A DNA stretch of 37,739 nucleotides, from positions 1-37,739 of the IMG/VR virus record IMGVR_UViG_3300031999_000094, one strand, 5' to 3'. This document shows positions 1-37,739 of this stretch, piece by piece (the first letter of the stretch is position 1; each line of letters opens with the position of its first letter). A program made the position numbers and the translations under genes. The notes beneath the pieces are model-generated. The model was not told the origin of the DNA, made no database searches, and saw nothing but the letters and a program-made list of their open reading frames with translations. This DNA comes from a virus.

Positions 1-1
1 A

Positions 2-307
2 GCATGGTGGACTGCCGGAAGCATAGAAGGGAGTGCAGCCTCTAGGCTAGTTTCGGGTATAGATGTATTTTTAAAAGTAGAGTGTTACCCTGGATTAGCA
101 AATCTTGTAGGCTCGTATAGTATGGATGGTAAAAATTGGTGTAAAAGTTATGATGGGGTATATTATGATGTGCGAATTGATAATTATCTTATTGGACATC
201 CTTATGGTATAGGGGTAGGATACGTATTTTGGGCAAACTATATGGGGGATCCTAATGAGGAATATAATATTGCTGAAGTGACTCAGTGGTTAATTGAGGA
301 TTTATAG
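2..307 (+). CDS. C-terminal part of an unrecognised protein, cut by the window edge
   Basis: The frame is open from base 2 with no stop, so the first visible Met (base 122) is probably internal; about 101 residues are seen. The segment is rich in Gly, Tyr, Val and Trp with short alternating hydrophobic runs, as in beta-sandwich domains of phage fibre or lectin-like proteins, but I see no diagnostic motif. It runs rightward and is directly followed by a strong terminator, so it is the last gene of a rightward unit entering from the left. A fibre or other virion role is inference from strand and composition only. Confidence 0.6.
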   Translation, partial: AWWTAGSIEGSAASRLVSGIDVFLKVECYPGLANLVGSYSMDGKNWCKSYDGVYYDVRIDNYLIGHPYGIGVGYVFWANYMGDPNEEYNIAEVTQWLIEDL

Positions 308-346
308 CTAAAAAATTGATAATTCTTAGATACGATAAAGGGGGAG

Positions 347-378
347 TAACTTAGGGGCACTAAAGTGCCCCTAAGTTA
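347..378 (+). terminator. Rho-independent terminator between converging units
   Basis: A perfect 14-bp inverted repeat (taacttaggggcac / gtgcccctaagtta) with a 4-base TAAA loop is followed on the + strand by a T-rich tract (TTTTTAT). It lies 39 bases after the stop of the rightward partial gene and 20 bases beyond the end of the leftward block. The T tract is only on the + strand side, so it should mainly stop rightward transcription, although the stem could also slow leftward transcripts. Confidence 0.85.
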
Positions 379-398
379 TTTTTATATCTAGGTGGGTT

Positions 399-878
399 TT
401 ATAGACGACCTGATCCTTCTATAAGTTCTTTCATACGCTCTTGTAGGTCATCAGGTTCTCCAACAAGTTTATACAATTCTTGTGCAAGACCAATTATAAT
501 ATAGGTATCTTGTAGAACTAACGTTACCTTTTCTTCGAGTACAGATAGAGCTTGCTTAAATTTTTCTTCTAGTTGGTCTACTGTTTTGCCTACAGCGTCT
601 ATACGTTGAACTAGATTTGAACATTCATGTTCTTCAGGAGAGGGGGCAAACATGGTCACTTGTGCTATATCTTTATTAGTTTCAGATTTAGACACCTCAG
701 GTTTTGATTTAACTTCGATATTTTGAGTATCTTGAAAAGCTAGTATTTTGTTTATTAATACGTCGCTTTTTTCGCTTATTACATCTCTATTAGGAACATT
801 TAGAACTTGTACAGCTCTTCTACGAAGATCGGTACGACTTAAACTTTTAAGTTCTTCTTTAGTGTATACGTCTGACAT
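399..878 (-). CDS. Hypothetical protein with SAP/HeH-like N-terminus and coiled-coil C-terminus
   Basis: I place the start at the ATG at 878 (MSDVYTKEEL, 159 residues) because a GGAG lies just upstream; a TTG four codons earlier would overlap that ribosome site. Residues about 5-45 have the helix-extended-helix pattern (KEELKSLSRTDLRRRA...) seen in SAP/HeH/Rho-N-like nucleic-acid binding modules. Residues about 95-155 have heptad-like hydrophobics (LVQRIDAVGKTVDQLEEKF) suggesting a coiled coil. It is the last gene of the leftward replication block. A DNA- or RNA-binding accessory role is inference; no enzyme motif is seen. Confidence 0.7.
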   Translation of the reverse strand: MSDVYTKEELKSLSRTDLRRRAVQVLNVPNRDVISEKSDVLINKILAFQDTQNIEVKSKPEVSKSETNKDIAQVTMFAPSPEEHECSNLVQRIDAVGKTVDQLEEKFKQALSVLEEKVTLVLQDTYIIIGLAQELYKLVGEPDDLQERMKELIEGSGRL

Positions 879-948
879 TATTTTCTCCAATTTAGTTAAG
901 GGTTACTAGGATGTGGATACTTTGTGTAAAGGGTCTTTTTTAAGAATG

Positions 949-1281
949 TTAATTTGTGCTCTTAATTTTTTTTAATATACCTGACTCACATTCTTCTACA
1001 GCACAGCACCTTGCCCTAGCTGGTGGACAATCCCAACATGCATAGTACTCACTAGCGCACTTTAGTTGATTATATACGTCTTTCCAGTCCTCCTTCATTT
1101 GCATCATAGCTTCCCGTTCTTCGTCAATGGGATCTTTTAATAGGTCTTTAGGGTTTATTTGCCCCTCTATAACCTTAATTAGAGTTTCCCTATCTATACC
1201 TCGATGTGAAGATAGGAAGTTGTGGGTTTTGGATAGTTCTATTAATTCAGTTGTATTCAGGTTTTCGTAAAGATATTTCAT
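949..1281 (-). CDS. Small Cys-rich protein with SAP-like N-terminus
   Basis: This 110-residue protein begins with a helical SAP/LEM-like segment (NTTELIELSKTHNFL...RETLIKVIEG) and ends in a dense cysteine cluster: C-x6-C-x2-C-x6-CC-x4-C between about residues 75 and 99, probably a metal-binding knuckle. Its start lies inside the 3' end of the RusA-like gene (35-bp overlap), so the two are translated from one message, with GAGAG as the likely ribosome site. The same helix-extended-helix style opens the next gene downstream. Function unknown; nucleic-acid binding is an inference. Confidence 0.7.
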   Translation of the reverse strand: MKYLYENLNTTELIELSKTHNFLSSHRGIDRETLIKVIEGQINPKDLLKDPIDEEREAMMQMKEDWKDVYNQLKCASEYYACWDCPPARARCCAVEECESGILKKIKSTN

Positions 1282-1723
1282 TGTACTCTCTTAACGTAAG
1301 TCCAATCTCTCTTTCTGGTATTTCTTGCAGCGTTATTTTAATTCCTAAATTTTTGGGGTCACAGTGTTTTTCAAAAATAGTTCTAAAGTTATGGGAATCA
1401 TCTAATCCTATAGCTTCAGATAAGGTATCTTCAATAAGTTTTATACGATTAGTAAGGTCCATTTTTTTATAGCGATTTCCGAATTTAGATGTTTTATTTA
1501 GTACCTTTTCGAAAAAGAAAATAAGTTTTAATTCGTAGGGTACATTTTTTTTAAGATTCAAAAGGGCGAGTTTTCCGTCCTTTTGAATCTCTTGCATAGC
1601 TCTAATTTTAAACTGTCTAGCTTTAGAACTAAGCATTCGTCCTTTACCTCTAAAGCGATTTATATAGATATGATTAGAGGTGGGTGGTAATAAGGGTATC
1701 CAAATGTATAGTTTATTATCCAT
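1247..1723 (-). CDS. rusA: RusA-type Holliday junction resolvase
   Basis: The 158-residue product has the RusA layout. Near the N-terminus is the PPTSNHIY segment (residues 13-20), matching the family's start before its first strand. The acidic catalytic region follows at residues 87-110, KKMDLTNRIKLIEDTLSEAI followed by GLDDS, giving D89, D99 and D108/D109 in the positions expected for the metal-binding aspartates of this family. RusA enzymes are dimers that cut four-way DNA junctions symmetrically. In a phage this resolves recombination and replication intermediates before packaging, fitting the neighbouring Cas4-like nuclease, RecA-like recombinase and UvsW-like helicase. The length is slightly above the usual 120-140 residues. 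Confidence 0.88.
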   Translation of the reverse strand: MDNKLYIWIPLLPPTSNHIYINRFRGKGRMLSSKARQFKIRAMQEIQKDGKLALLNLKKNVPYELKLIFFFEKVLNKTSKFGNRYKKMDLTNRIKLIEDTLSEAIGLDDSHNFRTIFEKHCDPKNLGIKITLQEIPEREIGLTLREYNEISLRKPEYN

Positions 1724-1730
1724 TATTTTT

Positions 1731-1859
1731 TTAGTCTTTTATTATTTCATCACTTAGAAAATCTACTGAAACTTCGCTAATAAAGTAATCAAAGGGTACT
1801 TCAACCATTTCGTCTACAAAGATATAAAATGGGATAGTTTTTTTGTTGTAGTCACACAT
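1731..1859 (-). CDS. 42-residue acidic peptide, unknown function
   Basis: An ATG at 1859 preceded by GGAG (spacing about 7) opens 42 codons ending in TAA at 1731, seven bases before the RusA-like start. The product (MCDYNKKTIPFYIFVDEMVE...) is acidic and aromatic with no recognised motif. The clear ribosome site and exact fit in the gap between two genes support it being real; similar small acidic peptides are common in phage replication operons. Nothing more can be said about function. Confidence 0.6.
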   Translation of the reverse strand: MCDYNKKTIPFYIFVDEMVEVPFDYFISEVSVDFLSDEIIKD

Positions 1860-1880
1860 TCATTTCTCCAGAATAGCAAT

Positions 1881-2489
1881 TCATTTTTTAAAGACATCCA
1901 ATACAGAACACCCCTTTACTCTATTAGAATATGCAGATTCTTGAGGGGTTCTAAAATTCTGTTTTTTAGTTACAGATATTTGTCTACCTTCTACGTTCAT
2001 CCTTTCATCTAGAGCTGTAATCGTTCTAGATACTGTTTCTATTTTACGTTTAAGACCTTCAGTCATGGCGGATAACAAATCTGTTTTAACTTTACTTTGA
2101 TGTAATTCAGTATCTACAGTAACATATCGGCTATCTGTTCTTGTAGCATCATTTTTATCGTCTACGGTTCCTTCTTTACAACTTCGTATTTTAGCCCAAG
2201 CAAACTTAGCTTTGCTAGTTGAGCAATCCTGTAGAGCAGAAGATAGCCGTAATTGCCCATTAGCATAGTCATACCAGGCAGTAAATTGACCTAAAAGCCT
2301 CTGAAGGGTATCTAATTTTAACAGACTAATGTCCGGAGGTAAATCGGGTATGTCTGTAAGTCTTCCATTCATATCTGAAGGTCTAGAACTTAATGGCAGA
2401 CCCATACGAATAACTTCGTCTTCTGCACTAGAAAAAGCGCTATCATATAACTTTAATCCCTTCTCATAATCTATTTCGAAGTTTATCAA
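1881..2489 (-). CDS. Conserved-looking helical protein paired with the Cas4-like nuclease, unknown function
   Basis: The 202-residue protein starts with TTG at 2489, overlapping the stop of the upstream nuclease gene (TTGA), with AGGGG six bases before it, so translation is probably coupled. The middle (residues about 58-110) is helical with W/Y and basic residues. Residues about 125-165 look like a coiled coil (TDLLSAMTEGLKRKIETVSR), followed by a basic tail. There is no catalytic signature. In phages a RecB/Cas4-like exonuclease often sits beside an annealing or mediator protein, so a DNA-binding partner of the nuclease is plausible, but this is inference. Confidence 0.65.
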   Translation of the reverse strand: MINFEIDYEKGLKLYDSAFSSAEDEVIRMGLPLSSRPSDMNGRLTDIPDLPPDISLLKLDTLQRLLGQFTAWYDYANGQLRLSSALQDCSTSKAKFAWAKIRSCKEGTVDDKNDATRTDSRYVTVDTELHQSKVKTDLLSAMTEGLKRKIETVSRTITALDERMNVEGRQISVTKKQNFRTPQESAYSNRVKGCSVLDVFKK

Positions 2490-3361
2490 ATTATGCCCCT
2501 GTTTTTTTCAAAGAGTCTTGTTCGTGCAGATTTTATATTCGTTTTATGATTTGATGGACCGCATATTTTTTTATATTTACATTGATTACAATGCCACCCA
2601 TCTTCTTTATTAGGCGGTGTTTTAAGAATCGCGTGTTCTTGTACGTACTGTATTTTTTTAACTATTGCCTCCCATCTGTGTTCATCATAAATTTGTACGT
2701 ATTCTATTATACTGCTATCATTTTTGTTATAGTAAACAAAAATCATAAAGGGTAAATCTAAACATTTTTGATATACCGTTCCCTGAATTAAATGTTCTAC
2801 ATGAGGCCCATTTGTTTTTTTATACCCTTCATCATTGATAGTTTTAAATTCTACTCCGAATCTTATTTGAAGAGGTACATGGATGGTATAGATACCATCT
2901 GTTGATCCGGATATATCATACATATCTGCAATAGTATTATGGTTAGGATTAATACGGGCTTCTGGATTAAAGTCCTCATCTCCACTAGTTAATGCTGCAA
3001 AGGTACTTAAGTACCCTTGTAACACAGCATGAATAGCGGACCCCTCATCAAATATTCTTCGTAGTCTTGGTTCAATAAGTCCTGTAGAAGGGGCCCCTAT
3101 GTAGTCGTAATATAATTGACAGGCACAACCTATAGGGTATTTTCCACAAAGTGACTTTCCAGTTTTATTACCTAGTCCAGAAGGTCTAAAGTAATTAGAA
3201 TTGTGATAATCATTTAAACGAAATGTTATATCTATTGGGTTAGGTGTAACATTTTGATCTTCTAAAAAAGATTCGATTCTGGAAACCACGGATATGTGGT
3301 TTAATATCTCTTTAGGATAACCCTTTTGTATGTCTTCTATAGACATAAATTTATTAATCAT
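2486..3361 (-). CDS. Cas4/RecB-like PD-(D/E)XK nuclease with iron-sulfur-type cysteines
   Basis: I start at the ATG at 3361 (291 residues) because GGAG lies about 8 bases upstream; an in-frame TTG further up overlaps that site. Core motifs of the RecB/Cas4 family are visible: H111 in GSAIH, D155 in GSTDG, E171-F-K173 (the E-x-K), and Q193/Y197 in HLIQGTVYQ (QxxxY). Cysteines near the N-terminus (C72, C79, C81) and the C-terminal C258-x2-C261-x5-C267 fit the Fe-S cluster of Cas4/AddB-type enzymes. The family cuts single-stranded ends and makes 3' tails for recombination. It lies next to a second nuclease-like gene, a helical partner protein and RusA, so phage recombination is the likely job. 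No CRISPR array is present to suggest adaptation. Confidence 0.82.
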   Translation of the reverse strand: MINKFMSIEDIQKGYPKEILNHISVVSRIESFLEDQNVTPNPIDITFRLNDYHNSNYFRPSGLGNKTGKSLCGKYPIGCACQLYYDYIGAPSTGLIEPRLRRIFDEGSAIHAVLQGYLSTFAALTSGDEDFNPEARINPNHNTIADMYDISGSTDGIYTIHVPLQIRFGVEFKTINDEGYKKTNGPHVEHLIQGTVYQKCLDLPFMIFVYYNKNDSSIIEYVQIYDEHRWEAIVKKIQYVQEHAILKTPPNKEDGWHCNQCKYKKICGPSNHKTNIKSARTRLFEKNRGII

Positions 3362-3875
3362 CAAACTTCTCCACAAAGAATAGGAATAGTTCGTAAGGTA
3401 AAACTGTAAATACCTTACTGATACGACGAAAGTTTATTACTAGTGCTGGCCATTCTCCAGATGAGTTAGCATGCCGTATTATAGAAGATAAGCTATTTAC
3501 TAAAAGACGATAACCGATATTACTGTTTGTATATTTATGTTCTATTCTCCACTTATTTATTTTTCGAATATCAGCTTTAGCATCTTGATTTCCAGAACCT
3601 GGTTGTACCTTTCCTTGGACATCTAGAGCTACCTTTTTTTCTAAATTTTGAGATATCTTTATTTGCCTTTTTCGTTCCTTCTTAGTTATATTGGGGCTTA
3701 TTCTAGGGGAGAAGGAAAAAGAGAAGGCCTTATTTTGACATTCATCACATAAGAAGAAATTGATAAGATTGCTTTTATCTTGCTGGATAGTATAGTAAAT
3801 AGTTTTTCGTATCTTCTTACAATTAGAGCATTTCTTTCCAAATTCAATAGGTTGGATAGTTAATTCTAATTGCAT
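3354..3875 (-). CDS. Zinc-knuckle protein with a PD-(D/E)XK-like core, putative resolvase or endonuclease
   Basis: This 173-residue protein has two parts. Residues 16-46 hold two CxxC pairs (C16/C19 and C43/C46), a likely zinc ribbon. Residues 88-150 hold QPGSGNQDAKADIR followed by RIEHKYT; D102 and E112-x-K114 form a D...ExK signature after a PGSGN loop, as seen in small PD-(D/E)XK nucleases including archaeal-type resolvases. The fold assignment is by motif only. It overlaps the stop of the upstream 54-residue gene (TAATG) and its own stop overlaps the Cas4-like start, so the three are co-translated. If RusA is the junction resolvase here, this protein may have a separate nicking role. Confidence 0.6.
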   Translation of the reverse strand: MQLELTIQPIEFGKKCSNCKKIRKTIYYTIQQDKSNLINFFLCDECQNKAFSFSFSPRISPNITKKERKRQIKISQNLEKKVALDVQGKVQPGSGNQDAKADIRKINKWRIEHKYTNSNIGYRLLVNSLSSIIRHANSSGEWPALVINFRRISKVFTVLPYELFLFFVEKFDD

Positions 3876-4039
3876 TAAAGCGAGACTTCATCCCTCTCTT
3901 CTGGAGTTAGCTGCCACCATAAACTATCTAATTCCTCTAGGAGATCGTTTTCTTCAGCACTTTCCGGTTCTATTTGGAGTTCTCGTAGGCGTACAAGTTT
4001 TTTATCTGCTTCTATGTACTTTTTTAGCATCTTTCCCAT
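3875..4039 (-). CDS. 54-residue acidic helical protein
   Basis: ATG at 4039 with AAGGAAA upstream, ending in a TAA that overlaps the next start (TAATG). The product (MGKMLKKYIEADKKLVRLRE...) is highly charged and predicted largely helical, with a WW pair near residue 41. The precise translational coupling to the nuclease-like gene downstream supports it. No family recognised. Confidence 0.6.
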   Translation of the reverse strand: MGKMLKKYIEADKKLVRLRELQIEPESAEENDLLEELDSLWWQLTPEERDEVSL

Positions 4040-4114
4040 TTTATTTCCTTGTTTTGATAAGGGGGCTTGAGGTTTTTTAATCTCATACTCTATAAAATTT
4101 TGTGGGACCTCACT

Positions 4115-5437
4115 TCATTTTGTTTCTATATCTGCATAACGAATGTGAAGAAGACCGGCGTCTTTTAATATCATGTTCCATAAAACACTTTTAAATTTTG
4201 GTTCGCGTATTGCTGTTTGTAGGGCTTCTTTACTAGAGAACTTTTCTTCTCCGATATAATATACACCCCCTCCACGGTGTATAATATTTTTAACTGTACA
4301 ATAATTTATCATATTGTCCTCCATATCTACTTTTGGAGGATCAAAGTAATACCTAAATGATCCTACCTTACCTTCATGAGTTCCAGCTTTTCCCTTAGTT
4401 ATTTCGTATACTAGCTCTTTTCCTATTTTAGTTCTAGAATTTTCAGAATCTTTGGAATCTTTATAATATAACATCTCTCCTGGTCTAAGTTGAATATCTA
4501 TTAGTTTTCCATGTTTTAATGCCCAAGCCCCGCCTACTTTCCATTCTCTTTGTCTCATACTTGTTTTATATAAGTTAGCCCTTACTTGCCGAATACCAAT
4601 GATTGTTGTCTCATTCTCTTCTAGAAAAGGCCTACGGCCTTTCCACCCGCATTTACATATGTAGTTATAACTTCCTTCGTTGTGCTTTTTAAAGTTCAAA
4701 TCCATACTGAAACATGAAGGGCATCTTTTACGAGGCATTAGAGCACCTTGAATTTTCTTCATCCATAGGCTCTGGATGCCAGAGGCAGAGGCGATTTTAG
4801 GGTTGTCTCCTAAGTCCACTTCATCTTCTGAAGTGGTTAGCATGGAGTCCCAGGAGTCAATAGCCCCTATCTGATAAGCATTGGAGTCTACTAGAGTAAC
4901 TACAGCCTGTAAATTAGCTTCTGATGGTCCTCTAAGGATGTGGAATTCTCCACAACCTGTTGAGCTTTTAAGTTCTGCTATCTCTATTTTAGTAAGTGGG
5001 TTTTCTTCATAAATTTGCCTTCGGCGTTGTTCGGTATGTATCTCGTAATCAGAAAATGGTACTTTGAATCCAATTTTTCTTGCATACATTTTATCAAAAG
5101 GAAATTCCATACATAGCATAAAAATGCATGTATGATCACCGTAAAGTTTTTGAACTTGAGAGAAGTAATTGTATACTAGTAAATTTTTTCCAACTCCGTC
5201 TGGTCCCGCTATTTGTGATAATCCACCTGAAGGTAATCCGCCACCGCAATCTATATCTAAAGAGGTAATACCACTAGGTCTTCGGAGGTCGAATCGACCT
5301 TCTAATTCGGATCCCTTTTGTAGTACCACTCCGAAACTACCTAAATCTGCAATAATGGATTCAATTAAAACATCGGTATCTACTTTAGGTGGGCGTGTAA
5401 GTTTTATTTCAACTTCTTCTGCTTTCTTTTTTGCCAT
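4115..5437 (-). CDS. recA: RecA-like recombinase with zinc-ribbon insertion and unusual Walker A
   Basis: The 440-residue protein has a RecA/UvsX-type ATPase core. Residues 78-85 read GPDGVGKN where RecA has GPESSGKT. MEFPFDKMYARKIGF (110-124) matches RecA AEHALDxxYAxxLG, giving the catalytic Glu at E111. IGAIDS at 190-195 is Walker B. TTIIGIRQVR (277-286) matches the strand ending in the NQIR sensor Gln (Q284), followed by VGGAWALKHG, which parallels the GGNALKFYA segment after loop L2. Between the helix after loop 1 and that strand lies an inserted ribbon with C239-x2-C242 and C261-x-C263. Recombinases of this family coat single-stranded DNA and pair homologous strands. The gene overlaps the HU-like gene by 34 bp. 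The Asn in place of the Walker A Thr/Ser is a genuine oddity. Confidence 0.82.
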   Translation of the reverse strand: MAKKKAEEVEIKLTRPPKVDTDVLIESIIADLGSFGVVLQKGSELEGRFDLRRPSGITSLDIDCGGGLPSGGLSQIAGPDGVGKNLLVYNYFSQVQKLYGDHTCIFMLCMEFPFDKMYARKIGFKVPFSDYEIHTEQRRRQIYEENPLTKIEIAELKSSTGCGEFHILRGPSEANLQAVVTLVDSNAYQIGAIDSWDSMLTTSEDEVDLGDNPKIASASGIQSLWMKKIQGALMPRKRCPSCFSMDLNFKKHNEGSYNYICKCGWKGRRPFLEENETTIIGIRQVRANLYKTSMRQREWKVGGAWALKHGKLIDIQLRPGEMLYYKDSKDSENSRTKIGKELVYEITKGKAGTHEGKVGSFRYYFDPPKVDMEDNMINYCTVKNIIHRGGGVYYIGEEKFSSKEALQTAIREPKFKSVLWNMILKDAGLLHIRYADIETK

Positions 5438-5973
5438 TTAGGTTCCTTTTCATAGGGCTCGCTTCCAAGATCTGGATCTAGTGGTATATTAGAATCCGGG
5501 TCCATTTCTTTACTTTTAGAGCTTGCTTTTTTTTCTTTTAGTACTTTTTCGGGGTCTATTTCTACAGCATATTTATCCATTTTTCTCTCCAAAGTGCTCC
5601 TCTTTTTTCGTTCTTTTATAAGAGGAAGGGGTATAGAGTGGTAATCCTCTATACCCCAGCGTCTAGCTGAAATGTCATCTTCTCTAAAGTATTGAGCTGA
5701 TTCTTTTATATCCCATTTTAATCTACGCGAAGGGTAAAACATAACCCTTCTTTTGGGAGGGATTCGTAGAGGTTCCCCAGTTCTGGGATGCCGCCCCCAT
5801 CCACCACTATAATAGGAATTCTTAAATTCCCCAATCCCTCTAAGTAATACGTCGTGTCCTTCTAACAAAGCCGTTTTTATTATTTTTGTAAGCGTGCCAA
5901 GTAGCATACGAGTATACCGTTTTGGGCGCTTTATTTCTGTAGCAAATTTATTTACTAATTCTTGGTGATCCAT
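5404..5973 (-). CDS. HU/IHF-family DNA-bending protein with a charged C-terminal tail
   Basis: Residues 1-95 match the HU/IHF fold: a helical N-terminus (ELVNKFATEIK...), then DVLLRGIGEFKN, then the DNA-binding arm GGWGRHPRTGEPLRIPPKRR, then VMFYPSRRLK. The RxPxTGExxxIP arm and the final FxPSxxLK strand are hallmarks of the family. Beyond about residue 105 an extra, strongly charged tail is rich in Lys, Glu and Asp and probably disordered, making the protein twice the usual length of about 90. HU-like proteins bend and compact DNA and assist recombination and replication. Its 3' end overlaps the RecA-like gene. Confidence 0.88.
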   Translation of the reverse strand: MDHQELVNKFATEIKRPKRYTRMLLGTLTKIIKTALLEGHDVLLRGIGEFKNSYYSGGWGRHPRTGEPLRIPPKRRVMFYPSRRLKWDIKESAQYFREDDISARRWGIEDYHSIPLPLIKERKKRSTLERKMDKYAVEIDPEKVLKEKKASSKSKEMDPDSNIPLDPDLGSEPYEKEPKWQKRKQKKLK

Positions 5974-6089
5974 TATAGTCGCTAAGTTTTGTTATTTAAA
6001 TACGTGATTCTGAAATCTTCGCACACAATTTTCAATTTAGAAAACGTTTCTTTATAAGCATTTAAAAACTGCAGTATTTTTTTAATTCA

Positions 6090-8057
6090 TTATCCTTTAG
6101 CAGAAGCCCAAGAATACCCGGTTCCCATATCTATATCTAATGGTACAAGAAGATCTTTTTTAAGTGGATGTTCCATATGTTGTTTAATAATTGGTTTAGA
6201 CTTCTCTATATTTTCTTCAGGAACTTCAAAAACTAATTCATCATGAATTTGCAATAGCATCTGTACACCCAGTGATTCTAATTGTAAGTCGTGTTCACAA
6301 TTAAGCATCGCTAGTTTAGCTACATCTGCCATGGAACCTTGAATTATAGAATTTACACTTTGGCGTTCTGCTTGAGCTAAATTAGATTTAGCAGAACCCG
6401 GTAATTCCCATCTAGTTATTGTATCTAGACGGCGCCCTATCTCATGTAACTCATGGAACCTGCGGGGTCTACCTAATATAGTTTCAACCATGGCGTGATC
6501 TAAAATATATGAATGTACATTGTAGATAAATTGCTTAACTTTAGGATAGGGTTTAAAATACAATTCTATTAGTTTTTTAGCTTCTTGAACTTCAATATCT
6601 AAAGTCTTAGCCAGTGCTCCAGGTCCTTGATCATAATTTAGACCGAAGCCCACTGCTTTACTGAACCTCCTAGTATCACACATTCTTTTTTCTAAGGGCG
6701 ATAAAATAATATTCGGGTCTTTATTTGCACCCTTTTTCTTTTTTAAGGCGGCTTCTATATCTTCGTATTTGTAATTATACATAAGACTGGCAGTTCCAGT
6801 ATGTATATCCAACCCTTTTCGTATTACGTCTATCATATTTTCGTCTTGAGAATAATGGGCTAATAGTCTCATCTCTCCCTGTTTATAATCAGAAACTATT
6901 AGTTGTTTTCCTTGATCAGAAATAAAAGCTGCTCTAATTAAAAATTGATCGTGTTCTGGATTGGGTATGTTCATTAAATTGGGATTACTGCTACTTATAC
7001 GACCAGTGACTGTTATGTGCTGATTAAGTGTAGGATGTATTCTATGGTCTTTACTTATACATTTTTTAAGCCCATCGATAAATGTATTTTTAGTGGTAGA
7101 CAAACTTCTATAACGAACCATTAATTTTGCTGGCTCAATTCCTTGTTCTGCCCATATGTTTAAACTTTCTGCATCAGTAGAAAATTGTCTATTGCCGCTT
7201 GCTCCACCTGCAGTTCTTTTTACTGGATCTAGCCTCAATTTATCGAAAAATAGTTCTCTAAGTTGCATAGGGCTTCTAGAATTGATTTCTTTACCTGCTA
7301 TCTTATTAATTTGTTTTTGAATGCTATCTAGTTCGTATTGAATTTTGGGTCCTAGGTCATCTAGATATCCCACATCTACTAGAAATCCCCTTCTACTACA
7401 GTTATAAAGAACTCGTGTGAAAGGCATCTCTATTTTTATGAAGTGATCCCATAAAGGTACGCCATCTAAACTAGTTAACTTTTTTAATTCGCCTTTTAGA
7501 AAATGAAAAACTTTAAAAGTTGCCCAAGCATCCAAAGAGGAATAAGAAATGGCACCCATAAAATCGTTTTCCATTCCTCTTAGTAAACGTTCTTGAATAG
7601 TTTCACCTCTATGACTACCCAAAAAAGCTTCTTTAAAGGATCGCATATGTAATCCAATATGATCTCTTGCTGTTTCTTTTAGTCCGTGACGTCCTTGTCT
7701 ATTTTCATCAAATAACCAATCCATAACTAAAGTATCATAACAATTTCCTGTAGGCGTGCGTACACCCGAATTCTGCAGCATATTAAGATCAAAATTTTGA
7801 TTAGTAAAATACCATTTTATATAAGGTAAATTAATCAATTCCTGGTCTAAAAGAACTAGCATTTCTGCAGAAAAGCAAAATCGGCTATTTTCATCAGGGC
7901 AAGCTGACCAAAAAAGAATATGATCAGATACTATATTTAATCCGGTTGTTTCAGTATCTAAAGCACATTCTTTGGTATCTAAAACTCTTTTTTTGAACTT
8001 ATCAAATTCTTCTGGGGTATCTACCCATGTTACAGGAGGTATATACTGTATAGCCAT
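6090..8057 (-). CDS. polA: Family A DNA polymerase with 3'-5' proofreading exonuclease
   Basis: The 655-residue protein combines an N-terminal DnaQ-like exonuclease with a Pol I palm. Exo I is DTETTG (D34, E36); Exo II is in the region TNQNFDLNML; Exo III is YSSLDAWATF. Polymerase motif A is SDYKQGEMRLLAH (about residue 388), motif B is RRFSKAVGFGLNYDQ (about 464) and motif C is IHDELVFEV (about 604). The catalytic Asp residues of motifs A and C and the motif B Arg, Lys, Phe and Tyr are kept. The usual QIE of motif A is QGE, and the Gly after the motif B Tyr is Asp. No 5'-3' exonuclease domain is present. A strong AAGGAGG lies just before the ATG. This is the phage replicative polymerase. Confidence 0.96.
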   Translation of the reverse strand: MAIQYIPPVTWVDTPEEFDKFKKRVLDTKECALDTETTGLNIVSDHILFWSACPDENSRFCFSAEMLVLLDQELINLPYIKWYFTNQNFDLNMLQNSGVRTPTGNCYDTLVMDWLFDENRQGRHGLKETARDHIGLHMRSFKEAFLGSHRGETIQERLLRGMENDFMGAISYSSLDAWATFKVFHFLKGELKKLTSLDGVPLWDHFIKIEMPFTRVLYNCSRRGFLVDVGYLDDLGPKIQYELDSIQKQINKIAGKEINSRSPMQLRELFFDKLRLDPVKRTAGGASGNRQFSTDAESLNIWAEQGIEPAKLMVRYRSLSTTKNTFIDGLKKCISKDHRIHPTLNQHITVTGRISSSNPNLMNIPNPEHDQFLIRAAFISDQGKQLIVSDYKQGEMRLLAHYSQDENMIDVIRKGLDIHTGTASLMYNYKYEDIEAALKKKKGANKDPNIILSPLEKRMCDTRRFSKAVGFGLNYDQGPGALAKTLDIEVQEAKKLIELYFKPYPKVKQFIYNVHSYILDHAMVETILGRPRRFHELHEIGRRLDTITRWELPGSAKSNLAQAERQSVNSIIQGSMADVAKLAMLNCEHDLQLESLGVQMLLQIHDELVFEVPEENIEKSKPIIKQHMEHPLKKDLLVPLDIDMGTGYSWASAKG

Positions 8058-8130
8058 TAAGGCCTCCTTAATAGGTATTAAATATTAAAATTACCCCCCT
8101 TCTAACTCTAATAAAAATTTTTATTGAATA

Positions 8131-9261
8131 CTAAAAAGGAATTTCAGAAGACGAAGTGGTATTTTTATAATTTTTACAATGTTCATCAGCATTAGGATTC
8201 TCGGATCCATAGGGATTTCTAATTCCGAGTATTTTTGCTTGAGCTTCAAAAGTATCTGGCGCGAATACTTGATTAAAATTAAAGGGCACAAGAAGCTTTT
8301 CTAAATTAGGTATTCTATCTACATAAGTTTCTACGTCTATTTTTTTTCTTCTAGGTATTTGAATACTAGAGTTTGTTCCTTCCCCCTGTCGTTTAATTTC
8401 TAATTCACAATCAAATATAGATAGGGGCATAGGATCTTGGCAATGAGAACACTCCGTTTGCATAATGGACACCCCAATATATTTACATTCATTGCATTGA
8501 ATTTTACGAGAGGTATAACTTCTAATTTCTTCATCACTCATTTTAGTGGTTTTAATATCTATTATTAAATGCCCACAATTTTCACATTCATATCCAGAAA
8601 TACTTAGTCTCCCCTCTCCGCAATTAGAGCAGTCTTGAGCTATATCCATAACAAAGCCCGTAAGTTCATTAAGGTGACCAGAACCCAAACTCCAATGGCA
8701 TTTATTACCGAAAAATTTATCTAGTTTAGCTTGGCAATGTTCGCAATTTCTTCCTGTACAGGGTTTATCATTAAATATTTGTTCTCCTTCTTTAGGTCCC
8801 TTAGAATATCTTAAAAGTTTTCCATTTTTTTTATCTATTGCTACTACCTTATGATAATTGGCTAAATGTAGCCAATTAAATACGTGTTTTAGACTCCAAG
8901 AAATATCTTCTGCTCCTTTTGCTTTCTCTTCACAAGCAAGGCACTTCCCTCCTATATCTACTAATTCGTCTTTTCCACAATTTGAAACTATTTGATATTT
9001 TTTAGAACAGATGAGCTCTCTTTTAGATCGAGATACAAAATGCGTCACGTAATGAAAATACTCAGACTCCTCTCCTTCAAAATTTATATAGTTTCCGGGT
9101 AAAAGCCTGCCTGTTGTCAATACTCCTTGTGGAGGTGCCCATCTGTTGTTCCATCTAATACTGAGGTTCCCACCTCCACTTCCTCCAGTACGACCAGAAC
9201 TTTCAGATCTACGGGTTGTATAACCCATTATTCGTTGACTAAACGGTATTTTTTTAAACAT
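8131..9261 (-). CDS. Zinc-rich, SSB-like DNA-binding protein (putative)
   Basis: I choose the ATG at 9261 (376 residues) because GGAGG sits five bases upstream; it overlaps the primase stop by 8 bases. After a Gly/Ser-rich N-terminal segment (residues about 18-34) come many paired cysteines: CGKDELVDIGGKCLAC, CTGRNCEHC, CSNC...CENC and CNEC...CSHC, implying several zinc ribbons. The C-terminus reads TTSSSEIPF, resembling the IPF tip by which bacterial SSB recruits partners. Position between primase and polymerase also suits a single-strand binding protein, and T4 gp32 offers a zinc-containing precedent. I cannot show an OB fold, so the SSB call is inference. Confidence 0.6.
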   Translation of the reverse strand: MFKKIPFSQRIMGYTTRRSESSGRTGGSGGGNLSIRWNNRWAPPQGVLTTGRLLPGNYINFEGEESEYFHYVTHFVSRSKRELICSKKYQIVSNCGKDELVDIGGKCLACEEKAKGAEDISWSLKHVFNWLHLANYHKVVAIDKKNGKLLRYSKGPKEGEQIFNDKPCTGRNCEHCQAKLDKFFGNKCHWSLGSGHLNELTGFVMDIAQDCSNCGEGRLSISGYECENCGHLIIDIKTTKMSDEEIRSYTSRKIQCNECKYIGVSIMQTECSHCQDPMPLSIFDCELEIKRQGEGTNSSIQIPRRKKIDVETYVDRIPNLEKLLVPFNFNQVFAPDTFEAQAKILGIRNPYGSENPNADEHCKNYKNTTSSSEIPF

Positions 9262-10252
9262 TAGACCTCCATTGATGCCAGTTTTGTGTAGTGTTAAGAA
9301 CACTTAATAAATCTGATTTGTTTAGATTGTCGGGTTGCGTTTCTTCATTACAATGATTTGGGTAATTTGTACAATAAACAGTTACGCCTCTTTTACGAAG
9401 TTTTTGTCCTGTATTTAAAGTTCCTTCCTTTCCAGCTTTATCGTTATCCAAGAATAAAATTACGTCCCCTCCTATACTAGTAAGAATTAATTCTTGTTCT
9501 CTAGTCATACGACTTCCTTGAAGAGCCATAACATTTGTTACGCCTTGTTGAATAAGCCAAAGACACGCTTTATATCCCTCAACTATAATCACTTGTTTAA
9601 GTTTACCCATAAAAGCATTAGGATATACATTATGGCTATTCCATAAGTAATTATGATTATGTATTTCATACGATTCATATTTAGTAATAGTGTCAGGATC
9701 ATCTGATGCAAAACGTAAGATATCTTTAGATTTATAAACTTTATATCGTGGGAACGCATCTGGTATTACACTTCTTCCTGAAATGCCCACTAATCGACCT
9801 TCTAAATTGCGTATGGGGAACGTAATTCTCATATATTCACGATCAAATCCAATTTCATACTTATAAAGTAACTCAGAGTCGAATCCTTTATTAACTAAAT
9901 CAATTGGACAATATTGAAATACCCCTAAAAGTCCTTCGTTTAGAAAGTGTTGTTTGTGTTCAAAAATGTAAGTAGCGGGACTCTTAAAGGTTTTTAAAGG
10001 TGTGCCTATATGTTCTAGAATGCTATCTATATAAGTTGACGGAGTGTTTAACCTCTTTAAGAATTGAATAAAAGTACCCGTAGCATGACAGGTATGGCAG
10101 TAGTAAACCCCAGAATTTATATTGATATAGAATGAGGCTCGTCGTTCTTGCCCTTCTTTATGAAAGGGGCAAGGCCCTCCTATATTATCCGGTCCAGAAA
10201 ATCTAATATATTTAAGTTTTCTTCGTACTTCTTTTTCAATAATATCACGCAT
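9254..10252 (-). CDS. dnaG: DnaG-type DNA primase
   Basis: The 332-residue protein begins with a CHC2-type zinc finger (C28, H31, C52, C55; CPFH...CHTC), followed by the catalytic core and a TOPRIM domain: IIVEGYKACL with E225, GSRMTREQ, and the metal-binding LFLDNDKAG with D269 and D271. It lacks the C-terminal helicase-binding domain of cellular DnaG, as usual for phage forms. The acidic residue often found shortly after EGY is Ala here. It makes RNA primers for lagging-strand synthesis with the helicase encoded just upstream. Its stop overlaps the start of the SSB-like gene. Confidence 0.92.
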   Translation of the reverse strand: MRDIIEKEVRRKLKYIRFSGPDNIGGPCPFHKEGQERRASFYININSGVYYCHTCHATGTFIQFLKRLNTPSTYIDSILEHIGTPLKTFKSPATYIFEHKQHFLNEGLLGVFQYCPIDLVNKGFDSELLYKYEIGFDREYMRITFPIRNLEGRLVGISGRSVIPDAFPRYKVYKSKDILRFASDDPDTITKYESYEIHNHNYLWNSHNVYPNAFMGKLKQVIIVEGYKACLWLIQQGVTNVMALQGSRMTREQELILTSIGGDVILFLDNDKAGKEGTLNTGQKLRKRGVTVYCTNYPNHCNEETQPDNLNKSDLLSVLNTTQNWHQWRSNV

Positions 10253-10256
10253 CTAT

Positions 10257-11735
10257 TTACCCCTTACTTCTTCTAGCCTCTTTAAACGCATGAGCTGCGT
10301 TTAAACCTCCTATAGCAGAAGGTTGTATTTTATCTGTAGTAGGTCTGTCATTAAGAAAATCTAGTATATCTTCATGGTTTCTAAATATTTTTGGGGTAAG
10401 TAAAATATTGCCCATACTATCTACTTGAGTTATACCCTCTCCATTTCTATTTGGTTGCATTATGCATGAAAAATCTGTACAAGCATTACCATGAAGTGCA
10501 AATCCTGCTAAAGTAGTTTCTCTTGAAGCAGTAAATACTATAGCTAAATTATTAGTATATAAACCTGTTGGTTTTTTAATAATTTCTGCTGCAAGATCAC
10601 AATCTTGTCCATAAGAATCTGAGAAGGAAATATTTGATACTGATTTACCAGGTTTATCTTCACTATTTCGATTAGCTTGATTTGTACCACAGACAGGGAT
10701 ATTAAAATCTAAAGCTAAATTTTTTAAATCTTGAGAAATAGCTGCTTGATTATGATGTTTAATAGATTGTTTACCTTCTCTGTCATCAGTCATAAGATAC
10801 ACTGCGTCCACATATAAAACATCAGGTTTATAGTCTAATACTTTTCTTCGTAAACCACGAACCCCCCCACCTTTAGGATCCGCCCGGTCACTTGTAATAA
10901 TTACACTTTTGTTTCTTCCAGTTTCAAATTTACAAACCTCTTCATCACCAGACATGGAATTCATAATGTCCATGAATCTATCTCTCATGGTTCCACCTTC
11001 TGGAACTGGAATAGTATGAAGAAGCCCCTTTTTAAATTCATCATATGGAGCGTTAATCATAATGCATATAAAGCGGTCCATAATTTGTATAGGTGTCATT
11101 TCTCTAGTGCAAATTAATATTCTACGATTGGCTTTTTCATAAGCATGATAAGCGCTCAATAATAAAAGGAACGTTTTTTGAGATTTAGGTCTACCATAAA
11201 AAATAATAAATTCACCGTTTAATAATCCATTTGTTTCATCATTTAAAGGTTCCCAAGGATATGGAATTCCTAGTAATCCTGTTTTATTCTCTCTAACTTC
11301 ATATCTTTCTCGTATTTGTCCAACAGCTGCTGATAAAATATGGTCTTCACTAATTCTATTAGATTTAGATAGTGAATGGTGAATTTTTCCTACATGGTCT
11401 AATAGCTCTTCAGGATTGTCCTTATAATCTTGAATATGATCGGACAAACGAAGTAATTCTTCTTTCAGATAGCCTAGTTTGAATTCTTGGAGTACTGCTT
11501 CTAGAGTTATTCGTTCTTCAGGAGCAAAAGGAAATTTGGGAAGTCGTTTTAAAACATATGCGCGTTCTGGAACAAGTCCAAATGTTGCTTTATTATCATG
11601 ATAGCGTTTTATAAGTCGAAATAAGAACTGCCCTTGTTCTGTTTTAAAATGGTCTATTGTAATGTTAGCTTTAATTAAAGGTCTTAAATCCCCCCCATCA
11701 ATGACTTTAGTTAAAAGACGCAATTCGTCAGTCAT
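10257..11735 (-). CDS. dnaB: DnaB-type (SF4) replicative helicase with atypical Walker A
   Basis: I place the start at 11735 (MTDELRLLTK, 492 residues), where a TTGGAA stretch precedes the ATG and the 13-base gap to the upstream gene is clean; a GTG 15 codons earlier overlaps that gene. The N-terminal 140 residues are helical like the DnaB N-domain. The RecA-like motor has Walker A YGRPKSQKT (about 180-188), LICTREMT (switch Glu) and Walker B DVLYVDAVYL (D about 310), then a Q/N-rich motif 3 region (GTNQANRN). The Gly normally before the Walker A Lys is Gln. It should unwind the fork and recruit the primase encoded directly downstream. Confidence 0.9.
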   Translation of the reverse strand: MTDELRLLTKVIDGGDLRPLIKANITIDHFKTEQGQFLFRLIKRYHDNKATFGLVPERAYVLKRLPKFPFAPEERITLEAVLQEFKLGYLKEELLRLSDHIQDYKDNPEELLDHVGKIHHSLSKSNRISEDHILSAAVGQIRERYEVRENKTGLLGIPYPWEPLNDETNGLLNGEFIIFYGRPKSQKTFLLLLSAYHAYEKANRRILICTREMTPIQIMDRFICIMINAPYDEFKKGLLHTIPVPEGGTMRDRFMDIMNSMSGDEEVCKFETGRNKSVIITSDRADPKGGGVRGLRRKVLDYKPDVLYVDAVYLMTDDREGKQSIKHHNQAAISQDLKNLALDFNIPVCGTNQANRNSEDKPGKSVSNISFSDSYGQDCDLAAEIIKKPTGLYTNNLAIVFTASRETTLAGFALHGNACTDFSCIMQPNRNGEGITQVDSMGNILLTPKIFRNHEDILDFLNDRPTTDKIQPSAIGGLNAAHAFKEARRSKG

Positions 11736-11748
11736 GTTGTTTCCAATT

Positions 11749-12795
11749 TTAATTGGACAACCGAAGAAACACCTTTCCACCTAATTTTTCATATTCGAAT
11801 CGTTCTATAGGCAGTATGTATTCTTTAGCTGTACGTGTTATAGCTTGTGTTAAGCCGTATATAGTAGGCATAGGTTCTTTTTCATAAGATAACTTTACTT
11901 TTTTTATAAAATCCATAGGCACTTTAAAAAACTTTAATTCAGTTTCAAGTCTATCTAGTGGATCTGTTATACTGTTTTTAAAGCTGCTAAACATTAAGTT
12001 TCGCATCTCACCCCACTGTACTGGAATTTCTGTAAATACTTTACTAAGTTGATTATCCATAACTTCATCTTTAATAGCTCTATGTTGTCGGTATAATAAA
12101 CGAGAAGATGAGATATTCACTATGAGGCCGTTTAAACAGACTAAACGATAATAATACGCATCTATAGTAAGAGCTGAATAACCAACTTCTGAATTTTGAA
12201 TATAGATACCTGGGAAAATAATTTCTTTTCCATTCTTTAAGATATCTATAGGATCACCTAATAAAGTGTAGTGTGAACTCCTATCAGTAGCCCATCTTCC
12301 AGTTAGATCGTATTTTAAAAATCTAAGCCCTTCTAATTGGTTTTTAAACGATTTTTCCAGTCTTTCAAAAATATACCTATCATCTATAGGTTTATAAGTC
12401 TTTCCTAAAATTGCTCTAATAGTACCGTTGTAATTTCCGTTTATAGTCGATTCTTGTAGCGAGGTAGTACGAAATTTGAACAGGCCCCTCTTTTCTGAGA
12501 AACGCTTATTAACCTCTTCTTGTATTTGATTATTTTTAACAAGTGTAGGGTCAAACCATTTATTCCATCTTATACCCAGTAGGGTACTTAATTGTTGTTT
12601 TGTCCAATATGACATATTGTATTTACCAATATCTGCTATATCTAAACTTAAATCATTAGTAAGATGTAGCGCACTTAGAGGACATACAATATCTGGATTA
12701 TTAAATGAATTATAGGTATCTACGTCTCGTTTAACGTCTTCAAATTTGATAAGATCTTTCTCTATGTTCGTTAATGTTGATAAGGTTGGTGTCAT
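11749..12795 (-). CDS. DUF932-like phage/plasmid protein
   Basis: The 348-residue product carries signatures I associate with the DUF932 family of phage and plasmid proteins: RAILGKTYKPIDDRYIFERL (about 127-146), the NSEVGYSALTID segment (about 201-212), and YRLVCLNGLIV (about 216-226). The biochemical role of this family is not established; members usually lie near replication genes, as here, just upstream of the helicase. GGAG precedes the start, and its first 56 bp overlap the 3' end of the gene before it. Confidence 0.7.
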   Translation of the reverse strand: MTPTLSTLTNIEKDLIKFEDVKRDVDTYNSFNNPDIVCPLSALHLTNDLSLDIADIGKYNMSYWTKQQLSTLLGIRWNKWFDPTLVKNNQIQEEVNKRFSEKRGLFKFRTTSLQESTINGNYNGTIRAILGKTYKPIDDRYIFERLEKSFKNQLEGLRFLKYDLTGRWATDRSSHYTLLGDPIDILKNGKEIIFPGIYIQNSEVGYSALTIDAYYYRLVCLNGLIVNISSSRLLYRQHRAIKDEVMDNQLSKVFTEIPVQWGEMRNLMFSSFKNSITDPLDRLETELKFFKVPMDFIKKVKLSYEKEPMPTIYGLTQAITRTAKEYILPIERFEYEKLGGKVFLRLSN

Positions 12796-13114
12796 TATCT
12801 TCGTCTCCTTTTACGTTGTAAAAGTGTTTATTTGTTAAATCGTTTTCTATTGAGTTAGTCAATATTTTTAATGCTTCTAGAGTTGTAGGAGACCAATTAG
12901 ATTGTTCAGTGCATTTTCCGTGGGTCCCTGTTAATTCATATACAGGCTTTTCAGTATCGTTTTTAACTTCTTTTATAGTAGCTAAAGAGTAAACTACTTT
13001 TATTAAGGGGGTAGAATTCGAATATCCTCTGAGGTCGTTTGTTAAATCGCGTTCTACATGAATTTCAACTAAATGCAAACCGTTAACATAGCAATTTCCT
13101 TGAGCTAGCTTCAT
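12740..13114 (-). CDS. Hypothetical protein, 124 residues
   Basis: A strong AAGGAGATAT site precedes the ATG at 13114, which overlaps the stop of the previous gene (ATGA). The N-terminal half alternates hydrophobic and polar residues as in beta strands (NGLHLVEIHVERD, LIKVVYSLATIKEV). The C-terminal third is rich in Asn, Asp and Glu and probably disordered. No family recognised; the ribosome site and double overlap make the gene itself secure. Confidence 0.65.
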   Translation of the reverse strand: MKLAQGNCYVNGLHLVEIHVERDLTNDLRGYSNSTPLIKVVYSLATIKEVKNDTEKPVYELTGTHGKCTEQSNWSPTTLEALKILTNSIENDLTNKHFYNVKGDEDNDTNLININEHRERSYQI

Positions 13115-13602
13115 TTAGGATATCTCCTTATTTTTTCACTTTTACGTATGGGTTCTGGTGCTGTAGGAGTTTGGTTTAGCCCTGTTAATTGTTCAGACTT
13201 GTGTATATATAAATCTTTTGTTACTGGGACTTGATTTTGTTTTTTTATTAATTCGTATCTTGGATCTTGATGATCTTTAAAGCTATTTAAATGTACGCCC
13301 ATCTCTTGCATTCCTATGGCTGCTAAATGTTCTGCCATATTTGAACTAGTTTCTGATGCGGTTTGGATAGATTCGGAATCTTGATTACAATGCATTGTTA
13401 CAGATACTGTTGATTCAATTGTTAACCCCTCTTCTCTAGTACTAAACCACTGTTTAAAACCTCTAGTTGAAGATACTGAGGCATTTCCGTCTCCTAAGGG
13501 GAGGTCTGTATTTTTTGTTCCGTTCATATCTATTTTTCTCTTTTCAATGTTATCAGTGCGGCTCCAAATACGAGCCGCACCTGTATATGTAATTGTATTC
13601 AT
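13111..13602 (-). CDS. Hypothetical protein, about 163 residues, start uncertain
   Basis: The ATG at 13602 overlaps the stop of the previous gene (TAATG) but lacks a Shine-Dalgarno, so initiation would be by coupling. A second ATG at codon 26, after AAAAGAGAAAAATAG, is a possible alternative that gives a shorter protein. The sequence is polar with many Ser, Thr, Gln and Asn residues and a basic, Pro-containing tail. No motif recognised; possibly largely disordered. Confidence 0.55.
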   Translation of the reverse strand: MNTITYTGAARIWSRTDNIEKRKIDMNGTKNTDLPLGDGNASVSSTRGFKQWFSTREEGLTIESTVSVTMHCNQDSESIQTASETSSNMAEHLAAIGMQEMGVHLNSFKDHQDPRYELIKKQNQVPVTKDLYIHKSEQLTGLNQTPTAPEPIRKSEKIRRYPK

Positions 13603-14072
13603 TAAGATAGCGGAGGTAGACTGTAGGGTTTTGGCATTCCAGGCATAATGGCAGTACTAAATTCTTGATGATAAGCTTTACTAACAATATTTTGATCGAC
13701 CTCGCCCTGTCGTACTAATTGTTCTAATTTAGGCACATCTATGTTGTAGACTATTACTTCTGTTAAAAAAAGCATTGCTTGTTCTGCTGTAAGATTATTT
13801 ACAAGAAATTCTACATCATACCAGGTTTTTGTTTTCTTTTGTGCTCCTAAACCTTGTAATTCTAGACTTTTCTCATCTCCAGCAGATAGTGCGTATTTTA
13901 TTAATTTTACGGCCGTTTCAAGAGTTTGATTTCGTTCAGTTACTAGTTTATGGAACTGTTCTATTATTCCATGAAGTTCAGGATCTTCTATAAATTTACT
14001 CAGTTCTTCTTCGCTTTTTTGATACTTTTCTGCTGCTTTTTTCGCCATTGTCAATTTCGATTCTACGGTCAT
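13602..14072 (-). CDS. Hypothetical helical protein
   Basis: I use the ATG at 14072 (MTVESKLTMAKKAAEKYQKS, 156 residues), preceded by GAGAGGA; an earlier in-frame start lies deeper inside the uracil glycosylase gene and a later ATG at MAKKAAE is also possible. The protein is Lys/Glu-rich and mainly helical, with a conserved-looking middle (KTWYDVEFLVNNLTAEQAML). Its 5' end overlaps the 3' end of the glycosylase gene by 77 bases in another frame. No family recognised. Confidence 0.55.
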   Translation of the reverse strand: MTVESKLTMAKKAAEKYQKSEEELSKFIEDPELHGIIEQFHKLVTERNQTLETAVKLIKYALSAGDEKSLELQGLGAQKKTKTWYDVEFLVNNLTAEQAMLFLTEVIVYNIDVPKLEQLVRQGEVDQNIVSKAYHQEFSTAIMPGMPKPYSLPPLS

Positions 14073-14787
14073 TTGCCATATCCTCTCTGTTAGGTTGTGG
14101 AATTCCATAATAAACATTACGTAAGTAGTCTATTATATGACATACCTTAACCCAATCAAATTGGGTTCTACCCCATGGCCCTTCTGGACGATTATCTTGA
14201 GTCTTAAGTAAAAAAGGTGCGCTATACATTGGAAAAACGCTGTACCGAATTTTGATATGTCTTCCTGGTAAAAGTAGCGTTTGCATTTGTCCACGAATAG
14301 CCGGCATAGATATTGATTTTTTACCACAAAGAGTTGTTAAGGGTATCTTACCTATTGTTATTATTAATAGGGGGTCAACTAAATAAATAGTTTCTAATAA
14401 TCTGGGTCTACAAGCTAGTAATTCTTTTTTAGTAGGGGGTCGGTTACCAATACATTTTTCTTTTGTCCTATCATTGATTACTTCCATAGTTGGTCTACAA
14501 CATACAGTGTTTGTTATATATATGTCTTTATATCTATCTAGGAATACATTATCTATGAATGTGTTTATAAGAACGCCAGCTGCTCCTTGATATGGTTTAC
14601 CCGTTTCACTTTCTAGTCTACCTGGCGCTTCACCAATTATCATAATATCTGCATGGGGATTACCTTCACCAAAAACAACATGTCGTGGACGTTCTTTTAA
14701 TAAAATACACGTTTGACATTGGTTACATAGAGTACATAAAGTACAATTACTATACTCTAATTCCAGTTCTTCTAGCTTAGTTAACAT
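13996..14787 (-). CDS. Family 4-type uracil-DNA glycosylase
   Basis: The 263-residue protein has the UDG4 order. A cysteine cluster starts at C15 and C18, with further Cys at 21, 24 and 27. GEGNPHADIMIIGEAPG contains the catalytic-site GEAPG motif. Then come YITNTVCCRP and LLACRPRL, supplying the other two Fe-S cysteines, and LIITIGKIPLTTL. The usual HP-type second motif appears as FPMYSAPFLLK, an altered form. Family 4 enzymes remove uracil from DNA and hold a 4Fe-4S cluster. The extra N-terminal cysteines (CNQCQTC) are more than the family needs. The C-terminus is unusually basic (KVSKKRRR). It likely protects phage DNA from uracil during replication. Confidence 0.85.
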   Translation of the reverse strand: MLTKLEELELEYSNCTLCTLCNQCQTCILLKERPRHVVFGEGNPHADIMIIGEAPGRLESETGKPYQGAAGVLINTFIDNVFLDRYKDIYITNTVCCRPTMEVINDRTKEKCIGNRPPTKKELLACRPRLLETIYLVDPLLIITIGKIPLTTLCGKKSISMPAIRGQMQTLLLPGRHIKIRYSVFPMYSAPFLLKTQDNRPEGPWGRTQFDWVKVCHIIDYLRNVYYGIPQPNREDMANDRRIEIDNGEKSSRKVSKKRRRTE

Positions 14788-14804
14788 TTTTGTACACTAC
14801 TAAA

Positions 14805-15275
14805 TTATAGAAAACTTTGTATTTCGTTGTTATCTTTAAAAAAATCGGGTACACGTATATTAGTGCAAATAGCTCTATGTTTAAAAATGGCTATTATACC
14901 TATTGGATAAGTACGCGTATTAAGTGTAGGAAACTCCCACCAGACTGTTGAATCAATACAAGATATATGAATAATAGATCTACGGTTTAAATCGGAAAGT
15001 TCTTCTATTTCTTTTACTATAGATTCTTTTAGTACGCCTGGGTTATCTACAATACGCATAAGAGTATCTATTTCATTCCATGAAGGGCTATCGATTTTTA
15101 ATGAGATAGGGGATATTGTCCAAGGGGCTGTAAGTGTTAGTTGTAACTCTTTTAATTGTCCTATATCTGTAATAATTTTGTGATACTCACTAATTAAATC
15201 TAGAGCTTCTGAAGTTAAGTAACAAATTGCTATACTTCCTTTTGTAGCAGGCCGTATTAAAAAGGATGTTTCCAT
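14805..15275 (-). CDS. Hypothetical protein, 156 residues
   Basis: Starts at ATG 15275, with AGAGAGG upstream inside the end of the SF2 helicase gene, and stops 17 bases before the glycosylase start. The sequence alternates strands and helices (GSIAICYLTSEALDLISEYH; RRSIIHISCIDSTVWWEFPT) without a known motif. Close packing between helicase and glycosylase suggests a role in repair or recombination, but this rests on position only. Confidence 0.6.
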   Translation of the reverse strand: METSFLIRPATKGSIAICYLTSEALDLISEYHKIITDIGQLKELQLTLTAPWTISPISLKIDSPSWNEIDTLMRIVDNPGVLKESIVKEIEELSDLNRRSIIHISCIDSTVWWEFPTLNTRTYPIGIIAIFKHRAICTNIRVPDFFKDNNEIQSFL

Positions 15276-15278
15276 TTA

Positions 15279-16712
15279 CTATAACCTCTCTTTGTAAGGT
15301 TGAATTGTTGTATAACTTAGAGGACCACCTTGATCTATAGGCCAATTTATTAGTTGTCTTTTTAAAGTGGTAATCATTCTATGTAATTTTGGAATAAAAA
15401 TATAGTCTATAAATACAACTATTGGTGTTTTTTTACCTTCTCGAAATCTTTGAGCTCTCCCCATTCCCTGCTGTAATGTATTAAATCCGCCCTCTTCAAT
15501 ATCTTGACTACCAAATGGGGTTAAAAAGAATAGCGTATCTAAAGAGTCTTCATCTAAAGCCTCTTTAACTAATTGTAAAGTTCCGAAAGTTATTTGTTTT
15601 GTCTTTAATGCATTTAACCTATCTTCTGGACTTTTTTTACCAATACATAATCCAGAATTACTAAACATTTTATTTAACATTTGTAATTGATTAACACTAT
15701 GACTTAATACTAAAATTTTTCTATTCTTATTTATGGGGTTTTTTAATTTTTCAGCAATAAAATTTAAGCACTCAGGTAAACAACTAATATAGTTTCTTAA
15801 TTTAGGAATGCTAGGCCTTCCAGATTTATCTGTAACAGCTCTTTTTATACTAGAATTCGTAAGATTTATTTGAATAGGGCATTGTTGAAAATAAATTTCT
15901 GGTTTTAAATCCTGCATTAAATCTCTATGATAAATGGGACCGAGATGATACAAATACATAGCTTCTAATCCGTCTTCTCTTTTTGTAGTAGCTGTTAGTC
16001 CATGTCGTTCTCCATAAAATAAAGACGCTGTAGGTAAAAAATGCTTCGCTGAAAAATGATGACATTCATCATAAATTTCTAATCCGAAATATTCGTCTAT
16101 TCCTGTAGGAAGTTCTTTGTGTCGTCTACTTAAAGTATGTACCATTGCTATACATATCCCCCTCCCTTCCCAGTCCCACTTGTTTACAGGTCCTTGAATA
16201 ATTCCTATACCTCCAGGTACATCAAGAAACTGGTCTATTCTTTCGCGCCATTGGTTAATTAAGGTAGTATTATTAACAATAACTAGAGCAGGCACTTTAC
16301 GAATATACATAAGATATAAAGCTATTACAGTTTTACCTCCTCCGCATCTTAAATTTAGAATCCCACCTTTAGAATTAATCATAGATTTTGCGGCATCCCT
16401 TTGTCTATAATCAGAGGGTTTTTGTAAGTCTAAAATGATACGGCTAATAAATGGCACTATTAATAAAGAGGAAGGTAACATAGATAAAATTGGAAAGGGA
16501 AATGTAATGACTGTAGCTTTAGAAATAAAATCTCTAGGAATAATGAGATGATATTTTGTTTCTTCCCAGAGTTGTAAATACTCTAATCCCTCATTACCTA
16601 TTACTGGAAATTCTAACCCAGCTTTAATTGATTGAGAATTAATGTATTTTTTGGGCAGTATAAGATTCTTACTATAATATCCTACTTCAGGATCTGGGTT
16701 TATAATACACAT
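15279..16712 (-). CDS. SF2 DNA helicase, UvsW/DEAD-like
   Basis: The 477-residue protein shows superfamily 2 motifs in order: YRQRDAAKSM before motif I; Walker A CGGGKT (123-128); LVIVNNTTLINQW (motif Ia); DECHH (215-219, motif II); GLTATTKR (238-245, motif III); ILVLSHS (motif IV region); and QQGMGRAQRFREGKK (motif VI, about 428), with a putative second arginine finger. This resembles T4 UvsW and the helicase half of XPB/RecG-like enzymes, which branch-migrate and regress forks. Together with RecA-like, RusA and Cas4-like genes it would complete a recombination-dependent replication pathway. Confidence 0.88.
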   Translation of the reverse strand: MCIINPDPEVGYYSKNLILPKKYINSQSIKAGLEFPVIGNEGLEYLQLWEETKYHLIIPRDFISKATVITFPFPILSMLPSSLLIVPFISRIILDLQKPSDYRQRDAAKSMINSKGGILNLRCGGGKTVIALYLMYIRKVPALVIVNNTTLINQWRERIDQFLDVPGGIGIIQGPVNKWDWEGRGICIAMVHTLSRRHKELPTGIDEYFGLEIYDECHHFSAKHFLPTASLFYGERHGLTATTKREDGLEAMYLYHLGPIYHRDLMQDLKPEIYFQQCPIQINLTNSSIKRAVTDKSGRPSIPKLRNYISCLPECLNFIAEKLKNPINKNRKILVLSHSVNQLQMLNKMFSNSGLCIGKKSPEDRLNALKTKQITFGTLQLVKEALDEDSLDTLFFLTPFGSQDIEEGGFNTLQQGMGRAQRFREGKKTPIVVFIDYIFIPKLHRMITTLKRQLINWPIDQGGPLSYTTIQPYKERL

Positions 16713-16747
16713 TTTACTCTCGATAGCTTTAAAGTTATTAGAGTGTT

Positions 16748-16777
16748 GATTATAAATTATACACGTAATTTATAATC
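16748..16777 (-). other. AT-rich 12-bp stem-loop at a gene junction
   Basis: GATTATAAATTA (16748-16759) and TAATTTATAATC (16766-16777) form a perfect 12-bp inverted repeat with a 6-base loop. It overlaps the stop codon of the 121-residue gene and lies in the leader of the SF2 helicase gene, the largest gap in this part of the block. There is no adjacent T tract on the leftward strand, so it is not a typical terminator; RNA processing or attenuation is possible. Confidence 0.4.
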
Positions 16778-17135
16778 TAAAATTGGAGAAAAAAGAGTAC
16801 ATTTCATAAAACATTCCTCTAAGCGCTCCAGTAATAGCGTCTTTAATAAATCTAATTATTACTGATTCCCCTTTTCTAATTATTCCGGATTCTCTATTTT
16901 CAGATAGTGGTGGACTTTCAAATTTTTGTCGTTGGCTTGTTTGGTAATTTGTAACAGGTATTCTATACGATGGTTGATGATTTGTAGTTTTTAAAGCGCG
17001 GTCAATTTCTCTTTTACAAGAATACTTCTCTCTACAATCATCACATTCTGTATCATTTAAATCATAATTTTTAGAACTTCCCCAGCATAGAGGTCTATCT
17101 GGGGAATCCTCTTTTAAGTTATCTTCGTAACCCAT
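16770..17135 (-). CDS. Small Cys-knuckle protein, first gene of the leftward block
   Basis: An excellent AAAGGAGGT site lies just before the ATG at 17135. Residues 17-41 contain C17, C32-x2-C35 and C41 (LCWGSS...CDDCREKYSC), a short metal-knuckle arrangement common in phage small proteins. The middle is polar and Pro/Ser-rich; the C-terminal 25 residues form an amphipathic, hydrophobic helix (IRFIKDAITGALRGMFYEMY). Being the promoter-proximal gene, it is probably made early and in quantity. Function unknown; a membrane-touching or protein-binding helix is inference. Confidence 0.6.
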   Translation of the reverse strand: MGYEDNLKEDSPDRPLCWGSSKNYDLNDTECDDCREKYSCKREIDRALKTTNHQPSYRIPVTNYQTSQRQKFESPPLSENRESGIIRKGESVIIRFIKDAITGALRGMFYEMYSFFSNFRL

Positions 17136-17175
17136 GAGTTACCTCCTTTTGTTAGTGGCTAGTTTTTAGGGGTTT

Positions 17176-17192
17176 GTATAAGGTCCTTATAC
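17176..17192. promoter_or_regulatory. Palindromic operator candidate over the leftward -10
   Basis: GTATAAGG-T-CCTTATAC is a perfect 8-bp inverted repeat with one central base, covering the -10 of the leftward promoter. A related half-site, ACCTTATATAC, lies at 17222-17232 in the spacer of the rightward promoter. A repressor dimer bound here could control both directions; no candidate regulator gene is in the window. Confidence 0.45.
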
Positions 17193-17205
17193 CTATAATT
17201 GTCAA
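17176..17205 (-). promoter_or_regulatory. Leftward promoter of the replication block
   Basis: Read on the - strand, TTGACA (17205-17200) is followed after 18 bases by TTATAC (17181-17176). This places the start about 30 bases before the ribosome site of the first leftward gene. The -35 is a perfect sigma70-type consensus. It suggests that the replication block is read by host RNA polymerase. Confidence 0.65.
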
Positions 17206-17218
17206 TTTTTTGCCCATC

Positions 17219-17248
17219 TTGACCTTATATACGTTGGGGTCGTAGTAT
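17219..17248 (+). promoter_or_regulatory. Rightward promoter of the virion block
   Basis: TTGACC (17219-17224), an 18-base spacer and TAGTAT (17243-17248) make a plausible sigma70-type promoter. The predicted start lies just before the AGGAGAGG ribosome site (17263-17270) of the first virion-block gene. It is back to back with the leftward promoter. Confidence 0.5.
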
Positions 17249-17278
17249 CATACTAATATCACAGGAGAGGTATAGTCT

Positions 17279-18538
17279 ATGCATACTGGCACTATTATAG
17301 ATTTTTATGATGATCCTAATGGAAGTATTTTAAAGCAAAAATTACCTTTTGAATCTGTACCTCTCTTTATTAAAGAGGCACAATTTCTTAATGAAGATAA
17401 GCGAGATCAGTTACCTAATGATGTATTTGCATTAGTTGCAGTAGACCAAGGAAAAGAAATTCGTAAATTTGCCTGTACGGATAAAGGCAATACTGCTATT
17501 AATGTTATTTATTTTTTAGAAACTAATCATAAGCTACCTGAGGAAGCACAAAAAACTGCAGCAGCAAATCTAATTTGTGCATGTCATTGGTATGATATAG
17601 CCCCCCCTTCTCAATTAAAAAAACTAGCATCATTAGAAAGTTTAGCTGTATCAGCTATAAAAAACCCTACGAAAATTTTAAATGCGGGAATGCATGGAAC
17701 GTATATGAAAGATCAAATAGAAAAGGGTGTAAATAGACATCGTGCTATGATTCCAAAACTCAGTGATCTTTCTGCTACTGAAATTATGCCGAATCAGAGT
17801 AATAAACTTGAAAGTGGAGAAAAAATAGCTGAAGTTTTTCAATCTTATGTGGATATTACTGGAAAAACGGCACCTTTACGAGTTGAAAAGTTAGCGTCTA
17901 AAAGGTTTTGTTTAGGGCAGCAGTTTCCAGTGGATTCTTATGATGAAGTAAAATTAGCTTCTCAATGGTTTTTTGAAAATGGGGACACACTTCATCCTGA
18001 AGATAGAAAAACTTATTGTACTAATTTAGTTTCTAGAGCTGAGGAATTAATAGTTGACTTAAACCCTAAAATACATAAATATGCGAGTAATACATATGCT
18101 TCTAATGATGAATTGGAAGCTGCAGTATGTACAAGAATGCAATTCTGGACAGAAGATTCCCCAGAACGAGATTTACTTAAAAGTTTAATGGAGAAAAGGG
18201 CTGAAATCTCTCCGGAAATATTTTGCGAGGCTTTACAACAAATAGACGAAGTGACAGGTCTGCACTATCATTGGGATAGTGCAGTTTGTGATCCATGGTA
18301 TTCAACTTATGGGGTTATTAAGGAAGCTGGAACAGACTGGACATTTGAATATTGTGGAGACCGAGTTGATGAAGACATGCTTAAATGTCTTTCACATAAG
18401 GGCTATAACAAATTAAAAAGCAAATTTGGTTGTGAATTAACAGATGAATTTATGAAGAAACCTAGAGAAACTTTTGAATCTCTTCCATTAGACTCAAAAC
18501 GCATTATTATGCATATGGCTAATGATCCTCAACCTTAA
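17279..18538 (+). CDS. Unrecognised 419-residue protein, first gene of the virion block
   Basis: ATG at 17279 follows AGGAGAGG at good spacing. The protein is soluble-looking, mixed alpha/beta and rich in Cys for a phage protein (for example ICACHWYD, RFCLGQQFP, YCTNLV), with no signal peptide or membrane segment. The region after about residue 220 is helical and acidic (ELEAAVCTRMQFWTEDSPER). No protease or capsid signature could be identified. As the first gene of the rightward operon ahead of a decoration-like protein and the portal, it is probably a head-related or assembly protein; this is inferred from position. Confidence 0.6.
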   Translation: MHTGTIIDFYDDPNGSILKQKLPFESVPLFIKEAQFLNEDKRDQLPNDVFALVAVDQGKEIRKFACTDKGNTAINVIYFLETNHKLPEEAQKTAAANLICACHWYDIAPPSQLKKLASLESLAVSAIKNPTKILNAGMHGTYMKDQIEKGVNRHRAMIPKLSDLSATEIMPNQSNKLESGEKIAEVFQSYVDITGKTAPLRVEKLASKRFCLGQQFPVDSYDEVKLASQWFFENGDTLHPEDRKTYCTNLVSRAEELIVDLNPKIHKYASNTYASNDELEAAVCTRMQFWTEDSPERDLLKSLMEKRAEISPEIFCEALQQIDEVTGLHYHWDSAVCDPWYSTYGVIKEAGTDWTFEYCGDRVDEDMLKCLSHKGYNKLKSKFGCELTDEFMKKPRETFESLPLDSKRIIMHMANDPQP

Positions 18539-18556
18539 TTAGGAGAACGTAGTAAA

Positions 18557-19516
18557 ATGGCAAAACAGAGTAAATCTTTTGGTTCAGAAAGGGCATTTCG
18601 CGCTCATTTTTCTTATGCACATGGTACAAATAAAGAAGTAGCCGATCTCAGGAGGGATGTTGAGGAGGGGTTTCAAAATAATGAAGCTAGAGCAAGCTTT
18701 CCTCATTTAGATTGGTTAGATGTAAGTAGTGGAGTAGTAAAAGCTGTAGGTGGGGATATTACATTAATGGGTAGAAATTTGTTACAGAGCCAAACGTTTG
18801 ATACTAAGACTTTTGGAACAGGTGCAGCCGCGGTAGCAGTTACATGTCAAAAACCTGGGGATAGTGGTTTAAGCTGTAAAATTGTTCAAGGTGCTACTCT
18901 AGCTGCAGTTCTTTCTCGTAGTGGTGTAGGGTCCAGTCTTTCAATTTCAGGTTCCACTGTGACTCTTACAACTACAAGTACTCTTTATAGTACTAACGAT
19001 ATTGGCACCAGTATTGTTATTGCTGGAGCTACAACTCCAGCAAATAATGGCACTTTTCCAATTGTAGCTGGTGGTAGCGCAACTACTGTAAAATTTACGA
19101 ATGCTGCGGGTGTTACAGAAGCTTTTACAGGAACATGGGAAATTGGCGGGTCTAATCTATTAACAGTTACTTTAGCAACTGCTGGAAACACTGCTACTGA
19201 AGTTACTGCACAAATTAATGGTGCGCTTTCCTGTATTGGTGTTATTTTTGCGGTAGCAGGTGGAGCTGGTTCAGGTACTGTTTTAGTAGCTTCACAAGCA
19301 AATCTTGTTGGGGGAGCTGGACTATACGCAGGTAATAAAGTATGGGTTTCTGGAATAGAAGCACTTCCTAAACAAGCTGCAAGTCAATGGACAAATACCT
19401 CTATTATTGTAACAGTACCTGCACTTACTAGTAGAGCAACTTTAGACACAGTTAATATTACGGTATCTTCAAATGGTATTTATTCAGAATCTCTTAGCGC
19501 TGTATTGCTCACGTAA
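18557..19516 (+). CDS. Beta-rich virion surface protein, decoration-like, with an inserted domain
   Basis: The 319-residue product starts after TTAGGAGAAC. Residues 1-60 are charged and helical. From about residue 72 a Gly/Ala/Thr-rich beta pattern begins (GRNLLQSQTFDTKTFGTGAA...KPGDSGLSCKIVQGA), typical of phage decoration and minor structural proteins, and resumes at about 200 (LLTVTLATAGNTATEVTAQI...AVAGGAGSGT). Between them, residues about 118-198 look like an inserted Ig-like domain (STNDIGTSIVIAGATTPANN...GTFPIV...GVTEAFTGTWEIGG). The last 50 residues resemble an IPT/TIG strand set. These are pattern-based calls. A role in decorating the capsid or as a minor capsid component is likely. 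Confidence 0.6.
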   Translation: MAKQSKSFGSERAFRAHFSYAHGTNKEVADLRRDVEEGFQNNEARASFPHLDWLDVSSGVVKAVGGDITLMGRNLLQSQTFDTKTFGTGAAAVAVTCQKPGDSGLSCKIVQGATLAAVLSRSGVGSSLSISGSTVTLTTTSTLYSTNDIGTSIVIAGATTPANNGTFPIVAGGSATTVKFTNAAGVTEAFTGTWEIGGSNLLTVTLATAGNTATEVTAQINGALSCIGVIFAVAGGAGSGTVLVASQANLVGGAGLYAGNKVWVSGIEALPKQAASQWTNTSIIVTVPALTSRATLDTVNITVSSNGIYSESLSAVLLT

Positions 19517-19521
19517 TACGT

Positions 19522-20373
19522 GTGTTTAATCATGAAGAAACATTATTGTCCATTCTGGAAAAGATTGGACAAACTGTAGATTCTTCTATTGCACCTTCTG
19601 CAATAGAAGATGCTACTTCTAATGCTGACCATAAAGAAACTAAAGCCCCTCCGGATCCTAAATTACCTGGTGGGTCTTTAAGTGTTCTGGCTCCTATAAC
19701 CAAGAAAAACTTATATGTCCATCATGATACTCATCCTATTGTATTTGATATTGCTTTACTGGCTAAATACGATTTAGATTGGATACTTTGGGAACCTCAA
19801 ACTCTTTGGCACGAAATAAAGGGTGATTTTAGAGTTCCGTCTATCAGTGATCATACATGTGCTAAGATTCAGGCACTTAGAACCTTGCATATCAATGAAT
19901 GGTTTTGGACAAAATGGGAGGTTTTTTGTTGGATTACTCAGGCATTAAATAACAATATTCCAGATTTTGTAGCGCTGCAAAAACCTTCAATAGCTCAGTT
20001 ATTTAATGCAGTTGAGATATCCGATATGGTGCGTTCAGGAGAGGAGTTCTCTCCTGAAGTACAGCACTGGGTAGCTGCTTGTATGGTAGATGAGGGAGTA
20101 TTTTATGCTCCTAAACCTATATCATTTTGTCAAGAACCTCTTATCCAAGTTCTTAAAGATTCTAAAATAGAAAACGGGGAGGCTATTATAGCAGCCGTAC
20201 AGAATAGATATCGTGAAATCATTAAGATACCTAAAGAAGACTGGGCAAAATATCCGACGTCTATTTTTACAGAGACGACTGCAGATATTCAAACTGCAAA
20301 ATTGAAAGTAGCTAATGATTATCTGATTCTAAGACAAGAACAACTAAAAGATCAATTAAGGTTACTTGTATGA
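19522..20373 (+). CDS. Unrecognised 283-residue protein of the virion block
   Basis: The frame opens with a GTG at 19522 five bases after the previous stop; there is no clear ribosome site, so the exact start is unsure. The N-terminal 50 residues are polar and Pro-rich. The rest is helical with many Trp residues (LDWILWEPQTLWHEIKG, NEWFWTKWEVFCWITQAL). The C-terminus is a Lys/Gln-rich helix. The stop overlaps the next start (ATGA). It lies two genes before the portal; head-completion or assembly functions are possible but not shown. Confidence 0.55.
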   Translation: MFNHEETLLSILEKIGQTVDSSIAPSAIEDATSNADHKETKAPPDPKLPGGSLSVLAPITKKNLYVHHDTHPIVFDIALLAKYDLDWILWEPQTLWHEIKGDFRVPSISDHTCAKIQALRTLHINEWFWTKWEVFCWITQALNNNIPDFVALQKPSIAQLFNAVEISDMVRSGEEFSPEVQHWVAACMVDEGVFYAPKPISFCQEPLIQVLKDSKIENGEAIIAAVQNRYREIIKIPKEDWAKYPTSIFTETTADIQTAKLKVANDYLILRQEQLKDQLRLLV

Positions 20374-21260
20374 CACATATTTCTTCACGACAAATGCTAG
20401 CTTTTGCTGATGAGCTTAGTAAAACTGCAGCAGTTCCAAAATTTTTAGGCACAATGGGTAAGTACATTTCAAATATTCCAAAAAGCTATGGTGGGCAACT
20501 CATGCTAGGTGCGGGTTTAGGTGGTACTGCTAATGTGGCTAGGCATGCTATAACAGACCCTCAAGATATTCAAAGTGATACTGGCAGTAATTTTTTTCAC
20601 GGGGCCCTTGCAGGAAGTTCTTTAGCAGGGGGTAGAATTTTAGCAACAAAAGCTGGCCGAGAAGCTGTGAAAAGAACTGGTAGTAAATTTCTACAGCGAG
20701 AAAGATACGGATTAACTGGTCAAGGTTTAGGAGATGATCCATTAACTAAAGCTAGGGAACTAGGTATTTTATCAAATCAGCCAACAGCGCAAACAATGTT
20801 TAAGATGGATCCCCATCAGCTTACTTCTGAGCAAGCTGATCAACTGGCTTCTAAAGTAAAAAAATGGGTGGTTACTAATCCAATACAAGAAGACGCTTTT
20901 AATAAGGGGTATCTAAATGCTCCAGGAGCACTATATGGGTTAATGTCCCATCCAATAGATACTATCCGGTCTGGTTGGAGGAGAGGCGGAGCTTTAGGAA
21001 AATTACTTACGGTAGGGGGGGTTGCTGGGGGTATTAAAGGGGTAGTAGAGACTCCAGAAGAAGAGGGACCTGGACGGTTAGAGAAAGGGTTAGGAGGAGC
21101 TGCTTCTGCTCTTGGTTGGGCTGCAGCTCCTCCTATGTGGGTTGGGGGGGCATTAATGGGAAGTGGGATAGGTAGATTAGGTAGTTCAGTAGGTAAAACA
21201 ATAGATACTGCAAGTAATAAATTAAGGGCTCGTGGACGTGTAATACCAGCAGAGGAATAG
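20370..21260 (+). CDS. Gly/Ala-rich membrane-type virion protein with N-terminal AFxDEL motif
   Basis: ATG overlaps the previous stop (ATGA). The 296-residue protein opens with SRQMLAFADELSKTA, then has Gly/Ala-rich hydrophobic stretches at about 40-58 (GGQLMLGAGLGGTANVA), 212-226 (LGKLLTVGGVAGGIKG) and 243-270 (LGGAASALGWAAAPPMWVGG), which could insert in a membrane. The short DEL motif recurs at the start of the 124-residue gene at 32556. Such proteins are often carried inside phage heads or ejected; that role is inference. It directly precedes the portal gene. Confidence 0.55.
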   Translation: MTHISSRQMLAFADELSKTAAVPKFLGTMGKYISNIPKSYGGQLMLGAGLGGTANVARHAITDPQDIQSDTGSNFFHGALAGSSLAGGRILATKAGREAVKRTGSKFLQRERYGLTGQGLGDDPLTKARELGILSNQPTAQTMFKMDPHQLTSEQADQLASKVKKWVVTNPIQEDAFNKGYLNAPGALYGLMSHPIDTIRSGWRRGGALGKLLTVGGVAGGIKGVVETPEEEGPGRLEKGLGGAASALGWAAAPPMWVGGALMGSGIGRLGSSVGKTIDTASNKLRARGRVIPAEE

Positions 21261-21261
21261 T

Positions 21262-24123
21262 ATGTCTGATATTGGAATGATTGGTGCGCAGAGTGCTCTT
21301 AGGTTTTCTCCCTTACGTGGAAGAATTAGTGGTTCAAATGAATTTGGTCTTCAGTATCCAAGTCCATTTTTTGATATAGCTCACACGTACTTGCCTGCCA
21401 CTGTAAAGATGATGTTCCGATGGTGCAGGTATTATTTTTTAGTTAACCCTTTAATTAATGCTGTAGTATTCAAAATGTCTGAATATCCAATTACGGATGT
21501 TTTGTTCGACACAGAAAGACCAGAATTAAAAGATTTATGGGGTAATTTCCTTTTAGATCATTTACGTTATAGAGCTTTTCAAGTTGAAGTTGGATTAGAT
21601 TACCATGTTTATGGTAATGCACTTATAAGTATTTTTTATCCGTTTATTAAACTTCTAGAATGCCCTCAGTGTAAGAAAAAACAATTTGCTAAGGATGCAG
21701 ATTATAGGTTTCAAAATTTTCAATTCATTATAGCTTGTCGTTACTGTAGTCATCATGGGCCAGCTAAAGTTCATGATCATTATATTAAAGCTCCCAATGG
21801 TATTCGGCTTCTACGTTGGAATCCAGAAGATGTCGATATTCGGTATAATGAAATTACTGGAGATTATGAATATTATTACGAAATTCCTACCACACTTAAA
21901 AATGATGTGATTATAGGTAAAAAATCTACAGTTGAAACTATTCCCCAATTGTTTATAGAATCTATGCGTCAACGAAAGGCAGTAGTCTTTTCAAAAAATA
22001 ATATTTATCATTTTAAACGACCCACTCTTGCTGGAAAAGATAGGGGTTGGGGAACACCCATGATCCTTCCAGTTCTAAAAAATACTTTCTATCTTCAGAT
22101 TATGCGAAAGGCTCAAGAGTCTATATGTTTGGAACATATTGTTCCATTAAGGATTTTATTTCCACAATCGGGTTCAGCAAGTTCAGATCCATATAGTTCT
22201 GTAAATCTTTTAAGTTGGAGAGATCAAGTAGCTTCTGAAATAAAGCGTTGGAGAGCGGATTGTATTACTCCAGAATCCTATGTTGAAACAATAGATGGTA
22301 TTCGTCAGGCTAAATATATTACAGAGGGGGATTTACTTAAAAATAAACTAGGTGAATTTTGTAAAGTAATTAAAAAATGGGAGCGCCCTCTTCGTGAAAA
22401 TGAGCGGGTTTATAAATTAAAGATAGATGGCTTAGCCGCGGTACAGACTATTTATTCTGAAAATCATCCTATATGGTCTATTGCAAAATCTAGTGAGGAC
22501 AAAGTCATAAATAAGCCTGAGTTTATAGAAGTTAAGGATTTAAAATGTGGGGATTATGTAGGCTACCCAGTATATGAAAGGTTACTTAACCAAGTTCCAA
22601 TTATCAACACGAGTAATTTAGGAGCGTATACCGATTTAGCGTTTAGTATAGGTACATTCGAAAAAGTAATACCCAGAAACATTAAACTTGCAGATGAAGA
22701 ATTTTTATTTAAATTTTTAAGGGCACTCGTTGATGTAATTGGTGAAATAAAAGTCTCCGAAGTAAACTTTTATACGCGTAATATAAATTTAGCTGAGGAT
22801 ATCCGTCAAATTCTTTTATCTCTCGGTATCGTTCCAGAGTTAAATTTTTACGAATTTGAAACCTTGGATGCGTTACGTTATTATACTATTAAAATTTCAG
22901 GCTCTTACACACAATTCTTAAAATTCAAATGGGGTAAATGTAGTTCTCCGGAAATTCTAAACTCCGCATTAGGTGAATTTAAAGATGGTTATTTTTGGTA
23001 TCGTATTTCTGGAAAATACGATGCTACTACTGAAACTGTTATTGGCTTTGAGATGGACGGGGATAGTACGTTTTGTACATGGGGGGTAGCTACTCATAAT
23101 AGTAATTATATTCCTATCCTACCTTTACCTATAGGGAATCAGACTATAGGTGGAGATGGTCGAGCTCTTATGCTGAATCAGGAAATTAGATTAGAATCAG
23201 AGCAGATTATAGCAGGTATGGGAGTACCTGTTGAATTGATTTTTGGAGGGCTTAGTTTTTCTGCGAGTAATGTATCTCTTAGAATGTTAGAAAATACTTT
23301 CCTAGGGTATCTTCAGGATCATAAATCTTTACTTAAATGGATAATTAAAAATACCGCGGCATATCTAGGTTGGTCACAAGTTAGAACTAGATTTAAGCCC
23401 TTTAAAATGGCTGATGATCTACAAAGAAAGGCGTATCTATTTCAACTTAATCAAGCTAAAAAGTTATCGGATGAATCTTTACTTGCAGATGCTGAATTTG
23501 ATTCTGAGAAAGAAGACCAAATTATGGAGAGGGAGGCTACTCGTAGAGCGGGTGCGATTAAAAAACAACAATTATTAGAGGCAGAAATTCAAGGAGAATC
23601 TCAATGGGTGACTATGAAATGGCAGCAGAAGGCTCAGTCTCAACAGATGAAAGAACAGATGGCAATTCAGGGGGAGATGGCCAAAGATCAAATGGCCTTT
23701 CAGGGACAAATGCAACAAAGTATGGGGCAAGGAGGGGAAGTTCCTCCATCGCAACTAGAATTGCAAGTTCAGGGGAGACATCCAGAACTTTTACAGATGC
23801 CGAATCCTGTACAGTCCCCGCTTACCTTGCGCTCCGTACAGCCTATCCCTTTAACGTCTACTGGGGAGGATTTCCTAGGTAAAACAAACGTAGACCTTCT
23901 TCTTATGGGTAGGCAACTAGCAGATAGGTTTAGTGGTTTAGACGCTATGACAAAGCCGCAAGCTTTAGCAGAATTAAAGCAACGAAATCCAGAACTTCAT
24001 GATGTTGTTTTGGGGCTAATGATGAGTGGGTCACAGGGACCCACTCAAGCCAGTACCGATTCGGCTAGACCTCTGCCGGAGCAGAAGCCAGCACGAAGGG
24101 GCCCGGAATCGTCACTTATTTGA
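21262..24123 (+). CDS. Portal protein interrupted by an intein
   Basis: The 953-codon frame holds a portal of about 673 residues plus a 280-residue intein (residues 334-613). The N-extein shows a portal-type start (NPLINAVVFKMSEYPITDV), a core with YHVYGNALISIFYPF, an embedded zinc-ribbon-like pair of CxxC (CPQC...CRYC), WNPEDVDIRYNEITGDYEYYY, and YHFKRPTLAGKDRGWGTPMI. The C-extein continues with LNQEIRLESEQIIAGMGVP and a Gln/Met-rich coiled coil (QQMKEQMAIQGEMAKDQMAF). Twelve portals form the ring through which DNA is packaged and ejected. The last 33 residues are noticeably richer in GC codons than the rest. AGAGGAA is the ribosome site. Confidence 0.8.
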   Translation: MSDIGMIGAQSALRFSPLRGRISGSNEFGLQYPSPFFDIAHTYLPATVKMMFRWCRYYFLVNPLINAVVFKMSEYPITDVLFDTERPELKDLWGNFLLDHLRYRAFQVEVGLDYHVYGNALISIFYPFIKLLECPQCKKKQFAKDADYRFQNFQFIIACRYCSHHGPAKVHDHYIKAPNGIRLLRWNPEDVDIRYNEITGDYEYYYEIPTTLKNDVIIGKKSTVETIPQLFIESMRQRKAVVFSKNNIYHFKRPTLAGKDRGWGTPMILPVLKNTFYLQIMRKAQESICLEHIVPLRILFPQSGSASSDPYSSVNLLSWRDQVASEIKRWRADCITPESYVETIDGIRQAKYITEGDLLKNKLGEFCKVIKKWERPLRENERVYKLKIDGLAAVQTIYSENHPIWSIAKSSEDKVINKPEFIEVKDLKCGDYVGYPVYERLLNQVPIINTSNLGAYTDLAFSIGTFEKVIPRNIKLADEEFLFKFLRALVDVIGEIKVSEVNFYTRNINLAEDIRQILLSLGIVPELNFYEFETLDALRYYTIKISGSYTQFLKFKWGKCSSPEILNSALGEFKDGYFWYRISGKYDATTETVIGFEMDGDSTFCTWGVATHNSNYIPILPLPIGNQTIGGDGRALMLNQEIRLESEQIIAGMGVPVELIFGGLSFSASNVSLRMLENTFLGYLQDHKSLLKWIIKNTAAYLGWSQVRTRFKPFKMADDLQRKAYLFQLNQAKKLSDESLLADAEFDSEKEDQIMEREATRRAGAIKKQQLLEAEIQGESQWVTMKWQQKAQSQQMKEQMAIQGEMAKDQMAFQGQMQQSMGQGGEVPPSQLELQVQGRHPELLQMPNPVQSPLTLRSVQPIPLTSTGEDFLGKTNVDLLLMGRQLADRFSGLDAMTKPQALAELKQRNPELHDVVLGLMMSGSQGPTQASTDSARPLPEQKPARRGPESSLI
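22261..23100 (+). other. Intein in the portal protein, with degenerate LAGLIDADG domain
   Basis: Residues 334-613 of the portal frame. The element starts with Cys334 (CITPESYVETIDG, block A), has a block B His in YSENHPIW, and ends in FEMDGDSTFCTWGVATHN (blocks F and G) followed by Ser614, so all residues of a class 1 intein (C1, block B H, HN, +1 S) are kept. In the middle, FLRALVDVIGEI (485-496) followed by NLAEDIRQILLSLGI resembles one LAGLIDADG repeat, but the catalytic second acidic residue is Ile493. The 280-residue length also suggests a shrinking endonuclease. Splicing is expected; homing is not. Confidence 0.88.
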
Positions 24124-24142
24124 TTACAAATAAAATCCTACT

Positions 24143-24577
24143 TCATCGATAATTTAATATGTCTTCACCTCTTTTTATATTTCCTTCTCCAAAGCCTTCA
24201 GCAATACAAAATGGGCATATTAGTGCTTCATTTTGTGAATTAATTATGGGTATAAATAATCCATATTTGTCAAAATAACCCAACCTTACTCTATATGCCC
24301 ATTTAGAATCATAAAAAGATCTCCCACAAAGATCACATCCTAAAGGGCTATTTTTTCCCCACTTTAAACCATGCATTTTATCGATAAAACAAGATGCGTG
24401 ATATGAAGTGGCTATAGATTGAGCTAATATTCCAGCATCTCCACAAGCCCAATCTGCTAAGAATTTAAAAAAACGTGGGTCTTTTCGCATAGGGGCTAAT
24501 TGTCCAGACTCGAGAAAGACTAATTCTCGGTCCTCTGTCTCGTTTAATGGTTCTAAACAAAACATACACGGACTCAT
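24143..24577 (-). CDS. Small multi-CxxC zinc-finger-like protein
   Basis: The 144-residue product starts at ATG 24577 after AAGGAGAGC. It has three CxxC pairs: CMFC at residues 4-7, CDLC in the middle and CPFC near the end, plus single Cys at WACGD and ASCFID, consistent with two zinc sites. It is encoded leftward, against the flanking virion genes, and its stop lies 20 bases past the portal stop with no terminator between. No family recognised; a DNA-, RNA- or protein-binding regulator is possible. Confidence 0.6.
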   Translation of the reverse strand: MSPCMFCLEPLNETEDRELVFLESGQLAPMRKDPRFFKFLADWACGDAGILAQSIATSYHASCFIDKMHGLKWGKNSPLGCDLCGRSFYDSKWAYRVRLGYFDKYGLFIPIINSQNEALICPFCIAEGFGEGNIKRGEDILNYR

Positions 24578-24603
24578 TACGCTCTCCTTATGTTTAATAG
24601 TCC

Positions 24604-24634
24604 ATTAGCAACCTCCGTTAAGAAGGTTGCTAAT
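24604..24634. other. Stem-loop between two leftward genes
   Basis: ATTAGCAACCT (24604-24614) and AGGTTGCTAAT (24624-24634) form a perfect 11-bp stem with a 9-base loop, between the stop of the 33-residue gene and the ribosome site of the 144-residue gene. No T tract follows on either strand, so an RNA-level control or processing site fits better than a terminator. Confidence 0.5.
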
Positions 24635-24660
24635 AGAGTAAAGAGAAATAAAGGGAGGAT

Positions 24661-24762
24661 TTATTTCTCTTCTTGCTTTGTTTCTTTTTCTTCTAATTCT
24701 TCGTCTTCAATTGAGGACAAACAGTCCTCAATTAGCTTCAAAAATTCTTCTAAAGAACTCAT
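24661..24762 (-). CDS. 33-residue very acidic peptide
   Basis: ATG at 24762 is preceded by AAGGAGAAAAG at ideal spacing and opens 33 codons ending in TAA at 24661. The product (MSSLEEFLKLIEDCLSSIED...) is almost entirely acidic with a Lys/Glu-rich end and likely helical. It is the first gene of the leftward islet between the portal and RNA polymerase genes. The strong ribosome site argues for translation; the longer opposite-strand frame here has no such support. Function unknown; an acidic, DNA-mimic-like peptide is only a speculation. Confidence 0.5.
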   Translation of the reverse strand: MSSLEEFLKLIEDCLSSIEDEELEEKETKQEEK

Positions 24763-24789
24763 TCTTTTCTCCTTAGTTAAAAAAATTTT

Positions 24790-24813
24790 AATTAAAGCTA
24801 CATAGCTTTAATT
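24790..24813. promoter_or_regulatory. 24-base palindrome upstream of both the islet and the RNA polymerase gene
   Basis: AATTAAAGCTA-CA-TAGCTTTAATT is an 11-bp perfect inverted repeat with a 2-base centre. On the leftward strand it is followed by an A4-T7 run, so it could act as a leftward terminator; as a DNA palindrome between divergent genes it could also be an operator. The rest of 24763-24900 holds the AGGAG ribosome site of the polymerase gene and a possible leftward promoter (TTAAAA, 18 bases, TATAAG on the - strand), but nothing stronger. Confidence 0.4.
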
Positions 24814-24900
24814 TCTCTACTATTCTTATACCCATTTTCGGCTGTTAATTTTAATACCTATCTGATAGCCTAAAACAGAATACATATTGAGGAGATATCT

Positions 24901-27900
24901 ATGGCGCGTCTCTCTCCCGAAGAGGGGTTTAAGCTTCTCGAAGACGGGGTAACTAGCACAATTAGTAAGCTTTTTCCGATCATTGGGAAAAAAAATATAA
25001 TGGAATTACAAGATATTCAAGTTAAAGATGACTTGGATATTGATGATATTCGTTCTCAAAAAACAGCTAAATTAAATGGAAGAAGTTGGTCAGTACCTGT
25101 AGAAGCTACTATTGCTTTAAAAGATAAAGAAACAGGTAATATAATCAATCAACAAAAGATTCGTTTAATGAGCTTGCCTAAAATAACAAGACGGTATTCT
25201 CATATTGTTGATGGTAATGAATATCAAATAGATAACCAATGGCAATTAAAATCAGGTGTATATGCTCGAATTAAAGATAATGGAGAGTTGGAATCTAGAT
25301 TTAATTTAGCTAAAGGAAAGGGATTTAATTTAGAATTTGATCCTAAAACTCGTAAATTTACTATGGGCTACGGTTCTTCAAATATTCCTTTGAAACCACT
25401 CTTAATGGAATTAGGAATACCCACTACAGAAATAGAGACTAAATGGGGAAAAGAAATAACTGATGCAAACCACTTTAGTTCTTCTTTAGCATTGGATAAA
25501 TTCTATAAAGCAGCAACCGGAAATAAAGCAGAAGATACTACCCAAGCTAAACAATATCTTATGGATACACTTGAAGCTACCGTGCTTAGTCCAGAAACAA
25601 CAAGGATTACTTTAGGTAAGGAATATAAAAAAGTAACCGGCCAATCGTTATTAGATGCGGCTACTAAACTTTTACATATTTCTCAAGGAAAGGTACCTCC
25701 AGATACAAGAGACGCTTTAATGTTTAAAAATCTTCGTTCTACAGAAGATTTTATAACTGATCGTCTTCAGAAACACTCTAAAGAGATACTTCGTAAATTA
25801 CAGAATGGCGTAGATAGGAAAATAGAAGTTAGAGATATTATAGGTCCTGATGTTTTCCAAAAACCTATTCGTACTATGTTCTATACTTCGCTATCTAATT
25901 TACCAGAGCAAACAAATCCATTAGAGATGATTTCTGGTCAAATGAAAACAACAATTACAGGAGAAGGGGGTATTAAAAGTGAACATCAAATTACAGAAGA
26001 GGCGAAACTAATAGACCCATCTCATCTTGGGTTTTTAGATGCTATTCATACTAGTGAAGGAGCTACTACAGGAGTTACTCTTCATCTTCCAATTGGGGTT
26101 CAAAAAAAGGGTCAAGATGTATACATAAAAATGTATAATCTTAAAACTGAAAAAATTGAAGATGTAAATCCTGAAATGGTTATGAAATCCAAAGTGGTTC
26201 TTCCTGATCAAGTTCAGTGGAAAAACGGAAAACCTATACCTATCCATAATAAAATAAAAATAAGTGCTGTAGGTAATGACATCGTAGAAGGTTCAATTAA
26301 AGACGCTCATTATGTTATGCGTGATCCTATTCAAATGTTTTCTATGGCGTCTAATCTTATTCCATTCATGGGTGCAGACCATCCTCTTAGAAGCACTATG
26401 GCTGGTCGTCATATGGAACAGGCAATATCTCTAGCTCATAGAGAAGCCCCCTTAGTACAGAGTGTGGCAGGAAATAAAACGTTTTCTGAATTAATGGGTA
26501 CTTTCGCAGGGCACGTATCTAAAATTGATGGTGAAGTAGTAAATATTGGTAAAGATTTTATATTAGTAAAGGATGATCAAGGGAAAAAAATAGAACATCA
26601 ACTCTATGATCATTTTCCGCTTAATTCTGATAAAGCTTTTTTACATTCTACCCCATTAGTAAAAATAGGTGACAAAGTTGTAAAGGGCCAAGCTATAGCG
26701 GATTCTAATTTTACAAAGAATGGTGTATTAGCATTAGGTACTAACCTTTATGTCGGTTACTTACCTTATAAAGGATACAATTTTGATGATGGTGTTGTAA
26801 TTTCAGAAGCTGCAGCAAAGAAATTATCTAGTGAGCATTTATATAGAAAAACAATAGAAACTGATTCGTCTCTTATTTTAAATAAGGGTAAATTTCAGGC
26901 TTATGTTCCCCATATTTTAACTCGAGAACAATCTGCAAAATTAGATGACGACGGTGTTATAAAACTGGGTACTACTGTTGTACCAGGGGATACTATTATT
27001 GCAGCTCTTAGAGAACAACAAAATCGAGCAGAAGATAAAGAATTAGCTAAATTACATAAGTCTTTAGTTCGACCTTATCGAAATGTTAGTGAACGTTGGG
27101 ATGCTGATTACCCAGGAGTAGTAACAGAAGTTATAAAGCATGGAAAAGAAACTACTGTTCATATAAAAACATTAGAACCTATGGAGATAGGGGATAAGTT
27201 ATCTGGAACTCATGGTAATAAAGGGATCGTATGTAAAATATTGACTGATGCAGAAATGCCGCATACTAAAGGCGGTAAAGTATTAGATGTCTTAATGAAT
27301 GCTACTACAATTCCGGGTAGAGTAAATTTAGGACAGGTACTAGAAACAGCGGCTGGAAAGATTGCTGAAAAAACAGGTAAACCTTTTCTAATTAAGAATT
27401 TTGATCCCTCTATTCCAGATTTACATGCTTATATAACTGAAGAACTTAAGAAGCATGGGATATCTGATAAAGAAGAGGTTATAGACCCCATTACTGGAAA
27501 AGTAATGGGAAATGTTTTAGTGGGGCCTCAAAATATTATAAAACTTAAACATCAAGTGGATAAGAAATTGACATATCGAGCTGGAGGGCCCGGATATGTT
27601 TATGATATGAACTTAATTCCTAAACGTGGAACTCATCAAGGGGGGCAAGCACTAGATACTCTCGGACTTTATTCGATGCTTGCACATGGAGCAAAAGAAA
27701 ATTTAAGAGAGTTTCAAACAATTCGATCTGATTCTCAGCAATCAGATGCTTTCTGGACTGCACTACAATCTGGGGAACCTTTACCAGCACCTCGACCTAC
27801 TTTCGCTTATCAAAAGTTTATAAGTTACCTTAATGCTATGGGGGTTAATGCTAAGAAAGAGGGCAATAATCTTCAGCTTATTCCGTTTACCGATAAGAAT

Positions 27901-30900
27901 GTTCTGGAAATGAGTAACGGGGTTATAAAGGATCCAGGACGCATGGTACGAGCTAAGGATTTAAAAGAAGAAAAGGACGGCCTCTTCGATATTAAAACAA
28001 CTGGGGGGATTAGTGGCACAAAATGGTCACATATGAATCTTCCTTATGCTATGCCTAATCCCCTCTTTGAAAAATCTATTCAGTGTCTTACTGGTTTAAG
28101 TACAGTCGATTACGAAAATATAATGTCTGGAAAGTCTTCAATAAATCCCCATATTAGTGGTTTAAGTTCAGATACCGATAAGTATTTAACTTCTGGTAAG
28201 GCTATAGACCACTTACTTGGAAATATAGATATCTCTAAAGAATTAGAAGCGGCTAAAAAACAGATAGAAAAACCCGGTTTAAAAGGAAATCGTTTAGATC
28301 AAATTAATAAAAAGATTAGATATTTAGCTGCTTTAACTAATGCTGGGTTATCAGCAAAAGATGCATATATGATGAAGTATATTCCAGTACTCCCTCCTAT
28401 AATGCGTCCTTTATCTCATAGACCTAATGGGGATATTAATTTTGATGATCTAAATCAAATGTATAAGGGCATTGGATTATCGATAAGTAGATTAAATTCC
28501 CTTTCTCCACTTATGCCTGAAAGTGAGAAACACGAGATTAAAGCTGAAATATATGATGGTCTAAGGTCTCTAATAGGGCTCGGTGGAACAATGAATAGGG
28601 ATTTTAGGGGGGTCTTGGATATCATTCAAGGTAAAATGCCCGTTAGAGAAGGTGCAAAAGGAACTGGGGAAAAGACGGGCTCTCCTAAAGCAGGTTATTT
28701 TCAAAGTAAACTTGTTAACCGCCGGCAAGATTTATCTATGCGGTCAACAATTGTTCCAGAACCGTCAATGGGTCTAGATGAGGTAGGTATCCCACGGCAA
28801 GCGGCATTAGAAATCTATAAGCCCTTTATTATTCGTGAACTAAGAAACTTAACGGGCGTATCCCCATTAGAAGCACAAAAGCAAGTTAAAGAAGGTGGGG
28901 GTTTAGTTCAAAAAGCTCTTGAACGAGTAATAGAAAATAGACCTCTACTTTTGAAAAGAGATCCAGTACTTCATAAGTACGGTATACAAGCATTTAAACC
29001 AAGAATAGTATACGGTAAAGCTGTTCAAATTCATCCCTTGGTTACTGCTGGCTTTGGAGCTGATTTCGATGGTAACTGTATCATAAATAGCTCCAAAGTT
29101 TATATTAAATATGGCATAAGAGACTCACACAAGGAGAAACTTATGCCGTTTACTACGAAATCAAAATTAACTGTTAATGACGGAATTATTGTAGAATTAG
29201 AAATCGGAGATTTTCCAAGAGAAGATAAGCCATATAAAAAAGATAAAAATGGGGCGGATATTTATAGAGTTCCTGAAGGTATTCAAGTTTTATCTTATGA
29301 TCATCTTGCGGGAGAATCTACGTATCAAGAGGTTACTGAATTAACAATAGAAGAAAATTGTGAGACAGTAGAGATTTTTTATTCTAATGATTATGAAGTA
29401 ACTGCGTCTACAAATGAGAGTTTATGTATTTATAACCATGAAACCGGACAATTACGAAAAGCTAAACCTTCTGAATCTATCGGTGCTTTAAGTCCTGTTG
29501 TTTCACCACCTGAGTATATTGATGGACTATTTAATAAACAAGTAGGCTGGGCAATAGGTTTATTTGCTTCTGATGGATTTTTACTTGATTACCCTACGAT
29601 AGGAATATGCAAAGTCAATCAGAATATACGAGACTATTTTTATCTTGCTCTACAAAATATGGGGGGCGTCTCTGGTAGATATACATATTCTCGTGAAAAG
29701 AGGTGCCCTAAGGATTTATCTGACAAATCTATTAAAGACCATATAACCGTTTCGACTAAGTTATATGAATTCTTTTCCCAATGTTATGACCCTTCGTATA
29801 TCAATTATTTAAAAGGGGGGGATAGTAACATAATGCCTGATGATTATTCTTTTAGATCGTGCCTTTTAAAACGGTTACCAGATAATATGGGTAACTATTC
29901 TAAAGAAGCGCTATTAGGAGTTTTGTCAGGTTTATTGTGCGGAGATGGATCGTTATCTTTATCTCATGCCAAGACTAGACCGCAACTTATGGCTTCTTTT
30001 AATACTAGTTCTAAAGGACTAAAAGAAGATATAAAACAATTGTGTTTTTTACTTGGTATACGTTGTAGTGTTTCTGAAACTCCTCCAGCACCTAATAGAG
30101 TACAAAAAAGAGTCAACTATACTATTAATTTTAGTACTGTGGATATTTACAGTTTACTTCCAAAGTTACTTATTATTGGCTATGACGAATTTATGTCACA
30201 GTATACGAATTATCCCCCAACTAAAGATGATCGAGATGTAGTTCCTATTCCGTTCAGTATAATAGACAAATTTTCTAGTAAATTACATCTTATGTATAAT
30301 GATCACCCTACTGTTGTTAGGTCTCTTGCTAATAGAAAAAGTAAAGAAAAAGCTGTTGGATTTAGAGTATCTAGAGATACCGCATTTTTAATGTTGCCGT
30401 ATCTTAATTTGAATAATGAAATAGACGCTTATTGGAAAAATTTAGTTCTATCCCCCATTAAATGGGTTACAATTCAAAAACTAGGAAAAGTAACTAGACA
30501 AACCGTTTCGGATCTAGTTATTCCTACCACAAAAGTTTTTTCTGTTAATAATGGGCTTATAGTTTGGGATACCATGTCTGCATTTGTCCCTATATCACCA
30601 GAGGCGGTAGTAGAAGCTCGTCATATGTACCCTTCCAGTAATATTTTTAGCCCCTCATCTGGGACAGTTATGTATACTCCCACCAATGAGGCTCAACTAG
30701 GTTTATATGGAATGGCTAAAATAGGCCTTAAAACTAATAAGGCTTTTTCTACCTTAGCCGATATGGAGTCTGCTTTACGAAAAGGGGAAATTGATTATAC
30801 ACATCAAATTAAAGTAGGTGGCGTGTCCTCTACAGCAGGACGTTTTTTAATAGCAAAAGCTTTTCCCGAATCTATGAGAGAAGAGATAATAAAAAGTGAC

Positions 30901-32553
30901 GAGCCCCTCAATAAAAATAGGCAAATAGATCTTCTGACTCAAATAGGTAAAAATCATAAAAAAGAATACGGGGATGTTGCTAATAAGTTAAAAGACCTGG
31001 GAAATGCGTGGTCTACTTCTACAGGTTTTAGTCTTGGAATGGAAGATATAAAACCCGATAAAGTTATGAGAGATCAATTATTGGCTAAAGCAGATTTAGC
31101 AGTTTCAGAACTTAAGGGAAAAGATAAGGATCTTAAAGCTATTCAAATTTATGCCAAAGTTACTCAAGAATTAAATAGGCATATAGAGGGTATGTCAGAA
31201 TCTAAGAGTAATCTTATTACAATGTCTAGAGCAGGTATAAAACCCAGTACAGAGATTGTAAGGCAAATAAAGATAGCTCCAATGCTTATGATTAATGCTA
31301 AAGGTGAAACAATAGCTACTCCAGTTAGAAGATCCTTTTCTGAAGGTTTAGATTTTGCAGATTATTGGACATCCATGTCGGGGGCTAGAAAGGGGGTTAT
31401 TCAAAAGGTACAGCAAGTTCGAGAACCTGGATATATGTCTAAAATGGTAATGAACTCTGTTATGAATAATCTGATTGTGGATAATGACTGTGGAACTGAC
31501 CGAGGAATAACATTATCAATTGATGAAAAGGACATTTTAGATAGGTATTTAGCTGCCGATGTTAAAATAGGTAAAGATACAATTAAAGCAGGTACTTTAA
31601 TTACATCAGAAGTTAAGAATACTTTACGAAATAATAAAGTTGGTAAGATTATGGTTCGTTCTCCATTACGTTGTAACCACGGTCCTGGTGTATGCCAAAA
31701 ATGCCATGGATTAAGTGAGAATGGTGTATTACCTGATATTGGGACTAATGTAGGAGTACTAGCAGGGCAAGCTTTAGGAGAAAGGTCTACTCAATTAGCG
31801 ATGCGTGGCTTCCATTCAGGGGGGTCTGCGTCTTCTAAAGAAGTATTAGCTGATGAATTTGATCGAGTTAAAGCCCTTTTAATGTTTCCTCAAATTCTTC
31901 CTGGTTCTGCTTCATTAAGTACAGTTTCTGGTAAGATAGAGAAAATGGATAAAGACCCTGCAGGTGGACATAACGTATTCATTGGAGGAAAGCGTCACTA
32001 CGTTCCTAATAACTTAGGAATACCACAACAAAATGGGGTATCTTTAAAAATAGGTGATGAAATTAAAAAGGGGTCACCTATTTCTAATGGCCCTATTAAT
32101 CCTCATGAAATGTTACCTCTTACAGGTATGGAACCAGTACAAGGGTATTTAGCTAATGCCTTACACGAACTGTATGGTCATACAGGTGTTCGTCGTAGGA
32201 ATACTGAAATTGTTATAAAAGCTTTAACGAATCTTACAAAAATAGACGACCCTGGTGATCATAAAGGCTTTATTCGAGGTGATTTTGCACCGCTATCTCA
32301 TGTTACCAGTTTTAATAAAAAACTTCCTAAAGATGGTAGGCCGATAGTACATCAACCTATTTTAAAGGGGGTTAATGTCCTACCTTTAGATATGCAAGAA
32401 GATTGGATGGCTAGATTAAATCACCAGAATCTTTCCAAAACTATTATAGAAGCTGCTCAACAAGGGTGGACTTCTAAACTACATGGCGCCCACCCAATTC
32501 CACCTGTAGTGTACGGAGCGGAAATGGGCAAAGGCAAACCTGGAGAATATTAA
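24901..32553 (+). CDS. rpoBC: Fused beta-beta' DNA-directed RNA polymerase interrupted by an intein
   Basis: One 2550-codon frame covers both large subunits. Beta signatures: ITRRYSHIVDGNEYQIDNQ (N-terminal), GYNFDDGVVISE (about 623), GDKLSGTHGNKGIVCKI (about 763, both catalytic-site Lys kept) and HQGGQALDTLGLYSML (about 913); the beta part ends near residue 1000. Beta' signatures: KYIPVLPPIMRPL, NRRQDLSMRSTIVPEPSMGL, GIQAFKPRIVYGKAVQIHPL, the catalytic ADFDG(N/D) loop split by an intein (1393-1890), CNHGPGVCQKCHG with C2197 (second zinc site), and the trigger loop GERSTQLAMRGFHSGG (about 2292-2307). After intein removal about 2052 residues remain, roughly 700 fewer than E. coli beta plus beta'. 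The N-terminal beta' zinc domain is absent. TTGAGGAGA precedes the start. No sigma or alpha-like gene is in the window. Confidence 0.93.
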   Translation: MARLSPEEGFKLLEDGVTSTISKLFPIIGKKNIMELQDIQVKDDLDIDDIRSQKTAKLNGRSWSVPVEATIALKDKETGNIINQQKIRLMSLPKITRRYSHIVDGNEYQIDNQWQLKSGVYARIKDNGELESRFNLAKGKGFNLEFDPKTRKFTMGYGSSNIPLKPLLMELGIPTTEIETKWGKEITDANHFSSSLALDKFYKAATGNKAEDTTQAKQYLMDTLEATVLSPETTRITLGKEYKKVTGQSLLDAATKLLHISQGKVPPDTRDALMFKNLRSTEDFITDRLQKHSKEILRKLQNGVDRKIEVRDIIGPDVFQKPIRTMFYTSLSNLPEQTNPLEMISGQMKTTITGEGGIKSEHQITEEAKLIDPSHLGFLDAIHTSEGATTGVTLHLPIGVQKKGQDVYIKMYNLKTEKIEDVNPEMVMKSKVVLPDQVQWKNGKPIPIHNKIKISAVGNDIVEGSIKDAHYVMRDPIQMFSMASNLIPFMGADHPLRSTMAGRHMEQAISLAHREAPLVQSVAGNKTFSELMGTFAGHVSKIDGEVVNIGKDFILVKDDQGKKIEHQLYDHFPLNSDKAFLHSTPLVKIGDKVVKGQAIADSNFTKNGVLALGTNLYVGYLPYKGYNFDDGVVISEAAAKKLSSEHLYRKTIETDSSLILNKGKFQAYVPHILTREQSAKLDDDGVIKLGTTVVPGDTIIAALREQQNRAEDKELAKLHKSLVRPYRNVSERWDADYPGVVTEVIKHGKETTVHIKTLEPMEIGDKLSGTHGNKGIVCKILTDAEMPHTKGGKVLDVLMNATTIPGRVNLGQVLETAAGKIAEKTGKPFLIKNFDPSIPDLHAYITEELKKHGISDKEEVIDPITGKVMGNVLVGPQNIIKLKHQVDKKLTYRAGGPGYVYDMNLIPKRGTHQGGQALDTLGLYSMLAHGAKENLREFQTIRSDSQQSDAFWTALQSGEPLPAPRPTFAYQKFISYLNAMGVNAKKEGNNLQLIPFTDKNVLEMSNGVIKDPGRMVRAKDLKEEKDGLFDIKTTGGISGTKWSHMNLPYAMPNPLFEKSIQCLTGLSTVDYENIMSGKSSINPHISGLSSDTDKYLTSGKAIDHLLGNIDISKELEAAKKQIEKPGLKGNRLDQINKKIRYLAALTNAGLSAKDAYMMKYIPVLPPIMRPLSHRPNGDINFDDLNQMYKGIGLSISRLNSLSPLMPESEKHEIKAEIYDGLRSLIGLGGTMNRDFRGVLDIIQGKMPVREGAKGTGEKTGSPKAGYFQSKLVNRRQDLSMRSTIVPEPSMGLDEVGIPRQAALEIYKPFIIRELRNLTGVSPLEAQKQVKEGGGLVQKALERVIENRPLLLKRDPVLHKYGIQAFKPRIVYGKAVQIHPLVTAGFGADFDGNCIINSSKVYIKYGIRDSHKEKLMPFTTKSKLTVNDGIIVELEIGDFPREDKPYKKDKNGADIYRVPEGIQVLSYDHLAGESTYQEVTELTIEENCETVEIFYSNDYEVTASTNESLCIYNHETGQLRKAKPSESIGALSPVVSPPEYIDGLFNKQVGWAIGLFASDGFLLDYPTIGICKVNQNIRDYFYLALQNMGGVSGRYTYSREKRCPKDLSDKSIKDHITVSTKLYEFFSQCYDPSYINYLKGGDSNIMPDDYSFRSCLLKRLPDNMGNYSKEALLGVLSGLLCGDGSLSLSHAKTRPQLMASFNTSSKGLKEDIKQLCFLLGIRCSVSETPPAPNRVQKRVNYTINFSTVDIYSLLPKLLIIGYDEFMSQYTNYPPTKDDRDVVPIPFSIIDKFSSKLHLMYNDHPTVVRSLANRKSKEKAVGFRVSRDTAFLMLPYLNLNNEIDAYWKNLVLSPIKWVTIQKLGKVTRQTVSDLVIPTTKVFSVNNGLIVWDTMSAFVPISPEAVVEARHMYPSSNIFSPSSGTVMYTPTNEAQLGLYGMAKIGLKTNKAFSTLADMESALRKGEIDYTHQIKVGGVSSTAGRFLIAKAFPESMREEIIKSDEPLNKNRQIDLLTQIGKNHKKEYGDVANKLKDLGNAWSTSTGFSLGMEDIKPDKVMRDQLLAKADLAVSELKGKDKDLKAIQIYAKVTQELNRHIEGMSESKSNLITMSRAGIKPSTEIVRQIKIAPMLMINAKGETIATPVRRSFSEGLDFADYWTSMSGARKGVIQKVQQVREPGYMSKMVMNSVMNNLIVDNDCGTDRGITLSIDEKDILDRYLAADVKIGKDTIKAGTLITSEVKNTLRNNKVGKIMVRSPLRCNHGPGVCQKCHGLSENGVLPDIGTNVGVLAGQALGERSTQLAMRGFHSGGSASSKEVLADEFDRVKALLMFPQILPGSASLSTVSGKIEKMDKDPAGGHNVFIGGKRHYVPNNLGIPQQNGVSLKIGDEIKKGSPISNGPINPHEMLPLTGMEPVQGYLANALHELYGHTGVRRRNTEIVIKALTNLTKIDDPGDHKGFIRGDFAPLSHVTSFNKKLPKDGRPIVHQPILKGVNVLPLDMQEDWMARLNHQNLSKTIIEAAQQGWTSKLHGAHPIPPVVYGAEMGKGKPGEY
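29077..30570 (+). other. Large intein in the beta' metal-binding loop, with intact LAGLIDADG motifs but altered splicing residues
   Basis: Residues 1393-1890 (498) separate GADFDGN from TMSAFVPISPEA, where cellular beta' reads NADFDGDxMAVH. The element starts with Cys1393 (CIINSSKVYIKYG). A block B-like segment YEVTASTNESLCIY has Glu where His is expected. It ends in KVFSVNNGLIVWD, matching the common NGLIVHN ending but with Trp-Asp instead of His-Asn, followed by Thr1891. Two LAGLIDADG motifs are present, AIGLFASDG (1551-1559) and LSGLLCGDG (about 1675-1683), each keeping the acidic residue, so the homing endonuclease looks active. The exact boundaries are uncertain by one residue because of an Asn/Asp exchange at the ends. 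Confidence 0.85.
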
Positions 32554-32555
32554 AA

Positions 32556-32930
32556 ATGAATAATTTAAATATTGTTGAATCTGCTTTCTTTGATGAATTA
32601 TCTCAAATAAATAAGGAAGCTTCAAAAGTAGGAATAGTGGCCAGGGGTCTAAAATATTTAGGGGGTGGTTTAAAAGGTTGGGGTAATGTTCTTCAAGGTA
32701 ACACTAGACCTGGAAAATTTATAGATAACATAAAAGAGGTATACAATAGAGGTGCTACGAGAGCTATTAAAGGTGGAGCTGAAGGAGCACAACAGGGCGC
32801 ATGGGGAGGAATTAAATCTGTAGCTAAATCTAGATATGGTCAAATGGCTGCGGTACCCGCTATAGGAGCGGCAGGATTATACGCAGGTAATAAGCTTTTA
32901 AATTCTACTAATCAATCACAAGGTTATTAA
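32556..32930 (+). CDS. Small Gly-rich protein with N-terminal AFxDEL motif, probable virion component
   Basis: The 124-residue protein starts two bases after the RNA polymerase stop. It opens with NIVESAFFDELSQINKEA, resembling the start of the gene at 20370. It then has basic, Gly-rich segments (RGLKYLGGGLKGWGNVLQGN) and a C-terminal hydrophobic run (MAAVPAIGAAGLYAGNKLL) that could be membrane-active. Lying between RNA polymerase and the tail spike, it may be a packaged or ejected protein, or a partner of the polymerase; both are inference. Confidence 0.55.
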   Translation: MNNLNIVESAFFDELSQINKEASKVGIVARGLKYLGGGLKGWGNVLQGNTRPGKFIDNIKEVYNRGATRAIKGGAEGAQQGAWGGIKSVAKSRYGQMAAVPAIGAAGLYAGNKLLNSTNQSQGY

Positions 32931-34187
32931 ATGCCGTCGTCTTTTAGTAATTCTCCTACTAAAGTTGGAACTGTAGCAGCTAGAATAGAATCGGGAGTTA
33001 TATCTGATGTAAATCCTCGTAATATGACAGTTAGCTGGGTTTCCCAATATACTGGAAGACAGATTACCGATATTCAAATAATGTCTCCCTATTTTCATTA
33101 TAATAACGGGGAGGGCTTTACTTGTATTCCTGAGATTGGAGCAATCTGCGTTGTTTGTTTCCCCTCAGATGAAGACTCTCCATTTATTATGGGATTTTTG
33201 AGTGCTCCAGAAATGGAGGGTGCAGAAGTTAGTAAGTTTCTAGAAGATAAATTACAAGATTACGAGGTAGAGACAGAAGAAGATATTCCGGTTAGTAAAA
33301 CTACTAACTCTGGAGGTTCTACAGTATCGGGTGATAATCCATCAGATGCTAGTTATCGTGGTGGTAGACCTATTCTTAATCCGGGTGATATGTATTGGCA
33401 GGGAAGAGACGAGAATTTCATTATTTTACGACGGGGTGGGATATTACAAATAGGCGCTACTAATATTTGTCAGCGGGTTTATATCCCCATAACTAATTTT
33501 ATTCGTGATTTCTGTGAAAATTATGAACTTAATTCTGCTTCTGGTACTTTAAGTTGGAATGTACAAAGACAAGAAAATAACCCTTCTGGTAATGCAGCTA
33601 CTGAATTTGTACTTATAGCAAGACAATTTGCTCAAGATAAAAAAGCTTCTATTAGACTTAGTATAGGGTCTTTAGATAACTCTGAGAAACCTCCTAACGG
33701 GGATAAAACATTTGTCGAAATAGTTATAGCTCCTCAAGCAATTAGTTCTGAAGATGGACAAGTATCTGGTAGCCCTAAATACGTATTACGTATAGATAAA
33801 GCTGGTAACAGTTATCAACTACAGGCGGGAACTTTGACTAATGAAGTAGAAGGAGACTATAAGTTATCTGTAACTGATAGTAGGGATACTGCTATTGGCG
33901 GAGACGATACATTAACTATTTCAGGTAAATCAAATACTAAAATAACAGGAGATCATGTACTTCAAGGAGTATCTAGTAAAGAGATATGGGATGCTACGAA
34001 GGTAATTACTGCGGCAATATTGAGGCTCGGAAATGAGTCAGCTTCCGAGCCGGCTGTTCTCGGGGTAAAATTAATATCATGGTTAACTTCTCATACTCAT
34101 CCAGTAGTTGGGGCTTTAGCTGGACCTCCAACTCAAGGTCCAGCAACTGTTAATTTAGTTAGTAAGACGGTATTTATTAATAAGTAA
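32931..34187 (+). CDS. Tail spike/hub protein of the gp5/VgrG/gpV type
   Basis: The 418-residue protein has an N-terminal OB-like domain (VGTVAARIESGVISDVNP...VSWVSQ...CIPEIGAICVVCFPSD...FIMGFLSAP, residues 11-92), as in phage baseplate proteins gp5 and gpV. A disordered linker follows, then a central domain, and repeated short beta strands typical of a needle (EGDYKLSVTD, GDDTLTISGK, SNTKITGDH). The C-terminus contains SHTHPVVGALAGPPTQGP with H388 and H390, the HxH metal-binding tip of such spikes. No lysozyme domain is present. It punctures the host envelope and points to a contractile tail. Confidence 0.8.
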   Translation: MPSSFSNSPTKVGTVAARIESGVISDVNPRNMTVSWVSQYTGRQITDIQIMSPYFHYNNGEGFTCIPEIGAICVVCFPSDEDSPFIMGFLSAPEMEGAEVSKFLEDKLQDYEVETEEDIPVSKTTNSGGSTVSGDNPSDASYRGGRPILNPGDMYWQGRDENFIILRRGGILQIGATNICQRVYIPITNFIRDFCENYELNSASGTLSWNVQRQENNPSGNAATEFVLIARQFAQDKKASIRLSIGSLDNSEKPPNGDKTFVEIVIAPQAISSEDGQVSGSPKYVLRIDKAGNSYQLQAGTLTNEVEGDYKLSVTDSRDTAIGGDDTLTISGKSNTKITGDHVLQGVSSKEIWDATKVITAAILRLGNESASEPAVLGVKLISWLTSHTHPVVGALAGPPTQGPATVNLVSKTVFINK

Positions 34188-34199
34188 GGATGGTATAAA

Positions 34200-36206
34200 A
34201 TGGATCTTTTTTTAGATAAGAAACTAGTCTTTGAAAAAATGGGCCAAGAGGCACTTATGTCAGAAGACGCTAATATTTGGCCTCAGCAGATATTAGAGCA
34301 ACTTTATAAACAAGTTTCGTATACTAGTGATTACTCGCCTAAAATTGTACTGGACACTATAGATGTTGATCGAAGATATGCTTTAGGACGAATAGAACTT
34401 CATAATAAACTAGCTATAAATCCTAGAGATGATTCTACCCCCCCAGAACTTCTTGGACGAGATAAAGTAGTTATTCCTGTCATTATTAAAGAAGGAAAGC
34501 TCCTTCCATTAGATCTACTTCTTAGTAATGGAGAAGTAGAACCTTTGACTGAAGAACGTCTTAGAGTAGGGTTATTCAGTCCTACCATGTTTGATAGTAT
34601 TAGAAAGCGTCCTGGAGACCTTTCTATGGTGGAACAACTTTACCCCCCTACTAGACAGTATGGTGGAGCTAGGGGACCGCTTATAAGTGATATTGGAGGC
34701 GGTGGGGTAGATAAGGTATCCAGTACTCAACCTGAATTTTTATTAGACGCTATCATTCCTACTATCAAAAAAGCACATTTAGAAGAAGTAGTGAATAGTC
34801 TTAATGAAGATATTAGTCTTAGAACCGCTTTATTGACAAATGATGCTGTAACCCCTTTTCTCTCTAAACTTGCAGAAATTGAAGATAAAAACCCCACTTC
34901 TTATCTTAAAAAAGTAGCTGAGTCTATAAAACCTACAGTAATTCAGGTAAGCAAGGTAGACAATGGGTTTTTGATAAAGACTGCTAATCCTAATGTATTA
35001 GCTCCTACTTCAGATGTTGTATCTAGGCCTGAAGCAGTAAACACTTTAGGAGGAGATCTAATTTCTAAAGTAGAAACTGGCGGTACTTCTACGATAACTA
35101 CACAACCAGCTATTAAAGACACTTTAGTAGATTTAGAAATTAAAGTAATAGATTCTTTTGGTCTATATAAAGTTAAAACAATAGGGGATAACCGTGAACT
35201 TGTAGGATGGGTATTTCCTTCTGTAATAGCGTTTACTGGAGAAGTTTTACCCCTAGCAATTTTTAGTAACGGTAGTGAATCATCAATGCAGGAAGCTATT
35301 GCAGGAATACCGTTAGCTAAACAAACAGACATCATAGATGCTATTCCTGAAGGTATGGGTAGTTTTTATTACCCATCTAATAGTGGTGCTGTAGCTTTAA
35401 TTCCTATAGAGATCAAGTCTGAGATGGAAACTCCAAATGGAATAGGATATATGTCAGACACAATTCTTGGGGAACATTGTGTCATAACTAAAGTACCTGG
35501 ATTAAAAGAGGTATCTGTTATAGGAGAGAAGCATTACGGTATTCCAGAAGATTGCGGATTTCTATCATTTTCATTACAGAAGATAACTGAACTCGCTGCT
35601 AATCCAGAAGAGTTTTTAAAGACTGCAGAAGCTAAAGTACTTTCTACTGCAGTAAGAATTATTACTGACGGTACGTGTTATTCATTTTCAGGTGCAGAAA
35701 TAGATAAGCTGGCTGGGATTATGGATACCCAGTTTCTTGATAAGGATAACACTATTTTTTTAGCTTCTATACTAGGTCAAGAGCCTTATAAAATTAAATT
35801 AGCTTTAGACAATCTACGAAAGCAGGGTCAATACGAACTTTGGTTTCAAGCTCAGCCAATTTGTACTTTAAGAAGTAAATATGCGGAAGCTAGAAATAGA
35901 GCTGAAGATTATATATCAAAGTTTCCAGATTTAAGAGTGGGCCTTCTTAAAGAAGCTGCTCCTATAGAAGATCCTAGTGCAGTAGACAAAATCCTGTCTT
36001 TGGGATTTATTAATCCTGAAAATATATCTATTTTTATTAGTTATATACCTGAGATCGAGAAATCAATATGCAAACTATCTGAGTTACTATTGGCTTCTAG
36101 ATTGGGATTAAATTCTGTAGATCAAAATGCTATTCAAAAATCATTAGTACACTTGGATAAAGTAGTAACCGGATTGAAAACCATCGGGACTAAATCACGG
36201 GCATAA
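34200..36206 (+). CDS. Large structural-type protein, 668 residues, unknown function
   Basis: AAGGATG precedes the ATG. The protein is mixed alpha/beta with no membrane segment: an N-terminal helical region with NIWPQQILEQLYKQVSY, a middle containing LYPPTRQYGGARGPLISDIG, a beta-rich part around residues 300-440 (DLEIKVIDSFGLYKVKTIGD...), and a helical C-terminal third. It follows the tail spike in the same operon and is probably a virion or assembly protein. No family recognised. Confidence 0.6.
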   Translation: MDLFLDKKLVFEKMGQEALMSEDANIWPQQILEQLYKQVSYTSDYSPKIVLDTIDVDRRYALGRIELHNKLAINPRDDSTPPELLGRDKVVIPVIIKEGKLLPLDLLLSNGEVEPLTEERLRVGLFSPTMFDSIRKRPGDLSMVEQLYPPTRQYGGARGPLISDIGGGGVDKVSSTQPEFLLDAIIPTIKKAHLEEVVNSLNEDISLRTALLTNDAVTPFLSKLAEIEDKNPTSYLKKVAESIKPTVIQVSKVDNGFLIKTANPNVLAPTSDVVSRPEAVNTLGGDLISKVETGGTSTITTQPAIKDTLVDLEIKVIDSFGLYKVKTIGDNRELVGWVFPSVIAFTGEVLPLAIFSNGSESSMQEAIAGIPLAKQTDIIDAIPEGMGSFYYPSNSGAVALIPIEIKSEMETPNGIGYMSDTILGEHCVITKVPGLKEVSVIGEKHYGIPEDCGFLSFSLQKITELAANPEEFLKTAEAKVLSTAVRIITDGTCYSFSGAEIDKLAGIMDTQFLDKDNTIFLASILGQEPYKIKLALDNLRKQGQYELWFQAQPICTLRSKYAEARNRAEDYISKFPDLRVGLLKEAAPIEDPSAVDKILSLGFINPENISIFISYIPEIEKSICKLSELLLASRLGLNSVDQNAIQKSLVHLDKVVTGLKTIGTKSRA

Positions 36207-36209
36207 AAT

Positions 36210-37103
36210 ATGGCGATAATCCGCAGTCCTGCAGAGAATTTTATTAAGTTCTTACTATCCCAGCGTGAATATGATTCTGGGGTAATCTTACGAATGTTGA
36301 ATGATTTTAGACTTGAAGGGATTAGTGAAGATTATATTAAGAAATTAAATAAAAAAATGCAGCCTTTTCCAGAACCCTGGGAACCTAATAAAAAAGATTG
36401 CGCTACTAGAGATTTTTTAAAATTCCATGAAATATATGATCTTTGGTTTCCTACTCCACATGTTAGAGAGTCTTATGAAATTTTAGCTGCTCCACAACTT
36501 AGAGAGCATGTAGAACAGCTTCTCCTATCTCCCATAAGAATTGAAGAGGTTGTTTCTAGATTAAATAAACATCATAGGATTTCTTTAACTATCGAAGGGG
36601 TGATTGCTTTTGGTCACTATTTCTGGAATAAAAAACTTCTTTCTATGCATGAATGGGTATCTGTTCTAGAAGGAAGACCTTCAGCTTCAAATAGTATGGC
36701 CATTCTTAGAGTAAGCCCGGATATGGCTCAAGCTCTAGTACCTTGGGTTTTAGGATTAAGCGGGCCCCCACAATCTCTTAATACTGGGACAGTTGCGCGT
36801 CGTATGCGAGATATCGCCTTCTTGAAAGTTTTAGAAGTTGAAAGACAACCAGCTACCTTAGCGCATTCAAAAATGATGAAGAATTACATGGATGTTATAG
36901 CAGATGCTGAGAATGAATTACGACAAAGTGATGTGGCTTTAAAAGATGTTCTCCAAGCATTTGAAAAATTTCGACTTAGAAAAGAAGATGTTACCATCCC
37001 CTCTATTGAAGAACTTGCAGGAACGAACTATAGTCAATCAGGTTCTGGAACAGGACAGGGAGAGGGTCTAAATAATATGGACTATGGTAACGAAGATAGT
37101 TAA
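36210..37103 (+). CDS. Unrecognised helical protein, 297 residues
   Basis: Starts three bases after the previous stop without an obvious ribosome site, so translation is probably coupled. It is mostly helical, with a helix-turn-helix-like segment (IRIEEVVSRLNKHHRISLTI, about residues 109-128). An ATP-binding signature is absent. The tail is low-complexity Gly/Ser/Asn. A small-terminase or DNA-binding assembly role would fit such a layout, but nothing here proves it. Confidence 0.55.
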   Translation: MAIIRSPAENFIKFLLSQREYDSGVILRMLNDFRLEGISEDYIKKLNKKMQPFPEPWEPNKKDCATRDFLKFHEIYDLWFPTPHVRESYEILAAPQLREHVEQLLLSPIRIEEVVSRLNKHHRISLTIEGVIAFGHYFWNKKLLSMHEWVSVLEGRPSASNSMAILRVSPDMAQALVPWVLGLSGPPQSLNTGTVARRMRDIAFLKVLEVERQPATLAHSKMMKNYMDVIADAENELRQSDVALKDVLQAFEKFRLRKEDVTIPSIEELAGTNYSQSGSGTGQGEGLNNMDYGNEDS

Positions 37104-37120
37104 GATAGTCAGTTTAAAAA

Positions 37121-37654
37121 ATGGGCCAATTAAGAATGCAGCAGAAACAAAAACCTTTTTGGATGGACGAAAGTGAGTGGAAGACTAGGGGTCTTCCAAA
37201 GTTAATTAACTATAGAGGAATTGATAATATAGTTGAAAGTATTCCGGTACTTAATTGGATACAAAAAGGAAACATAATAGCTGCCTATGTTGAAAAAGAT
37301 GGGCTTATAAATTACCATTTTTATAAAAAAGATCGTAAAGAGATATTTGATAAAGCCCATATTGATATGGATCAAATTAAAAAAGATACCCCTTACGATC
37401 TTCAAGAAGACGCGCAGAATAAAATTGCAAAGCAAGCCAATAAGAATTTAGAAGAACATCCATGGTGGCCAGGATTTTCTAGTTTTATTCACCACGTATT
37501 TAATGAGCACTTTAAGTACCAACCTTTTAAAGTAGATTATTATCCAGAAGTAGATAGCTGGTCAATAATAATGAATATTCCTAATACTCCTACAAAGTGG
37601 TCACCTCAGCATGAAGTTCTAGTAGACTCTATTTCTAAATTAACTGAGAATTAA
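37121..37654 (+). CDS. Unrecognised protein, 177 residues
   Basis: The frame opens at ATG 37121 after an A-rich stretch with no clear Shine-Dalgarno; a second ATG at codon 6 is possible. The protein is rich in Trp, Tyr and His (EHPWWPGFSSFIHHVFNEHF) and looks compact and mixed alpha/beta. It is the last complete gene in the window. No family recognised. Confidence 0.55.
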   Translation: MGQLRMQQKQKPFWMDESEWKTRGLPKLINYRGIDNIVESIPVLNWIQKGNIIAAYVEKDGLINYHFYKKDRKEIFDKAHIDMDQIKKDTPYDLQEDAQNKIAKQANKNLEEHPWWPGFSSFIHHVFNEHFKYQPFKVDYYPEVDSWSIIMNIPNTPTKWSPQHEVLVDSISKLTEN

Positions 37655-37679
37655 TATCACGCGTAATCAGATGTCTTTT

Positions 37680-37709
37680 AGTTTACTCTAAAATATTCTG
37701 GAGTAAACT
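37680..37709 (+). other. Stem-loop after the last complete gene
   Basis: AGTTTACTC (37680-37688) and GAGTAAACT (37701-37709) form a 9-bp stem with a 12-base loop. No T run follows, so it is a weak terminator candidate. An ATG at 37718 shortly after could open the next gene, but too little sequence remains to judge. Confidence 0.3.
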
Positions 37710-37739
37710 TATATAGAATGCATTCGCTTATTACGTGCC

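Follow-up and report, generated by a model that had tools for sequence, protein, structure and literature searches.

In the window analyzed here (the whole of a virus record of 37,739 bases), the catalytic loop of a phage RNA polymerase is split by an insert of 498 amino acids, and the precursor reads ADFDG-N / CIINSSKV...NNGLIVWD / TMSAF, with Asn replacing the third catalytic Asp and with Asp at the end of the insert. While an earlier note on this DNA took this swap as a property of one gene, it was found to belong to a mobile intein clade, all ten complete members of which possess it, and random decay is hence unlikely. To judge from the sequences, either the intein is removed by an unfamiliar chemistry, or these polymerases run with an altered active site. 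We consider it very likely that excision of the intein and joining of the polymerase pieces still take place, and fairly probable that Asp, not Asn, is the third metal ligand of the working enzyme. The explanation that we favor, albeit tentatively, is that residues are exchanged: the piece cut out might extend from Asn at the position -1 to the penultimate Trp/Tyr of the intein, and the last Asp of the intein might stay in the polymerase, giving ADFDGD-T.

The window can be assigned to a phage because genes for a UvsX-like recombinase, a DNA polymerase, a primase, a DnaB-like helicase, and another helicase adjoin the polymerase gene. This gene (24901-32553, on the plus strand as are all of the features below) encodes in one uninterrupted frame a fused beta-beta' RNA polymerase of 2550 amino acids including the intein; the Pfam domains Rpb2_6, Rpb1_2, Rpb1_3, Rpb1_5, and Rpb2_3 scored above the cut-off, Rpb1_1 and Rpb2_2 fell below it, and the rpoB/rpoC models matched with scores lower than their equivalog cut-offs. 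The ADFDGN before the intein, its VWD end, the following TMSAF, and the codons reported for them in the earlier note were confirmed in this ORF. ADFDG, the start of the catalytic loop on the N-extein side with the first two catalytic Asp residues, is encoded at 29059-29073 and followed at 29074-29076 by the AAC codon of Asn1392, which is the -1 residue in the canonical numbering but would be the first residue of the excised piece if the register were shifted by one. In the precursor loop, GADFDGN, Gly also replaces the Asn of the NADFDGD motif. The third Asp of this motif coordinates metal in multisubunit RNA polymerases, and the aspartate triad is said to be the subject of a study by Sosunov in 2005. 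The intein, as delimited in the canonical numbering by its predicted HINT fold and structural alignments, spans 29077-30570 (Cys1 to Asp498); it starts with the TGT codon of Cys1 (29077-29079) and ends with TGG GAT (30565-30570), namely Trp497-Asp498 (Trp1889-Asp1890 of the ORF) in place of His-Asn. The ACC codon at 30571-30573 specifies Thr, the canonical +1 nucleophile and the first residue of the C-extein. Peptides named for the polymerase junction are GADFDGNTMSAF and GADFDGDTMSAF. A comparison of the codons at both junctions was uninformative as to which Asp belongs to the host.

There is next to no chance that these residues come from a sequencing or assembly error or from a decaying gene. 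Another contig of this phage, from dataset 3300032046, differs from the window at a single base out of 12552 and encodes the identical protein across the entire intein and the N junction; since it agrees, a base error at both junction positions is unlikely. Three contigs of another phage (L027, L054, and L056; 99.98-100% identical) carry the same residues as well. Also, dN/dS was 0.07-0.14 in five pairs of the type II inteins described below, and dS was saturated for the one type I pair tried (the window versus L027). Of 471 columns without variation among 13 intein-free rows, the window polymerase differs at 23; in a leave-one-out control, the intein-free rows themselves showed 0-68 departures at 471-539 invariant columns, where the near-copy pairs L002/L003 and L007/L022 lower the values of those rows to 0-1. 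By this comparison, the window polymerase does not look decayed, and its rest appears well kept. Error or decay is thus contradicted by the matching contigs, the divergent family, and the well-kept polymerase. We considered an RNA intron as the insert, but at 28000-31500 every Rfam family stayed below its cut-off, the only match listed scoring 15 bits against a cut-off of 50, and no known intron family therefore explains the insert. We also looked for another, intact polymerase within the same phage: in seven of the eight records, namely those in which Pfam detects the known beta' active-site domain, no further one turned up (60-188 kb; four type I and three type II phages; possibly fragments), and in the eighth, the 236-kb record of L062, Pfam missed even the known polymerase gene.

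For the window intein and its flanks (518 residues), the AlphaFold2 model (m24766550f6b9) had a pLDDT of 78.6 and a pTM of 0.76, with pLDDT falling below 50 at residues 1-7, 25-44, and 510-518. Foldseek matched this model to solved inteins (best E 1.6e-18), and solved inteins with Z of 15-25 made up most of the 50 rows of a structural alignment. Residues 11-508 of the model, which are Cys1 to Asp498, were aligned with 1-454 of PI-SceI and PI-PfuI, 1-172 of the RadA intein, and 1-440 of the RecA splicing domain; these ranges give end positions only, and in some of the 50 rows (among them 4o1s_A, 8ubs_A, 2jmz, and 1zde) the alignment is displaced by a few residues or the numbering includes flanks. 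The intein is accordingly modeled, in most rows, as a HINT fold in the canonical register. In a model of a type II intein, the N-terminal end was poor (residues 1-40, block pLDDT of 34-57), and only the C-terminal end backs the canonical register.

With the predicted HINT fold and the in-frame insertion at a conserved site of the host protein, the insert has the marks of an intein. Compared with class 1 LAGLIDADG inteins (PI-SceI, PI-PfuI, and TliVMA), it shares the fold in the same register (Z 18-24), Cys1, the block F Asp, Cys/Ser/Thr at +1, and an endonuclease domain, but differs in having Glu for the block B His, Lys for the F:13 His, Trp/Tyr for the penultimate His, Asp for the terminal Asn, and Asn for the catalytic Asp of the host at -1. 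The Glu reported for block B in the earlier note was indeed found in STNESL (29407-29424), in which Glu114 (29416-29418) stands for the catalytic His (B:10). Asp479 in block F (F:4; 30511-30513) is invariant in both of our intein alignments, and Lys486 (30532-30534) replaces the common His at F:13, as it does in nine of the ten type I inteins, the tenth (L055) having Gln. The LAGLIDADG homing endonuclease domain (29911-30111; Pfam LAGLIDADG_3) reached 25.1 bits (cut-off 22.5) in a scan limited to the insert and short flanks, and 20.9 bits, below the cut-off, in a scan of the whole protein. The Pfam model Intein_splicing gave E of up to 0.1 in 17 of the 19 aligned members, the copy of the window not being among them. 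As to the available text of a review (PMC4031507), class 2 inteins are marked by Ala1 and Ser at G:6 and class 3 inteins by Cys at F:4, and the assisting residues are His B:10, His G:6, F:4, and F:13. Cys1 (in all ten type I inteins) and the +1 Cys/Ser/Thr are those of class 1, while the block B His, the penultimate His, and the final Asn usual in that class are absent; the window intein is not of class 2 (the KlbA type), with Cys1 and Trp/Tyr at the relevant positions, nor of class 3, with Asp instead of Cys at F:4 in all 19 alignment rows, and the Thr at +1 distinguishes it from the bacterial intein-like domains, which have no +1 nucleophile. We also considered that Glu, Lys, and Cys might form a site on Asn(-1) analogous to that of nitrilases, but this idea was weakened by the Gln of L055.

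A search of viral contigs for ADFDGNC returned 25 stretches, 9 of which are in RNA polymerases and 16 elsewhere, and all of the nine continue into intein sequence, representing seven distinct inteins. A profile search, in which all 11 returned loci were at this site, added L055, L058, and L062, and one more, L104, which lies on a contig of a Thermoplasmata MAG, came from scanning bacterial and archaeal contigs. Ten distinct complete inteins were hence collected as type I (the window, L027, L031, L032, L040, L047, L055, L058, L062, and L104), and every one of them has Asn(-1), Cys1, a block B of S-x-N-E-[ST]-L, a [WY]-D end, and Thr(+1). L041, lacking the C-terminal end, has the type I N-terminal end too, so that Asn was read in 11 of 11 such ends. 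Eight of these inteins are 25-49% identical to that of the window. Those of the window, L027, and L040 had no match among 50,697 phage records, and ADFDG[DN]C was found in none of 292 archaeal genomes.

In the intein tree, type I forms a single clade (support 100/99). In a tree of the polymerase flanks, from which the disputed residue was left out, type I, type II, and intein-free genes were intermixed; type I required seven changes there, at least four of them forced by well-supported branches (L017, L041, and L093 were not included in this tree, and L062 and L055 had long branches). Because type I is one clade in the former tree and scattered in the latter, Asn(-1) is read as traveling between polymerases with a mobile intein and not with the host gene. 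Either co-conversion of the flank during homing or inclusion of Asn in the excised piece would carry it along. Furthermore, the endonuclease blocks are absent from the alignment in the two mini-inteins L032 (290 amino acids) and L062 (266 amino acids), which nonetheless retain the Asn, the Glu, and the Asp; splicing is thus probably still under selection.

At the same insertion point, we found inteins of another type, type II (L008, L009, L013, L070, L078, L084, L086, L088, L089, and L095), and also L093, which has two tandem inteins at the site (ending in FFYD and VVND) and a third, ordinary one in its beta part. Type II resembles type I in the terminal Asp and in related splicing and endonuclease domains, but differs in having Asp(-1), a block B His (11 of 12), and either Ser1 or Cys1. 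The description of Asn and Asp as swapped, which was put forward for the window, therefore holds for type I and fails for type II, where Asp stands on both sides. Several searches contributed to this collection: one gave 18 rows including four polymerases (L070 and L078 with inteins, L074 and L077 without), another 14 loci, 13 of which are at this site and one of which (L096) is elsewhere, and another seven rows, namely L098 and L101 from the phages of L055 and L058 and five non-polymerases. Kept out of the complete counts were L017 (with Asp at -1 and Gln as the first intein residue, without a C-terminal end), L010 (N-terminal end only), and L090 (C-terminal end only).

The final residue is Asp in all of the 22 complete inteins at this site, two of which (L009 and L086) are 99% identical, and the residue at -1 is Asn in 10 and Asp in 12; the penultimate residue is Trp in 15, Tyr in 5, Gln in 1, and Asn in 1. 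In contrast, control inteins from other sites ended in Asn in 21 of 21 cases: 5 of 5 readable ones elsewhere in the same phages (L117, L131, L124, L122, and the beta intein of L093) and 16 of 16 readable archaeal ones out of 19 profile matches reaching the last position. For the controls, 22 rows were read, 3 from phages and 19 from archaea (the 19 of 30 loci matching up to the last position of the model); L141 and L145 (read on the wrong strand) and L159 (not at the C-terminal end) were dropped, which left 16 archaeal and 3 phage rows, and L122 and the beta intein of L093 joined the count from other readings; L127 was not read to the end. These controls were found by the Pfam model mostly as full-length matches, which may favor Asn, and some are near copies (L139 and L140). 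Since control inteins end in Asn even in the same phages, the terminal Asp is, as far as these alignments tell, a trait of the site or the lineage and not of these phages in general.

The intein-free relatives are up to 79% identical over the 184 amino acids preceding the site. Among 12 distinct ones, 11 have ADFDGD-[TA]M and L023 has ADSDGD-VL, and the third Asp is hence present in 12 of 12, as the earlier note had it for cellular beta', and in all of the 18 rows found. This Asp is also present in L002 and L004, near sisters of the window that share 79% of the flank residues with it and have no intein. An alignment of this kind had been suggested as a means of fixing the insertion point, and the ADFDGD/ADSDGD of the relatives indeed places it beside the third Asp. 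Moreover, the pattern ADFDGN[TAIV]M was matched by only two stretches in the viral collection, neither of which is an intein-free polymerase with Asn or any polymerase at all.

These observations bear on the possibility, to which we give a rather low chance, somewhat below that of the exchange, that the register is ordinary and Asn is kept: Cys1 would form a thioester with Asn(-1), the chain would be passed to Thr+1, the terminal Asp would cyclize slowly, and the metal would be held by Asp-Asp-Asn. The predicted fold in the canonical register, the retained Cys1 and block F Asp, and the +1 nucleophile at every final junction agree with it, as does the finding that reviews, in their available texts, place Asp-ending inteins under class 1 (PMC4031507 and PMC7664689). 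Further changes of the loop in intein-bearing genes also speak for it; the Asn of NADFDGD is missing in 11 of the 23 intein-bearing loops and in none of the 12 intein-free ones. Nonetheless, YNADFDGD is described as invariant across all multisubunit polymerases in the available text of PMC4982682, neither of the two intein-free ADFDGN matches is a polymerase, several separate polymerase lineages would have to tolerate Asn, and the remainder of the window polymerase is well conserved. Keeping Asn also offers no reason for the final Asp in 22 of 22 inteins.

An exchange of residues would account for the invariant final Asp, the drift at -1, and a well-kept polymerase that retains its Asp. As the final Asp is constant while the -1 residue varies, it is the downstream position that, in intein-bearing genes, is never other than Asp, as the polymerase demands. 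Also counted in favor of the exchange are the Asn ends of the controls, the travel of Asn(-1) with the intein, the Asp of the intein-free sisters, the mini-inteins, and the single beta' active-site domain of seven records. The third catalytic Asp of the host would then, again tentatively, have its codon at the distal end of the intein, the -1 residue being a part of the mobile element, and the exchange could offer an easy route for the -1 residue to drift from Asp to Asn. As for the chemistry, which is inference only, the acyl group of the Gly before Asn might be taken up by Cys1 or Thr(+1), and the Trp/Tyr-Asp bond might be cut with assistance from the side chain of Asp and from the remodeled Glu/Lys site; the freed amine of Asp would then attack the Gly (thio)ester to yield ADFDGD-T. 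In type II, the product has Asp in either register because Asp is present both at -1 and at the end.

Several observations stand against such an exchange. In most rows of the structural alignment of the model, Cys1 and Asp498 coincide with the residues that begin and end a canonical intein, and Cys1, the block F Asp, and the +1 nucleophile are retained as in ordinary class 1 inteins. Cys, Ser, or Thr occupied the +1 position at every one of the 21 final junctions (22 of 22 when Ser1 of the second tandem intein of L093 counts as the +1 residue for its neighbor), compared with 5 of 12 intein-free genes (p = 2e-4), from which L074 and L077 were excluded since they had been picked for Cys at +1; for example, the intein-free L007 has Ala, whereas its type II relative L008 from the same dataset has Cys. 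This contrast suggests that the +1 nucleophile matters for splicing, and it counts against the exchange because ordinary ligation to Thr needs such a nucleophile and the exchange does not. Also, the exchange requires acyl shifts through larger rings, for which we know of no precedent in inteins. The invariant final Asp could be due to shared descent within one lineage, the -1 residue is restricted to Asp and Asn and hence not simply free, the movement of Asn(-1) with the intein would be equally expected from co-conversion of the flank, and the loss of the NADFDGD Asn from intein-bearing loops would fit a generally altered active site. The earlier note had raised a shift of the boundary by one residue, and its arithmetic is correct in that ADFDGD would be restored; an Asp in the product is favored by the lack of an intein-free Asn polymerase among the viral matches and by the constant final Asp, and the simple shift is disfavored by the predicted canonical register and the +1 contrast.

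A conversion of Asn(-1) to Asp within the precursor, in the ordinary register, is another and rather unlikely explanation, which draws on the covariation with block B. Asn(-1) is paired with Glu at B:10 in 10 of 10 inteins, and Asp(-1) with His in 11 inteins out of 12, the remaining one (the first intein of L093) having Asn at B:10; the Fisher p of 1.5e-6 for the split of Glu is not to be read as a probability, given the relatedness of the sequences and the fact that type I forms a single clade, and the tables for the covariation and the +1 residue were entered by hand from readings of the loops, junctions, and alignments. Glu at B:10 would sit where His normally faces the amide of residue 1 and could drive the formation of a succinimide between Asn(-1) and Cys1, or the amide of Asn(-1) could be handed over to the terminal Asp, so that the polymerase would end up with Asp and the intein with a terminal Asn for normal cyclization. 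Conversion would suit the restriction of -1 to Asn and Asp, and neither the canonical fold nor the +1 nucleophile conflicts with it. Replacement of Asp by Asn should, however, have been lethal unless a deamidation step is ready, and the constant final Asp is left unexplained by conversion in type II, which has no Asn to give. To our knowledge, furthermore, there is no precedent for an intein turning an Asn of its host into Asp.

Cleavage without ligation at one or both ends, with assembly of two polymerase pieces, the C-terminal one perhaps starting with Asp-Thr-Met, appears improbable. The usual assisting histidines are gone, which would suit cleavage, and jumbo phages have split beta' genes. 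Cleavage would, however, need neither Cys1 nor the +1 nucleophile, both of which are retained, and the break would fall within the metal-binding loop. The sequence evidence does not separate the exchange, the keeping of Asn, and its conversion, and the small remaining probability falls to error or to an unforeseen explanation.

Inteins with a C-terminal Gln or Asp were reportedly treated by Amitai in 2004. In the available text of PMC4031507, inteins ending in Asp, Gln, or Glu follow the class 1 route with a different cyclization; they share the terminal Asp for Asn with type I, but appear there as single variants, while type I is a whole clade in which block B, block F, and the -1 residue, here catalytic for the host, are changed as well. 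The available text of PMC7664689 describes many combinations of active-site residues as tolerated by inteins. Inteins of eukaryotic polymerases are located in the second-largest subunits at a different site, as far as PMC1635734 is available, and the available parts of PMC7886860 and PMC12363816 name other host genes for the inteins of crAss-like and Jug phages. A helicase intein of Pectobacterium phage phiTE has a distant similarity to the type II intein of L070 (E = 8e-3; one of four weak matches in GenBank phages covering at least 80% of the L070 intein), but has an ordinary Cys1, a block B His, and an HN/C end and lies in another host protein. Among the matches listed in our search of the open-licence literature, there was no report of inteins at this site or of this swap.

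Taken as a family, these inteins present an encoded Asn at a supposedly invariant metal-ligand position in ten complete and divergent members. If true, each of the likelier readings would be new: splicing that exchanges residues, conversion of an Asn of the host, or an RNA polymerase with Asn as a ligand; the exchange or the conversion, if real, would be a categorically new chemistry. The mini-inteins of 290 and 266 amino acids mean that small constructs suffice for a direct test. A splicing site built on Glu and Lys in place of His would, furthermore, broaden what HINT domains are capable of.

Within the NADFDGD loop, the first Asn was retained in 12 of the 23 intein-bearing loops, as against all 12 distinct intein-free loops; in terms of intein class, this Asn was found in 3/11 of the intein-bearing loops with a type I intein (i.e., Asn at −1 and a terminal Asp) and in 9/12 of the others. 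Also, we noticed that Gly replaces this Asn in the window (codon 29056-29058, just before ADFDG).

At the C-terminal end, two of the inteins inserted at the catalytic Asp were found to terminate with Gln-Asp (L078:2258-2266) and Asn-Asp (L093:6605-6613), so that a shifted boundary, in which the last encoded Asp would stay in the polymerase, would leave them with ordinary C-terminal residues, namely Gln and Asn. L093 was, furthermore, equipped with three inteins in a single polymerase gene (L093:3713-6613 and the upstream beta part): one of ordinary type in the beta part and a tandem pair at the catalytic Asp, where the Asp of the first intein directly precedes the start of the second. At the same site in another contig, the L017 intein (6490 onward) seems to start with Gln-Gln-Cys following ADFDGD, and its residue 1 would hence have no nucleophile; this contig stops short of the C-terminal end of the intein. 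In a single dataset (3300028653), two close polymerase relatives, L007 with no intein and L008 with a type II intein (Asp at −1), were found to have Ala and Cys, respectively, at +1.

A type I intein was also observed in a Thermoplasmata MAG (L104; PWHR01000060.1), where the fused polymerase that carries it is phage-like and a second beta'/A' gene with a strong match is present; L104 is probably either a phage contig binned with this MAG or a virus of that archaeon.

Finally, the swapped ends were retained in two mini-inteins, of 290 aa (L032:6789-7658, minus strand) and 266 aa (L062:4878-5675), despite the absence of endonuclease blocks, and both are of a convenient size for bench work.
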